NCBI GenBank assembly: GCA_947626365.1
Contig: CANQRW010000024.1
Coordinates: forward strand, 1 to 46,167
From: an uncultured Lachnospiraceae bacterium
Lineage (GTDB): Bacteria > Bacillota > Clostridia > Lachnospirales > Lachnospiraceae
Length of the DNA: 46,167 nucleotides
Direction: 5' to 3'
The notes under the pieces were generated by a model, which worked only from the letters and a program-made list of their open reading frames with translations, was not told where the DNA came from and searched no databases. Positions 1-46,167 of this stretch are shown piece by piece. Position numbers and translations under genes: made by a program. The first letter of the stretch is position 1, and each line of letters begins with the position of its first letter.

Positions 1-405
1 TTCCGCAAGTACGTACACGTCCTGCTCACTGACCGGGGAAGTGAATTCAGCGCCGCTCAGGACATGGAAACCGCCGCGGATGGCTCCCGCCGCACAAGGG
101 TATTCTTTTGTGACCCCATGCAGTCCGGGCAGAAGGGTACCCTGGAAAACAATCACATTGAACTGCGCTATATTCTCCCAAAACAGACGAATCTGTGGGA
201 CCTCGGACTGGTTGACCAGGACGCCCTCAACCTTGTGCTGAGCCATGTGGACTCCGCCCCTGTGGAATCCCTGGGCGGAAAAAGCCCTCTGGAATTGACC
301 GCGTTTCTCTACCCGGATCTTTACGAAAGGCTTCAGGCTTTTGGCATCCGTAAGATCGAGAGCGACCGTGTCATACTAAGGCCGTATCTTTTAAAGAAAC
401 GATAA
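1..405 (+). CDS. IS30-family transposase, C-terminal part (5' end outside window)
   Basis: The frame is open from base 1 and ends at a TAA at 403-405, giving about 134 residues. It contains the second Asp of a DDE integrase core in the string TDRGSEF (residues about 10-16) and the following Glu region NNHIELRYILPK (about residues 50-61), then the family-like ending in which a short segment about planting and target choice precedes a basic tail. This is the layout of the C-terminal half of IS30-type transposases, which cut and join their element ends. The usual motif is TDNGSEF; here Arg replaces Asn. The N-terminal helix-turn-helix and first Asp lie outside the window, so activity cannot be judged. 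IS30 versus a close relative is an inference from motif spacing. Confidence 0.8.
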   Translation, partial: FRKYVHVLLTDRGSEFSAAQDMETAADGSRRTRVFFCDPMQSGQKGTLENNHIELRYILPKQTNLWDLGLVDQDALNLVLSHVDSAPVESLGGKSPLELTAFLYPDLYERLQAFGIRKIESDRVILRPYLLKKR

Positions 406-719
406 ATACGTAGAGATGTCAGGTATCTGCCGGTAAATCGATCTGCCATTTCTATGTGGAAGTTAGTCCTACTCCTCAAAAAAGTGCCTAAATTCCGCAT
501 GGTATCGTATGCCCAAAAACAGCCCCTTTTCAGACGGCAATGAACCTTCCTGGCCTCAGCTGTAATAGTAGTTTCTACTTCTACCTGTTGTTTTTCTTTA
601 AATATCCTTTCCTGCAACACTAACGGCAACTTTTTTGCCGGAGCCTTTAGAAGTGGAAGTTAACTTTTCACTTCACTGCTTTTTTGTACTTTTTTCACTG
701 CGTGGATTCCTATTTTGTT
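406..719. other. Non-coding flank of the IS element
   Basis: No convincing gene. The decamer GTGGAAGTTA occurs twice (456-465 and 653-662). The first copy begins a 13-bp imperfect inverted repeat (454-466 with about 497-509); the second lies in a quasi-palindrome centred on GTTAAC at 659-664 with GAAGTG/CACTTC arms (650-674). One of these is likely the right terminal inverted repeat of the element, but the left end is outside the window so the exact border cannot be fixed. Confidence 0.4.
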
Positions 720-748
720 TTGTCTTTCCTATGATTATGTGGTATACT
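720..748 (+). promoter_or_regulatory. Promoter for the lipid kinase gene
   Basis: TTGTCT (720-725), a 17-bp spacer, and TATACT (743-748) form a good sigma-A type promoter 28 bp before the start codon at 777. A GGGAGG ribosome binding site follows at 766-771. Confidence 0.7.
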
Positions 749-776
749 TTACGTAGTAAACCTGTGGGAGGCCGTT

Positions 777-1700
777 ATGTACCACTTTATTATTAATCCG
801 AATGCCTGCGATGGGCGGAGTATGAAGATATGGCGGCGGGTTGAGAGACAGCTGGATCGGCTGAGCGAGAACTATGAGGCTCATGTGACGGAGAAGCCGG
901 GAGACAGCAGGCGAATCGCCAGAGAACTGACAAGCGGGAGCAGAGAACCCAGGATTATCGTGGTGATCGGAGGAGACGGCACCATGAACGAGGTGCTGGA
1001 TGGGCTCTCCTTTGGCAGTCCGGTGACAATCGGATATATTCCTGCCGGTTCCGGCAATGATCTTGCGAGGAGTCTGAAGCTGCCCAGAAGGCCGGGAAAG
1101 TGCCTGAAGAAGATTTTGAATCCCAAGTATCATAAGCAGCTGGATTACGGAGTGATTTCCTATGGAGAAGAGTCCGGACACAGGCGGTTTATGGTCAGCA
1201 GTGGAATCGGACTTGATGCTGCGGTATGCCACGATATTCTGGCCTCCAGGGTGAAACGGGGAGTCAAGAAGCTGCGTTTTGGGAAATGGCTGTACATCTT
1301 TTTGGGGATTAAGCAGCTGCTGATTGCCCGGCCGGTGAAAGGCTATCTTCTGCTGGACGGAACCCAGAAGGTGGAATTTAATCATCTGTATTTTGTGTCC
1401 GCCCACATTCACCCTTATGAAGGCGGCGGATTTAAGTTTGCGCCGGGGGCGGATCCCTGTGACGGCAGGCTGACTGTGCGGGTGGTTCATCAGGAAAGCA
1501 AGCCCAAGCTGGTGCCGATTCTTCTGGGAGCGTTAAGGGGCAGCAGAAAGAAATATCCCGGTTCCCGCATCTACACCTGCCAGGAGATGGAGGTTCATAC
1601 GGAACGGCCCATGCCGGTTCATGCGGATGGCGAGAGCTGTATGTGCCAGAAGGACATTCAGATACGCTGTATCCCCCACAGGATACGGATGATCGTGTGA
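777..1700 (+). CDS. Diacylglycerol kinase family lipid kinase (YegS/BmrU type)
   Basis: A 307-residue protein with the DAGK catalytic fold. The nucleotide-binding motif GGDGT is at residues 65-69 and is followed by the Asn-Glu pair typical of the family; GSGND at 91-95 is the second conserved loop. Members phosphorylate diacylglycerol or related lipids with ATP at the membrane, usually as lipid recycling enzymes; the true substrate here is unknown. Length matches the family (about 300). The start at 777 has GGGAGG five bases upstream and its own promoter. It precedes ispF by 126 bp on the same strand, so the two may be co-transcribed. Prediction of the family is firm, of the substrate weak. 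Confidence 0.9.
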   Translation: MYHFIINPNACDGRSMKIWRRVERQLDRLSENYEAHVTEKPGDSRRIARELTSGSREPRIIVVIGGDGTMNEVLDGLSFGSPVTIGYIPAGSGNDLARSLKLPRRPGKCLKKILNPKYHKQLDYGVISYGEESGHRRFMVSSGIGLDAAVCHDILASRVKRGVKKLRFGKWLYIFLGIKQLLIARPVKGYLLLDGTQKVEFNHLYFVSAHIHPYEGGGFKFAPGADPCDGRLTVRVVHQESKPKLVPILLGALRGSRKKYPGSRIYTCQEMEVHTERPMPVHADGESCMCQKDIQIRCIPHRIRMIV

Positions 1701-1826
1701 CCGCGAAACGGCTGCCCAGGGCAGCGGGACAATGAATATGGAACAGATGCCTCCGGCGGGGGACAATGGATTTGGAATGGTTATCCCGGGTGAGCGGGAC
1801 GATGGATAAGGAAAGGATTTTGCGAA

Positions 1827-2399
1827 ATGAGAATCGGACAGGGATATGACGTTCACCGGCTGGTAGAAGGAAGAGATCTGATACTGGGCGGTGTGAAGAT
1901 TCCTTATGAAAAGGGACTGCTGGGGCATTCCGACGCGGATGTGCTGGTTCATGCGGTAATGGACGCCCTTTTAGGGGCGGCGGCTCTGGGCGACATCGGT
2001 CAGCATTTTCCGGATACGGACCCGGCATATCAGGGGATTTCCAGCATAGAACTATTGAAACAGGTAGGTGCTCTTCTGGAAGAGCGGGGATATGTGGTTG
2101 AGAATATTGATGCTACCATTATCGCCCAGCGTCCCAAGCTGGCCGCTTACCGCTCGCAGATGGCGGAGAACATGGCGGCGGCCCTTCATCTTTCCGCGAA
2201 CCGCGTCAGTGTGAAAGCTACCACGGAAGAAGGCCTGGGATTTACGGGAAGCGGTCAGGGAATCGCTTCTCAGGCCATCGCCCTATTGACATCTGTGGAG
2301 GATTACTGTTATGATGACAGGATGAACGCCGGCTGCAGTGGATGTCCGGGCTGTCCGGTGAAGGATGACCGGATAGGCGGACGATCGGTAAGCGGATGA
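1827..2399 (+). CDS. ispF: 2-C-methyl-D-erythritol 2,4-cyclodiphosphate synthase, with extended Cys-rich tail
   Basis: Fifth step of the MEP isoprenoid pathway: cyclises CDP-ME 2-phosphate to MEcPP with loss of CMP. The zinc ligands Asp8, His10 and His42 are all present, as are the family strings [11 protein letters not shown] and [11 protein letters not shown]. Known enzymes are about 157 residues; this one is 190. The extra ~30 residues after the usual end (around VEDYCY) hold a CSGCPGC cluster and finish in residues encoded by a 15-bp tandem repeat that runs past the stop codon. The extension looks like a new C-terminus gained by reading into repeat DNA or a family-specific Cys tail; it could bind metal. 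It is the first gene of a row ispF-cysS-mrnC-rlmB, an arrangement commonly seen in part or whole in Firmicutes. Confidence 0.95.
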
Positions 2400-2500
2400 C
2401 CGGACAGGCAGATAACCGGCAGAGGATGACCGGTAAGCAGATGACCGGACAGGCAGATAATCGGCAGGAGGACGACCGAAAGGCAGAGTAGCCGATGACG
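2364..2500. repeat. 15-bp degenerate tandem repeat at the ispF-cysS junction
   Basis: About nine units of 14-16 bp resembling GATGACCGGACAGGCA, alternating with variants such as GATAACCGGCAGAG and GATGACCGGTAAGCA. A 45-bp higher-order unit (three 15-mers) is repeated almost exactly at about 2395-2439 and 2440-2485. The array begins inside ispF, supplies its last residues and its stop codon, and fills most of the gap before cysS. A second, purine-rich repetition (CAGCAGAACAG at about 2560 and CAGCAGAACAG at 2578) lies just before the cysS ribosome binding site. Confidence 0.8.
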
Positions 2501-2612
2501 GGACAGTGTGCCTCAGAGACGGGCCGCGGCAGGCGCAGCGGCAGAGATGGGAAGAGACGGCAGCAGAACAGAGATGACAGCAGAACAGTGATGAGAGGAG
2601 AGCAGAAATCCA

Positions 2613-4121
2613 ATGAAAATATTTAACACATTGAGCAGGAGGAAAGAGGAGTTTGTACCCCTGGAGCCGGGGAAAGTGAAGATGTATGTCTGCGGCCCCA
2701 CGGTTTACAATTATATCCATATCGGAAACGCCAGGCCCATGATCATCTTCGACACAGTGCGGAGATATTTTGAGTATAAGGGTTATGACGTGAACTATGT
2801 ATCCAATTTTACGGATGTGGACGACAAGATCATCAATAAGGCCAATGAGGAGGGCGTAGACGCCTCTGTAATCTCTGAGCGGTTTATCGCAGAGTGCAAG
2901 AAAGACATGGCGGGACTGAACGTGAAGCCGGCTACCACCCATCCCCAGGCTACTCAGGAGATTCCGGGTATGCTGGATATGATCAGCACGCTGATCGAGA
3001 AGGGCCACGCTTATGCGGCGGAGGACGGAACGGTGTATTTCCGCACGTCTTCTTTTAAGGAATACGGCAAGCTGTCCCACAAGAATCTGGATGAGCTTCA
3101 GTCTGGTTTCCGGGAGATTAAGGTGACCGGAGAGGAAGGCAAGGAGTCGGCGGCGGATTTTGTGCTGTGGAAGCCGAAGAAGGAGGGGGAGCCCTACTGG
3201 GATTCGCCCTGGTGCCAGGGCCGTCCCGGCTGGCATATCGAGTGCTCCGTTATGGCCAAGCGCTATCTGGGAGATGAGATCGATATTCACGCAGGCGGCG
3301 AGGATCTGATCTTCCCTCACCACGAGAATGAGATTGCCCAGAGCGAGTGCGCCAACGGCAAGCCCTTCGCGAAATACTGGATGCACAATGGTTTCCTGAA
3401 TATTGATAATAAGAAGATGTCCAAATCCCTGAACAATTTCTTTACGGTCAGGGAGATCAGTGAGAAATACGACCTGCAGGTGCTGCGTTTCTTCATGCTC
3501 AGCGCCCACTACCGCAGCCCCCTGAATTTCAGCGCGGAGCTGATGGAGGCTTCCAGAAATGGCTTGGAGCGGATCCGCACGGCGGCGGAGAAGCTGAGAG
3601 AGCTGGAAGGCAGGGCGAAAGACCAGGGCTCCGGCAACACCGGGACCGGAACCGCCGCTTCCGGAGATGGAGCTATGCTCGAAGCTGAGGCTGCCGGCGC
3701 TATGACTAAGGCTGAGACTGCCGGCGCTATGACCGAAGCGGAGACAGCAGGCGTAACGCAGGCGAAGGAGCTGGTCGCTAAGTTTGAGGCGGCTATGGAT
3801 GACGATTTCAACACGGCAGATGCGGTTTCTGCCATCTTTGAGCTGGTGAAGCTGAGTAATTCCACTGCGGATGAGAACAGCAGTAAAGCCTATGTGACAT
3901 ATCTTAAAGAGACCATTGAGAAGCTGTGCGGCGTCATGGGAATCGTCACGGAGGTAAAAGCGGAGGCTTTGGATGAGGAGATCGAGGCTCTGATCCAGGC
4001 CCGCCAGCAGGCCCGGAAAGAGAAGAATTACGCCCTGGCAGATGAGATTCGGGGCAGGCTTTCCGGCATGGGCATTATCCTGGAAGATACCAGGGAAGGC
4101 GTCAAATGGAAGAGGGCCTGA
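2613..4121 (+). CDS. cysS: Cysteinyl-tRNA synthetase, with in-frame repeat insertion
   Basis: Charges tRNA-Cys with cysteine. Class I signatures are clear: zinc-ligand Cys27, HIGN at residues 36-39 and KMSKS at 268-272. The 502-residue length is longer than the usual ~465 because of a low-complexity segment near residues 340-385 placed between the catalytic/stem-contact part and the C-terminal helical domain. This segment includes three 9-residue units of the form GAMxxAExA (residues 353-379), encoded by a 27-bp tandem repeat at 3669-3749. The insertion lies where family members have a variable linker, so activity is probably kept. The start is preceded by GAGGAGAG. The gene sits between ispF and mrnC; the mrnC start is 2 bp after the stop, so translation is likely coupled. 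No T-box leader was found upstream. Confidence 0.96.
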   Translation: MKIFNTLSRRKEEFVPLEPGKVKMYVCGPTVYNYIHIGNARPMIIFDTVRRYFEYKGYDVNYVSNFTDVDDKIINKANEEGVDASVISERFIAECKKDMAGLNVKPATTHPQATQEIPGMLDMISTLIEKGHAYAAEDGTVYFRTSSFKEYGKLSHKNLDELQSGFREIKVTGEEGKESAADFVLWKPKKEGEPYWDSPWCQGRPGWHIECSVMAKRYLGDEIDIHAGGEDLIFPHHENEIAQSECANGKPFAKYWMHNGFLNIDNKKMSKSLNNFFTVREISEKYDLQVLRFFMLSAHYRSPLNFSAELMEASRNGLERIRTAAEKLRELEGRAKDQGSGNTGTGTAASGDGAMLEAEAAGAMTKAETAGAMTEAETAGVTQAKELVAKFEAAMDDDFNTADAVSAIFELVKLSNSTADENSSKAYVTYLKETIEKLCGVMGIVTEVKAEALDEEIEALIQARQQARKEKNYALADEIRGRLSGMGIILEDTREGVKWKRA

Positions 4122-4122
4122 T

Positions 4123-4659
4123 ATGGGAGAGGATACGAAGGTGAGCGAAAGCGTATATGGCGGAGAATCGGGCCGGCAGGCCGCCGGAGGCATTCCGGAA
4201 CAGGTTCAGGAAAGCCGGCAGACGGCAGGAAGGGATTCCTGGCAGTATTTCAAGGACACGTTTCATCTTCATAAGATGGATGCCGCCGCCTATTCGCCCC
4301 TTGTTCTGGCCTATATCGGGGACGCGGTCTATGAGGCGGTGATCCGCACGCTTACGGTGGCCCACGGCAATATGCAGGTGAATAAGATGCACCGCCATGA
4401 TGCGGGTCTTCTGAAGGCCTCGGCCCAGGCGGAGATGATCCGGCTTCTGGAGCCGGATCTGACAGAGGAGGAGGAAGCCGTCTATAAGAGAGGCAGAAAC
4501 GCCAAATCTGTCACCAGCGCCAAGAACGCTACTATGATCGATTACCGGAGGGCTACGGGTTTTGAGACGCTTCTGGGATATCTGTATCTTCAGGAGAGGT
4601 TTGAGCGGATGACCGATCTGATTGCCATGGGGCTTGAGAGAATCGGCGAGAAACAGTGA
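4123..4659 (+). CDS. mrnC: Mini-ribonuclease III
   Basis: A 178-residue protein of the RNase III catalytic-domain-only family that trims 23S rRNA precursor ends in Gram-positive bacteria. The core starts near residue 52 (MDAAAYSPLVLAYIGDAVYE) with the catalytic Asp in GDAVYE (residue 67) and ends with the typical ATGFETLLGYLYL segment carrying the second acidic residue. No double-stranded-RNA-binding domain is present, as expected. The chosen ATG at 4123 lies 2 bp after cysS and has AGAGGG upstream at 4111-4116, giving a ~50-residue polar N-terminal extension that the family usually lacks; a start closer to the core cannot be excluded. Adjacent to cysS and rlmB, the usual neighbours. Confidence 0.92.
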   Translation: MGEDTKVSESVYGGESGRQAAGGIPEQVQESRQTAGRDSWQYFKDTFHLHKMDAAAYSPLVLAYIGDAVYEAVIRTLTVAHGNMQVNKMHRHDAGLLKASAQAEMIRLLEPDLTEEEEAVYKRGRNAKSVTSAKNATMIDYRRATGFETLLGYLYLQERFERMTDLIAMGLERIGEKQ

Positions 4660-4686
4660 CCGGATTTCATAAAGGAGATCTGCGTC

Positions 4687-4802
4687 AGACAGAAGAATTG
4701 CGGCAGAATGTTTCGTACCGGACAGAAGAATTGCGGCAGGAAGTTTTGCACCGGACAGAAGAACTGTGGCGGGAAGTTTTGCGTCAGGCAGGAGATTTGC
4801 GG
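4687..4802. repeat. 33-bp tandem repeat before rlmB
   Basis: Three full units at 4687-4719, 4720-4752 and 4753-4785 plus a diverged partial fourth unit to about 4802. The unit reads GGACAGAAGAATTGCGGCAG followed by GAAGTTTTGCACC. The fourth partial unit contains the AGGAG that most likely serves as the rlmB ribosome binding site. Confidence 0.85.
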
Positions 4803-4807
4803 ATAAT

Positions 4808-5593
4808 ATGAATGAGAAGAGTTTAGACAGCAGGATTTTGGATGATGGGGAGACGGACCGTCAGCTGGTGGAAGGAAGAAACGCGGTGCTGGAGGCATTC
4901 CGCTCCGGCAAGACTGTAGACAGGCTGTATGTACTGGACGGATGTAAGGACGGGCCGGTGCAGACCATTGTCCGTGAGGCAAGAAAGCACGATACGATCA
5001 TCAGTTTTGTGTCCAGGGAGCGTCTGGATCAGCTTTCCCAGACCGGACGCCATCAGGGCGTCATCGCCCAGACGGCTGCCTATGAGTATTCCACGGTGGA
5101 AGATATTCTGGAGAGAGCCAGACAGAAGGGAGAGGCGCCATTTCTTATTCTGCTGGACGGTATCGAGGATCCCCATAATCTGGGAGCTATTATCCGGACG
5201 GCCAATCAGGCAGGTGCCCACGGGGTTATCATTCCCAAACGAAGGGCCGTGGGCCTTACGGCAGTGGTGGCGAGGACTTCCGCCGGCGCCCTGAATTACA
5301 CGCCGGTTGCCAAGGTGACCAATCTGACGGCGGCGATTCAGCGGCTGAAGAAGGAAGGGATATGGTTCGTCTGCGCCGATATGGACGGAGAGCTGATGTA
5401 CCGGCAGAATCTGACCGGCCCTATTGGACTGGTGGTGGGAAGCGAGGGAGAAGGCGTCAGCAAGCTGGTTCGTGAGAACTGCGATATGACGGCGGCTATT
5501 CCCATGAAAGGAGACATTGATTCCCTGAACGCATCGGTGGCGGCGGGAATCCTGGCATACGAGATCGTGCGCCAGAGGATGTCGGCAGGGTGA
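4808..5593 (+). CDS. rlmB: 23S rRNA (guanosine-2'-O-)-methyltransferase, SpoU/TrmH family
   Basis: Methylates the ribose of a guanosine in the 23S rRNA peptidyl-transferase region using S-adenosylmethionine. The three SPOUT trefoil-knot motifs are present in order: the Asn/Arg motif LLDGIEDPHNLGAIIRTA, the GLVVGSEGEGVSKLV motif and the Ser/Asn motif IDSLNASVAAGILAYE near the end. An N-terminal RNA-binding substrate domain starts with VEGRNAVLEAF. I chose ATG 4808 (261 residues); a GTG at 4766 would add 14 residues, but these would be coded by the tandem repeat. AGGAG at 4790-4794 is the likely ribosome binding site, 13 bp before the start, which is long. Neighbour of cysS-mrnC as in many Firmicutes. 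Confidence 0.93.
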   Translation: MNEKSLDSRILDDGETDRQLVEGRNAVLEAFRSGKTVDRLYVLDGCKDGPVQTIVREARKHDTIISFVSRERLDQLSQTGRHQGVIAQTAAYEYSTVEDILERARQKGEAPFLILLDGIEDPHNLGAIIRTANQAGAHGVIIPKRRAVGLTAVVARTSAGALNYTPVAKVTNLTAAIQRLKKEGIWFVCADMDGELMYRQNLTGPIGLVVGSEGEGVSKLVRENCDMTAAIPMKGDIDSLNASVAAGILAYEIVRQRMSAG

Positions 5594-5643
5594 TTCCTCC
5601 CCAAATATCCCGAAGGTTGCCGGACAGGACAGATTTTGGCGCA

Positions 5644-5704
5644 GACGATCGGAAAAATAATCGTCAGGCATATTTTCTTCGCGAACTGAGATACTAGAAG
5701 TATC
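5644..5704. promoter_or_regulatory. Two short inverted repeats in the rlmB-ldh gap
   Basis: GACGAT (5644-5649) pairs with ATCGTC (5660-5665), and GATACT (5690-5695) pairs with AGTATC (5699-5704) across three bases. The second is 23 bp before the ldh start and could be an operator. Neither matches a Rex site that I recognise, and no strong promoter was found here. Confidence 0.3.
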
Positions 5705-5727
5705 AAAGCAGGAAGAGAGGTCTGAGG

Positions 5728-6684
5728 ATGGTTAACGATAAGCGGAAGGTAGTTCTGGTGGGAGCAGGTATGGTGGGCATGAGCTACGCCTACTGCCTGG
5801 TGAATCAGAGCGTGTGCAATGAGCTGGTGTTGATCGATATTGACAGAAAACGAGCGGAAGGCGAGGCTATGGATTTAAACCATGGCCTTGCCTTTGCTGC
5901 TGCTAATATGAAAATATTTGCGGGAGATTATGAGGACTGCCGGGACGCGGATATGGTGGTGATCTGTGCCGGCGCCGCTCAGAAGCCGGGAGAAACCCGG
6001 CTGGATCTTCTGAAGCGGAACGCGGCGGTGTTCCGTTCCATCATCGAACCGGTAACCGCCTCGGGATTTGACGGGATTTTCCTGGTAGCTACTAATCCTG
6101 TAGATGTGATGACCAGGATTACCTACGCCCTGTCCGGTTTTAATCCCCGCAGGGTTTTGGGAAGCGGCACGGCCCTGGATACGGCGCGCCTGCGGTATCT
6201 TCTGGGCGAATACCTGCGTGTGGATCCCAGAAATATCCATGCCTATGTCATAGGAGAGCACGGAGACAGCGAATTTGTGCCCTGGAGCCAGGCTCTTCTG
6301 GCCACCAAGCCCATTGTAGAGATGTGTGACGAACTTTGCGACGGTCAGGACGAGATCTGCGTGGACCGGCTCAACGATATTGTGGCCCAGGTACAGGGCG
6401 CCGCTTACAAGATCATCGAGGCCAAGCGGGCCACCTACTACGGAATCGGCATGGCCATGACCAGGATTACCAGGGCTATTTTAAATGACGAGAACAGCGT
6501 TCTCACCGTGTCCGCCATGCTGCGGGGCGAATACGGACAGACCGATGTGTTTGCGGGAGTTCCCTGCATCATCAACCGAAACGGGATTCAGCGGGTGCTG
6601 GAATTATCCCTGAATCAGGAGGAACGGGAGAAAATGGACCGCTCCTGCCGGATACTCAGGGACAGCTATGACCAGATGCGGTGA
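5728..6684 (+). CDS. ldh: L-lactate dehydrogenase
   Basis: Interconverts pyruvate/NADH and L-lactate/NAD+. The 318-residue protein opens with the NAD-binding loop VLVGAGMVGMSYAY, followed by VLIDID where the acidic residue selects NADH, then ATNPVDVMT and the catalytic IGEHGDSEFVPWS with the active-site His. The loop CAGAAQKPGETRLDLLKRN carries Gln at the specificity position (GAAQKPGETR), typical of LDH, whereas malate dehydrogenases carry Arg there. Start at 5728 follows AGGAAGAGAGG. It stands alone between rlmB and the macrodomain gene and gives the cell a route to dispose of fermentation electrons. Confidence 0.94.
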   Translation: MVNDKRKVVLVGAGMVGMSYAYCLVNQSVCNELVLIDIDRKRAEGEAMDLNHGLAFAAANMKIFAGDYEDCRDADMVVICAGAAQKPGETRLDLLKRNAAVFRSIIEPVTASGFDGIFLVATNPVDVMTRITYALSGFNPRRVLGSGTALDTARLRYLLGEYLRVDPRNIHAYVIGEHGDSEFVPWSQALLATKPIVEMCDELCDGQDEICVDRLNDIVAQVQGAAYKIIEAKRATYYGIGMAMTRITRAILNDENSVLTVSAMLRGEYGQTDVFAGVPCIINRNGIQRVLELSLNQEEREKMDRSCRILRDSYDQMR

Positions 6685-6713
6685 AAATGTCTCTGAAAAA
6701 TTAAACAAGACTC

Positions 6714-6742
6714 TTGTTAGCAGTGCGCAAAAGTGTTAAAAT
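6714..6742 (+). promoter_or_regulatory. Promoter for the macrodomain gene
   Basis: TTGTTA (6714-6719), 17-bp spacer, TAAAAT (6737-6742). Transcription would start about 55 bp before the ATG at 6807. Confidence 0.65.
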
Positions 6743-6806
6743 ATATCGTGAGGAAGTATCTGTTAACAAATGTTTTTATGGTGCGCATACTTGGGGAGGC
6801 GTCATT

Positions 6807-7586
6807 ATGAAACAAAAAGAAAGGAGAAAGTATCTCATTGAGGAGCTGCTGAAGGAGCAGCCGCAGTATGGAAAGATCCAGGTTCCGAAGGGGGAGACGG
6901 ACCAGAGGAATCTCCTCAGGTCGCTGATGAATCTGAGACCGGCGGGGGAGATGAATCAGGTGTTCCTGGATGTGCAGGATGAATATCTGCGGGAGGAGAT
7001 CAGGGAGAAGGGGATTACGGATTTTGCGGAGCTGAAACCGGCGGCAAGAGGCATCTATCTGTGGCAGGGCGATATTACGACACTGAAGTGCGATGCCATA
7101 GTGAATGCGGCCAACCGGGGTATGACGGGATGTTATTATCCCATGCACACATGTATTGATAATTGTATTCATACCTATGCCGGCATTCAGCTGAGGCTGG
7201 AATGCGCGGAGATTATGGAAAAGCAGGGACATGAGGAGGAGCCGGGCCGTGCCAAGATCACTTCGGCCTACAATCTTCCCAGCACCTATATCATTCACAC
7301 GGTAGGGCCGGTCGTCATCGGCCAGCTGACGGATGAGGATGAGGCGCTGCTGACTTCCTGCTATGAATCCTGCCTGGAGCTGGCCCATGCGAAGGGTGTG
7401 AAAAGCCTTGCCTTCTGCTGCATCTCTACGGGAGAGTTCCATTTCCCCAATGAGAAGGCCGCGGAGATCGCCGTCAGGACGGTGAAGCGTTATCTGGCCG
7501 GCGAGGGGAAAGGCATGAAGGTTATTTTTGACGTGTACCAGGATGAAGATTATGATATTTATCACAGACTGCTGAGAATGTCCTGA
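6807..7586 (+). CDS. Zinc-type macrodomain protein (protein-ADP-ribose hydrolase)
   Basis: A 259-residue protein with an N-terminal helical extension (about 80 residues) followed by a macrodomain. The ADP-ribose binding strings are present: WQGDITTLKCDAIVNAANRGMTG split across the binding loop, and ISTGEFHFPN near the phosphate loop. The segment GCYYPMHTCIDNCIHTYAG carries the conserved Cys and His residues that bind a structural or catalytic zinc in the Zn-macro group known from Staphylococcus and Streptococcus. Those proteins remove ADP-ribose from modified proteins. In those species the gene often sits with a sirtuin (SirTM) and lipoylation genes; no such partner is seen here. ATG 6807 has GGGGAGG at 6793-6799; a longer frame beginning upstream lacks a good start. 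Confidence 0.88.
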   Translation: MKQKERRKYLIEELLKEQPQYGKIQVPKGETDQRNLLRSLMNLRPAGEMNQVFLDVQDEYLREEIREKGITDFAELKPAARGIYLWQGDITTLKCDAIVNAANRGMTGCYYPMHTCIDNCIHTYAGIQLRLECAEIMEKQGHEEEPGRAKITSAYNLPSTYIIHTVGPVVIGQLTDEDEALLTSCYESCLELAHAKGVKSLAFCCISTGEFHFPNEKAAEIAVRTVKRYLAGEGKGMKVIFDVYQDEDYDIYHRLLRMS

Positions 7587-7650
7587 CGGGACGGCCGCGG
7601 CAGCTGCGGAAGAAATAAAAATATGAAATACTGTCCGAAAGGTGAAGAAC

Positions 7651-9744
7651 ATGTTTGCCGTAATGTGGAAGAAGATACCCGCATTAGCCGCCGCAGTGGG
7701 ACTGATTGTGGGCAGTATTGGTTTTAATCATACAGCGTTTGCCGCTGAGCTTCCGGATCGTGCTTTCAAAGTAGGATTCGTGACGGACTGCAGTCCGGTG
7801 TCTCTCGCGGATGAGAACGGAGACCTGGCAGGAATCACCAGGCTGGTTCTGGACCGTATCAGCGGGCTGGCGGGAGTGGAGTTTGATTATGTGGCCCTCC
7901 CGAGCGGCGATGTGACTTACGATTATCTGGTGGATGAGGGCTTTGATCTGGTCACCAGCGTGGAATATAATAAAGAAAATCAGAATGCCAGAGGGATTCT
8001 GATGAGCGATCCTTACCTGTCCAGCCGCAAGGTGATCGTGGCCAGGGAGGGAATCGATTTTACATACAACGAGAATTTAAAAGTGGCTATATCCACCGGT
8101 TCCCAGACGCTGCGGAAGGTTCTGACCAGCCAGTACCCCAATTTCCAGCTGGTGGATTATCCTTCCATGGAAGCCTGTCTGGACGCCCTTGTGGCGAAGA
8201 AGGCGGATATCCTGATCCAGAACCAGTACGTGGTGGAACACTGGCTGTATAAGCCTGCTTACCGCTCCCTGAAGGTGGTCCCGATCGTGGGCCTGGATGA
8301 CATGCTCTGCTTCTCGGCTGTGGTGCCCCTCAGCCAGATGGAGGGCGGACCGATCTGGGAGGAGAGGGAGCTTCTGATCGGTCGGCTGAATGAGGCGATC
8401 AGCCAGCTGACAGAAGACGAGATGGCCCTGTACATTATTGAAGGGACCATGACGAATCCGTATAAAATGACGGCCGGAGATATTTTTTATCAGTATCGGT
8501 ATGCGGCGGCGGCCCTTATGGCGGCTTTGCTGCTGATCGTTGTTCTGCTGTGCCTGCTTCTGAAGGCCAGAATCAGGGCGATGGAGGACAGGGCGGACGC
8601 CCGGGCCAAGGGAAGGTTTCTGTCTACCATGAGCCATGAGATCCGTACGCCCCTCAATGGCCTGATCGGGCTCAATTACCTTATGGGACAGAATCTGGGA
8701 GACCGTCAGAAGCTGTCCGGTTATCTTCGCCAGTCTACGACTACGGCCAAGTATCTGTTGTCCCTGGTCAATGACATTCTGGATATGTCCAAGCTTCAGG
8801 AACAATCCATGAAGCTGGATGAGAGCAATGTGAATCTTCATCTTCTGTCCTCCACGGCAGCTTCCATTGTGAAGAGCGGCATGGATGAGAAGGGGATTCA
8901 TTTTGAGATTGATATTGATCTGCCGTATCCGGAGATCATAGGGGACCAGGCCCGCATCCAGCAGGTTGTGATGAACATGCTGGACAATGCCCGGAAATTT
9001 ACCGCGGAGGGCGGACATGTGAGTTTTGCCGCCGCTCAGGAGATGGACGAGAACGGACAGGTTTCCACCACGTTCCAGGTGACGGATGACGGCTGCGGTA
9101 TGAGCGAAGAGTTCCGTGAGCATATTTTTGATACATTCTCCCAGGAACTGGAGACGGTATCCAAGGGGAATCAGGGTACCGGCCTGGGTATGGCGATCAG
9201 CTGCCGTCTGGCCCGTCTGATGGGCGGCGACCTGAGCGTCGTCAGTCATAAGGGAGAGGGGAGTGAATTTACCTTCACATTTCCTGCCAGACCGGCGCCG
9301 ACGGGAACGGCGGAACAGGAGGAATGGGTTCCCGAAGAGGAGGCTGTTCCGCCGCGGGACAAGGAAGAAGACGTCTCCGGGAAGATTCTGGTGGCGGAGG
9401 ACAACGAGCTGAATGCGGAGATTATTCTGGAACTTCTGAATGATGTGGGCGTCTCTGCCGACCTTGCCGTCAACGGGCGGGAGGCGGTTCAGAGATTTGC
9501 GGCGTCCCGGGAAGGCGAATACCGGCTGATACTCATGGATCTGCTGATGCCGGAGATGGATGGTTTTGAGGCCACCCGGACGATTCGCGCCATGAAGCGC
9601 AGGGATGCGGCTGCCGTCCGCATCTATGCCTGTACGGCCAACTCCTTCCAGGAGGACAGGGATCGGGCCATAGCAAGCGGAATGGATGATTTCATCATGA
9701 AGCCCATTGATGTGGAGGCGCTGATGAAGAAACTGAAAGAATAG
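7651..9744 (+). CDS. Hybrid sensor histidine kinase with solute-binding-protein sensor and receiver
   Basis: A 697-residue membrane kinase. A signal/anchor segment (about residues 8-32) is followed by an extracellular solute-binding domain of the bacterial family 3 type (starting FKVGFVTDCSPVSL, about 35-270), a transmembrane helix (about 285-306), a HisKA domain with FLSTMSHEIRTPLNG and phospho-acceptor His329, a HATPase domain (N-box VMNMLDNARKF, GTGLGMAIS) and a C-terminal receiver with acceptor Asp630 (LILMDLLMPEMDG) and conserved Thr and Lys (ACTAN, MKPID). It would sense a small amino-acid-like ligand outside and pass phosphate to its own receiver. There is no output domain and no HPt or response regulator gene beside it, so the final partner is unknown. 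ATG 7651 is preferred over GTG 7642 because AAAGGTG lies 7 bp before it. Confidence 0.9.
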   Translation: MFAVMWKKIPALAAAVGLIVGSIGFNHTAFAAELPDRAFKVGFVTDCSPVSLADENGDLAGITRLVLDRISGLAGVEFDYVALPSGDVTYDYLVDEGFDLVTSVEYNKENQNARGILMSDPYLSSRKVIVAREGIDFTYNENLKVAISTGSQTLRKVLTSQYPNFQLVDYPSMEACLDALVAKKADILIQNQYVVEHWLYKPAYRSLKVVPIVGLDDMLCFSAVVPLSQMEGGPIWEERELLIGRLNEAISQLTEDEMALYIIEGTMTNPYKMTAGDIFYQYRYAAAALMAALLLIVVLLCLLLKARIRAMEDRADARAKGRFLSTMSHEIRTPLNGLIGLNYLMGQNLGDRQKLSGYLRQSTTTAKYLLSLVNDILDMSKLQEQSMKLDESNVNLHLLSSTAASIVKSGMDEKGIHFEIDIDLPYPEIIGDQARIQQVVMNMLDNARKFTAEGGHVSFAAAQEMDENGQVSTTFQVTDDGCGMSEEFREHIFDTFSQELETVSKGNQGTGLGMAISCRLARLMGGDLSVVSHKGEGSEFTFTFPARPAPTGTAEQEEWVPEEEAVPPRDKEEDVSGKILVAEDNELNAEIILELLNDVGVSADLAVNGREAVQRFAASREGEYRLILMDLLMPEMDGFEATRTIRAMKRRDAAAVRIYACTANSFQEDRDRAIASGMDDFIMKPIDVEALMKKLKE

Positions 9745-9764
9745 AATATAACAGACGGTAAGAC

Positions 9765-9800
9765 AAATGGGAATTTCGCGGCGGCGGAATTCCCATTTTT
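9765..9800 (+). terminator. Terminator of the sensor kinase gene
   Basis: AAATGGGAATT (9765-9775) pairs with AATTCCCATTT (9788-9798) around a GC-rich loop, followed by TT. The symmetric A and T flanks would let it work from both strands, but the gene on the other strand ends 75 bp away. Confidence 0.75.
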
Positions 9801-9874
9801 GGCTGTGACAGTACGCGGAAAAGGACGCCGCGCCGAAGGTGTGTTCTGTGAGGCGGAATCCTTTCTGCATGGAT

Positions 9875-10897
9875 TTAGTTTTCCACGGTCAGTACCCGGA
9901 AATTCAGGTCGGACCAGCTGCTTCCGATCAGATAGGAAGTGTAGTTTTTCCCTGCCGCGATGTCCACTGAGTAGGAGACCAGCGGGTCGCGGAAGCTGCT
10001 GCCGTTTACGGCCGCGCCGATGATCAGGACGGGCAGCTCGCGGATGACGGAGAAATTGGCAGAGTTGGTGATGTAGAACTGGTAGGTTCCGGCCATGGCC
10101 TGCTTGTAGGCGGTTACATCATGGAATCCCACGTTGCGGAAGACCGTATCGTGGCTGTAGAGCATCACGTCGAAGGAAGATCCGCTGTAAGCCATGTTAG
10201 CTACCCGGTAGCAGCCGGTATTGGGATTTAAGGTATTGCAGCCGGTATCATCTACCTGAATCAGATCTACGCCGCCGGCCGCGGTATCCGTCAGCACAAG
10301 GGTATATTTCTGGCCGGCAGAGAAGGGAAGGCTCTCCTGAACCACGAGGGTCCGCAGGCCTGTGGTTCTCCGGACAGAAATGGTGTGGAAACCGTCGGAG
10401 ATCCGGCGGTAGTTTGTGATTGTACCAAAACCCACATTGGATGCATAAGTTGTATTATCGATGGTTAAGCTGACGCTTGTATTGGCAGTGGAAGCGTTCA
10501 GGAAACGAATCTGGCCGTACTGCTGGGCTGAACCGCTGCAGCTTGTGCAGACGGAACAGTTGGGGCAGGCGGGGAAGGAGGGCCATGACGGCCAGTAGTT
10601 TCCGCCGGGCCAGACCGGAGAACCGCCTTCCGGCGCAATGGGATGGGTAAGGCCGTAATCATTATCTGAGGAGCCGCTGCCGGAACCGCTGCTTCCGGAG
10701 CTGCTGCTGCCCGGATAGACCGGCAAGGAATTAGGCGGGGCTACGGGAGTCGTGAGGCCGCTGCTGTCGTCGGTGCCGCCGCCGGTAGATGGGCCGGGGA
10801 ACACGGGAAGTCCGCCCTCCGGAGCAACCGGTGTGGTCAGTCCGTAATCATTGTTTGCAGTTGTCACAGTTGTGGTAGTGGTGGTGTTGGAAGCCAT
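9875..10897 (-). CDS. DUF4397 domain protein with three N-terminal Pro/Gly repeats
   Basis: A 340-residue protein. The N-terminal part holds three ~22-residue repeats with the core GLTTPVAPEGGLPVFPG (variants GLTTPVAPPNSLPVYPG and GLTHPIAPEGGSPVWPG), separated by Ser/Gly-rich spacers, then a short Cys segment (CPNCSVCTSC). From about residue 130 follow two DUF4397-like beta domains (starting GQIRFLNASTANTSVSL and YRVANMAYSGSSFDVML). DUF4397 domains are usually secreted or surface proteins of unknown function, yet no signal peptide is visible here. ATG 10897 follows AGGAGG. A sequence matching the late mother-cell sigma-K promoter pattern lies just upstream, so a spore coat or exosporium protein is a reasonable guess, not shown. 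Confidence 0.8.
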   Translation of the reverse strand: MASNTTTTTTVTTANNDYGLTTPVAPEGGLPVFPGPSTGGGTDDSSGLTTPVAPPNSLPVYPGSSSSGSSGSGSGSSDNDYGLTHPIAPEGGSPVWPGGNYWPSWPSFPACPNCSVCTSCSGSAQQYGQIRFLNASTANTSVSLTIDNTTYASNVGFGTITNYRRISDGFHTISVRRTTGLRTLVVQESLPFSAGQKYTLVLTDTAAGGVDLIQVDDTGCNTLNPNTGCYRVANMAYSGSSFDVMLYSHDTVFRNVGFHDVTAYKQAMAGTYQFYITNSANFSVIRELPVLIIGAAVNGSSFRDPLVSYSVDIAAGKNYTSYLIGSSWSDLNFRVLTVEN

Positions 10898-10922
10898 AGG
10901 AATGCCTCCTGGTGTTTTACTT

Positions 10923-10950
10923 TAGACTATGTAAAGCGGCATTTCCCTGT
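10923..10950 (-). promoter_or_regulatory. Possible sigma-K-type promoter for the DUF4397 gene
   Basis: Read on the minus strand, CATAGTCTA (10931-10923) matches the sigma-K -10 pattern CATAnnnTA, and AC (10950-10949) stands 17 bp upstream, the spacing expected for its -35 element. No good sigma-A promoter was seen in the same stretch. The patterns are short, so chance is possible. Confidence 0.4.
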
Positions 10951-10993
10951 TACCGGCGAGCGGATAAAAAAGAAAAATTCTTTCTGTGGGCGG

Positions 10994-11022
10994 TTGACAA
11001 ATACGGGAACTCATGATAAGAT
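10994..11022 (+). promoter_or_regulatory. tRNA promoter
   Basis: TTGACA (10994-10999), 17-bp spacer, TAAGAT (11017-11022). Transcription would begin about 25 bp before the tRNA. Confidence 0.8.
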
Positions 11023-11053
11023 AACATACGGCTCAAATGAGGGGCCATGAAAG

Positions 11054-11126
11054 GCTGGCGTGGCACAAGCGGTAGCGCACCTCATTGGTAGTGAGGAGGT
11101 CACGGGTCCGAGTCCCGTCGCCAGCT
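11054..11126 (+). tRNA. tRNA-Thr (anticodon GGT), unusual
   Basis: A 73-nt cloverleaf: acceptor GCTGGCG/CGCCAGC (perfect), D stem GCAC/GCGC with one A-C mismatch, anticodon stem CCTCA/TGAGG with loop TTGGTAG so the anticodon is GGT (reads ACC/ACU, threonine), 5-nt variable loop, T stem ACGGG/CCCGT with loop TCCGAGT. G1-C72 and C2-G71 fit threonine identity. Odd points: base 55 is C instead of the near-universal T, base 73 is T rather than A, and no CCA is encoded (TCTTA follows). It has its own strong promoter and a terminator. It is either a divergent second tRNA-Thr or a tRNA with another role. Confidence 0.85.
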
Positions 11127-11138
11127 CTTAAAAGAAAA

Positions 11139-11175
11139 GGGAAATCCTGAATGAGCAGGGTTTCCCATTTTCATT
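11139..11175 (+). terminator. Terminator after the tRNA
   Basis: GGGAAATCCTG (11139-11149) pairs with CAGGGTTTCCC (11156-11166) with one T-G pair and a 6-nt loop, followed by ATTTTCATT. Confidence 0.75.
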
Positions 11176-11264
11176 ACAGCGGCATGAAGGGGAGAAGTTT
11201 GCGGCGGATTGGCGGCGGCTGCTCCTCACAAGCGGAATGACAATCATAATCCATGGAGGGAAAT

Positions 11265-12968
11265 ATGGCGAACACGATGGAAGAACCCAGAATGGAAGAG
11301 AATAAAGAAGCGGCGGAGAGTTCAAAAAACTTTATCGAGCAGGAGATTGAGAAAGACCTGGCGGAGGGCGTCTATGATCATGTGCAGACCCGTTTTCCGC
11401 CGGAGCCCAACGGATACCTGCATATCGGGCATGCCAAGTCGATTCTTCTGAATTACGGCCTGGCGAAGGAATACGGCGGCAAGTTCAACTTCCGGTTTGA
11501 TGATACCAATCCTACCAAGGAGAAGACAGAGTTTGTGGAGTCCATCATCGAGGACGTGAAATGGCTGGGGGCCGATTTCGAGGACAGGCTGTTCTTCGCG
11601 TCGGATTATTTTGAGCAGATGTATGAGTGCGCTGTCCTGCTGATCAAGAAGGGCAAGGCTTTCGTCTGCGACTTGAGCGCCGACGAGATTAAGGAATACC
11701 GGGGAGATTTCACCACGCCCGGCAGGGAAAGCCCTTATCGGAACCGGAGCGTTGAGGAGAATCTGAAGCTTTTCGAGGAGATGAAGGCCGGCGTTTACGC
11801 CGACGGCGAGAAGGTACTCCGGGCTAAGATCGATATGGCAAGCCCCAACATCAACATGCGGGATCCGGTCATCTACCGTGTGGCCCATATGAGCCATCAC
11901 AATACCGGGGACAAATGGTGCATCTATCCCATGTACGATTTTGCCCATCCTATCGAGGACGCCATCGAGCATATTACCCATTCTATCTGCACCCTGGAGT
12001 TTGAGGATCACCGTCCCCTCTACGACTGGGTAGTGCGGGAGTGCGAATTTGAGAATCCGCCCCGGCAGATTGAGTTTGCCAAGCTGTACCTGACCAACGT
12101 AGTCACCGGCAAGCGGTACATCAAGAAGCTGGTGGAGGACGGGATCGTGGACGGCTGGGATGATCCGCGGCTGGTGTCCATCGCGGCCTTGCGGCGCCGC
12201 GGCTACACGCCGGAGTCCATTAAGAAGTTTGTGGAGCTCTGCGGCGTGTCCAAGGCTAACAGCTCCGTGGACTATGCTATGCTGGAGTACTGTATCCGGG
12301 AGGATCTTAAGCTGAAAAAGCCCAGGATGATGGCGGTTCTGGACCCGGTAAAGCTGATTATCGACAATTATCCGGAGGGCCAGAAAGAGCTGCTTACGGT
12401 TCCCAACAATACGGAGAATGAGGAGCTGGGTTTCCGCCAGGTTCCCTTCTCACGCGAACTGTATATTGAGCGTGAGGACTTCATGGAGGTGCCTCCCAGG
12501 AAATATTTCCGTCTGTTCCCCGGCAACGAGGTGAGGCTTTTCGGGGCCTATTTCGTCACATGTGCCGGCTGTGAGAAGGATGAGGACGGCAATGTGACCG
12601 CAGTTCACGTCACTTACGATCCGGAGACCAAAAGCGGTTCCGGTTTTACCGGGCGTAAGGTGAAAGGGACCATCCACTGGGTCTGCGCGGATACGGCGAA
12701 GCAGGTGGAATGCCGCCTGTATGAGAATATCGTGGATGAGGAGAAGGGAAAGCTGAACGATGACGGCACCCTGAACTTAAATCCCAACTCCCTGACGGTT
12801 CTTAAGAACTGTTACGTGGAGCCTGCCCTTGCGGACGCTGAGGCTTACGACAGTTTCCAGTTTATGCGCAGCGGTTACTTCTGCGTGGACGCTAAGGACA
12901 GTACTCCCGACGCGCCGGTGTTCAACCGGATCGTGTCTCTGAAGAGTTCCTTCAAGCTGGAGAAATGA
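11265..12968 (+). CDS. glnS: Glutaminyl-tRNA synthetase
   Basis: Charges tRNA-Gln directly. Class I GlnRS signature [17 protein letters not shown] is near residues 45-60, with HIGH at 53-56; RFDDTNP follows as expected, and the catalytic core is followed by the two anticodon-binding beta-barrels. The second motif is degenerate (VVTGKR in place of VMSKR). Length 567 fits the family (about 550-570). ATG 11265 has GGAGGG at 11255-11260; an ATG at 11253 would add four residues without a ribosome binding site. Many Firmicutes lack GlnRS and use the Gat amidotransferase, so this enzyme points to a clostridial lineage that gained it. No clear promoter lies between the tRNA terminator and the gene. 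Confidence 0.95.
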
Positions 12969-13041
12969 TAACCGGCGGGCTGCAGGACGGCAAAGAACTG
13001 CGGGCGCAGGCCTGCAGATAAAATTGAAAGCGTATATACAA

Positions 13042-13080
13042 AGGCTGAAACGCGGGAAGAAACTGCGGGTCAGCCTTTTT
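13042..13080 (+). terminator. Terminator of glnS
   Basis: AGGCTGA (13042-13048) pairs with TCAGCCT (13070-13076), followed by a T run to 13080. Confidence 0.8.
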
Positions 13081-13204
13081 GCGGTATAAATTTGTGGGAA
13101 AGGGAGAATTCGCGCAGGATCTGATGAACGGACAGATCCGGTATAAGACGGCTGACGGGCAGGGAGATCCGGTTTCAGAATCTGCTGAAATGGGATTGAT
13201 TACA

Positions 13205-13251
13205 GAAAAAACTGCCGCCGGACATCTCAAATCAAAGGATCCGGCGGCAGT
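13205..13251 (-). terminator. Terminator of the Ala-rich protein gene
   Basis: ACTGCCGCCGGA (13211-13222) and TCCGGCGGCAGT (13240-13251) form a perfect 12-bp stem; on the minus strand it is followed by six T (13205-13210). Confidence 0.85.
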
Positions 13252-13273
13252 CTGCCTTAACTGTTTAAAATGA

Positions 13274-13927
13274 TCAGAGCTGCTTATTGTCGTCTTCGAT
13301 AGTGGCGGAGTCGGCGGCTTCTTCCAATGCTTCCGCAGCCTCCTTGGCAGTCTCGGCAAAGGCCTTGGCGGCATCTTCGGCGGCCTCGCCGGCAGCCTCT
13401 GCCTTGTCCTCGGCGGCGTCGGTAACTTCCTCAATCTCTTCGGACAGAGCGTTGAGGGAATCATCTGCCTTCGCGGCCGCATCCTCCGCAGCTTCCGCAA
13501 CGGCCCCGGCCGCATCCTCCGCAGCAGCCTCTCCGGTCCCGGCGGCAGCGTCTTCGGCGGCCTCAGCGGCGTCCTTGCCGAGGGATTTGGCCTTCTCGGC
13601 CACGGCCTTGGCTTTGTCCTTTGCGAAGTCGGCGGCAGTCTTGGCAGCCTCAGCGGCATGGCCGGCGGCGCCCTTCAGCTTCTCCACAGCCTCGTCCTTC
13701 TTCTGGAAGAGAGCAGTGTACTTGCGCTCGGGAGCGGAAGCATCCAGGGAGTCCAGCTCGCTCATATCATCCTCGAACAGATTGTCCTCATCTCCCTCAA
13801 AATCGTGAAAATCTTCGTCCAGTTCCTTGCTGAAAGATTTGTACCTGATAAAGTAGGAAACAGCAGCGGCGGCAGTTCCCACAACTGCGGCCAGGGCAAG
13901 CAGTTTGCCAAATTTTTTCTTTTCCAT
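13274..13927 (-). CDS. Membrane-anchored Ala/Glu/Lys-rich helical protein, YtxH-like
   Basis: A 217-residue protein of unknown role. Residues about 8-27 form a transmembrane helix after a KKK start, followed by a short acidic segment (ELDEDFHDFEGDEDN) and then about 140 residues of Ala-rich amphipathic repeats with AEKAK, AEAAEDAA and similar 11-residue periodicity like LEA or YtxH general-stress proteins. In that family the helical part lies in the cytoplasm or along the membrane and expression is stress-induced; here that is inference. Composition makes homology calls unreliable. The start has AAAGGGG upstream. Transcribed from its own promoter and closed by a strong terminator. Confidence 0.75.
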   Translation of the reverse strand: MEKKKFGKLLALAAVVGTAAAAVSYFIRYKSFSKELDEDFHDFEGDEDNLFEDDMSELDSLDASAPERKYTALFQKKDEAVEKLKGAAGHAAEAAKTAADFAKDKAKAVAEKAKSLGKDAAEAAEDAAAGTGEAAAEDAAGAVAEAAEDAAAKADDSLNALSEEIEEVTDAAEDKAEAAGEAAEDAAKAFAETAKEAAEALEEAADSATIEDDNKQL

Positions 13928-13966
13928 AATAGAGATACCCCTTTCTGAATCATAGTCATTTTCTCT

Positions 13967-13995
13967 ATTGTAATACCATTATCCCAAAAAATAAA
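13967..13995 (-). promoter_or_regulatory. Promoter for the Ala-rich protein gene
   Basis: Minus strand: TTTATT (13995-13990), 17-bp spacer, TACAAT (13972-13967), about 40 bp before the start codon. Confidence 0.5.
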
Positions 13996-14046
13996 GGAAA
14001 ATATAAAGAAAATTTTGAAAACCGGGCAAAACCTGAGAGGAAATGC

Positions 14047-14943
14047 CTATCTGCCCATCTTTCTGTGGTAAATCCGGGCGATCTCGTTCAGAATCTCCGT
14101 GTGTGTGAAATCCTTGGCGTATACGATCTGAATTTCCCGGACCATGCTCAGATTTTCAATGGGAAGGATACGGAGCTTGTTCTTCCGCACCTCGTCCTCA
14201 CAGGAGCTTTTGGAGATGACGGATACGCCGAAATTGGCCCGGACCAGTTCCTTGATGGCATCGTTGTTGTCCACCTCCAGGATGACGTTGAAGGCGCTTA
14301 AGGACTGGTTCTTTCCAATCAGGCTGTTCTCGAACAGGTTTCTGGTACCGGAATCCGGAAGGCGCAGGATCATCTTCTCCTGCTTCAGCTCATCCAGGGT
14401 AACCACGCTTCTGGAGGAGAGGGGGTTGTCATTGGAGACAGCCAGGACCAGGTAGTCTGTATCCAGAAGAATCGAGTTGTAAGATTCCGGATGAACCAGG
14501 GCGCCTTCAATGATGGCGATGGATATCTCATAAGTCCGCAGTTTATCATAAATATTCTTTATGGTATCCGAAATTACCGTTATATGAATATCCGGATGCT
14601 CCGCCCCGTAGATGGCCAGCACCTGGGAGACGATGTTGTTTTCCGCGGTGGGGGTGACGCCGATGGTCAGGCGGCGGATCCTTTTTTTCTCGTCATCCAG
14701 CGCCTGCTTCAGGGTTCCGTAGAGGTTCTTGATGCGGCGGGCGTAGCGGACCGCGATTTTCCCTTCATCCGTGAGAATCAGCCGTTTTTCAGCCCGATTG
14801 AAGATGCGTATGCCAAGTTCGTCTTCCAGAAGTTTGATGTGGTGGCTGACGGCGGGCTGGGTCATATTGAGCTGCCTGGCGGTTTCCGTGAAGTTTAAAG
14901 TGTCCACGACAGACAGCAGCGTCTCAATCTTTGAATCAAGCAT
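14047..14943 (-). CDS. LysR-family transcriptional regulator, divergent from an antiporter
   Basis: A 298-residue regulator with the LysR winged helix at residues 1-60 (TLNFTETARQLNMTQPAVSHHIKLLEDELG) and a periplasmic-binding-like effector domain from about 90 (LTIGVTPTAENNIVSQVL). Such proteins bind near the divergent promoter and act with a small effector. It is transcribed away from the antiporter gene at 15056, the standard layout for a LysR regulator and its target, so it probably controls the antiporter and itself. The effector is unknown. Confidence 0.9.
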   Translation of the reverse strand: MLDSKIETLLSVVDTLNFTETARQLNMTQPAVSHHIKLLEDELGIRIFNRAEKRLILTDEGKIAVRYARRIKNLYGTLKQALDDEKKRIRRLTIGVTPTAENNIVSQVLAIYGAEHPDIHITVISDTIKNIYDKLRTYEISIAIIEGALVHPESYNSILLDTDYLVLAVSNDNPLSSRSVVTLDELKQEKMILRLPDSGTRNLFENSLIGKNQSLSAFNVILEVDNNDAIKELVRANFGVSVISKSSCEDEVRKNKLRILPIENLSMVREIQIVYAKDFTHTEILNEIARIYHRKMGR

Positions 14944-14990
14944 AGCGCACCTCCATAAAGATTATTTATGATTTATAAGAAAAATTTGAT

Positions 14991-15019
14991 TTTATTTTAT
15001 CAGAAAATGTGCGTATAAT
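14991..15019 (+). promoter_or_regulatory. Activator-type promoter for the antiporter gene
   Basis: A perfect TATAAT (15014-15019) has only a poor -35 (TTTATT, 14991-14996) at 17 bp, as expected of a LysR-activated promoter. The AT-rich dyad TTAT...ATAA around 14962-14988 is a candidate LysR site; this is weak evidence. Confidence 0.45.
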
Positions 15020-15055
15020 CAACTGAAAATATAAATCTGGAAGAGGGAATGCACT

Positions 15056-16555
15056 ATGTACGCGTTTTACGAGAACCTGAGCCAGGTATCAGTTGTTCTG
15101 ATCAGCCTGTCCATCATCCTGTTCGCCGGTTTTTTGGTGACCAGGGTGACCAAATTTTTTAATCTGCCCAATGTCAGCGGCTTCATCATCGCGGGAATCC
15201 TGATCGGTCCCTACGTAGGGAAAATGATCCCGAAGGAGCTTATCGACGGGATGGAATTTGTCAGCGATATTGCCCTGGCGTTTATCGCATTCAGTGTGGG
15301 AAGGTTTTTCCGGCTGTCTGTCCTTAAAAAGACCGGAAAAAAAGTATTGATCATCACAGCCTTTGAGTCGCTGGCGGCAGGCGCCCTGATTACAGTAATG
15401 CTGCGTTTCGCCTTCCATACATCCTGGGCCTTCTCCCTAGTGGCGGGAGCCATTGCCACGGCCACAGCCCCGGCCAGCACCATCATGACCATCCGCCAGT
15501 ATCACGCCAAGGGAGAGTTTGTGGATATTCTCCTGCAGGTGGTAGCCATGGATGATGTGGTGGCCCTGCTGGCATTCAGCGTGGCTTCTTCGGCGGCCCA
15601 TGCGGCTCTGGACGGAACCGTCAGCCTGAGCGATATCCTGACGCCTGTTTTCAGCAACGGTCTGGGAATCCTGATGGGGCTGGGCTGCGGCGCGTTTCTG
15701 AAGAAGCTTCTGGAGCCGGGACGCAGCAAGGACAACCGGCTGATTCTTCCGGTGGCTACGCTTCTGGGTCTGGCCGGTCTGTGCAGCGCCCTGGATATCT
15801 CTCCGCTGCTGGCCTGTATGGCATTCGGCGGCGCGTTCATCAACCTGACCTCGGATAAGAAGCTGTTCCATCAGATCGACCATTTCACTCCGCCGATCCT
15901 GTCCTGCTTCTTCATTTTGTCCGGCATGCGGCTGGATGTGAGCGCCCTTCAGACTGCGGGGATCATAGGGGCGGCCTATTTTGTGGTGAGAATCATAGGA
16001 AAGTACGCGGGAGCCTGGCTGGGCTGCCGTATCTGCGGCATGGATGCGAAGGTGCGCAATTATCTGGGCGTGGCGCTGATTCCGCAGGCGGGAGTTTCCA
16101 TCGGGCTGGCGGTTCTGGGCCAGAGGATTCTTCCGACGGCTATGGGAAATCTTCTGTCTACCATTATCCTGTCATCCTCGGTTCTCTATGAGCTGGTGGG
16201 GCCGGCAAGCGCCAGGGCAGCGCTGTTTTTCAGCGGAGCCATTCACGGGGAGAAGGAAGCGGCCGCGGAAGCAAAGCATCCGGCGAATTCCGAGAAGAAA
16301 GAGATAAAAGAGAAGACCGCCGGGAAGAAGGAGAAGAAGGCCGCCTCCGGGAAGAAGATATCCGAGAAGAAAAAGAACGGAGGAAAATCTGGAAAATACA
16401 GAGGGAACAGACCGGAGGATGTGGTGGTAGCCTGGAAGGCTACGGGCGGCAGCTTCCAGAATGCCCGCCTGAATGTAGTGCCGCGGATGGTTCACCGGCA
16501 GAACATGACAGAAAATCCGATGAAACCGGAGAAGATCTACCTGAACAGGCATTGA
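15056..16555 (+). CDS. Cation:proton antiporter, CPA2/KefB-like
   Basis: A 499-residue membrane protein with about 11-12 hydrophobic segments in residues 10-390, matching the Na+/H+ exchanger fold of CPA2 (NLPNVSGFIIAGILIGP near residue 35 and the DD-containing VVAMDDVVALLAF near 165, the pair of acidic residues that carry ions in electrogenic antiporters). The last ~100 residues are cytoplasmic and very rich in Lys and Glu (EKKEIKEKTAGKKEKKA), with no RCK/TrkA-N domain, which is unusual compared with KefB/KefC and suggests a distinct control. It would exchange Na+ or K+ for H+. Divergent LysR upstream. Confidence 0.88.
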   Translation: MYAFYENLSQVSVVLISLSIILFAGFLVTRVTKFFNLPNVSGFIIAGILIGPYVGKMIPKELIDGMEFVSDIALAFIAFSVGRFFRLSVLKKTGKKVLIITAFESLAAGALITVMLRFAFHTSWAFSLVAGAIATATAPASTIMTIRQYHAKGEFVDILLQVVAMDDVVALLAFSVASSAAHAALDGTVSLSDILTPVFSNGLGILMGLGCGAFLKKLLEPGRSKDNRLILPVATLLGLAGLCSALDISPLLACMAFGGAFINLTSDKKLFHQIDHFTPPILSCFFILSGMRLDVSALQTAGIIGAAYFVVRIIGKYAGAWLGCRICGMDAKVRNYLGVALIPQAGVSIGLAVLGQRILPTAMGNLLSTIILSSSVLYELVGPASARAALFFSGAIHGEKEAAAEAKHPANSEKKEIKEKTAGKKEKKAASGKKISEKKKNGGKSGKYRGNRPEDVVVAWKATGGSFQNARLNVVPRMVHRQNMTENPMKPEKIYLNRH

Positions 16556-16623
16556 GCGTTTATCTGCCCGAGTATCATTAGAATTCTGCTGAAATTGTTC
16601 TGCTGAAATCGGTGAAAAATATG

Positions 16624-16650
16624 TTGACTTCCGGGGGGGTTGTATATAAT
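16624..16650 (+). promoter_or_regulatory. Promoter with a G7 tract in the spacer, before the surface protein gene
   Basis: TTGACT (16624-16629) and a perfect TATAAT (16645-16650) are separated by 15 bp, two short of optimal. The spacer holds seven consecutive G (16633-16639). Change in the length of this tract by slippage would alter promoter strength. Confidence 0.6.
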
Positions 16651-16701
16651 AATAAGTACAGAAGTATTATTTTGTCAGTGACCCCATATAAAGGAGGAGA
16701 C

Positions 16702-19698
16702 ATGATGAAGCGAGATGTAAAAAAATGGGTTTCCGTGCTGCTGAGCGCGGCGCTGATCGTCACCGGCACCGGTATGGTGGCGCAGGGAGATACGGCCGCC
16801 TCAGGAACCGGTATATGTGAACACCACAAAGAGCATACGCCGCAATGCGGTTACGAAGCTCCCAGGGAAGCCAGGCCGTGCAGCCATGCGGAGGGGCATC
16901 ATACGAGGGAATGCTATAGGAAAACCGCTACGCCCAGCGATGCAGACAAGGCCACGCCCAGCGAAGCAGGCAAGGCCACGCCCAGCGAGGCGGAGCATGA
17001 CGAGATTATTATGGATGGTTCCGAAATCGCCTTAAGCGATGAGTTCAACCCGGATCCTGAAGAGGGATGGGTTCTGGACTGTAAGCACCTGAAGGGGGAC
17101 CATGGCGATTACAGCTGCGGCTATCAGGAAGCATCGGAGGGTTCGCCCTGTACATTTGTGTGCGATCAGTGCGGCAAAGTTACTTATGTAGATGAAAATG
17201 GAGTTTCCAAGACGGAAGAAATAGGCAGGGATCGTCTTGTGAAGGTATCTTCTCTTTCCCAGAACAGTGGAAAATGGGGAAGCAGCGACAAGGATTTGTG
17301 GTATTTTGTAGATAAGAGCTGTACATTTAATGACAGGATTCAGATTGGCGAGGGCCATGTGACCCTGCTTCTGGGAAGCGGAACTGTCCTGACGGCGTCT
17401 AAGGGCATCAATGTGCCGGAGGGGACATCCCTGACTATCTACGGACAGACGACGACAGGCGGTACCCTCAAGGCCACCGGTTACGGCTATGGGGCCGGCA
17501 TCGGCGGCGACGGGAGAAGCTCCCGGGTCGGAGAGATCACGATCAACAGCGGCCATGTGGCTGCTTATGGAACGACCCAGCAGGCGGCAGACCAGATGGG
17601 CTACAATCCGGCGGCAATCGGCAGCGGCTCCTCCAGCAGGGCGGTAAAGGTTACGGTTAAAGGCGGCAAGGTAGAAGCATACGGAACCAACGGCGGGGCC
17701 GGTATCGGCGGCAGCTGGTACAATGATGGCGGCGACGGTTATGTCAGGATTACCGGCGGAAATGTCTATGCGAAAGGCGGCTCTGTAGACCGGGTAGTGA
17801 CCAGCGGAAAGCCTCTGGGCGGAGCCGGCATCGGTTCTGCTACCAACAGCCAAAGCGGCACGATAGAGATTACCGGCGGCACCATTGAGGCCATAGGCGG
17901 CAGCAATGCGGATGGAATCGGCAATGGAAGCAACGGTTACGGAGCGAAAGTATCCATCAGCGGAGACGTCAGCCTGACGGCTCGGGGTGACCAGGCGGCA
18001 GTAGACGGGGCTGTGGATTTCAGCCGCCGCACAGGTGATTATATTGTCTTTGGCAATGAGCAGAATGCTGAGACCAAGGAAGTTTCGGCCCTTCGGGTAA
18101 ATGGGGACACGAAATCTCTGATGAGCGAAACGGCGGTTTACCGGTATCTGAAGGCGGAGCCTCTTACCATGAATGCCGTTAAGGTATATTCCGAAAAAAG
18201 TTATGCCGATATCGGCAACACGGTTCGGTTTGCGGTGAAGCCGGTGGGCGGAAGCCATCCTGATGCGGACCTTTCCAAAATTCTGAATGCAGCGTGGAGT
18301 GTGGAGGCGCCGGCAGGCCAGTATAAGAGCGGTTATACCCAGATCGGCAGCGACGGGCTTCTGCAGATCGGCGGCGATGAGACGGCAGAGGACCTGATCG
18401 TGACAGGCTCCTTCGATGTGCCGGAAGGCGTAACGAATGCAGGCAGCACCAGTGACGTGAAGGTAAACCAGGCGGTTTATACCATATATTTTGATGCCAA
18501 CGGCGGCGAGGCCGACAGGGCTTCCCTTCAGACAAAACAGGGCCGCCTGACAGCAAGTCTTCCGACAGCTTCCAGAAGAGGCCATGATTTCACAGGCTGG
18601 TACACGGCTCCGGAAGGCGGCAGCCGGATTACGGACGGCTATGTATTCTCTTACGGCATGATGCTGTACGCGCACTGGGAGCCGAAGACCTACACGGTTA
18701 CCTACCATACCATGGGCGGCAGCCCTGAGACTTTTACCAACCCGGTGGTGTTCGGGAAACGGGCTGGAACGCCTGCTTTCACAGCGAAGGAATGGGCCGT
18801 ATTTGAAGGCTGGTACACAGATCTGAGCTACACCAGGCGCTGGAATTTCGACAGCGATGTAGTAGAGGGCGATATGGATTTGTACGCCAAATGGTCCGAT
18901 GCGGTCCTGGATGCGGCGGTGACGGCGGAAGCAGTGCCGGCTCAGGGAGGAACGGTAAAGTACGCAGGCCGGTATCGGGTCGGTTCCCAGGTGACTCTGG
19001 AAGCGGAAGCTTCAAGAGGCTACAGCTTCTCCTGCTGGATGGAGGGAGATCAGATCGTCGGCACTTCGCCCAGTCTCCAGATCACGGTTGATGGGGACAG
19101 AGTTCTGACGGCAGTATTTGAAAGAAGAAGTTCCGGCGGTTCCGGCGGCAGTTCCGGTGGCGGCAGCTCCGGCGGAGGCGGTGGTGGCGGAGGCGGAGGC
19201 GGCTCCAAATCCGGTCAGACCGGCACGGCACAGGTGCCTTCAGCAGGTTCCGCGCCGACGGTGGTTCCCGGAAGCGGAAGCGCGATCACGACAGTGGTAA
19301 GCACAGCCGCCAGCGGCGTTGGAACGGCAGGTGTGGCCAACGCTAATGTGGTATCCGGCGCATGGGTCCAGAGCACCCAGGGATGGATTCTCCAGTACAG
19401 CGACGGAACCGTGGCTTCCAACAGCTGGATCTGCGTGGCGGAGAACGACGGCGCCCACTGGTACCATTTTGGAGGCACTGGAATTATGGATACGGGCTGG
19501 CTGAATCTGGACGGCAAAGTCTATTACCTGAAAGCAGCTCAGAGCGGCAACGGCCGTATGGCTACGGGCTGGCAGATGCTGAACGGCAAGTGGTATTATT
19601 TCAGCAGCGCAAGCGACGCGACGCTGGGAGCTCTGCTCACCAATACGGTGACTCCGGACGGCTACCGGGTAAATGCCCAAGGCGAGTGGATTCAGTAA
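16702..19698 (+). CDS. Secreted multidomain cell-wall-binding protein
   Basis: A 998-residue exported protein. A signal peptide (about residues 1-33, KKWVSVLLSAALIVTGTGMVAQG) precedes a Cys/His-rich head with two copies of a C-H-H-CGY-PC pattern (about 37-65 and 125-155), separated by three ATPSxA repeats. Residues ~200-450 form repeated GAGIGG/ITGGxVxAxGG strands, probably a beta-solenoid. Then come two InlB/Flg_new type repeats (about 593-660 and 660-731, YTIYFDANGG and GWYT), a related beta domain (738-808), a Gly/Ser linker with 11 Gly in a row, and C-terminal choline-binding-type wall repeats (886-998, GWxxxxGKWYYF). It likely sits on the cell surface as an adhesin. Two ATGs (16702, 16705) share the AAGGAGG at 16691-16697. 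The promoter has a possible phase-variable tract. Confidence 0.88.
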   Translation: MMKRDVKKWVSVLLSAALIVTGTGMVAQGDTAASGTGICEHHKEHTPQCGYEAPREARPCSHAEGHHTRECYRKTATPSDADKATPSEAGKATPSEAEHDEIIMDGSEIALSDEFNPDPEEGWVLDCKHLKGDHGDYSCGYQEASEGSPCTFVCDQCGKVTYVDENGVSKTEEIGRDRLVKVSSLSQNSGKWGSSDKDLWYFVDKSCTFNDRIQIGEGHVTLLLGSGTVLTASKGINVPEGTSLTIYGQTTTGGTLKATGYGYGAGIGGDGRSSRVGEITINSGHVAAYGTTQQAADQMGYNPAAIGSGSSSRAVKVTVKGGKVEAYGTNGGAGIGGSWYNDGGDGYVRITGGNVYAKGGSVDRVVTSGKPLGGAGIGSATNSQSGTIEITGGTIEAIGGSNADGIGNGSNGYGAKVSISGDVSLTARGDQAAVDGAVDFSRRTGDYIVFGNEQNAETKEVSALRVNGDTKSLMSETAVYRYLKAEPLTMNAVKVYSEKSYADIGNTVRFAVKPVGGSHPDADLSKILNAAWSVEAPAGQYKSGYTQIGSDGLLQIGGDETAEDLIVTGSFDVPEGVTNAGSTSDVKVNQAVYTIYFDANGGEADRASLQTKQGRLTASLPTASRRGHDFTGWYTAPEGGSRITDGYVFSYGMMLYAHWEPKTYTVTYHTMGGSPETFTNPVVFGKRAGTPAFTAKEWAVFEGWYTDLSYTRRWNFDSDVVEGDMDLYAKWSDAVLDAAVTAEAVPAQGGTVKYAGRYRVGSQVTLEAEASRGYSFSCWMEGDQIVGTSPSLQITVDGDRVLTAVFERRSSGGSGGSSGGGSSGGGGGGGGGGGSKSGQTGTAQVPSAGSAPTVVPGSGSAITTVVSTAASGVGTAGVANANVVSGAWVQSTQGWILQYSDGTVASNSWICVAENDGAHWYHFGGTGIMDTGWLNLDGKVYYLKAAQSGNGRMATGWQMLNGKWYYFSSASDATLGALLTNTVTPDGYRVNAQGEWIQ

Positions 19699-19916
19699 GC
19701 GATTCTCGGAATGGGAAAAGGATAATATGATATAATCTGACCGGCGTTGTGTCCGACTGTCTGATGAACAGCCGGAGGCAGCGCCGGTTTTATATACCAT
19801 CGCAGGCAGAAAGATAGCCGGAGGCAGGCTTTTTGTATCCGGTGGGAGGCGGTATTTCCGGCCCTTGTCAGAGTACCATACAGTTTATCAAAATTTATCA
19901 AAATTTTATAAAAAAT
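19699..19916. other. Gap before groES: terminator and AT-rich upstream DNA
   Basis: No gene seen. It holds the terminator at 19740 and an AT-rich direct repeat (TTTATCAAAATTTATCAAAA, 19885-19904) directly upstream of the groES promoter, which may act as an UP-like element. Confidence 0.6.
19740..19792 (+). terminator. Terminator of the surface protein gene
   Basis: ACCGGCG (19740-19746) pairs with CGCCGGT (19782-19788), with further structure in between, followed by TTTTA. Confidence 0.65.
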
Positions 19917-19959
19917 TTAGCACTCAACCCTTGACAGTGCTAACAAACAGTGCTATAAC
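19917..19959 (+). promoter_or_regulatory. CIRCE operator and groESL promoter
   Basis: TTAGCACTC (19917-19925), nine bases, then CAGTGCTAA (19935-19943): the HrcA-binding CIRCE element with a single mismatch (C for G) in the right arm. TTGACA (19931-19936) lies inside it, with TATAAC (19954-19959) 17 bp on. Repression by HrcA and induction by heat follow from established knowledge of this element. Confidence 0.95.
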
Positions 19960-20004
19960 ATATGTTGATAGAAAAAATAACCATTTTTTAAGGAGGAATC
20001 ATAA

Positions 20005-20289
20005 ATGAAACTGACACCGTTATTTGACAGAGTTGTCCTGAAGCAGCTGGTGGCAGAGGAGACCACCAAGTCCGGAATCGTTCTTCCCGGCCAGGCCAAA
20101 GAGAAGCCTCAGCAGGCTGAGGTTGTCGCGGTAGGCCCCGGCGGCGTGGTTGACGGCAAGGAAGTCACCATGCAGGTCAAGGTTGGCGATAAGGTCATCT
20201 ACTCCAAGTATTCCGGCACGGAAGTGGAAGTAGAGGACGAGAAGTACGTGATCGTGAAGCAGAATGACATTCTGGCAGTGATCGAGTGA
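20005..20289 (+). CDS. groES: Co-chaperonin GroES
   Basis: The 94-residue lid of the GroEL chamber. Begins MKLTPLFDRVVLKQL and contains the mobile loop around ETTKSGIVLPGQAKEKPQ, then GDKVIYSKYSGTEVEVEDEKYVIVKQNDILAV, all family features at full length. AAGGAGG lies 9 bp before the start. First gene of the operon under CIRCE control; groEL follows after 30 bp. Confidence 0.98.
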   Translation: MKLTPLFDRVVLKQLVAEETTKSGIVLPGQAKEKPQQAEVVAVGPGGVVDGKEVTMQVKVGDKVIYSKYSGTEVEVEDEKYVIVKQNDILAVIE

Positions 20290-20301
20290 GAAAGAATCTA
20301 A

Positions 20302-21939
<1,638 letters not shown>

Positions 21940-21972
21940 GCGGCAGCGCGGAAGAGATATCGTTGATGTGCG

Positions 21973-22008
21973 GGAGACTGCCATGCTTATGGCGGTCTCC
22001 TGTTTTAT
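21973..22008 (+). terminator. Terminator of groESL
   Basis: GGAGACTGCC (21973-21982) and GGCGGTCTCC (21991-22000) with an 8-nt loop, then TGTTTTATT. The bases that follow (ATTACGTCGGTATG, about 22009-22022) match the border of the 44-bp repeat family seen at 24.3 and 26.8 kb. Confidence 0.85.
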
Positions 22009-22100
22009 TACGTCGGTATGATATCCGGAAAGCGCGCCGAGGACATGTACATGTCTTACGGGGCGGGCATGAACCGGGGTATGATGAGGAGGGAAATCTT

Positions 22101-22595
22101 ATGAATGAAGCGTATGTGGAGTGGCTGGTGAAGAGAAAGACGCCGGGGTATAACTATCTCTTGAAGGGCCTGCTGGCGTTTGTATGTGTGCTTTCATTTT
22201 TGATTGCCATGACGACGCCCTTTGGGTTTATTGTGTTGCTGGCGGTGATCGTGGCGATGTATTTTATATGGCCTATGTTCAGCATCGAGTATGAGTACCT
22301 GATCGTCAATGACCAGGTGAGTGTGGACAAGATCATGGGGCAGACCAGGAGAAAGAAGGCCTGGGAGGCAGTGCTGGAGGACATCGAGCTGATTGGCCCC
22401 CGGGACGCCTATCAGGTAAAGGATCTGCAGAAACAGGGCATGAAGGTGCTGGATTTTACCTCCAGGGAGCCTAACAGGAAAGTCTACGCTATCATGCAGC
22501 AGAAGGCGGGAGAGACCACACAGGTTCTTATTGAGCCCAACGACAGGATTCTGGAGCACCTGCGCCAGAGAGCGCCCCGGAAGGTGATCCTGTAA
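22101..22595 (+). CDS. Small membrane protein, DUF6106-like
   Basis: A 164-residue protein of unknown function that I recognise as the DUF6106 type found in Lachnospiraceae. It begins MNEAYVEWLVKRKTP, has two adjacent hydrophobic helices (about residues 20-58) and then a cytoplasmic beta-rich domain (YEYLIVNDQVSVDKIMGQTRRK, FTSREPNRKVYAI) that resembles a PH-like fold, ending in a basic tail. The start at 22101 follows GAGGAGGG. It lies alone between groESL and guaB. No partner suggests its job. Confidence 0.8.
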   Translation: MNEAYVEWLVKRKTPGYNYLLKGLLAFVCVLSFLIAMTTPFGFIVLLAVIVAMYFIWPMFSIEYEYLIVNDQVSVDKIMGQTRRKKAWEAVLEDIELIGPRDAYQVKDLQKQGMKVLDFTSREPNRKVYAIMQQKAGETTQVLIEPNDRILEHLRQRAPRKVIL

Positions 22596-22716
22596 TTTCG
22601 GAGAGCGCGAAGAAGCGTGCATCGGAGAAAATCCGCGGCCTGGAAAAGCTGTGAAGATGCGGTTTTTCAAGGTGCCCTGACAGCGCGTTAACGCAGTAAA
22701 ATCAAGGATAATCCGC

Positions 22717-22745
22717 TTGACAAGGGCAGGAAAGTTTGTTACACT
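22717..22745 (+). promoter_or_regulatory. Promoter for guaB
   Basis: TTGACA (22717-22722), 17-bp spacer, TACACT (22740-22745). No riboswitch-like structure was recognised in the leader. Confidence 0.75.
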
Positions 22746-22825
22746 ATGACACTATATATAGCGAAATATTAACCTTTACAGACACCAATTATTTTACATC
22801 AACAGGAGAAAGTGAGGAAATTTGA

Positions 22826-24283
<1,458 letters not shown>

Positions 24284-24295
24284 ACCTCATAACAT

Positions 24296-24339
24296 ACGTC
24301 AGTATGCAAAAAACGCGCCAGTGACGCTTTGTTTGTATT
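24296..24339. repeat. 44-bp hairpin repeat, copy A (mixed arms)
   Basis: Unit begins ACGTCAGTATGC, left arm CAAAAAACGCG, centre CCAGTGA, right arm CGCTTTGTTTG, then TATT. The left arm matches copy B and the right arm matches the copy at 26779, so its own arms pair poorly while its left arm could pair with the right arm of copy B. Confidence 0.85.
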
Positions 24340-24383
24340 ACGTCAGTATGCAAAAAACGCGCCAGTGACGCGTTTTTTGTATT
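24340..24383. repeat. 44-bp hairpin repeat, copy B, terminator-like
   Basis: Directly abuts copy A. Arms CAAAAAACGCG and CGCGTTTTTTG pair perfectly around CCAGTGA. The T run in the right arm would make it a terminator for guaB on the plus strand. Confidence 0.85.
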
Positions 24384-24396
24384 GTGCGCGAAACCC

Positions 24397-24426
24397 TTGA
24401 GTTTTGCCGGGAGGGTATGGTATACT
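24397..24426 (+). promoter_or_regulatory. Promoter for the TIM-barrel isomerase gene
   Basis: TTGAGT (24397-24402) and TATACT (24421-24426) at 18 bp; the -10 is preceded by TGG, giving an extended -10. Confidence 0.65.
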
Positions 24427-24492
24427 TGCGTTGAAACAGAGATATTTCCGGCAGTTAAGTATGCGGTGTATTATGATAAGGAGGTGCTGTCA

Positions 24493-25341
24493 ATGAGCAA
24501 AGGAAACTATGGTATGCGGTGTCATGATATCGCTCCTAAGGGAACGATTCAGGAGGTACTGGACAAGGTCGTGGATAATGGGGTCCTTCAGATTCAGCTG
24601 GCTATGGGAAAATCATTTTCGGATTTTGATTCCAGCTACGGCCATTATTCTCCGGGAGCGGCGCACATGCTTCGCAAAGAACTGGATAAAAGGGGAATCC
24701 ATGTGGCGGTTCTGGGCTGCTATATTAATCCCACCAACCCGGATGAGAGCAAGCGCGAGGCTGAGATCCGGCGGTTTATCGAGCATTTGAAATACGCAAA
24801 GATTCTGGGAGCGGACATGGTAGGCACGGAGACCGGGCGCTACGACGCGGATTTCAAGGTGGTTCCCTATACATACACGGAGGGAAATTATCAGATTCTC
24901 TTAAAGTCCATGAGACAGATTGTGAAGGCGGCTGAGAAACTGGGAGTTACCGTAGGCGTGGAGGCGGTTCATGATCATACGCTGTACTGTCCGGAGATCA
25001 TGCGGCGTTTCCTGGAGGATATGGATTCTCCCAATGTGGAAGCCATTTTGGATCCGGTAAATCTGATCAGCGCCGAGAACTATCAGAATCAGGATGAGGT
25101 GATTGAAAAAGCCTTTAAGCTGTACGCGGACCGGATTAGTGTCCTTCACATCAAGGACTTTGTCATGGTGGACGGCCAGCCGGAGTTTGCCATGGTTCAT
25201 GACGGGCTGTTCCACTATGAGCATCTGCTTAAGCTGGTGAAACAGTATAAGCCTTACGCGGCTATGCTTCTGGAAAATTCCAGGCCGGGCAGATGTCACC
25301 AGGATATTGCGTATCTGGAAAGTATCTATCAGAACATATAG
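24493..25341 (+). CDS. Sugar phosphate isomerase/epimerase family protein (AP endonuclease 2 fold)
   Basis: A 282-residue TIM-barrel protein of the xylose isomerase-like group. Likely metal ligands are spread at the ends of strands: Glu in GTETGR, Glu in VGVEAVHDH, Asp/Asn in AILDPVNLI, His in VLHIKDF and Glu in LLENSRPG. Family members interconvert keto sugars, inosose or hydroxypyruvate-type substrates; the sequence does not reveal which. The ATG at 24493 is preceded by AAGGAGG; the longer open frame upstream crosses the promoter. It stands alone, so context gives no substrate. Confidence 0.85.
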   Translation: MSKGNYGMRCHDIAPKGTIQEVLDKVVDNGVLQIQLAMGKSFSDFDSSYGHYSPGAAHMLRKELDKRGIHVAVLGCYINPTNPDESKREAEIRRFIEHLKYAKILGADMVGTETGRYDADFKVVPYTYTEGNYQILLKSMRQIVKAAEKLGVTVGVEAVHDHTLYCPEIMRRFLEDMDSPNVEAILDPVNLISAENYQNQDEVIEKAFKLYADRISVLHIKDFVMVDGQPEFAMVHDGLFHYEHLLKLVKQYKPYAAMLLENSRPGRCHQDIAYLESIYQNI

Positions 25342-25390
25342 AAGAATCGTGCCAAAGAGAAGAGTTTTGTAAAGACAGGCCGGCAGTCCG

Positions 25391-25530
25391 GCACAGCCGG
25401 AGCGGAAATGACACAGCCGGAGCGAAAATGGCGCGGCCGGAGCAGGAATGACACAGCCGGAGCGGAAACAGCGCAGCCGGAGCGGGAATGACACAGCCGG
25501 AGCGGGAATGGCGCAGCCGGAAGGGAAACA
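25391..25530. repeat. 20-bp tandem repeat, seven units, before the malic enzyme gene
   Basis: Seven exact-length units of the form ACACAGCCGGAGCGGAAATG. The first four bases alternate between ACAC and GCGC in a 40-bp super-period. Every unit keeps CCGGAGC or a one-base variant (CCGGAAG in the last unit). The last unit ends 1 bp before the AGGAGG of the next gene. No spacers are present, so this is not a CRISPR. Confidence 0.95.
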
Positions 25531-25540
25531 GGAGGATCGT

Positions 25541-26713
25541 ATGACATTAAAGGAAGAAGCATTAGCAAAGCATTATGAGTGGAAGGGAAAGATTGAGGTG
25601 ATTTCCAGAACGCCCATTAAGAACCGGGAGCAGCTGTCCCTGGCCTACACGCCGGGAGTGGCGGAGCCCTGCCTGGAGATTGCCAAAGACCCCATGAAGG
25701 TGTATGAGCTGACCAGGCGCCAGAATCTGGTGGCTGTGATCACCGACGGAACGGCGGTGCTGGGCCTGGGAGATATCGGCCCTGAGGCGGCTATGCCGGT
25801 TATGGAAGGGAAATGCGCTCTGTTCAAAGAGTTTGCCGGCGTGGATGCATTTCCCATCTGTATTGACTCCAAAGATCCGAAGGTAATCATCGATACCGTG
25901 GCGCTCATTTCCAAGAGTTTCGGCGGCATCAATCTGGAGGATATTTCCGCTCCCAGATGTTTTGAGATTGAAGCGGAGCTGAAGAAACGCTGCGATATCC
26001 CTGTGTTCCACGACGATCAGCACGGCACGGCCATTGTGGTGTCGGCAGCCCTTCTCAATGCCATCAAGGTGGTGGGAAAGAAAATGGGAGAGCTGGAGAT
26101 CGTCATCAACGGCGCAGGCGCCGCGGGAATCTCTATCGCGAAAATGCTTTTGCAGCTGGGATTCGGCAATGTGATCCTCTGCGATATCAAGGGCGCAGTC
26201 TTCGAGGGCGCCGACTGGCTGAATCCGGCCCAGGCGGATATGGCGAAAGTGACCAACAGGGACAAGAAGCAGGGGACTCTGGCGGATATGATGAAAGGAG
26301 CCGATGTGTTCATCGGCGTGTCCCGGCCCAACCTGGTAACCGGGGAAATGGTCCGCTCCATGGCGGAGGGGGCCATTGTGTTCCCCATGGCCAATCCGAC
26401 TCCGGAGATCATGCCCCAGGATGCCCTGGCTGCAGGCGCGGCGGTGGTAGGCACCGGCCGCTCCGATTTTAAGAATCAGATCAACAATGTGCTGGCGTTC
26501 CCGGGAATCTTCAAGGGAGCCCTGTCGGTGATGGCCGCGGATATCACAGAGTCCATGAAGATGGCGGCGGCCAGAGCCATCGCCGGAGTGGTGAAGCCGG
26601 AACAGCTTTCCGCCGACTATATTCTTCCCCATGCCTTCGACCCGGAGGTAGTGGAAGCAGTGGCGGCGGCCGTAGCGGAGGACGCCAGGAAGAACGGGCT
26701 GGCCAGGCTGTAA
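25541..26713 (+). CDS. NAD(P)-dependent malic enzyme (malate to pyruvate)
   Basis: Decarboxylates L-malate to pyruvate and CO2. The 390-residue short bacterial form shows the general-acid Tyr in LSLAYTPGVAEPC, the catalytic Lys region GPEAAMPVMEGKCALFKEF, the metal motif HDDQHGTAIV, the Rossmann loop INGAGAAGISIAKML and ANPTPEI. AGGAGG lies 5 bp before ATG 25541; an upstream GTG/ATG in frame would read through the repeat array and is unlikely. With the tartrate/fumarate hydratase module 7 kb on, it gives a route from C4 acids to pyruvate. NAD or NADP choice is not decided by eye. Confidence 0.94.
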   Translation: MTLKEEALAKHYEWKGKIEVISRTPIKNREQLSLAYTPGVAEPCLEIAKDPMKVYELTRRQNLVAVITDGTAVLGLGDIGPEAAMPVMEGKCALFKEFAGVDAFPICIDSKDPKVIIDTVALISKSFGGINLEDISAPRCFEIEAELKKRCDIPVFHDDQHGTAIVVSAALLNAIKVVGKKMGELEIVINGAGAAGISIAKMLLQLGFGNVILCDIKGAVFEGADWLNPAQADMAKVTNRDKKQGTLADMMKGADVFIGVSRPNLVTGEMVRSMAEGAIVFPMANPTPEIMPQDALAAGAAVVGTGRSDFKNQINNVLAFPGIFKGALSVMAADITESMKMAAARAIAGVVKPEQLSADYILPHAFDPEVVEAVAAAVAEDARKNGLARL

Positions 26714-26731
26714 GCTGGAGTGCAGGAAAAG

Positions 26732-26775
26732 CGGGCGTTCCAGGGCTATGTGCGGCCTGGAGGACGCCCGTTTGT
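26732..26775 (+). terminator. Terminator of the malic enzyme gene
   Basis: CGGGCGT+TCCAGG (26732-26744) pairs with CCTGGA+ACGCCCG (26756-26770, with a GG bulge), followed by TTTGT. Confidence 0.75.
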
Positions 26776-26778
26776 ATT

Positions 26779-26822
26779 ACGTCAGTATGCAAACAAAGCG
26801 CCAGTGACGCTTTGTTTGTATT
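26779..26822. repeat. 44-bp hairpin repeat, copy C
   Basis: Same element as at 24296 and 24340: ACGTCAGTATGC, arms CAAACAAAGCG and CGCTTTGTTTG (perfect pair), centre CCAGTGA. Both arms differ from copy B in a matched way, so the hairpin is kept. It sits between convergent genes and could end transcription in both directions. Confidence 0.85.
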
Positions 26823-26836
26823 GTTGGAAAAGGAAA

Positions 26837-28249
26837 TCATTGCTTCGTGGTGTGAGGCAGCCGTCCCCTGAGGAACCGCTTTTTCAGCTCGGACCAGTGG
26901 AAGGGAATCAGCGGGTAAATATAGCTTTTGCCTGCCAGGGTCTTATTGAAGACAATGGCGCAGATTGAGAAAACAATGCCTGCGATGAAGCCCAGGTAGT
27001 TAAACATCGCCGTCAGTACCAGGATAATGATCCGCATGAATTTCAGGGCGTAGCCCAGCTCAAAGCTGGCCTGGGAATAGTTGGCGATGGTGACGAAGGC
27101 CATATACAGCATGGTTTCGCTGGAAAACCAGCCGGAACTGACGGCGTACTCGCCCATGACGATACCGGCGATAACGCTCAGAGGCGTGGTCAGCATGCTG
27201 GGGGTGTTCACTGCCGCCAGCCGCAGGCCGTCGATGGCGAATTCCAGGATCAGAAGCTGGATGATCAGCGGCACGAAAGGATCGTCCTCCAGCAGGATAA
27301 ACTGGAGGTATCCGGGGACAATCTCCGGATTCTGCATAAGCAGGAGCCAGATGGGAGTCAGCAGCAGGGACAGCAGAGAGATGGTCATCCGGGTCAGCCG
27401 CAGATAGGTTCCTGTGATTGGCGGAAAATAATAATCATCCGCCTCCTCGATGATATCGAAGACGGAGGATGGCAGAATCATGGCGGCGGGGGAGTTGTCC
27501 ACCAGGATGACGACGTTGCCCTCCAGAATGGAAGCGGCGGCGGTGTCCGGCCGTTCGGAAAATTTGAATTTCGGAAACGGATTGTACCATTTGCTGGGAT
27601 ACAGACATTCCGCCAGACTTTCCTGATTCATGGTCAGGGCGTCTACGTGGACGTTCTGTATCCTTTGTTTCAGCATGTCCAGCATGCCCTCATCCACCCG
27701 GTCTTTCATATAGCAGACGGCGATGTCCGTGTGAGAGCTTTCCCCGGCGCTGGTGATCTCCATGGTCAGTTTCGGGTCCCGGATGCGGCGGCGGATCAGG
27801 GCGGTGTTGAAGATCAGCGTCTCCACGAAACCGTCCCGGGAGCCCCGCATGACCTTGTCTTTATCCGGTTCCGACACGCTTCTGGCCGGATAGGTGCGGC
27901 AGTCCACCGTCAGACAGGCGTCATAGCCGTCGATAAAGATACAGGTGAGGCCGGAAAGAAGCTGGGTGACGACGTCCTCTTCCTGAACGGCAAGTCCCGC
28001 CTCGCCGTAGGGCACATATTGTTTGGAAAAATCATGGGCGTTCTGAGGCATGTCCTGGGACTTTATGGTCTCCCAGGCCTGAAGCATCCTCAGAAGAACG
28101 TCGTCCTTGGTGAGACCGTCCACGAAATAGAGGCAGGCCTGCCGTCCCCCGATGGTCACTACCCGGTAGACCACGTCAAAATTCCGGTCGGTATCCAGAA
28201 GCTGATTGAAGTGTCTGATATTGTCCTCCACTTTGCTGGAAAATGGCAT
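26837..28249 (-). CDS. Spore germination protein, GerA/SpoVAF family
   Basis: A 470-residue protein of the GerA A-subunit family, which sits in the inner spore membrane and acts in germinant sensing or ion release. The soluble N-terminal part (about 1-280) contains DGLTKDD and LLSGLTCIFIDGYDACLTVDCRTYPARSVSEPDKDKVMRGSRDGFVETL split over the conserved NTD core; the last 200 residues contain about five transmembrane helices (from MTISLLSLLLTPIWLLL). Length and the closing segment point to SpoVAF rather than GerAA with B and C partners; no gerB or gerC gene is adjacent. ATG 28249 follows GGAAGGGG. The gene implies a sporulating host. Confidence 0.9.
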   Translation of the reverse strand: MPFSSKVEDNIRHFNQLLDTDRNFDVVYRVVTIGGRQACLYFVDGLTKDDVLLRMLQAWETIKSQDMPQNAHDFSKQYVPYGEAGLAVQEEDVVTQLLSGLTCIFIDGYDACLTVDCRTYPARSVSEPDKDKVMRGSRDGFVETLIFNTALIRRRIRDPKLTMEITSAGESSHTDIAVCYMKDRVDEGMLDMLKQRIQNVHVDALTMNQESLAECLYPSKWYNPFPKFKFSERPDTAAASILEGNVVILVDNSPAAMILPSSVFDIIEEADDYYFPPITGTYLRLTRMTISLLSLLLTPIWLLLMQNPEIVPGYLQFILLEDDPFVPLIIQLLILEFAIDGLRLAAVNTPSMLTTPLSVIAGIVMGEYAVSSGWFSSETMLYMAFVTIANYSQASFELGYALKFMRIIILVLTAMFNYLGFIAGIVFSICAIVFNKTLAGKSYIYPLIPFHWSELKKRFLRGRLPHTTKQ

Positions 28250-28356
28250 AATGTTTCCCCTTCCTGTACAAATCTTAATATTGAAATCAATACGGTACGC
28301 AAAGTATGCGCAGGTTAAGGGGAAAATATGTGAGAAGGTCCCATAAAAAGGGAGGA

Positions 28357-28383
28357 GCCGGTAACCCATTACGGGCTACCGGC
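28357..28383 (-). terminator. Hairpin downstream of pncB
   Basis: GCCGGTA-ACCC (28357-28367) pairs with GGGC-TACCGGC (28373-28383), one mismatch, 5-nt loop; the minus-strand T run is short and displaced, so it is a weak terminator that backs up the one at 28392-28440. Confidence 0.45.
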
Positions 28384-28391
28384 AGATTATG

Positions 28392-28440
28392 AAAAAAATT
28401 TATCTATCGTAGTCAGGTGTATCTCTTTGTTACTGACTAC
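28392..28440 (-). terminator. Terminator of pncB
   Basis: GTAGTCAG (28409-28416) and CTGACTAC (28433-28440) form an 8-bp stem; on the minus strand it is followed within ten bases by a run of seven T (28392-28398). Confidence 0.6.
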
Positions 28441-28499
28441 AGTATATCTGCAAAATGTAAAAAAAGATTAGCCATCTTGTGAATTTTTTGTGAACATTA

Positions 28500-29954
28500 T
28501 CAAATTTTATACCGCTGCAGCAGTTCATTTTTCATATTCCACAGAGGCTCGGACAGATCCACATGGGTTCTGTGGGGGAATTCAAGACGCATGGATTCTT
28601 CCCACAGGGTTCCCATTTCGTGCCGGCAGTAGGAGCGGATGTCCATGACCTTGGGGGACTGGTACACGCACTGGCCATTTTTGAAAATGGGGACCATCAG
28701 TTCCCGCATGGTATAGCTGTTGGGAGCCAGGTTTGTCTTCTTCCAGGTCTGAACCGGATCGAAGATCAGCAGGGGCTGGGAGGTATCGTACTGTTCATCC
28801 GCCAGACAGATCAGGTCGGCGATGATCTTGCCGGTAGCCTTGTTGTAGATACGCTGGATGGTCTTGTTGCCCGGGTTGGTGATTTTCTCCGCGTTCTCGG
28901 AAAGCTTGATCTTGGGAATGAATTTGCCTGTGGCCTTGTCCATGATGGCGGCAAGCTTGTACACGCCGCCGAAGGAGGGGCAGTCCTTGGAGGTGATCAG
29001 GTTGGTGCCTACGCCCCAGGAGTTGATGGCAGCGCCCTGCTGCTTTAAGCTGCTGATCAGCGTCTCGTCCAGATCGTTGGAGGCGGAGATGACCGCATCG
29101 GTAAATCCTGCCTCGTCCAGCATTTTCTTGGCCTCCTTGGACAGATAGGCCAGGTCGCCGCTGTCCAGACGGATACCGTAGAAGGTCAGGGGGATTCCGG
29201 CCCTGCGCATCTCGCTGAAAACACGGATGGCGTTGGGAACGCCGGATTTTAAGGTATCATAGGTGTCCACCAGAAGAATGCAGGCGGAAGGGTACAGCCT
29301 GGCGTAAGTGCGGAAGGCCGTCAGCTCGTCAGGGAAGCTCATGATCCAGCTGTGGGCGTGGGTACCCTTTACCGGCACGTCGAACAGCTTGCCTGCCAGG
29401 ACATTAGAAGTGCCGATGCAGCCCGCGATCATGGCGGCTCTGGCGCCGTAGATGCCGGCGTCCGGTCCCTGAGCCCGGCGAAGGCCGAACTCCATGACGC
29501 CGTCTCCCTGGGCGGCGTGGACCACCCGGGCCGCCTTGGTGGCGATAAGGCTCTGGTGGTTGATGATGTTTAAGAGAGCTGTCTCAACCAGCTGTGCCTC
29601 CATAATGGGAGCGATGACCTTCACCAACGGCTCCCTGGGGAACACCACGGTTCCCTCCGGGATGGCGTAGATGTCTCCGGTAAAATGAAAATCTTTCAGG
29701 TAATCCAGAAAATCTTCGTCAAAAAGTCCTACGGATCTGAGGTAGTCGATGTCTTCCCCGTCAAAATGCAGGTTCTTAATATACTCAATAACCTGTTCCA
29801 GACCGGCGCAGATGGCGTAGCCGTTGTTGTCCGGATTGTTCCGGTAGAAGGCGTCAAAGATGACGGTCTCGTTCTGTTCCTTCTCCTTAAAATATCCCTG
29901 CATCATGGTCAGCTCATACAGGTCCGTCAGTAATGTCAGATTGCGTTCGCTCAT
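28500..29954 (-). CDS. pncB: Nicotinate phosphoribosyltransferase
   Basis: Joins nicotinate to PRPP to make nicotinate mononucleotide in NAD salvage. The 484-residue protein starts NLTLLTDLYELTMMQGYF, has the conserved GLRRAQGPDAG with the phosphorylated-His region KGTHAHSWIMSF, RLDSGDL and the NSWGVGTNLITS active-site string. All match the longer Gram-positive PncB form. AGGAGG-like GGAGGAAAG precedes the start. It has its own promoter and terminator; not in an operon with its neighbours. Confidence 0.96.
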   Translation of the reverse strand: MSERNLTLLTDLYELTMMQGYFKEKEQNETVIFDAFYRNNPDNNGYAICAGLEQVIEYIKNLHFDGEDIDYLRSVGLFDEDFLDYLKDFHFTGDIYAIPEGTVVFPREPLVKVIAPIMEAQLVETALLNIINHQSLIATKAARVVHAAQGDGVMEFGLRRAQGPDAGIYGARAAMIAGCIGTSNVLAGKLFDVPVKGTHAHSWIMSFPDELTAFRTYARLYPSACILLVDTYDTLKSGVPNAIRVFSEMRRAGIPLTFYGIRLDSGDLAYLSKEAKKMLDEAGFTDAVISASNDLDETLISSLKQQGAAINSWGVGTNLITSKDCPSFGGVYKLAAIMDKATGKFIPKIKLSENAEKITNPGNKTIQRIYNKATGKIIADLICLADEQYDTSQPLLIFDPVQTWKKTNLAPNSYTMRELMVPIFKNGQCVYQSPKVMDIRSYCRHEMGTLWEESMRLEFPHRTHVDLSEPLWNMKNELLQRYKI

Positions 29955-29990
29955 AATTCTTTCCTCCGTTGTTCCCGATTTCTTGCGGAT

Positions 29991-30019
29991 AGTATAGCAC
30001 AGATTTCCTTTGGGACAAA
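29991..30019 (-). promoter_or_regulatory. Promoter for pncB
   Basis: Minus strand: TTTGTC (30019-30014), 17-bp spacer, TATACT (29996-29991) with TGC directly before it (extended -10). Confidence 0.7.
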
Positions 30020-30061
30020 GACATTGTTAAGGATGTGACAAAATTTTCCGGCAGTATGCAA

Positions 30062-30108
30062 AGGGGCTGTTGCAGAAATATTTTTCACTGTATCAATCTG
30101 CAACAGCC
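30062..30108. repeat. 47-bp hairpin element, left copy
   Basis: GGGGCTGTTGCAGA (30062-30075) pairs with TCTGCAACAGCCC (30096-30108) around AATATTTTTCACTGTATCAA. The reverse complement of the element at 34233-34278 matches it through arms and loop, so the two are inverted copies of one element. It may act as a terminator, but it has no good T run. Confidence 0.85.
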
Positions 30109-30155
30109 CATTTGTATGATAGTGCCGGGATTTGTCTCTTGCGGGTTTCAACGGT

Positions 30156-31031
30156 TCAGCAGGAACAGTAGTTTTTTGTAAAGGAAATGAACGTCTGCAT
30201 CTCTTCCGTCACGTATTTTCCCTTTTTCCAGACCATGCCTACATTGATGTTGATGGGAGGATCCAAAGGAAGGCCAATGCAGTCCGGGAACTGAGGCAGC
30301 ATTTCCTTAAATAGAAAGCAGCCACACTGGCTTTGGTGGACAAATTTCATGACCGTGTACAGCTGGCTGCTTCTCATGACAATATGGGGATGCAGCTGCA
30401 TGGCGTCGAACCGGGTCATAAGCAGATGTGTCTGGACGGAATCCCCGTTGAACAGAAGAACCTTTTCATTGTCAAACTGTTCCATTTTCACGGAGGATTG
30501 GCCGGCCAAAGGGTGTTCCCGGGAGACGCAGTAGTAGAGCTGGCTGTTGAAGAGAACGGCGTTATTGAACTTGTCGATATTGAACATCTCCATATTGACC
30601 AGAGCCAGATCCAGGAAATCCGTCTGAACCAGGTCGCAGGCCCGGACAGACCCGTATTCCTCCAGAACCACAGGAATGTCCGGATGTGCCCGGCAGAAGG
30701 CGTCCCAGAGATCCGGAAAGAAAATGGTGCTCAGCATGGGAGGGATACCGATGCGAACCGGAGGTTTGATCCGGCTGTTGTCCTTGTATTCCGCTTCCAT
30801 GGCGATGCAGTAGCGGAGGATATAGTTGGCTTTTTCCAGAAACGCTTCTCCCTCCGCGGTCAGCTCCAGGTGGCTTCCGTTGCGGTAAAACAATGTGATG
30901 GAAAATTCTTCCTCCAGCTCCCGCACGGCGTTGGAGATGGTAGGCTGGGTGACGAACAGTTCCTTTGCCGCCTTGGAAATGTTGTGGCACCGGCTGGCGG
31001 CGCTAAAGTACCGTAACTGATTCAGCGTCAT
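30156..31031 (-). CDS. LysR-family regulator of the carboxylate module (TtdR-like by position)
   Basis: A 291-residue LysR protein: helix-turn-helix at residues 1-60 (MTLNQLRYFSAASRCHNISKA) and a two-lobed effector domain from about 88 (VRIGIPPMLSTIFFPDLW). The string QSQCGCFLFKEMLP near 245 carries two Cys in the ligand region, odd for the family. Divergent from the permease gene by 221 bp, with the hydratase genes beyond it. In E. coli a LysR gene, ttdR, likewise adjoins the tartrate dehydratase and transporter genes; the parallel is positional, not proven. ATG 31031 gives the standard LysR start; the upstream extension of the frame has no support. Confidence 0.88.
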   Translation of the reverse strand: MTLNQLRYFSAASRCHNISKAAKELFVTQPTISNAVRELEEEFSITLFYRNGSHLELTAEGEAFLEKANYILRYCIAMEAEYKDNSRIKPPVRIGIPPMLSTIFFPDLWDAFCRAHPDIPVVLEEYGSVRACDLVQTDFLDLALVNMEMFNIDKFNNAVLFNSQLYYCVSREHPLAGQSSVKMEQFDNEKVLLFNGDSVQTHLLMTRFDAMQLHPHIVMRSSQLYTVMKFVHQSQCGCFLFKEMLPQFPDCIGLPLDPPININVGMVWKKGKYVTEEMQTFISFTKNYCSC

Positions 31032-31138
31032 GTTCTTTTGTCCCTTTCTGTGGATTCTATGTACAGAATAACATATTTCGGACAAAATTCCGCGATTTTT
31101 CCTATTAAATTTTCTTTTATACCGGGAATTTTTTTTGA

Positions 31139-31169
31139 TTGGACTTATGCAATTTGGCGGTGTTATCAT
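31139..31169 (+). promoter_or_regulatory. Probable promoter for the permease-ttdAB operon
   Basis: An extended -10, TGTTATCAT (31161-31169), has TTGGAC (31139-31144) 19 bp upstream. The suboptimal spacing suits an activated promoter. AATTCC (about 31086) and GGAATT (about 31125) upstream form a distant inverted pair that could be LysR half-sites. Confidence 0.4.
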
Positions 31170-31252
31170 AGGATCACAAGATATAGCTGGCCGGCGGTAT
31201 CGCAATCGAATCAAGTTGAATCAGGGAAGTGAAGTGTGAAAGGAGAAAAGTT

Positions 31253-32518
31253 ATGTCCCCTACAACCATTACATTATTATTCCTGCTATTTGCGGTAGTA
31301 AGCTTTATTCTTGAAAAGATACCGTTGGGACTTACGGCAACCATCGTGGCCCTGGGGCTGAATCTGACCGGCGTGCTGGACAGCTCCGCCACCTTTGCGG
31401 GATACGTCAACAGCAACGTGATCCTGTGCGTAGGAATGTTCGTCGTGGGCCAGGCCCTGTTTGAGACCGGCATGGCCAATAAGATCGGCGGAATCGTGAC
31501 GAAGTTCGCCAAGAGCGAGAGAATGCTGATCATCGCCATCATGGTGATCGTGGGCGTGATGTCCGGATTCCTCTCCAACACCGGCACGGCGGCAGTGCTG
31601 ATCCCGGTGGTCTGCGGAATCGCTGATGAGTCCGGTTATTCCAGAAGCCGGCTGCTGATGCCTCTGGTGTTTGCGGCGGCCCTGGGAGGAAACCTTTCCA
31701 TCATAGGAGCCCCCGGCAACCTGATGGGTGTCAACGCTCTTCAGGAGCTTGGCCTTGCCACCAGCTTCTTCATGTATGCTCCGGTGGGCATCCCCATGCT
31801 TCTGCTGGGCATCGTCTACTTCGTGTTTATCGGATACCGGTTCCTTCCTGCCGGCAGCGGATCCGGCGAGGCGGTAACGGGGGTTCAGGATGATTTCTCC
31901 GATGTTCCGCAGTGGAAGCAGACCGTATCCCTGCTGGTTCTGATCCTGGTTATCCTGGCCATGATCTTCGAGGACAAGATCGGGATCAAGATTCAGGTAT
32001 CCGCCTGTATTGGCGCGGCGATCCTGGTTCTCTGCGGCGTCATTAGTGAGAAAGCGGCTCTTCAGTCCATCGATCTGAAGGTTGTCCTTCTCTTCGGCGG
32101 TTCCCTTGCCCTGGCAAGCGCTTTGGAGACTACCGGAGCCGGAACCCTGATCGCGGACAAGATCGTGGGTCTTCTGGGAACCAGTCCCAACCCCATTATC
32201 CTGCTGCTGGTCATCTTTGTCGTGACCTGCGTTCTGACCAACTTTATGTCCAATACGGCTACTACGGCCCTGATGGTGCCCATTGCCGTATCTCTGGCCA
32301 ACAGCCTGGGCGCCGACCCGAGAGCGGTGGTCATCGCCACTGTAATCGCAGGCTCTTGCGCTTACGCGACGCCGATCGGCATGCCGGCCAACACCATGGT
32401 AGTAGGACTGGGCGGATACAAGTTCAATGATTATGTAAAATCCGGCCTGCCGCTGATCCTGGTATCTTTTGCAGTCTGCATGATCCTGCTGCCCATATTG
32501 TATCCGTTCTATCCGTAA
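31253..32518 (+). CDS. SLC13/DASS-type dicarboxylate permease
   Basis: A 421-residue transporter with about 11 membrane segments in two inverted halves. The signature pairs of the divalent anion:Na+ symporter/ArsB-NhaD superfamily are seen: FLSNTGTAAVLIPVV in the first half and TNFMSNTATTALMVPIA in the second, each an SNT loop that binds substrate carboxyl and sodium, plus GNLSIIGAPGNLMG and YATPIGMPANTMV. Together with the ttdAB pair 115 bp downstream, it probably imports tartrate, fumarate or malate, perhaps in exchange for succinate. ATG 31253 follows AAAGGAG; the frame opens earlier without a usable start. Confidence 0.9.
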   Translation: MSPTTITLLFLLFAVVSFILEKIPLGLTATIVALGLNLTGVLDSSATFAGYVNSNVILCVGMFVVGQALFETGMANKIGGIVTKFAKSERMLIIAIMVIVGVMSGFLSNTGTAAVLIPVVCGIADESGYSRSRLLMPLVFAAALGGNLSIIGAPGNLMGVNALQELGLATSFFMYAPVGIPMLLLGIVYFVFIGYRFLPAGSGSGEAVTGVQDDFSDVPQWKQTVSLLVLILVILAMIFEDKIGIKIQVSACIGAAILVLCGVISEKAALQSIDLKVVLLFGGSLALASALETTGAGTLIADKIVGLLGTSPNPIILLLVIFVVTCVLTNFMSNTATTALMVPIAVSLANSLGADPRAVVIATVIAGSCAYATPIGMPANTMVVGLGGYKFNDYVKSGLPLILVSFAVCMILLPILYPFYP

Positions 32519-32632
32519 GAACCGGATTGATTTGAAAATCCAATTTCTGCCGAAATCGTGATTGGTAACCGCAAACAATCTGACATTGCAGGCAGACCTG
32601 CCTGTGGTGCCGCAAAAAAGAAGGAGGTAACT

Positions 32633-33538
32633 ATGACAAGAGAAGAGAATGTAAAACTGATGACTGACAAGATGGCAAAGTTTGTGGCTCATATCGCCAA
32701 GAAACTGCCGGACGACGTGGTGGCGAAGCTGGAGGAACTGGGCGCTCAGGAGAACGCAGCCCTTCCTAAGGTCCTCTATGAGACCATGACGAAGAACCAG
32801 AATCTGGCTGTGTCCCTGGACCGTCCCAGCTGCCAGGATACCGGTGTTCTTCAGTTCTGGGTAAAGTGCGGAACCAAATTCCCGCTGATCGATGATCTGG
32901 AAGCTCTTTTGAAGGAAGCGGTTGTTCAGGCGACTTTTGCCACGCCTCTCCGCCATAACAGCGTGGAGACCTTTGATGAGTACAATACCAAGAGAAATGT
33001 AGGAAAAGGAACTCCTACCGTGTTCTGGGATATCGTTCCCAACAATGACCAGTGTGAAATCTACGCTTACATGGCTGGCGGCGGCTGTACCCTTCCCGGC
33101 AAGGCCATGGTACTTATGCCCGGCGCAGGTTACGAGGGTATCACGGATTTTGTCCTGGATCAGATGACCAGCTACGGACTGAACGCCTGCCCGCCTCTTC
33201 TGGTTGGCGTAGGCGTGGCTACCTCCGTGGAGACCGCGGCTCTTCTTTCCAAGAAGGCATTGATGCGTCCTATCGGCTCTCACAATGAGAACGCCAACGC
33301 GGCCAAGATGGAAAAGCTTTTGGAAGACGGAATCAACGCCATCGGCCTTGGGCCCCAGGGTATGGGCGGCAAGTTCTCAGTCATGGGCGTAAACATTGAG
33401 AATACGGCCCGTCATCCCTCTACCATCGGCGTGGCAGTGAACGTGGGCTGCTGGTCTCACCGCCGGGGACATGTGGTATTTGACAAGGATTTAAACGCAA
33501 CCGTAGATACACATTCAACCATTGACCTGAATCAGTAA
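32633..33538 (+). CDS. ttdA: L(+)-tartrate dehydratase (or fumarase) alpha subunit
   Basis: A 301-residue subunit of the class I iron-sulfur hydro-lyases, which bind a 4Fe-4S cluster. The three cluster Cys are present: Cys67 (RPSCQDTG), Cys152 (GGGCTLPG) and Cys273 ([10 protein letters not shown]). By memory comparison it follows E. coli TtdA closely over its length (PDDVVxKLEEL, LRHNSVExFDExNT, [11 protein letters not shown], ACPPxLVGVG, [10 protein letters not shown]), better than the separate clostridial fumarase pair; dehydrates L-tartrate to oxaloacetate. Fumarate-malate activity is an alternative that only assay will settle. AAGGAGG precedes ATG 32633. Next gene, ttdB, starts 13 bp after. 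Confidence 0.85.
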
Positions 33539-33551
33539 GGAGGATAAAGAT

Positions 33552-34184
33552 ATGATCGAAATCAGAGGAGATAAGAAAGTTCTGGTTACACCCATAAGCG
33601 CTGAGGATCTTGCGGATATTAAGATCGGAGATATTGTGTGGCTGGATGGAGATCTGATGACCTGCCGTGATGTGGCTCATCGACGTGTGGTAGAGTACGG
33701 AAGGGAGCTGCCTTATGACATCAAGGGAAAAGCGATTTTCCATGCAGGTCCCATTGTCCGTAAGATTGAGGGAACTGAGGACGATTATGAAATGGTATCC
33801 GTAGGCCCCACCACCTCCATGCGTATGGAAAAATTCGAGTATGAGTTTACCAAACTGACCGGCGTGCGCGTTATCGTCGGAAAGGGCGGTATGGGTCCCA
33901 ATACGGAGAGAGGCTGCAAGGAGTTCGGAGCGATCCACTGCGTATTTCCGGCCGGTTGCGCCGTGGTGGCCGCTACAGAGGTGGAGCGGATCGCGGAGCA
34001 TCACTGGGATGAGCTGGGTATGCCGGAGACCCTCTGGTGCTGCAAGGTGAAGGAATTCGGTCCGCTGATCGTCTCCATCGACGCCCAGGGAAAAAATATG
34101 TTTGAGGAGAACAAAATTACCTTTAACGAGAAGAAAGAGGCTGCCAAGCAGGCTATCTATCCGGAAGTGAAATTCATTAAGTAA
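33552..34184 (+). CDS. ttdB: L(+)-tartrate dehydratase (or fumarase) beta subunit
   Basis: The 210-residue swivelling beta subunit that completes the active site with TtdA. Motifs [43 protein letters not shown] and [23 protein letters not shown] are those of the TtdB/FumB C-terminal family and match E. coli TtdB almost in full. It follows ttdA by 13 bp with AGGAGG in between, so both are made from one message. The operon then ends in two hairpins (34233 and 34311). Confidence 0.87.
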
Positions 34185-34232
34185 TTTCCTGAGTTAAGCT
34201 TTTACATACCATATCAATACCTTTTGCCGGGA

Positions 34233-34278
34233 GGGGCTGTTGCAGAATTGAAGCAGTGAATATTTCTGCAACAGCCCC
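34233..34278. repeat. 46-bp hairpin element, right copy (inverted relative to 30062)
   Basis: GGGGCTGTTGCAGAA (34233-34247) pairs with TTCTGCAACAGCCCC (34264-34278), loop TTGAAGCAGTGAATAT. Its reverse complement matches the copy at 30062-30108 through arms and loop apart from a 3-base indel and a few changes. The two copies bracket LysR-permease-ttdAB. Confidence 0.85.
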
Positions 34279-34310
34279 TTCTGCTGTATCATATTCACGT
34301 ATGTAATGAG

Positions 34311-34343
34311 CAGCGCGAAAAACCCCGCAGGTTTTTGAGCGTT
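34311..34343 (+). terminator. Second hairpin after ttdB
   Basis: AAAAACC (34318-34324) and GGTTTTT (34330-34336) pair around CCGCA, with outer GCAGCGC/GCGTTGC arms that pair in part. The T run makes it a plausible terminator between ttdB and the DUF1847 gene. Confidence 0.6.
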
Positions 34344-34379
34344 GCACTGCTAAATCAAGAAAAGCGAGACAAAAAAGTC

Positions 34380-35015
34380 ATGAGTGATATCGAAAGAAGC
34401 TGCGCTGACTGCGGCGTTGTCAATTGTAAGGGGCTGGGAAAAGAATATCCGCCTTTCTGCCAGACTGTGCAGATGAATCCGGACACGAAAAAGAAAGCGA
34501 TGGAATGTTACGAGGAAGAAGAAAACCGAAAGATCATGCAGACGGCCGCCCAGGTAGAGTATGAGGGGTACTGCCGCTGGTGCCGGGTAGAGGAAACCAT
34601 CGAATTCGCGAAGCGGATGGGATATCATAAACTGGGGATCGCATGCTGCGTAGGACTGATCCGAGAGACGAGAATATTGGCGGATATTCTGCGTAGCCAT
34701 GGATTTGAGGTATTCGGGATCGCCTGCAAGGCAGGAGCTGCGCCGAAAACCGATGTAGGAATTGATCCGGCGTGCTGCGCCATTGGTCCCAATATGTGCA
34801 ATCCCATTCTCCAGGCAAAGCTTCTGGAAGAAGCGGAGACGGATTTTAATATCGTAGTCGGACTTTGCGTGGGGCATGATTCCCTGTTTTATAAATATAC
34901 AAAAGCGCTGACGACAACGCTGATCGTAAAGGACCGGGTAACAGGCCACAATCCGGCGGCGGCTTTATATACGGCGGATTCCTATTACAAAAAGCGGATG
35001 ATGAGTCGGCCTTGA
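34380..35015 (+). CDS. DUF1847 Cys-rich protein
   Basis: A 211-residue protein that I recognise as the DUF1847 family, presumed metal-binding, function unknown. It has at least 14 Cys: an N-terminal pair of CxxC-like motifs (SCADCGVVNC, then CQ near residue 27), CRWCRV near 61, a CC pair near 83, and C residues in GIACKAG, DPACCAIGPNMCNP and GLCVGHD. The spacing fits iron-sulfur or zinc sites. The ATG at 34380 has only a weak AAGCGAG 11 bp before it; a TTG at 34335 would extend the frame and cannot be excluded. Convergent with the YjiH-type gene; the terminator of that gene lies within the end of this one. Confidence 0.8.
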   Translation: MSDIERSCADCGVVNCKGLGKEYPPFCQTVQMNPDTKKKAMECYEEEENRKIMQTAAQVEYEGYCRWCRVEETIEFAKRMGYHKLGIACCVGLIRETRILADILRSHGFEVFGIACKAGAAPKTDVGIDPACCAIGPNMCNPILQAKLLEEAETDFNIVVGLCVGHDSLFYKYTKALTTTLIVKDRVTGHNPAAALYTADSYYKKRMMSRP

Positions 35016-35036
35016 CAGGCTGTCTTCATCATCCGC
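34994..35036 (-). terminator. Terminator of the YjiH-type gene
   Basis: GCGGATGATGA (34994-35004) pairs exactly with TCATCATCCGC (35026-35036); on the minus strand five T follow at once (34989-34993). It overlaps the last codons of the DUF1847 gene and lies 14 bp after the restored stop (35050) of the YjiH gene. Confidence 0.8.
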
Positions 35037-35049
35037 AAAGATATTGTAA

Positions 35050-36365
35050 TTAAAACATAAATTTACAAATAATGCTCAGAATTAAAACAGTAAGTATTGC
35101 ACGCTCAAACCAAATTGCCAGCACATGCGTGAATTTCACCGGTACCTTTGTGGAATAGAGGGAGGCCAGGAAAGCACCGAAGAAAATTACAAGAGGCGCA
35201 GCGAAGCAGCGGCGAAAAACATTGCAGCCGGTTCCAGGCCCATAGCGCCAAGTCCCAGGGTAGCGGAAATCGGATTCACAAACGAGAGTCCTACCGCATT
35301 GGCCAGCTCTGCCGCATTTGGAATACCAAACAGCTTGATGATCGGCAGGAACAGGTATCCGAGAAGCGTAAAGATCGGTGTGTACTTATTGACCAGCGCC
35401 GGGAATACCCACATGGAGACCGCGCTGACATGAGTTCCTGCAACCATCATCAGAGATCTGGAACCTGTATTCCACATGGCCTGAAGGGGATTGGGAGCCT
35501 TTTCGGCAACTGCAACACCGGTAAGCCATGCTTCTTTCAGAATGCTGCCCTCGCTTCTCGTCTCTTTGGGAGGTTCCATATTCTTATAATAAGTATCCGG
35601 AACCATTGACAGAGGAGGAATCCTGGCTATAATCGCAGTCACAATATACACAAGAAACGCGGTTACCAGAAATACAGTCGTCCAGTTTCCTGACTGACCG
35701 TTGGCATTGGCAAACATCAGCAGCAGCGCGATAGAAGTGGTGCAAAGGCTGGTGCCAATGATGTTGGCTTCTCTGGTTGTCAGCTTTCCTTCCGTATAAA
35801 GCTGATTGTCCTGAATGTGTCCTACAGTGAAGTTTACGAGAAACGCGCCGATTGCTACCACAGCCGTCGTACCGGGCAGCCGGAAAACCTTTCTCATAAT
35901 AGGCTGAAAAATAACACCTACAAAATCGACAAGTCCAAAATCAAGCAGGAACGGAAGAAAGAACGTGATTACATAAACCATCACAAATGCGTTGCCCATA
36001 TTGCTGATAGCGGCCGGAATAATATCCGACTCAAACATAAACGCCGGTCCGATATGAAACAGCTGCATCAAAACCATAATGGCGCCGAGAATCGAAAACA
36101 CCATAATCACTTTTCCGGCAGTAGACCCGTTCCATCCCTTGGTCCGCCACAGATTGATCAAATAGAGGATTGAGCAGACAAGAAGCACCTGCGCGGAATA
36201 AGGCTGTAAAGCGGTTGTAAAAATCGATGTAATAAAATCGATCGGCAGCTGAGAGGTTCCGTTAATGGGAATCTGCACAAAAAACAGAATAATACCGATG
36301 AGGCTGCAAATAACAAACTTGGCTGCGCTTGCAGGATTGACAGTGGCTTTTGCAGACGTTGACAT
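35050..36365 (-). pseudogene. YjiH-type permease, 1-nt frameshift near the 3' end
   Basis: The intact frame from ATG 36365 (after AGGAGG) codes about 387 residues with at least nine membrane segments, GNAFVMVYVITFFLPFLLDFGLVDFVGV and GVAVAEKAPN being typical of the YjiH/nucleoside-recognition gate family, then breaks at SLRLL with a TAA at 35187. Reading two rather than three bases at about 35203-35205 continues the protein for 50 more codons (AAPLVIFFGAFLASLYSTKV ... FTHVLAIWFERAILTVLIL) to a TAA at 35050, just before the terminator. So a single base appears to be missing at about 35205. It may be a true recent lesion or a sequencing error. Family substrates are unproven. Same strand as the hydrolase and AroA-like genes upstream. 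Confidence 0.85.
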
Positions 36366-36406
36366 TGTTTAATTCCTCCTATGTATTTTGAATAAAATGG
36401 TTTCAA

Positions 36407-37162
36407 TCAGTCTTTCATGGCAATGGCGTGAAGCGCAAAAGAGAGTTCAATCGGCGCTGAGAAGAAGGCAGAGTGATCCGCCTGGATTTCGTAAGCCGCT
36501 TCACACGGGGAAGCAGTGAGCATCTGCTGTACTGCGTCAGGGTCAGCAGCGCCGTCATCCGATGCCGCGATGTAGAATCTTCTTACACTTCCCCAGCGGC
36601 TTTCTGTGGGATTCACTGGCGCGACTAAAGGCTCAATAGCTTCCGGGCAAAGCCTTTCAACAATATAACGCTGATCCGGGGCGCTGCAGCTGTTTGTAAG
36701 TCTCTCAAAAACCTGTTTTTGACTCCAGGGGGCTGTTTTTCCGTCTTCTGAACGGGAATATAGGTCAATCGGCTTTATTCCGTTGTCAAGGCCGTTAACG
36801 GACTGTCCGTCCCTCAGCATGAAAGCGGCAAAGTATACCAGTTTTTTGACTTTCTGGGGTCGGGCTTCAGCCGCCATGGTAATCACAGCGCCGCCCATGC
36901 TGTGTCCTACTAAAATCACAGGCTCCGGCTGTTCATCAAGAATACGGACGATCTCCGCAACATATGTTTGCAGTGTCTGTTCCGCTATAGGCTCTTTCCG
37001 GTTTCCGTGGCCGGGAAGATCAGGGCATATGGTTTTGTGCCCCAGTATATGCAAAATATTTTCCACACGCTCCCAGCACCACGCGCCGTGCCATGCGCCA
37101 TGAACAAGAAGAAATGTTTCCGGTTTCCTTACGGAAATCAATGGTTGTACCGTTACGCTCAC
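36407..37162 (-). CDS. Alpha/beta hydrolase, methylesterase-like (EstC/MES group)
   Basis: A 251-residue soluble hydrolase. The oxyanion loop FLLVHGAWHGAWCWERV, nucleophile elbow VGHSMGG, and His in ADHSAFFSAP form the expected triad; Asp is probably in the DDGAADP region. The HGAWHGAWCW start is the mark of the plant-type esterase/hydroxynitrile-lyase group, which cleaves methyl esters of small acids and similar bonds. It begins with GTG at 37162, preceded by AAGGAGGGG, 8 bp away; no in-frame ATG is better placed. Lies 22 bp from the AroA-like gene and 42 bp before the permease gene, so the three are probably one message. Confidence 0.87.
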   Translation of the reverse strand: MSVTVQPLISVRKPETFLLVHGAWHGAWCWERVENILHILGHKTICPDLPGHGNRKEPIAEQTLQTYVAEIVRILDEQPEPVILVGHSMGGAVITMAAEARPQKVKKLVYFAAFMLRDGQSVNGLDNGIKPIDLYSRSEDGKTAPWSQKQVFERLTNSCSAPDQRYIVERLCPEAIEPLVAPVNPTESRWGSVRRFYIAASDDGAADPDAVQQMLTASPCEAAYEIQADHSAFFSAPIELSFALHAIAMKD

Positions 37163-37183
37163 AATAATCCCCTCCTTTTACAG

Positions 37184-38482
37184 TCATCTGACGGTTTCCA
37201 GTCGCTGGATATCCGCTCCGAGGCTCTTCATCTGATCATAGAATTCCGGATATGATACTGCCGCAAATTCGGCATTGTCAATAATTGTCGGTCCGTCTGC
37301 GATCAAAGCCGCCACACCTGTAGCCATGACAATCCGGTGATCATGGTGTCCATCGATAAAGGTTCCTTTTAACTTGGACGGATAAATGACAAGGTTATTT
37401 TCGTCCTCTTCAAATTTACCGCCCATTCGTTCCAGCTGCTCACGGATGATTTTAGTGCGGTCGGTTTCTTTCAGTCTGGAACCGCGGATATTGGTAAGGA
37501 CGGTTTTGCCTTCTTTACAGGCGCATCCGTATACCGCCAGAATAGGCACCGCGTCCGGCATACCGGAGCAGTCGATTACCTGGCCTTTCAGATGGTCGGA
37601 ACCGGTTACCCGAATGCCCCCTTCAACCAGTTCGACTGTACAGCCGGCATTTCGAAGCACATTGATGAACTCCTTTTCTCCGGCATAATCTTCCGGGTTC
37701 AGATTCAGGAAAGCAGCAGTGGAATTTGTGATTGCCGCGGCGAAGGCAGGATATCCGCTGCTGCCCCAGTCACCGGGAATTACGAAATCCGTAGCGTGAT
37801 ACTTCTGGCCGCCGATGATCTTGTAATGTCTGTAGTTATCATTCACCACATCGACGCCTGCCTGTTTCATCATTCCCATTGTCATAGCCACATAGGGAAT
37901 CTCCAAAGTCTCGCCTTCGATGTCAATGTCTACTTCTCCTTCCATCAAAGAACCGATCATCATCAGGCCTGTGTACCACTGAGAATTATGTCCGGGGAAG
38001 GTCAGATGTTTTCCGCCTTTAATGCCGCCCTTGATCCATAGCGGCGCTAACCCGTTGTCCCGGGTGGATACAATCGACGCGCCCAGCTCGTTGGCTGCTT
38101 CAATCAGGGGACCGGCCGGACGGTAGCAGATCTGATAATCACCGGTCATGACGCATTTTGCAGGGATACTGGAGGCGAGCCATGTACAGCAGTAGTAGCC
38201 GGTGCCGGAATTACCCGCGTCAAGTACGTTGACCGGCTGCTTTAATGTGCCGCTGGTACCTTTTACCTTCCAGAGATTATCGTCAGAGGTGTCGAATTCA
38301 GCCCCCATATTCTCCAGCATGTGAAGAATGGAGTAGCTGTCCGCATTGTGAAGGGGATTACGGATAGTGGTGGTACCGTCGGCAAGAGCGCCTAAGATCA
38401 GCGCGCGGGCTGTGCCGGATTTGTTCCCGGGGATTGAAATAGTTCCGCTGAGTTTGTCTGTCCTGTTTACTAAGAATTTCAT
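37184..38482 (-). CDS. aroA: EPSP synthase family protein (AroA-like), divergent
   Basis: A 432-residue enolpyruvyl transferase fold. Kept family residues: PGNKSGTARALIL (Lys, Ser and Arg of the substrate loop), GNSGTG, the RPAGPLIEAANELGA motif, NSQW, MPDAVPILAV (Asp), SRLKETDR and DHRIVMATG. Changed: the usual NAGTAMR reads NSGTGYY so its Arg is lost, and the C-terminal Lys that contacts PEP in known enzymes (CVAKTFP-like) appears as Val in AAVSYPEFY. So either a diverged EPSP synthase or an enzyme for another substrate. It is not in a shikimate operon: it heads an operon with an alpha/beta hydrolase and a permease, opposite a LysR gene. Codon use is more AT-rich than the housekeeping genes. 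Confidence 0.82.
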   Translation of the reverse strand: MKFLVNRTDKLSGTISIPGNKSGTARALILGALADGTTTIRNPLHNADSYSILHMLENMGAEFDTSDDNLWKVKGTSGTLKQPVNVLDAGNSGTGYYCCTWLASSIPAKCVMTGDYQICYRPAGPLIEAANELGASIVSTRDNGLAPLWIKGGIKGGKHLTFPGHNSQWYTGLMMIGSLMEGEVDIDIEGETLEIPYVAMTMGMMKQAGVDVVNDNYRHYKIIGGQKYHATDFVIPGDWGSSGYPAFAAAITNSTAAFLNLNPEDYAGEKEFINVLRNAGCTVELVEGGIRVTGSDHLKGQVIDCSGMPDAVPILAVYGCACKEGKTVLTNIRGSRLKETDRTKIIREQLERMGGKFEEDENNLVIYPSKLKGTFIDGHHDHRIVMATGVAALIADGPTIIDNAEFAAVSYPEFYDQMKSLGADIQRLETVR

Positions 38483-38594
38483 TTTGAGTACTCCCTTCTT
38501 TTGGATTTCGATTTGTTTTATAGTTTGATTGTAACGGTAAAAGAAGGATTTGTGAAATTGTTATACACAATATATATTTATAGATAAATATAAT

Positions 38595-38627
38595 AAATCA
38601 TATCGGATCAGATTGCTATTATGATTT
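38595..38627. promoter_or_regulatory. Inverted repeat in the AroA-like/LysR divergent promoter region
   Basis: AAATCATA (38595-38602) and TATGATTT (38620-38627) are exact inverted repeats 17 bp apart inside a very AT-rich 186-bp gap. This is a likely binding site for the LysR protein made from 38669. Clear -35/-10 pairs are hard to choose in such AT-rich DNA. Confidence 0.5.
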
Positions 38628-38668
38628 AAATATGTTATAGTTATTATAGAAAATATGGGAGTATAGAA

Positions 38669-39565
38669 ATGGAGATCAGTCAGATTCAATATATAAATGC
38701 TGTTTATAAATATGGCAATTTTTCAAAGGCCGCGGAGCATCTCTATATCACGCAGCCTACGTTATCGCAGCAGATTAAAAAACTGGAGGATGAGATTGGT
38801 TTTTCTCTTTTCATCAGGACGACGAGAACAGTAGCCTTAACAGAGGAGGGAAAGACATTTCTCCAATACGCCACTCCGCTTTTGACTGCGTATGATATTT
38901 TGCTCCAGGAGATGGATCAGCTGCGGAATAGGCAGGACAAAGTTCTTCAATTTGGCATTCTGCCGACGTTTTCTCATTTAAACATTCTGGATGCCATCCA
39001 TCGGTTTCAATCTCAGAATCAGAATATTTCTATACATGTTCAGATTCAGAAGAGCAATCGATTGATCGACAGCCTTCTCAGCGGTCAGATTGACGCGGCC
39101 ATCGCAAACCTGACCCGAAATTGTCTCGAATCTTTTGATCAATCCTTTGATATACGCATTTTTTCACGCGACCGGATTCACGTTCTCATTAATTCTTCAC
39201 ATCCGCTATCATCCAAACCAGTGATCGGCATTACGGAGCTGGCGAATGAATCATTGATTATGCTGGATAAAGATTCAAGCATTCGTAATCAGATAGAAAA
39301 TGCGTTCAAACAGGTCGGAATCATTCCTACGATTACATATGACTGTCCAGAGATCCACAGTTTGATTGGCATGTTACAGTCCGGCGTCGGAGTCAGCTTT
39401 CTGTCTTCCCGTGTGGCGCAGCAATATATAAAACCGCCTATTCTCAGTATTCCTCTGAGTCCTGTGATAGAAACTCAGACGGCCGTAATCTATTCAAAGA
39501 GAAACCGCAAAGCAGATATATTGAAAAATTTCGCGGATTATTTTGAACGTGAGGTTCTGCATTAA
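38669..39565 (+). CDS. LysR-family regulator divergent from the AroA-like operon
   Basis: A 298-residue LysR regulator: helix-turn-helix at residues 1-60 (MEISQIQYINAVYKYGNFSKA, TQPTLSQQIKKLEDEIGFSLF) and an effector domain from about 92 (LQFGILPTFSHLNILDAIHRF). The gene is clearly lower in GC than its right-hand neighbour, the MATE gene, in line with transfer together with the AroA-like/hydrolase/permease operon. Being divergent with a shared, palindrome-bearing promoter region, it most likely controls that operon in answer to its substrate. Confidence 0.9.
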   Translation: MEISQIQYINAVYKYGNFSKAAEHLYITQPTLSQQIKKLEDEIGFSLFIRTTRTVALTEEGKTFLQYATPLLTAYDILLQEMDQLRNRQDKVLQFGILPTFSHLNILDAIHRFQSQNQNISIHVQIQKSNRLIDSLLSGQIDAAIANLTRNCLESFDQSFDIRIFSRDRIHVLINSSHPLSSKPVIGITELANESLIMLDKDSSIRNQIENAFKQVGIIPTITYDCPEIHSLIGMLQSGVGVSFLSSRVAQQYIKPPILSIPLSPVIETQTAVIYSKRNRKADILKNFADYFEREVLH

Positions 39566-39611
39566 AACACTTTCCTGGGTGAGAGTTTGCATTCCATAAA
39601 AAGAAACCATA

Positions 39612-39640
39612 TTGACAGGGAACTTTTCGGAACGTATATT
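39612..39640 (+). promoter_or_regulatory. Promoter for the MATE gene
   Basis: TTGACA (39612-39617), 17-bp spacer, TATATT (39635-39640). Confidence 0.8.
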
Positions 39641-39663
39641 TATAAAAGACGGGAGTGATATAC

Positions 39664-41058
39664 ATGAAAACAGATGATAAAAAAGAACTATTTGAGACCA
39701 TGCCGGTGCCGAGGGCCATCGCGGCCATGGCCATACCGACTATTATCAGCCAGCTGATCAATCTGATCTACAACATGGTGGATACCTTCTTCATCGGCCG
39801 CACCGGCAATTCCTACATGGTGGCGGCGGTGACGGTGGCATTCACTTTGTTTATGATGACCATCGCCTTTTCCAATCTGTTCGGCATCGGTGGCGGAAGC
39901 CAGGTGGCGAGGATGATCGGAAGCGGCAGGGATGCGGATGCGAAGAAGGTCAGCGCCTTCAGCTTCTACAGCACCATTGTGATCGCCTTATCTTACTCGC
40001 TTTTAATTGGAGTGTTTATGGATCCGATTCTGAGGATTCTGGGAGCCTCTGATTCCACCATGGGATTTGCGAGGCAGTACGTGTGGCTGGTAGTGGTTAT
40101 CGGAAGCCTTCCCACCATTCTTTCCATGATGAGCGCCCATTTGCTGAGAAATGTAGGCTATTCCAAGCAGGCCAGCATCGGCCTGTCCGGCGGCGGAATC
40201 CTGAATATTGTCCTGGATCCGCTGTTTATGTTCGTGCTGCTTCCAAAGGGCTGGGAAGTGCTGGGCGCTGCTTTGGCGACCCTTCTTTCCAATATCGCGT
40301 CCTGCATTTACATGCTTATTATGCTGAATAAAGTGTCGAAGACTTCGGCCCTTAGTATCCGCTTTCCCGATATTTTCGGGATTCAGAGAGAGGACATTAA
40401 AGGAGTCTTTACTGTCGGCGTGCCCTCGGCAATTCTTACGGGGCTTTTCGACGTGGCCAACATTTTCCTGAACGCCCTGATGGCCGTCCACGGGGATCTG
40501 GCTCTGGCGGCGGTGGGAATCGTCATGAAAGTGGAGCGTCTGCCCAACGCCATCAACATCGGTATCTGCCAGGGAATGCTGCCCATCGTGGCCTACAATT
40601 TCTCCTCCGGCAACCGGGACAGGATGAAAAGTACCATCAATACGGCCCGGTTCTACGGACTGGGAATCTCTCTCATGAGCCTGGCGCTGTTCCAGGTGTT
40701 TGCTGCTCCCCTGGTGCGGATTTTCTTAAGCACGTCCGCAGGGGACGCGGCCGCTGCCCTGACGACCATTGGTTTTGCTGTTATTTTCATGCGAATCCGC
40801 TGTGTGGCGTCACCGTTCCAGTTTCTGAACTACCATACCTCCTACTGTATGCAGGCCATGGGCGACGGATTTGGAACCCTTCTTCATGCGGTGGTCCGGG
40901 AGCTGGTTTTCTACATACCCTTTATGTTCCTTCTGGATGGGCTGGCCGGTGAAAACGGTCTTGCCAGCGCCCTGGTGGCAGGAGAAGCCTGCGGCGCGAT
41001 CTTCGCGCTGTTGCTGCTGAAGATCCGGATGGAGGGGAAGAAGAAAGAAGAACGGTAA
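39664..41058 (+). CDS. MATE-family efflux transporter
   Basis: A 464-residue membrane protein with about 12 transmembrane helices in two similar halves. The N-terminal half starts PRAIAAMAIPTIISQLINLIYNMVDTFFIGRTGN, the standard MATE opening, and contains GIGGGSQVARMIGSG; the second half repeats the theme at GVPSAILTGLFDVANIFLNALMAVHGD. Family members use Na+ or H+ gradients to expel drugs or metabolites. ATG 39664 follows GGGAG. It has its own promoter and normal GC, marking the right border of the AT-rich island. Confidence 0.94.
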   Translation: MKTDDKKELFETMPVPRAIAAMAIPTIISQLINLIYNMVDTFFIGRTGNSYMVAAVTVAFTLFMMTIAFSNLFGIGGGSQVARMIGSGRDADAKKVSAFSFYSTIVIALSYSLLIGVFMDPILRILGASDSTMGFARQYVWLVVVIGSLPTILSMMSAHLLRNVGYSKQASIGLSGGGILNIVLDPLFMFVLLPKGWEVLGAALATLLSNIASCIYMLIMLNKVSKTSALSIRFPDIFGIQREDIKGVFTVGVPSAILTGLFDVANIFLNALMAVHGDLALAAVGIVMKVERLPNAINIGICQGMLPIVAYNFSSGNRDRMKSTINTARFYGLGISLMSLALFQVFAAPLVRIFLSTSAGDAAAALTTIGFAVIFMRIRCVASPFQFLNYHTSYCMQAMGDGFGTLLHAVVRELVFYIPFMFLLDGLAGENGLASALVAGEACGAIFALLLLKIRMEGKKKEER

Positions 41059-41100
41059 AAATTTTCAGAAATTTGACAGGATTCAAAGGAAGATACACCT

Positions 41101-41595
41101 ATGAGCTTTCTTCAAGATGCGCAGATTATGATTCCAGAAATCACCGGCGTGGCCCTGACCGTGTTTGGCCGCAGCGTCGAAGCCTACAGAACGTTTGAAA
41201 AGAAGTTCTGCTTTGCCAGCCTGTACCAGCCTCTGTATACAGAGAAGGGGCTGCGTTCCTTCTTTGAGGAAAAAAGCGCTGCCAACGTCTGTCATATTAC
41301 CGATGCACTGGAAACAAAAATCCTGTTGGCCAACTGCGGCGCGCAGGAGAATATTTTGATGTCATATAAAATGTACCGCTGCAGTTTGCCGCTCGTCGCC
41401 CAGGCTGGTATGCGGAGCATTGCCTTAATGATGGTAAGCAACACGGAAACGATTGTTCCGCTTAACCCTGTCCAAATTAAGCTGGATGTTAAAAAATCAG
41501 AAGATCTGCCGGTGCAGATTCTACCGGCATTCAGTAATGAGCAGACGGTAAACCAAAACTACGCATGGGAATTACAGATCATGGAAGCTGAATAA
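41101..41595 (+). CDS. Hypothetical protein, 164 residues
   Basis: I do not recognise this protein. It has no signal peptide or membrane helix. The middle (FASLYQPLYTEKGLRSFFEEKSAANV split at residues ~38-63) could be part of a small sensory fold, and the rest is beta-rich (IALMMVSNTETIVPLNPVQIKLDVKK). AAGGAAG lies 8 bp before the ATG. It follows the MATE gene by 42 bp and may share its transcript. Its stop is 2 bp from that of the convergent TVP38 remnant, so the deleted region begins right here. Confidence 0.6.
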   Translation: MSFLQDAQIMIPEITGVALTVFGRSVEAYRTFEKKFCFASLYQPLYTEKGLRSFFEEKSAANVCHITDALETKILLANCGAQENILMSYKMYRCSLPLVAQAGMRSIALMMVSNTETIVPLNPVQIKLDVKKSEDLPVQILPAFSNEQTVNQNYAWELQIMEAE

Positions 41596-41597
41596 CA

Positions 41598-41840
41598 TCA
41601 CCCGGCAATATTTCTTTTTTCCCAAATAAAACATAATATAAGCGACAATGCTGTCAGGCCGATTTTACAGCCTATTGAAATCTTAAAAGCAGGGGATGAG
41701 ACATCGTCGATGCTCCTCCCTATAACAGTGAAAATGATTATTGATGGGAGAAGTCCCGTCATTGTGCCGCATATATAACGAATATAGCGCAGGTTGCTGG
41801 AACCCAAATACATACTGACCAGATCGCCTGGGAGCCCCCC
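41598..41840 (-). pseudogene. 5'-truncated TVP38/TMEM64-family membrane protein
   Basis: Only the last ~80 residues remain: LPGDLVSMYLGSSNLRYIRY, a membrane segment, the DDVSSPAFKIS region and a final hydrophobic helix ending WEKRNIAG. The LPGDLVS-x-Y-x-G string is the conserved core of the TVP38/DedA-like family. The frame continues upstream into DNA that codes another protein on the opposite strand, so the N-terminal half has been lost at about 41840. Confidence 0.7.
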
Positions 41841-42350
41841 AACAATGAGGTTTATGAGTGGATCATCAATAATGTGCCGAATGTGAAGAAATATTTCGAG
41901 GGCGCGGAGCTGGTTGACGAGCTGAAGGGCTGGAGGCTTCTGGGTTCCACGGAAGTTCAGAAGAACTATGTGAGAGGCGCCCTGTTCGTAGGCGACGCCT
42001 GTTCTCAGGCGGAATGCGCCCATTTCTACGGCATTCCGGCAGGCATGATCTCCGGCCGCAGCGCCGCCGAACTTCTGGATGATATCTTCACCACAGGAGA
42101 CGACAGCGAGGAATCCTGGGCCAGGTTCCATAAGATCATCGGAGACAAGCTGAATCCTCAGTATGAGTTCTACAGCGCTTTCCGGAATCTGGTACATAAG
42201 GATATCAATAACGTAAACCGGATGAACGAATACGCCAAGACCTTCCCCGGAACTCCCATTTACAGCATTGTGATGTACAAGTTTGTCACGGAGATCCTGG
42301 GAGAGAAGATGCCCATGCCTCCGGCGGAAGGAGAGAGACTGTCGCAGTAA
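41841..42350 (+). pseudogene. 5'-truncated flavoprotein-like gene, C-terminal fragment
   Basis: The open frame (first ATG at 41874) codes about 165 residues including NEVYEWIINNVPNVKKYFEG, then GALFVGDACSQAECAHFYG, a GDA motif of the kind that contacts FAD near the end of group A flavin oxidoreductases, and a helical tail. No dinucleotide-binding N-terminus is present and the sequence upstream is the TVP38 remnant on the other strand. I call it a fragment; the FAD assignment rests on the GDA motif alone. GC and codon use are like the housekeeping genes. Confidence 0.55.
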
Positions 42351-42375
42351 CCTGCGGTTGAAACGGCCGGTGGGA

Positions 42376-42413
42376 CTATAGCAAACGGAAAATATATTTG
42401 ACGTTTGCTATAG
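42376..42413. promoter_or_regulatory. Perfect 12-bp inverted repeat
   Basis: CTATAGCAAACG (42376-42387) and CGTTTGCTATAG (42402-42413) with a 14-nt AT-rich loop. It lacks a T run on either strand, so an operator or a leftover of a lost promoter region is more likely than a terminator. Confidence 0.5.
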
Positions 42414-42434
42414 AAACAGTTGTAAAAACGGGCG

Positions 42435-42488
42435 AAATCAGCCTCCCGCGGAGATCGGATATTGTGTCCGCGCAGGAGGCTGATTTTT
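42435..42488 (+). terminator. Terminator-like hairpin
   Basis: AAATCAGCCTCC (42436-42447) pairs with GGAGGCTGATTT (42475-42486), with an inner GCGGA/TCCGC stem, followed by TTG. Strong, and probably usable in both directions. Confidence 0.7.
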
Positions 42489-42566
42489 GCTTATGAACAG
42501 GCTTGCCATGGGTACAGCGGTATTTGTAGGTCCCTGCTGTATTCCTCCCTGACACAGGATGGGGAT

Positions 42567-42603
42567 ATGGGCTAAAATAAGATTACATCGTATTTTGGCC
42601 CAT
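42567..42603. promoter_or_regulatory. 13-bp inverted repeat just before the broken ATPase gene
   Basis: ATGGGCTAAAATA (42567-42579) pairs with TATTTTGGCCCAT (42591-42603) with one mismatch and an 11-nt loop, 17 bp before the start codon. Probably an operator or a 5' leader hairpin of the now broken gene. Confidence 0.45.
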
Positions 42604-42620
42604 GAAAAAGGAGGCAAACC

Positions 42621-43211
42621 ATGAATTATATCAAGCGTGACCTGGAAGATAAGATCCGTTCTCTTTCCGGGGAGTATTCCTGCTTGTTGATTACCGGACC
42701 GAGGCAGGTGGGAAAGACGACGGTTCTCCGGCATCTGATGTCGCCGGGTTGGTCGGATGCTGAATGTCCATGATATTGCGGGTGATGTGGGGGTGTCTGA
42801 CGATACCGCCAGACGATGGCTGCAGGTTCTGGAAAAATCAGATATTATTTTCTTTCTGCGGCCGTATTCCAATCATCTGTTGAAGAGAACCGTCAAGACG
42901 CCGAAGATGTATTTTTTTGATACCGGACTTGTGGCATATCTGACCCGGTATGTCACTTCGGAAATATTGCTGAACGGCGCATTGAGCGGAGCGATTCTGG
43001 AGAATTACGTAGTATCTGAGATCAGAAAAACCTATCACAACGCGGCGGAGGAATGCCTGATCTGGTATTATCGGGACAAGAGCGAACTGGTGTCTTTTCC
43101 GTTCTGGATCAGGGGGCCGTGCCCCGGGGAAAGGGAGCGCTGCTCTGTATGCGCCCGGAGCTTGCGGCCATCGATTCGGAGCATTATATTGTGCCGGTGT
43201 GGATGATTTGA
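42621..43211 (+). pseudogene. AAA_14/DUF4143 ATPase, broken by internal deletion and frameshifts
   Basis: From ATG 42621 (after AGGAGG) the frame codes MNYIKRDLEDKIRSL and the Walker A string LLITGPRQVGKTTVLRH, then goes out of register and stops near 42772. A second frame (42757 on) continues with the DUF4143 part: a winged helix (DIAGDVGVSDDTARRWLQVLE), FLRPYSNHLLKRTVKTPKMYFFDTGL and the nuclease-like region to about 43100. A further shift restores the usual ending ELAAIDSEHYIVPVWMI with a stop at 43209-43211. About 250 central residues (Walker B, sensor part) are missing. Intact relatives run near 400 residues and are thought to be ATPases tied to mobile or toxin-antitoxin functions. Confidence 0.85.
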
Positions 43212-43237
43212 AAGAACGCCGGTATCCGTCATGCTGG

Positions 43238-44002
43238 TCAAACGCCAAACATCTCCGGCTGTTTGGGCTTGCCGGCGCTGGCCTTGAGGAAGGCTCCGAC
43301 CGCCACCTTCATCGGGGCGGCGAGGTCGCGCGCATGCTGCGGGCAGACAGCCACGCAGCGCATGCAGCCGATACAGGCGTCAGTCGTGGTGTTCGGTGCC
43401 GCAGGCGGGATAGCGCCCACCGGGCATACGGCGGCACACTGGCCGCAGGCAACGCACTTTTTGCCTGCCTTGGGCGCTGCGCCGGCGGGCTTCTTCTCTT
43501 TATAGGCCGGACTGCCCGGGACCTCGACCGAACTGAGCGATGCGGCCTGGTTTACTTTTTGTACAACCTTTTCGCCAAATTCCTGCGCCGCCGCAATGTC
43601 TTTGGCATCGGGGCGGCCTGCGGCCACTTCCCGCACCATCGAATGCTCGGCGATAAAAGCTCCTGCCGCGCAGACGGTAAAGCCGCCTGCCGTGAGCACA
43701 TCCTTGAGTTCCAGCAAAGCATCGTCAAAGGCGCGGTTTCCGTATACGGCTACCGCCGCCGCGGGGCCGCCTGCGCCCTGCAGCCGGGCCAGGCGCTCGC
43801 CGGCTGCGGCGGGGATACGCCCGCCAAAGACCGGGCAGGCCGCCACCAGCAGTTCATCGGAGCCGATGGCGCAGGCCTCAATATCACGGCATAAGTCGAT
43901 GGTGCGCACAGACAGGCCGGTACCCTTCCCGACTGCCTCCGCGATTTTTTTGGTGCCGCCGGTGGGGCTGAATACAGCCAAAACACAGCATGTTACGTTC
44001 AT
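43238..44002 (-). CDS. EFR1-type flavodoxin/ferredoxin fusion protein
   Basis: A 254-residue electron carrier. Residues 1-155 form a flavodoxin fold with the FMN phosphate loop FSPTGGTKKIAEAV at the N-terminus; residues 185-230 carry two 4Fe-4S motifs, CVACGQCAAVCPVGAI and CIGCMRCVAVCPQHAR, each with CxxCxxCxxxCP spacing. This is the EFR1 arrangement found in many gut anaerobes, partners unknown. GC is visibly higher than the left-hand neighbours, with Ala/Gly-rich codons. ATG 44002 follows GGAGGAGAA. Divergent from a MarR gene, whose operators overlap this promoter. Confidence 0.92.
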   Translation of the reverse strand: MNVTCCVLAVFSPTGGTKKIAEAVGKGTGLSVRTIDLCRDIEACAIGSDELLVAACPVFGGRIPAAAGERLARLQGAGGPAAAVAVYGNRAFDDALLELKDVLTAGGFTVCAAGAFIAEHSMVREVAAGRPDAKDIAAAQEFGEKVVQKVNQAASLSSVEVPGSPAYKEKKPAGAAPKAGKKCVACGQCAAVCPVGAIPPAAPNTTTDACIGCMRCVAVCPQHARDLAAPMKVAVGAFLKASAGKPKQPEMFGV

Positions 44003-44030
44003 AGTGAGTTCTCCTCCGATCTTAAAATTA

Positions 44031-44074
44031 TTTACAATGTAAACCATACAACAAATTGTTTACAATGTCAACAA
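44031..44074 (-). promoter_or_regulatory. Promoter of the EFR1 gene with two MarR-type operators
   Basis: On the minus strand TTGACA (44071-44066), 17 bp, TATGGT (44048-44043). Operator 1, TTTACAATGTAAA (44031-44043), is a palindrome except its centre and lies just after the -10. Operator 2, TTGTTTACAATGTCAACAA (44056-44074), has the same core and covers the -35. Their centres are 28 bp apart. The pair suits repression by the divergently coded MarR protein. Confidence 0.75.
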
Positions 44075-44143
44075 TATACCGGCGCATAGTTGGGTATACC
44101 GGCGTATGGCTGGATGTTTTGACGCGCATGGTTCGGCGACAAC

Positions 44144-44172
44144 TTGACAGGGACCGTGCGCTCCGATACAAT
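44144..44172 (+). promoter_or_regulatory. Promoter for the MarR gene
   Basis: TTGACA (44144-44149), 17-bp spacer, TACAAT (44167-44172). Confidence 0.8.
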
Positions 44173-44202
44173 AAACAAAGAAACGTTGAAACGGAGCGGA
44201 GT

Positions 44203-44670
44203 ATGAACGAGCAGGAATTAAAAGAATGGACCGCCTGGGCCGACGATATGTACCGGTTCGTCTTTGATATCATGGACCATGTGAAAAAACCCCATGAGTA
44301 TGACGCCGGAATCGTGCTGAATATGGTCGAGATGCATACGCTGGCTTTGATCGCAAAGCAGCCAGGCATCAGTGTGGGGGATGTGGCGAAATATTGGAAC
44401 CGAACGATGAGCGCGGCCAGCCGCAATGTGGAACGTCTGGCCGACAAGGGATATATTGAGAAACGCAAACAGGACGGCAACGCCAAGACGGTGCATCTGT
44501 ACGCGACGGAGCTTGGACGGAAGCTGGCGGAACACCACAGCGCTTTTGACGCGAAGGAGATGGAAGCCTTTGCCAAATTTATCGATCAGCGCTGTACCGC
44601 TGAGGATCTGGCCCATTTTGTTCGGGTGATGAAGATTATACAGGAATTCTATCGGCTATCCGGAGATTAA
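44203..44670 (+). CDS. MarR-family transcriptional regulator
   Basis: A 155-residue dimeric winged-helix regulator. The recognition region reads LALIAKQPGISVGDVAKYWNRTMSAASRNVERLADKGYIEKRKQDGNAKTVHLYATELG split over residues ~47-105, the standard MarR helix-turn-helix and wing (DGNAKTVHLYAT). Divergent from the EFR1 gene; two near-identical palindromes sit in the shared region, so it most likely represses that gene and responds to a small ligand. ATG 44203 follows GGAGCGGAG. The longer open frame upstream crosses the promoter and is rejected. Confidence 0.92.
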   Translation: MNEQELKEWTAWADDMYRFVFDIMDHVKKPHEYDAGIVLNMVEMHTLALIAKQPGISVGDVAKYWNRTMSAASRNVERLADKGYIEKRKQDGNAKTVHLYATELGRKLAEHHSAFDAKEMEAFAKFIDQRCTAEDLAHFVRVMKIIQEFYRLSGD

Positions 44671-44676
44671 GATATC

Positions 44677-44710
44677 GCGCCGCCGCGGGGAGGTTTCCCC
44701 GCGGCGGCGC
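44677..44710. terminator. Bidirectional hairpin between MarR and GH3 genes
   Basis: A perfect 15-bp GC-rich stem, GCGCCGCCGCGGGGA (44677-44691) with TCCCCGCGGCGGCGC (44696-44710), 4-nt loop, between convergent genes. T runs are poor on both sides, so it may instead block exonucleases or rely on stem strength. Confidence 0.65.
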
Positions 44711-44766
44711 TACGTTTACCCAGCAGTGCAGCGTTTACCCGGCGGCAGCCGTGCATGGGCATAGCC

Positions 44767-46167
44767 TTACAGACGCGTATCCCAGAACCCGCAGAAGCTG
44801 TCGATGGGATCGATGCCGGTGAATGCTTCAAAGCCTTTGGCCCGCAGGCGTTCGGCCAGCAGCTCGGCGGGAGATTTGGCGTCGCCTTCGCCGAAAGCGA
44901 ACTTCGTCAGCATCGACATCGAGTTTTCATTGCCCTTGATGTTGACCAGCATGATGCGCGGATACTTCTCCGACGTGATGGGCAGCACGCCCTCGTCCTT
45001 ATACTTGACCAGCGTGATGGCGTCGTGGGCGATGGCGGCCGCGGTGTCCTTATACTCCTGTTTGCCTAACGTGGCCGCCAGCGTCTCGGCGGTGGGCACG
45101 ATCTCTTCCTTCGCCTTTTTATGCAGTCCCATGTGTGCCTTGAGGCCCAGAATGCGGGTCAGCGCCTCGGTCATGCGCGCTTCGCTGATCTTGCCGGTCC
45201 GGTAGGCGTCCAGCATGATGCCGTAATCCTCATCCGGGTCATTGAAGAACAGATACATATCGCAGCCCGCGTTGATGGCGGCGGGGATCATGTCGGCGTG
45301 GCGCATACGGTTGGTCATGCCCACCATGTGGGTGGCGTCGGAAATGACAACGCCGTTAAAGCCAAGCTCATCCCGCAGCAGACCGGTCAAAATCTCCGGG
45401 CAAAGCGTGGCAGGCAGCATCTCGTCGTCGGTGATGCCGGGCTCTACTTCCCGCATATAGTTGGGCAGCATGATGTGTCCGCCCATGATGCCGTCTATGC
45501 TGGCGTCGATCAGCGCTTTGTACACCTTGCCGTAGGTAGCCATCCACTGCTTCCTGCCGAACATGTTGACGTTCGTGGACATATGGGCGTCACGGCAGTC
45601 CTGGCCGTTGCCGGGGAAATGCTTGGCCACGGAGGCGTAGCCGGGGATATCATGCACGCCCTTCATATAGGCCAGGCTCATATCGGTAACGCGCTGCACG
45701 TCATTGCCGAAAGCGCGCTGCACGATCTCGGTGTTCTCCCAGTTGTAATGGATATCGCACACCGGGGCAAAGGCCATATTGTTGCCCATGGCGGCGCCTT
45801 CCTCATTGGACATATGGCCGAGATCATAGGCGTACTGCGTGTTGTCGGTGGCGGCCACCTTGATTCCGGTACCCAGGTAGGTGCCGTCTGTGCCGGTGCC
45901 GTTGCCGCCGGATTCGGTATTGCAGGCGATGAACAGCGGGATCGGGGACGCCGTCTGCAGCACGCGCACATTGTGCTGCACCCGGTCGGACTTAATGCCG
46001 TTGTAGCGGTAGCCGCCGATGTGATACTTGTCAACGATCCCTTGCAGGACCTCATCACTGACGGCGCCCTGATTGTCAAAGAACAGCTGCCCGACCTTTT
46101 CCTCGTCGGTCATGCCGGCGATGGTCTTTTCGACCCAGGCGATATCCTCATCGGACAGATAATAGGG
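44767..46167 (-). CDS. Glycoside hydrolase family 3 (beta-N-acetylhexosaminidase-like), 5' end outside window
   Basis: The frame is open through the last base of the window and codes 466 residues before a TGA-type stop at 44767. It shows GH3 marks: MTDEEKVGQLFF, HIGGYR, the KHFPGNGQDCRDAH motif with the catalytic His of the NagZ-like group, GIMGGHIMLPNY, and the nucleophile loop GVVISDATHMVGM with Asp. A C-terminal alpha/beta domain follows (VLPITSEKYPRIMLVNI) but ends early at DSFCGFWDTRL; related proteins usually have ~80-100 more residues, so the 3' end may be cut. GC-rich like the EFR1 and MarR genes. Acts on terminal beta-linked N-acetyl sugars, inferred from the family. Confidence 0.87.
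   Translation of the reverse strand, partial: PYYLSDEDIAWVEKTIAGMTDEEKVGQLFFDNQGAVSDEVLQGIVDKYHIGGYRYNGIKSDRVQHNVRVLQTASPIPLFIACNTESGGNGTGTDGTYLGTGIKVAATDNTQYAYDLGHMSNEEGAAMGNNMAFAPVCDIHYNWENTEIVQRAFGNDVQRVTDMSLAYMKGVHDIPGYASVAKHFPGNGQDCRDAHMSTNVNMFGRKQWMATYGKVYKALIDASIDGIMGGHIMLPNYMREVEPGITDDEMLPATLCPEILTGLLRDELGFNGVVISDATHMVGMTNRMRHADMIPAAINAGCDMYLFFNDPDEDYGIMLDAYRTGKISEARMTEALTRILGLKAHMGLHKKAKEEIVPTAETLAATLGKQEYKDTAAAIAHDAITLVKYKDEGVLPITSEKYPRIMLVNIKGNENSMSMLTKFAFGEGDAKSPAELLAERLRAKGFEAFTGIDPIDSFCGFWDTRL

Follow-up and report, generated by a model that had tools for sequence, protein, structure and literature searches.

The presence of EPSP synthase (AroA), the target of glyphosate, is taken to indicate that an organism makes chorismate. 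A precedent for an EPSP-synthase-like enzyme working on another acceptor is given by the NikO-type enolpyruvyl transferases of nucleoside antibiotics, which are found in biosynthetic clusters and are not known to be linked to importers. Here, we describe an AroA-like gene that lies next to a permease, a hydrolase and a regulator gene in a stretch of 46,167 nucleotides (hereafter the window) from the genome of an uncultured Lachnospiraceae bacterium (contig CANQRW010000024.1). We consider it about an even bet (probability of roughly 0.5) that its product is a neofunctionalised EPSP-synthase paralogue working with a dedicated importer. The locus comprises the following features:

35187-36365, minus strand: YjiH-type permease (Gate domain), 392 aa; PF07670 with 35.1 bits (cut-off 29.6)
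36407-37162, minus strand: alpha/beta hydrolase of the SABP2 / hydroxynitrile lyase / esterase type, 251 aa; PF12697 with 92.6 bits
37184-38482, minus strand: AroA-like protein, 432 aa, a member of the core clade (EPSP synthase paralogues linked to transporters); PF00275 and TIGR01356
38483-38668, no strand: intergenic regulatory region between the AroA-like and LysR genes, 186 bp, 24% GC, with inverted repeats
38669-39565, plus strand: regulator of the LysR type, 298 aa, transcribed divergently to the AroA-like gene; PF03466 and PF00126

The four genes and their spacing are placed as first described in an earlier note on this DNA, and the short gaps on the minus strand (41 bp between permease and hydrolase, 21 bp between hydrolase and AroA-like gene) suggest an operon. 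The palindrome-bearing, AT-rich promoter region of that note was also recovered: besides its low GC content, it holds three inverted repeats with perfect 9-bp arms (38594-38602/38620-38628, 38573-38581/38584-38592 and 38494-38502/38539-38547), which is somewhat above chance, as at least three such repeats occurred in 1.2% of 2000 dinucleotide shuffles of the region. The island as a whole (35050-39565) is GC-poor relative to its flanks, with a fraction of 0.469 versus 0.539 in the rest of the window, and lies below all 131 other segments of equal size (minimum 0.515). It is flanked by a DUF1847 gene and a MATE gene. The island may be mobile as a unit: the low GC and a patchy distribution (no homologue of the core clade at E <= 1e-60 in 25 congeners) are in line with this, but no integrase or transposase was recognised alongside, either by eye or in a Pfam scan of the neighbours. 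A plasmid search with the AroA-like protein returned eight records with only 29-33% identity, a small class-level search of 12 genomes added nothing new, and an Rfam scan of the window and four loci yielded one tRNA only.

The AroA-like protein reaches 296 bits on PF00275 and 353 bits on TIGR01356, exceeding the curated cut-off of 287; as the latter is an equivalog model, this score counts against a new function. The predicted structure (pLDDT 95.3) adopts the two-domain EPSP synthase fold, with TM scores of 0.93-0.94 to the S3P-bound EPSP synthases 7tm5 and 1g6s. Assignment to MurA is contradicted by 97 bits against a cut-off of 297, 88 against 393 and 70 against 552 on the respective models. 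Two MurA-like genes were seen by eye elsewhere in the genome. The genome also encodes a second aroA of canonical type, with tyrA beside it (by eye), as well as aroB, aroC and shikimate kinase. The possibility that the window holds the only aroA of its genome was therefore discarded, and mere displacement of an EPSP synthase does not account for this gene.

Regarding the neighbouring genes, the permease shares 31% identity over 89% with a Sinorhizobium meliloti protein annotated as belonging to the YjiH family; no relative by sequence was found in the PDB, and a literature search on YjiH gave nothing useful. The closest solved structures of the hydrolase by sequence are 8hfw, SABP2 and a hydroxynitrile lyase-like protein, and the similarity to SABP2 extends over nearly the full length (85 bits, residues 14-249). 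The LysR protein carries both the HTH_1 (PF00126) and the LysR substrate domain (PF03466), and is 32% identical to a LysR regulator of Marasmitruncus massiliensis (L045) whose gene likewise diverges from an AroA-like gene.

In the phylogenetic tree, the AroA-like protein of the window falls as a long branch into a clade with 100/100 support, here termed core, whose hosts, among them Dethiosulfatarculus sandiegensis and a Sphaerochaeta, belong to the Bacillota, Spirochaetota and Thermodesulfobacteriota. Using the same queries throughout, an importer was found within 6 kb in 34/36 core loci versus 0/56 ordinary AroA loci; the YjiH-type permease of the window was counted through matching itself, and the control is valid for the queried importer and regulator families, all derived from core or sister loci. 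The importers comprise TRAP-TAXI (21), NitT-type ABC (5), branched-chain-type ABC (4), tripartite tricarboxylate (TTT; 3) and YjiH-type systems (1, the window), with at least eight switches of importer class across the tree; only L181 and L183 showed no importer of the tested kinds within this distance. IclR, LacI or LysR regulators were located near 27/36 core loci versus 0/56 ordinary loci. Genes for aroB, aroC, aroE or aroK lay within 6 kb of 0/36 core loci versus 19/56 ordinary ones. The full 6 kb on both sides were available at 23/36 core and 37/56 other loci, so that both rates may be underestimates. The control set consists of 50 of at least 67 ordinary AroA loci together with L010, L033, L119, L120, L187 and L188; 17 ordinary loci, mostly on short contigs, were left out, and L190 was removed as a sister-clade member (57 to 56 loci). 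By eye, two ordinary Spirochaete AroA genes (L076, L081) adjoin oligopeptide-type ABC genes, a kind outside the queries.

Linkage between AroA-like enzymes, importers and regulators recurs widely, but the four-gene neighbourhood itself was seen only in the window: hydrolase and YjiH permease matches (50 bits, within 6 kb) were absent from the other 35 core loci. This absence, as well as the long branch, would fit a chance neighbourhood in a single strain, in which a foreign aroA came to lie beside an unrelated permease, hydrolase and LysR gene. However, the close same-strand spacing, the divergent LysR gene shared with L045 and the importer linkage in 33/35 other core loci speak against this, and we regard such an accident as improbable.

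We further compared active-site residues of 34 core proteins and 63 ordinary AroAs (excluding the sister-clade member L190), numbered according to the E. coli enzyme (Ec). The PEP and catalytic residues K22, G96, R124, Q171, D313, E341, R344, H385 and R386 are kept in 34/34 core proteins. Judged from the alignment, the core is set apart from ordinary AroAs at a few positions only, namely 169, 172 and 336: Asn169, Trp172 and Ala, Gly, Pro or Ser at 336 each occur in 34/34 core and 0/63 ordinary proteins. In the six sequences of the sister clade, positions 169 and 336 are variable as well. On the side of the S3P phosphate, the E. coli pattern of R100, S169, S197, N336 and K340 is not found in the core, where K340 is kept, R100 is replaced by Tyr, S197 by Glu, S169 by Asn and 336 by Ala, Gly, Pro or Ser. 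K340 is conserved in 34/34 core proteins, as are R27 and S23, which we take to form the shikimate carboxylate side. For the tobacco enzyme, Lys358, Arg105, Ser206 and the backbone of Ser179 are described as the groups that hold the S3P phosphate (PMC12256929); in our own numbering these correspond to Ec K340, R100, S197 and S170, and the core differs at R100 and S197.

The loss of an Arg and of a C-terminal Lys had been put forward by the earlier note as a sign of altered function. Both changes are present as read (R100 to Tyr, K411 to Val), but they are weak evidence, being common in ordinary AroAs: Tyr100 occurs in 30/63 of them, and position 411, named for PEP binding in PMC3411725, is Val or Ile in 61/63 and Ile in the other AroA of the window's genome. 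The loss of the C-terminal Lys was consequently rejected as a mark of new function. The same applies to Tyr100 alone, as it is found in the sole-copy AroAs L049, L052, L054, L076 and L100; L052 and L054 have aroC alongside. Glu197 is carried by 44/63 ordinary AroAs, and several of the proteins bearing Tyr100 or Glu197 are probably genuine EPSP synthases.

Core proteins also occur in genomes without detected aroB, aroC or shikimate kinase. In 12/36 core genomes aroC gave no match, three of them rated 93-97% complete (G138, 97%; G289, 93%; G208, 93%), and shikimate kinase was likewise unmatched in all six tested of these twelve. G138, G289, G208, G462, G466 and G467 lacked matches to an ordinary AroA (TIGR01356), aroC, aroB and shikimate kinase (PF01202), in searches that were positive in only 11/14 control genomes for aroB and 10/14 for PF01202. 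In the relatives G460, G461, G109 and G183, aroA, aroB and aroC (and aroK where sought) are clustered within approximately 6 kb, so that one missing contig could remove all of them from a draft genome. In G459, the core AroA-like protein is the only AroA, although aroB, aroC and a shikimate kinase are present. Among the 22 core genomes in which AroA copies were counted (13 core genomes from the phylum of G460 were left out), 12 hold a second full-length AroA-type protein, which in G458 is the sister-clade protein L190.

These data bear on a possible salvage role, in which shikimate, quinate or some related intermediate would be imported and passed on towards chorismate by the core protein, acting as a genuine EPSP synthase under induction. 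The score above the TIGR01356 cut-off and the conserved R27, S23 and K340 agree with such salvage. A chorismate mutase gene directly follows the AroA-like gene in four of the 36 core loci, all NitT-linked (L042, L047, L175, L177), which could point to aromatic biosynthesis, and the sister-clade gene L034 has aroD/aroE on one side and aroC on the other, accompanied by an Opp-type importer. Against it stand the core genomes without aroC or shikimate kinase matches, the frequent second AroA and the lack of aro genes beside the core loci. Altogether, we consider salvage rather unlikely.

In the neofunctionalised reading, the core enzyme probably acts on an imported compound, and the best reading of its chemistry is a PEP-dependent enolpyruvyl transferase with an imported, probably unphosphorylated hydroxy-carboxylate as acceptor. 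A hydroxyl-bearing carboxylate would enter through the YjiH-type permease in the window and through TRAP-TAXI, TTT, branched-chain-type or NitT-type ABC systems elsewhere, under the control of a LysR, IclR or LacI switch. As the presumed substrate, it may then receive the enolpyruvyl group of PEP through the conserved EPSP-synthase machinery, or the reaction may run in reverse. The hydrolase of the window would probably prepare the imported compound, if this is an ester, or process the product. The candidate new pathway of the earlier note is thereby supported in part: the second AroA and the recurrent importer and regulator coupling speak for it, but its residue argument is not supported in the form given, and the complete set of four genes was seen in the window only.

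A purely catabolic role would consist of the conversion of an imported enolpyruvyl ether and phosphate to PEP and an alcohol. The EPSP synthase reaction is reversible, and both the nine retained PEP and catalytic residues and the importer linkage are compatible with this direction. However, we know of no abundant environmental enolpyruvyl ether, and nothing recognised in the neighbourhoods indicates one, which makes this role very improbable. A bolder extension of the neofunctionalised reading, to which we give little credence at present, is that PEP enolpyruvyl transfer activates the unphosphorylated hydroxy-carboxylate and a partner enzyme removes or rearranges the group, amounting to a horizontally spread, PEP-driven assimilation or dehydration unrelated to chorismate. 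The partner would be the alpha/beta hydrolase in the window and the chorismate-mutase-fold protein at the four NitT-linked loci. Both folds include enzymes of enolpyruvyl compounds (MenH, chorismate mutase, PchB), but the hydrolase of the window is more closely related to SABP2 and hydroxynitrile lyase.

If the neofunctionalised reading is true, a number of 'aroA' annotations would be mistaken, since the equivalog model names core proteins AroA, and the clade would point to a so far unrecognised use of PEP with exchangeable importers. No description of an importer-linked AroA clade was found among the titles and abstract openings listed in searches of the open-access literature. PDB relatives of the linked binding proteins were not close enough to name a ligand; these proteins nevertheless give direct experimental access to the substrate question.

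Compared with known systems, the core proteins share fold, length, PEP and catalytic residues and a score above the curated cut-off with EPSP synthase, but are usually paralogues, differ from all 63 ordinary AroAs at positions 169, 172 and 336 of the acceptor side, and adjoin importers instead of aro genes. With MurA, the AroA-like protein has the superfamily and PEP chemistry in common, whereas its scores on the three MurA models remain far below their cut-offs. The TRAP-TAXI, TTT, branched-chain-type and NitT-type uptake systems are represented by core-adjacent example proteins matching PF16868, PF06808, PF03401 and PF09084 and, for the branched-chain type, solved binding proteins; what distinguishes these systems in the core loci is their linkage to an AroA paralogue.

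The four-gene layout proposed in the earlier note was confirmed: genes for a YjiH-type permease, an alpha/beta hydrolase and a 432-aa AroA-like protein face a LysR regulator gene, and the four protein classes were concordant with Pfam and NCBIfam.

Window 35187-39565, minus strand: YjiH-type permease, alpha/beta hydrolase and AroA-like genes, separated by 41 bp (permease/hydrolase) and 21 bp (hydrolase/AroA-like)
Window 35187-39565, plus strand: LysR gene, divergent from the AroA-like gene

The AT-rich, palindromic gap between the AroA-like and LysR genes comprises 186 bp with 24% GC and three perfect 9-bp inverted repeats, a number matched by 1.2% of shuffles. The low GC content of the island was likewise borne out (0.469 vs 0.539 in the remainder of the window, and below all 131 other windows of the same size). 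The permease owes its YjiH label to a 31% match to a YjiH protein, and the closest relatives of the hydrolase are SABP2-type esterases and hydroxynitrile lyases. Elsewhere, an open frame at the window's edge (1-405) resembles by eye the end of an IS30-type transposase, and positions 41101-41595 hold a 164-aa ORF without a Pfam match at E <= 1e-5.

In a tree of 50 sequences, the window's protein fell within a clade of importer-linked AroA-like paralogues, hereafter the core, whose 34 full-length sequences form a single group (support 100/100); the window itself sits on a long branch with Sphaerochaeta sequences, with weak support (90/67). Next to the core lies a sister clade of six sequences (loci L011, L032, L034, L048, L118 and L190; support 92/86). 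None of 25 genomes of the same genus gave a core match at E <= 1e-60, and the 38% relative in the congener G007 was placed in the sister clade. Among 392 genomes sampled from the order (E <= 1e-110), the only matches were the window and a sister-clade member in G505. In the phylum sample (398 genomes, E <= 1e-65), 12 genomes matched, including the window's own, 10 of them with core proteins. The core protein of genome G208 is a fragment of 298 aa. Of the best 80 loci from a GTDB contig scan, 12 were core loci; these came from Spirochaetota (Sphaerochaeta among them), Dethiosulfatarculus sandiegensis, Marasmitruncus massiliensis and MAGs labelled delta- or other Proteobacteria. Core proteins occurred in 16 of 345 genomes of the Dethiosulfatarculus phylum, leaving three more matches at E <= 1e-150 out of the count, and in 2 of 296 genomes of the Sphaerochaeta phylum, where 91 more matches at E <= 1e-115 were assigned by score to other AroAs. 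At L053 (7577-8778), the core AroA-like gene of a MAG lies in two reading frames, reflecting a natural break or an assembly error.

The window's genome (G000) encodes four PF00275 proteins, namely two that are MurA-like by eye (C2 and C22), an AroA of 476 aa at C62 and the AroA-like protein of the window. Counting aroA genes elsewhere in the genome, as the earlier note had suggested, thus revealed another copy, which rules out the window's protein as sole AroA. The C62 protein scores higher with TIGR01356 (429.8 vs 353.1 bits) and by eye adjoins a prephenate dehydrogenase, with a DAHP synthase gene nearby; aroC, aroB and shikimate kinase matches are also present in the genome. Overall, a second full-length AroA-type protein was found in 12-13 of the 22 core genomes with copies counted (G000, G109, G138, G183, G201, G231, G261, G369, G460, G461, G464 and G465; also G458). 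This copy is a sister-clade protein in G138 and G458; for G457, G463 and G468, a second AroA was found in pieces only.

The neighbourhoods of 36 core loci, one per core genome and including the fragment L035 and the broken L053, were compared with those of 57 other AroA loci using 34 neighbour queries drawn from core or sister loci (>= 50 bits, within 6 kb); removal of the LacI-linked sister-clade member L190 left 56. For the families queried, an importer was present at 34/36 core loci but 0/56 other loci, and a LacI, IclR or LysR regulator at 27/36 vs 0/56; conversely, aroB, aroC, aroE or aroK was found at 0/36 vs 19/56. The importers comprise TRAP-TAXI (21), NitT-type ABC (5), branched-chain-type ABC (4), tripartite tricarboxylate (TTT; 3) and YjiH (1) classes, and example neighbours were verified by profile (PF16868, PF06808, PF03401, PF01970, PF09084). 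No query gave a match at L181 or L183. The ordinary Spirochaete AroAs L076 and L081 adjoin, by eye, oligopeptide-type ABC genes, a kind absent from the query set. On the tree, the importer class changed at least eight times and the regulator class at least three times; repeated swapping of the importer beside the same enzyme is expected if the imported compound matters to that enzyme. Linkage of AroA-like gene, importer and regulator recurs beyond the window. Of the exact four-gene arrangement, the divergent LysR gene recurs in Marasmitruncus (32% identical to the window's LysR); no match to the window's hydrolase or permease was found near the other 35 core loci.

Active-site positions follow E. 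coli EPSP synthase. The predicted structure of the window's protein (pLDDT 95.3) matches closed EPSP synthases bound to shikimate-3-phosphate (S3P) with TM 0.93-0.94, and all nine compared PEP/catalytic residues are invariant in 34/34 core sequences. Two losses had been proposed by eye. K411, named for PEP binding in PMC3411725, is indeed changed in the window's protein, but Val or Ile also occurs in 61/63 ordinary AroAs; every core sequence has Tyr in place of Arg100, as do 30/63 ordinary AroAs, including the sole copies L049, L052, L054, L076 and L100, of which L052 and L054 adjoin aroC. Both are thus weak evidence. According to PMC12256929, tobacco EPSP synthase binds the S3P phosphate by the side chains of Lys358, Arg105 and Ser206 and the backbone of Ser179, which by our own numbering would correspond to K340, R100, S197 and S170. 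Of these side chains the core retains K340, with R100 and S197 altered; Glu197 is common to the core and 44/63 ordinary AroAs. Three features, namely Asn169, Trp172 and a small side chain at 336, are each found in 34/34 core sequences and 0/63 ordinary AroAs; of the 91 Spirochaete AroAs, the 28 retrieved for this comparison carry Gln336. Among the six sister sequences, one has Asn169 and two have Gly or Ser at 336. With the nine PEP/catalytic residues invariant and 169, 172 and 336 altered, the sequences indicate a retained PEP half and a modestly changed acceptor half.

The shikimate pathway appears incomplete in part of the core genomes. A match to aroC was present in 24/36 (in G1279 as a 76-position fragment under the cut-off) and not found in 12 (G138, G208, G289, G462, G464, G466, G467, G1153, G1179, G1191, G1366 and G1387; control 14/14). 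Neither shikimate kinase (control 10/14) nor an ordinary AroA by TIGR01356 was found in G138, G208, G289, G462, G466 and G467, and aroB, sought in the first seven of the twelve, was found neither in these six nor in G464 (control 11/14). Completeness, known for three of the six, is 97% (G138), 93% (G289) and 93% (G208). In relatives, however, the aro genes lie close together and one gap could take out several; the missing genes were not counted as independent. A counter-case is G459, which has the core protein as its only AroA, yet possesses aroB, aroC and shikimate kinase.

At four NitT-linked core loci, a chorismate mutase gene lies directly 3' of the AroA-like gene, with match edges 3-24 bp apart and overlapping reading frames:

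L042 11284-11571: chorismate mutase gene
L047 8266-8631: chorismate mutase gene (TIGR01807, 75.3 bits vs cut-off 69.6)
L175 3626-3919: chorismate mutase gene
L177 1224-1532: chorismate mutase gene

An aroC match is present in one of the four genomes, G1344, and was not found in the other three (G462, G467 and G1366). These neighbours may be a remnant of aromatic biosynthesis; alternatively, they may supply a second enzyme whose substrate is an enolpyruvyl product.

The sister clade shares part of this context, with TTT importers at L032, L048 and L118, LacI at all six loci except L034, and, by eye, oligopeptide-type (Opp) importer genes at L011 and L034. L034 (802-5906) encodes consecutively AroE, a TIM-barrel protein, AroD, the sister-clade AroA and AroC, followed by the Opp-type genes (by eye); aroB was not found in its genome. 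Given this position between aroD/aroE and aroC, the sister clade may still serve chorismate synthesis. In G007, the AroA of L011 (5744-17596) is accompanied by an M20 peptidase, an MmgE/PrpD protein and an FAD oxidoreductase. L118 of G505 carries the TTT- and LacI-linked AroA, alongside two shikimate-kinase-family proteins; no aroB or aroC match was found in G505 despite 99% completeness.

Altogether, the observation made in the window is correct and more general than the sequence alone could reveal. The proposal of a specialised AroA relative tied to import is upheld, by evidence other than R100 and K411, and we regard the core AroA-like proteins as members of a known enzyme family with a putative new function.
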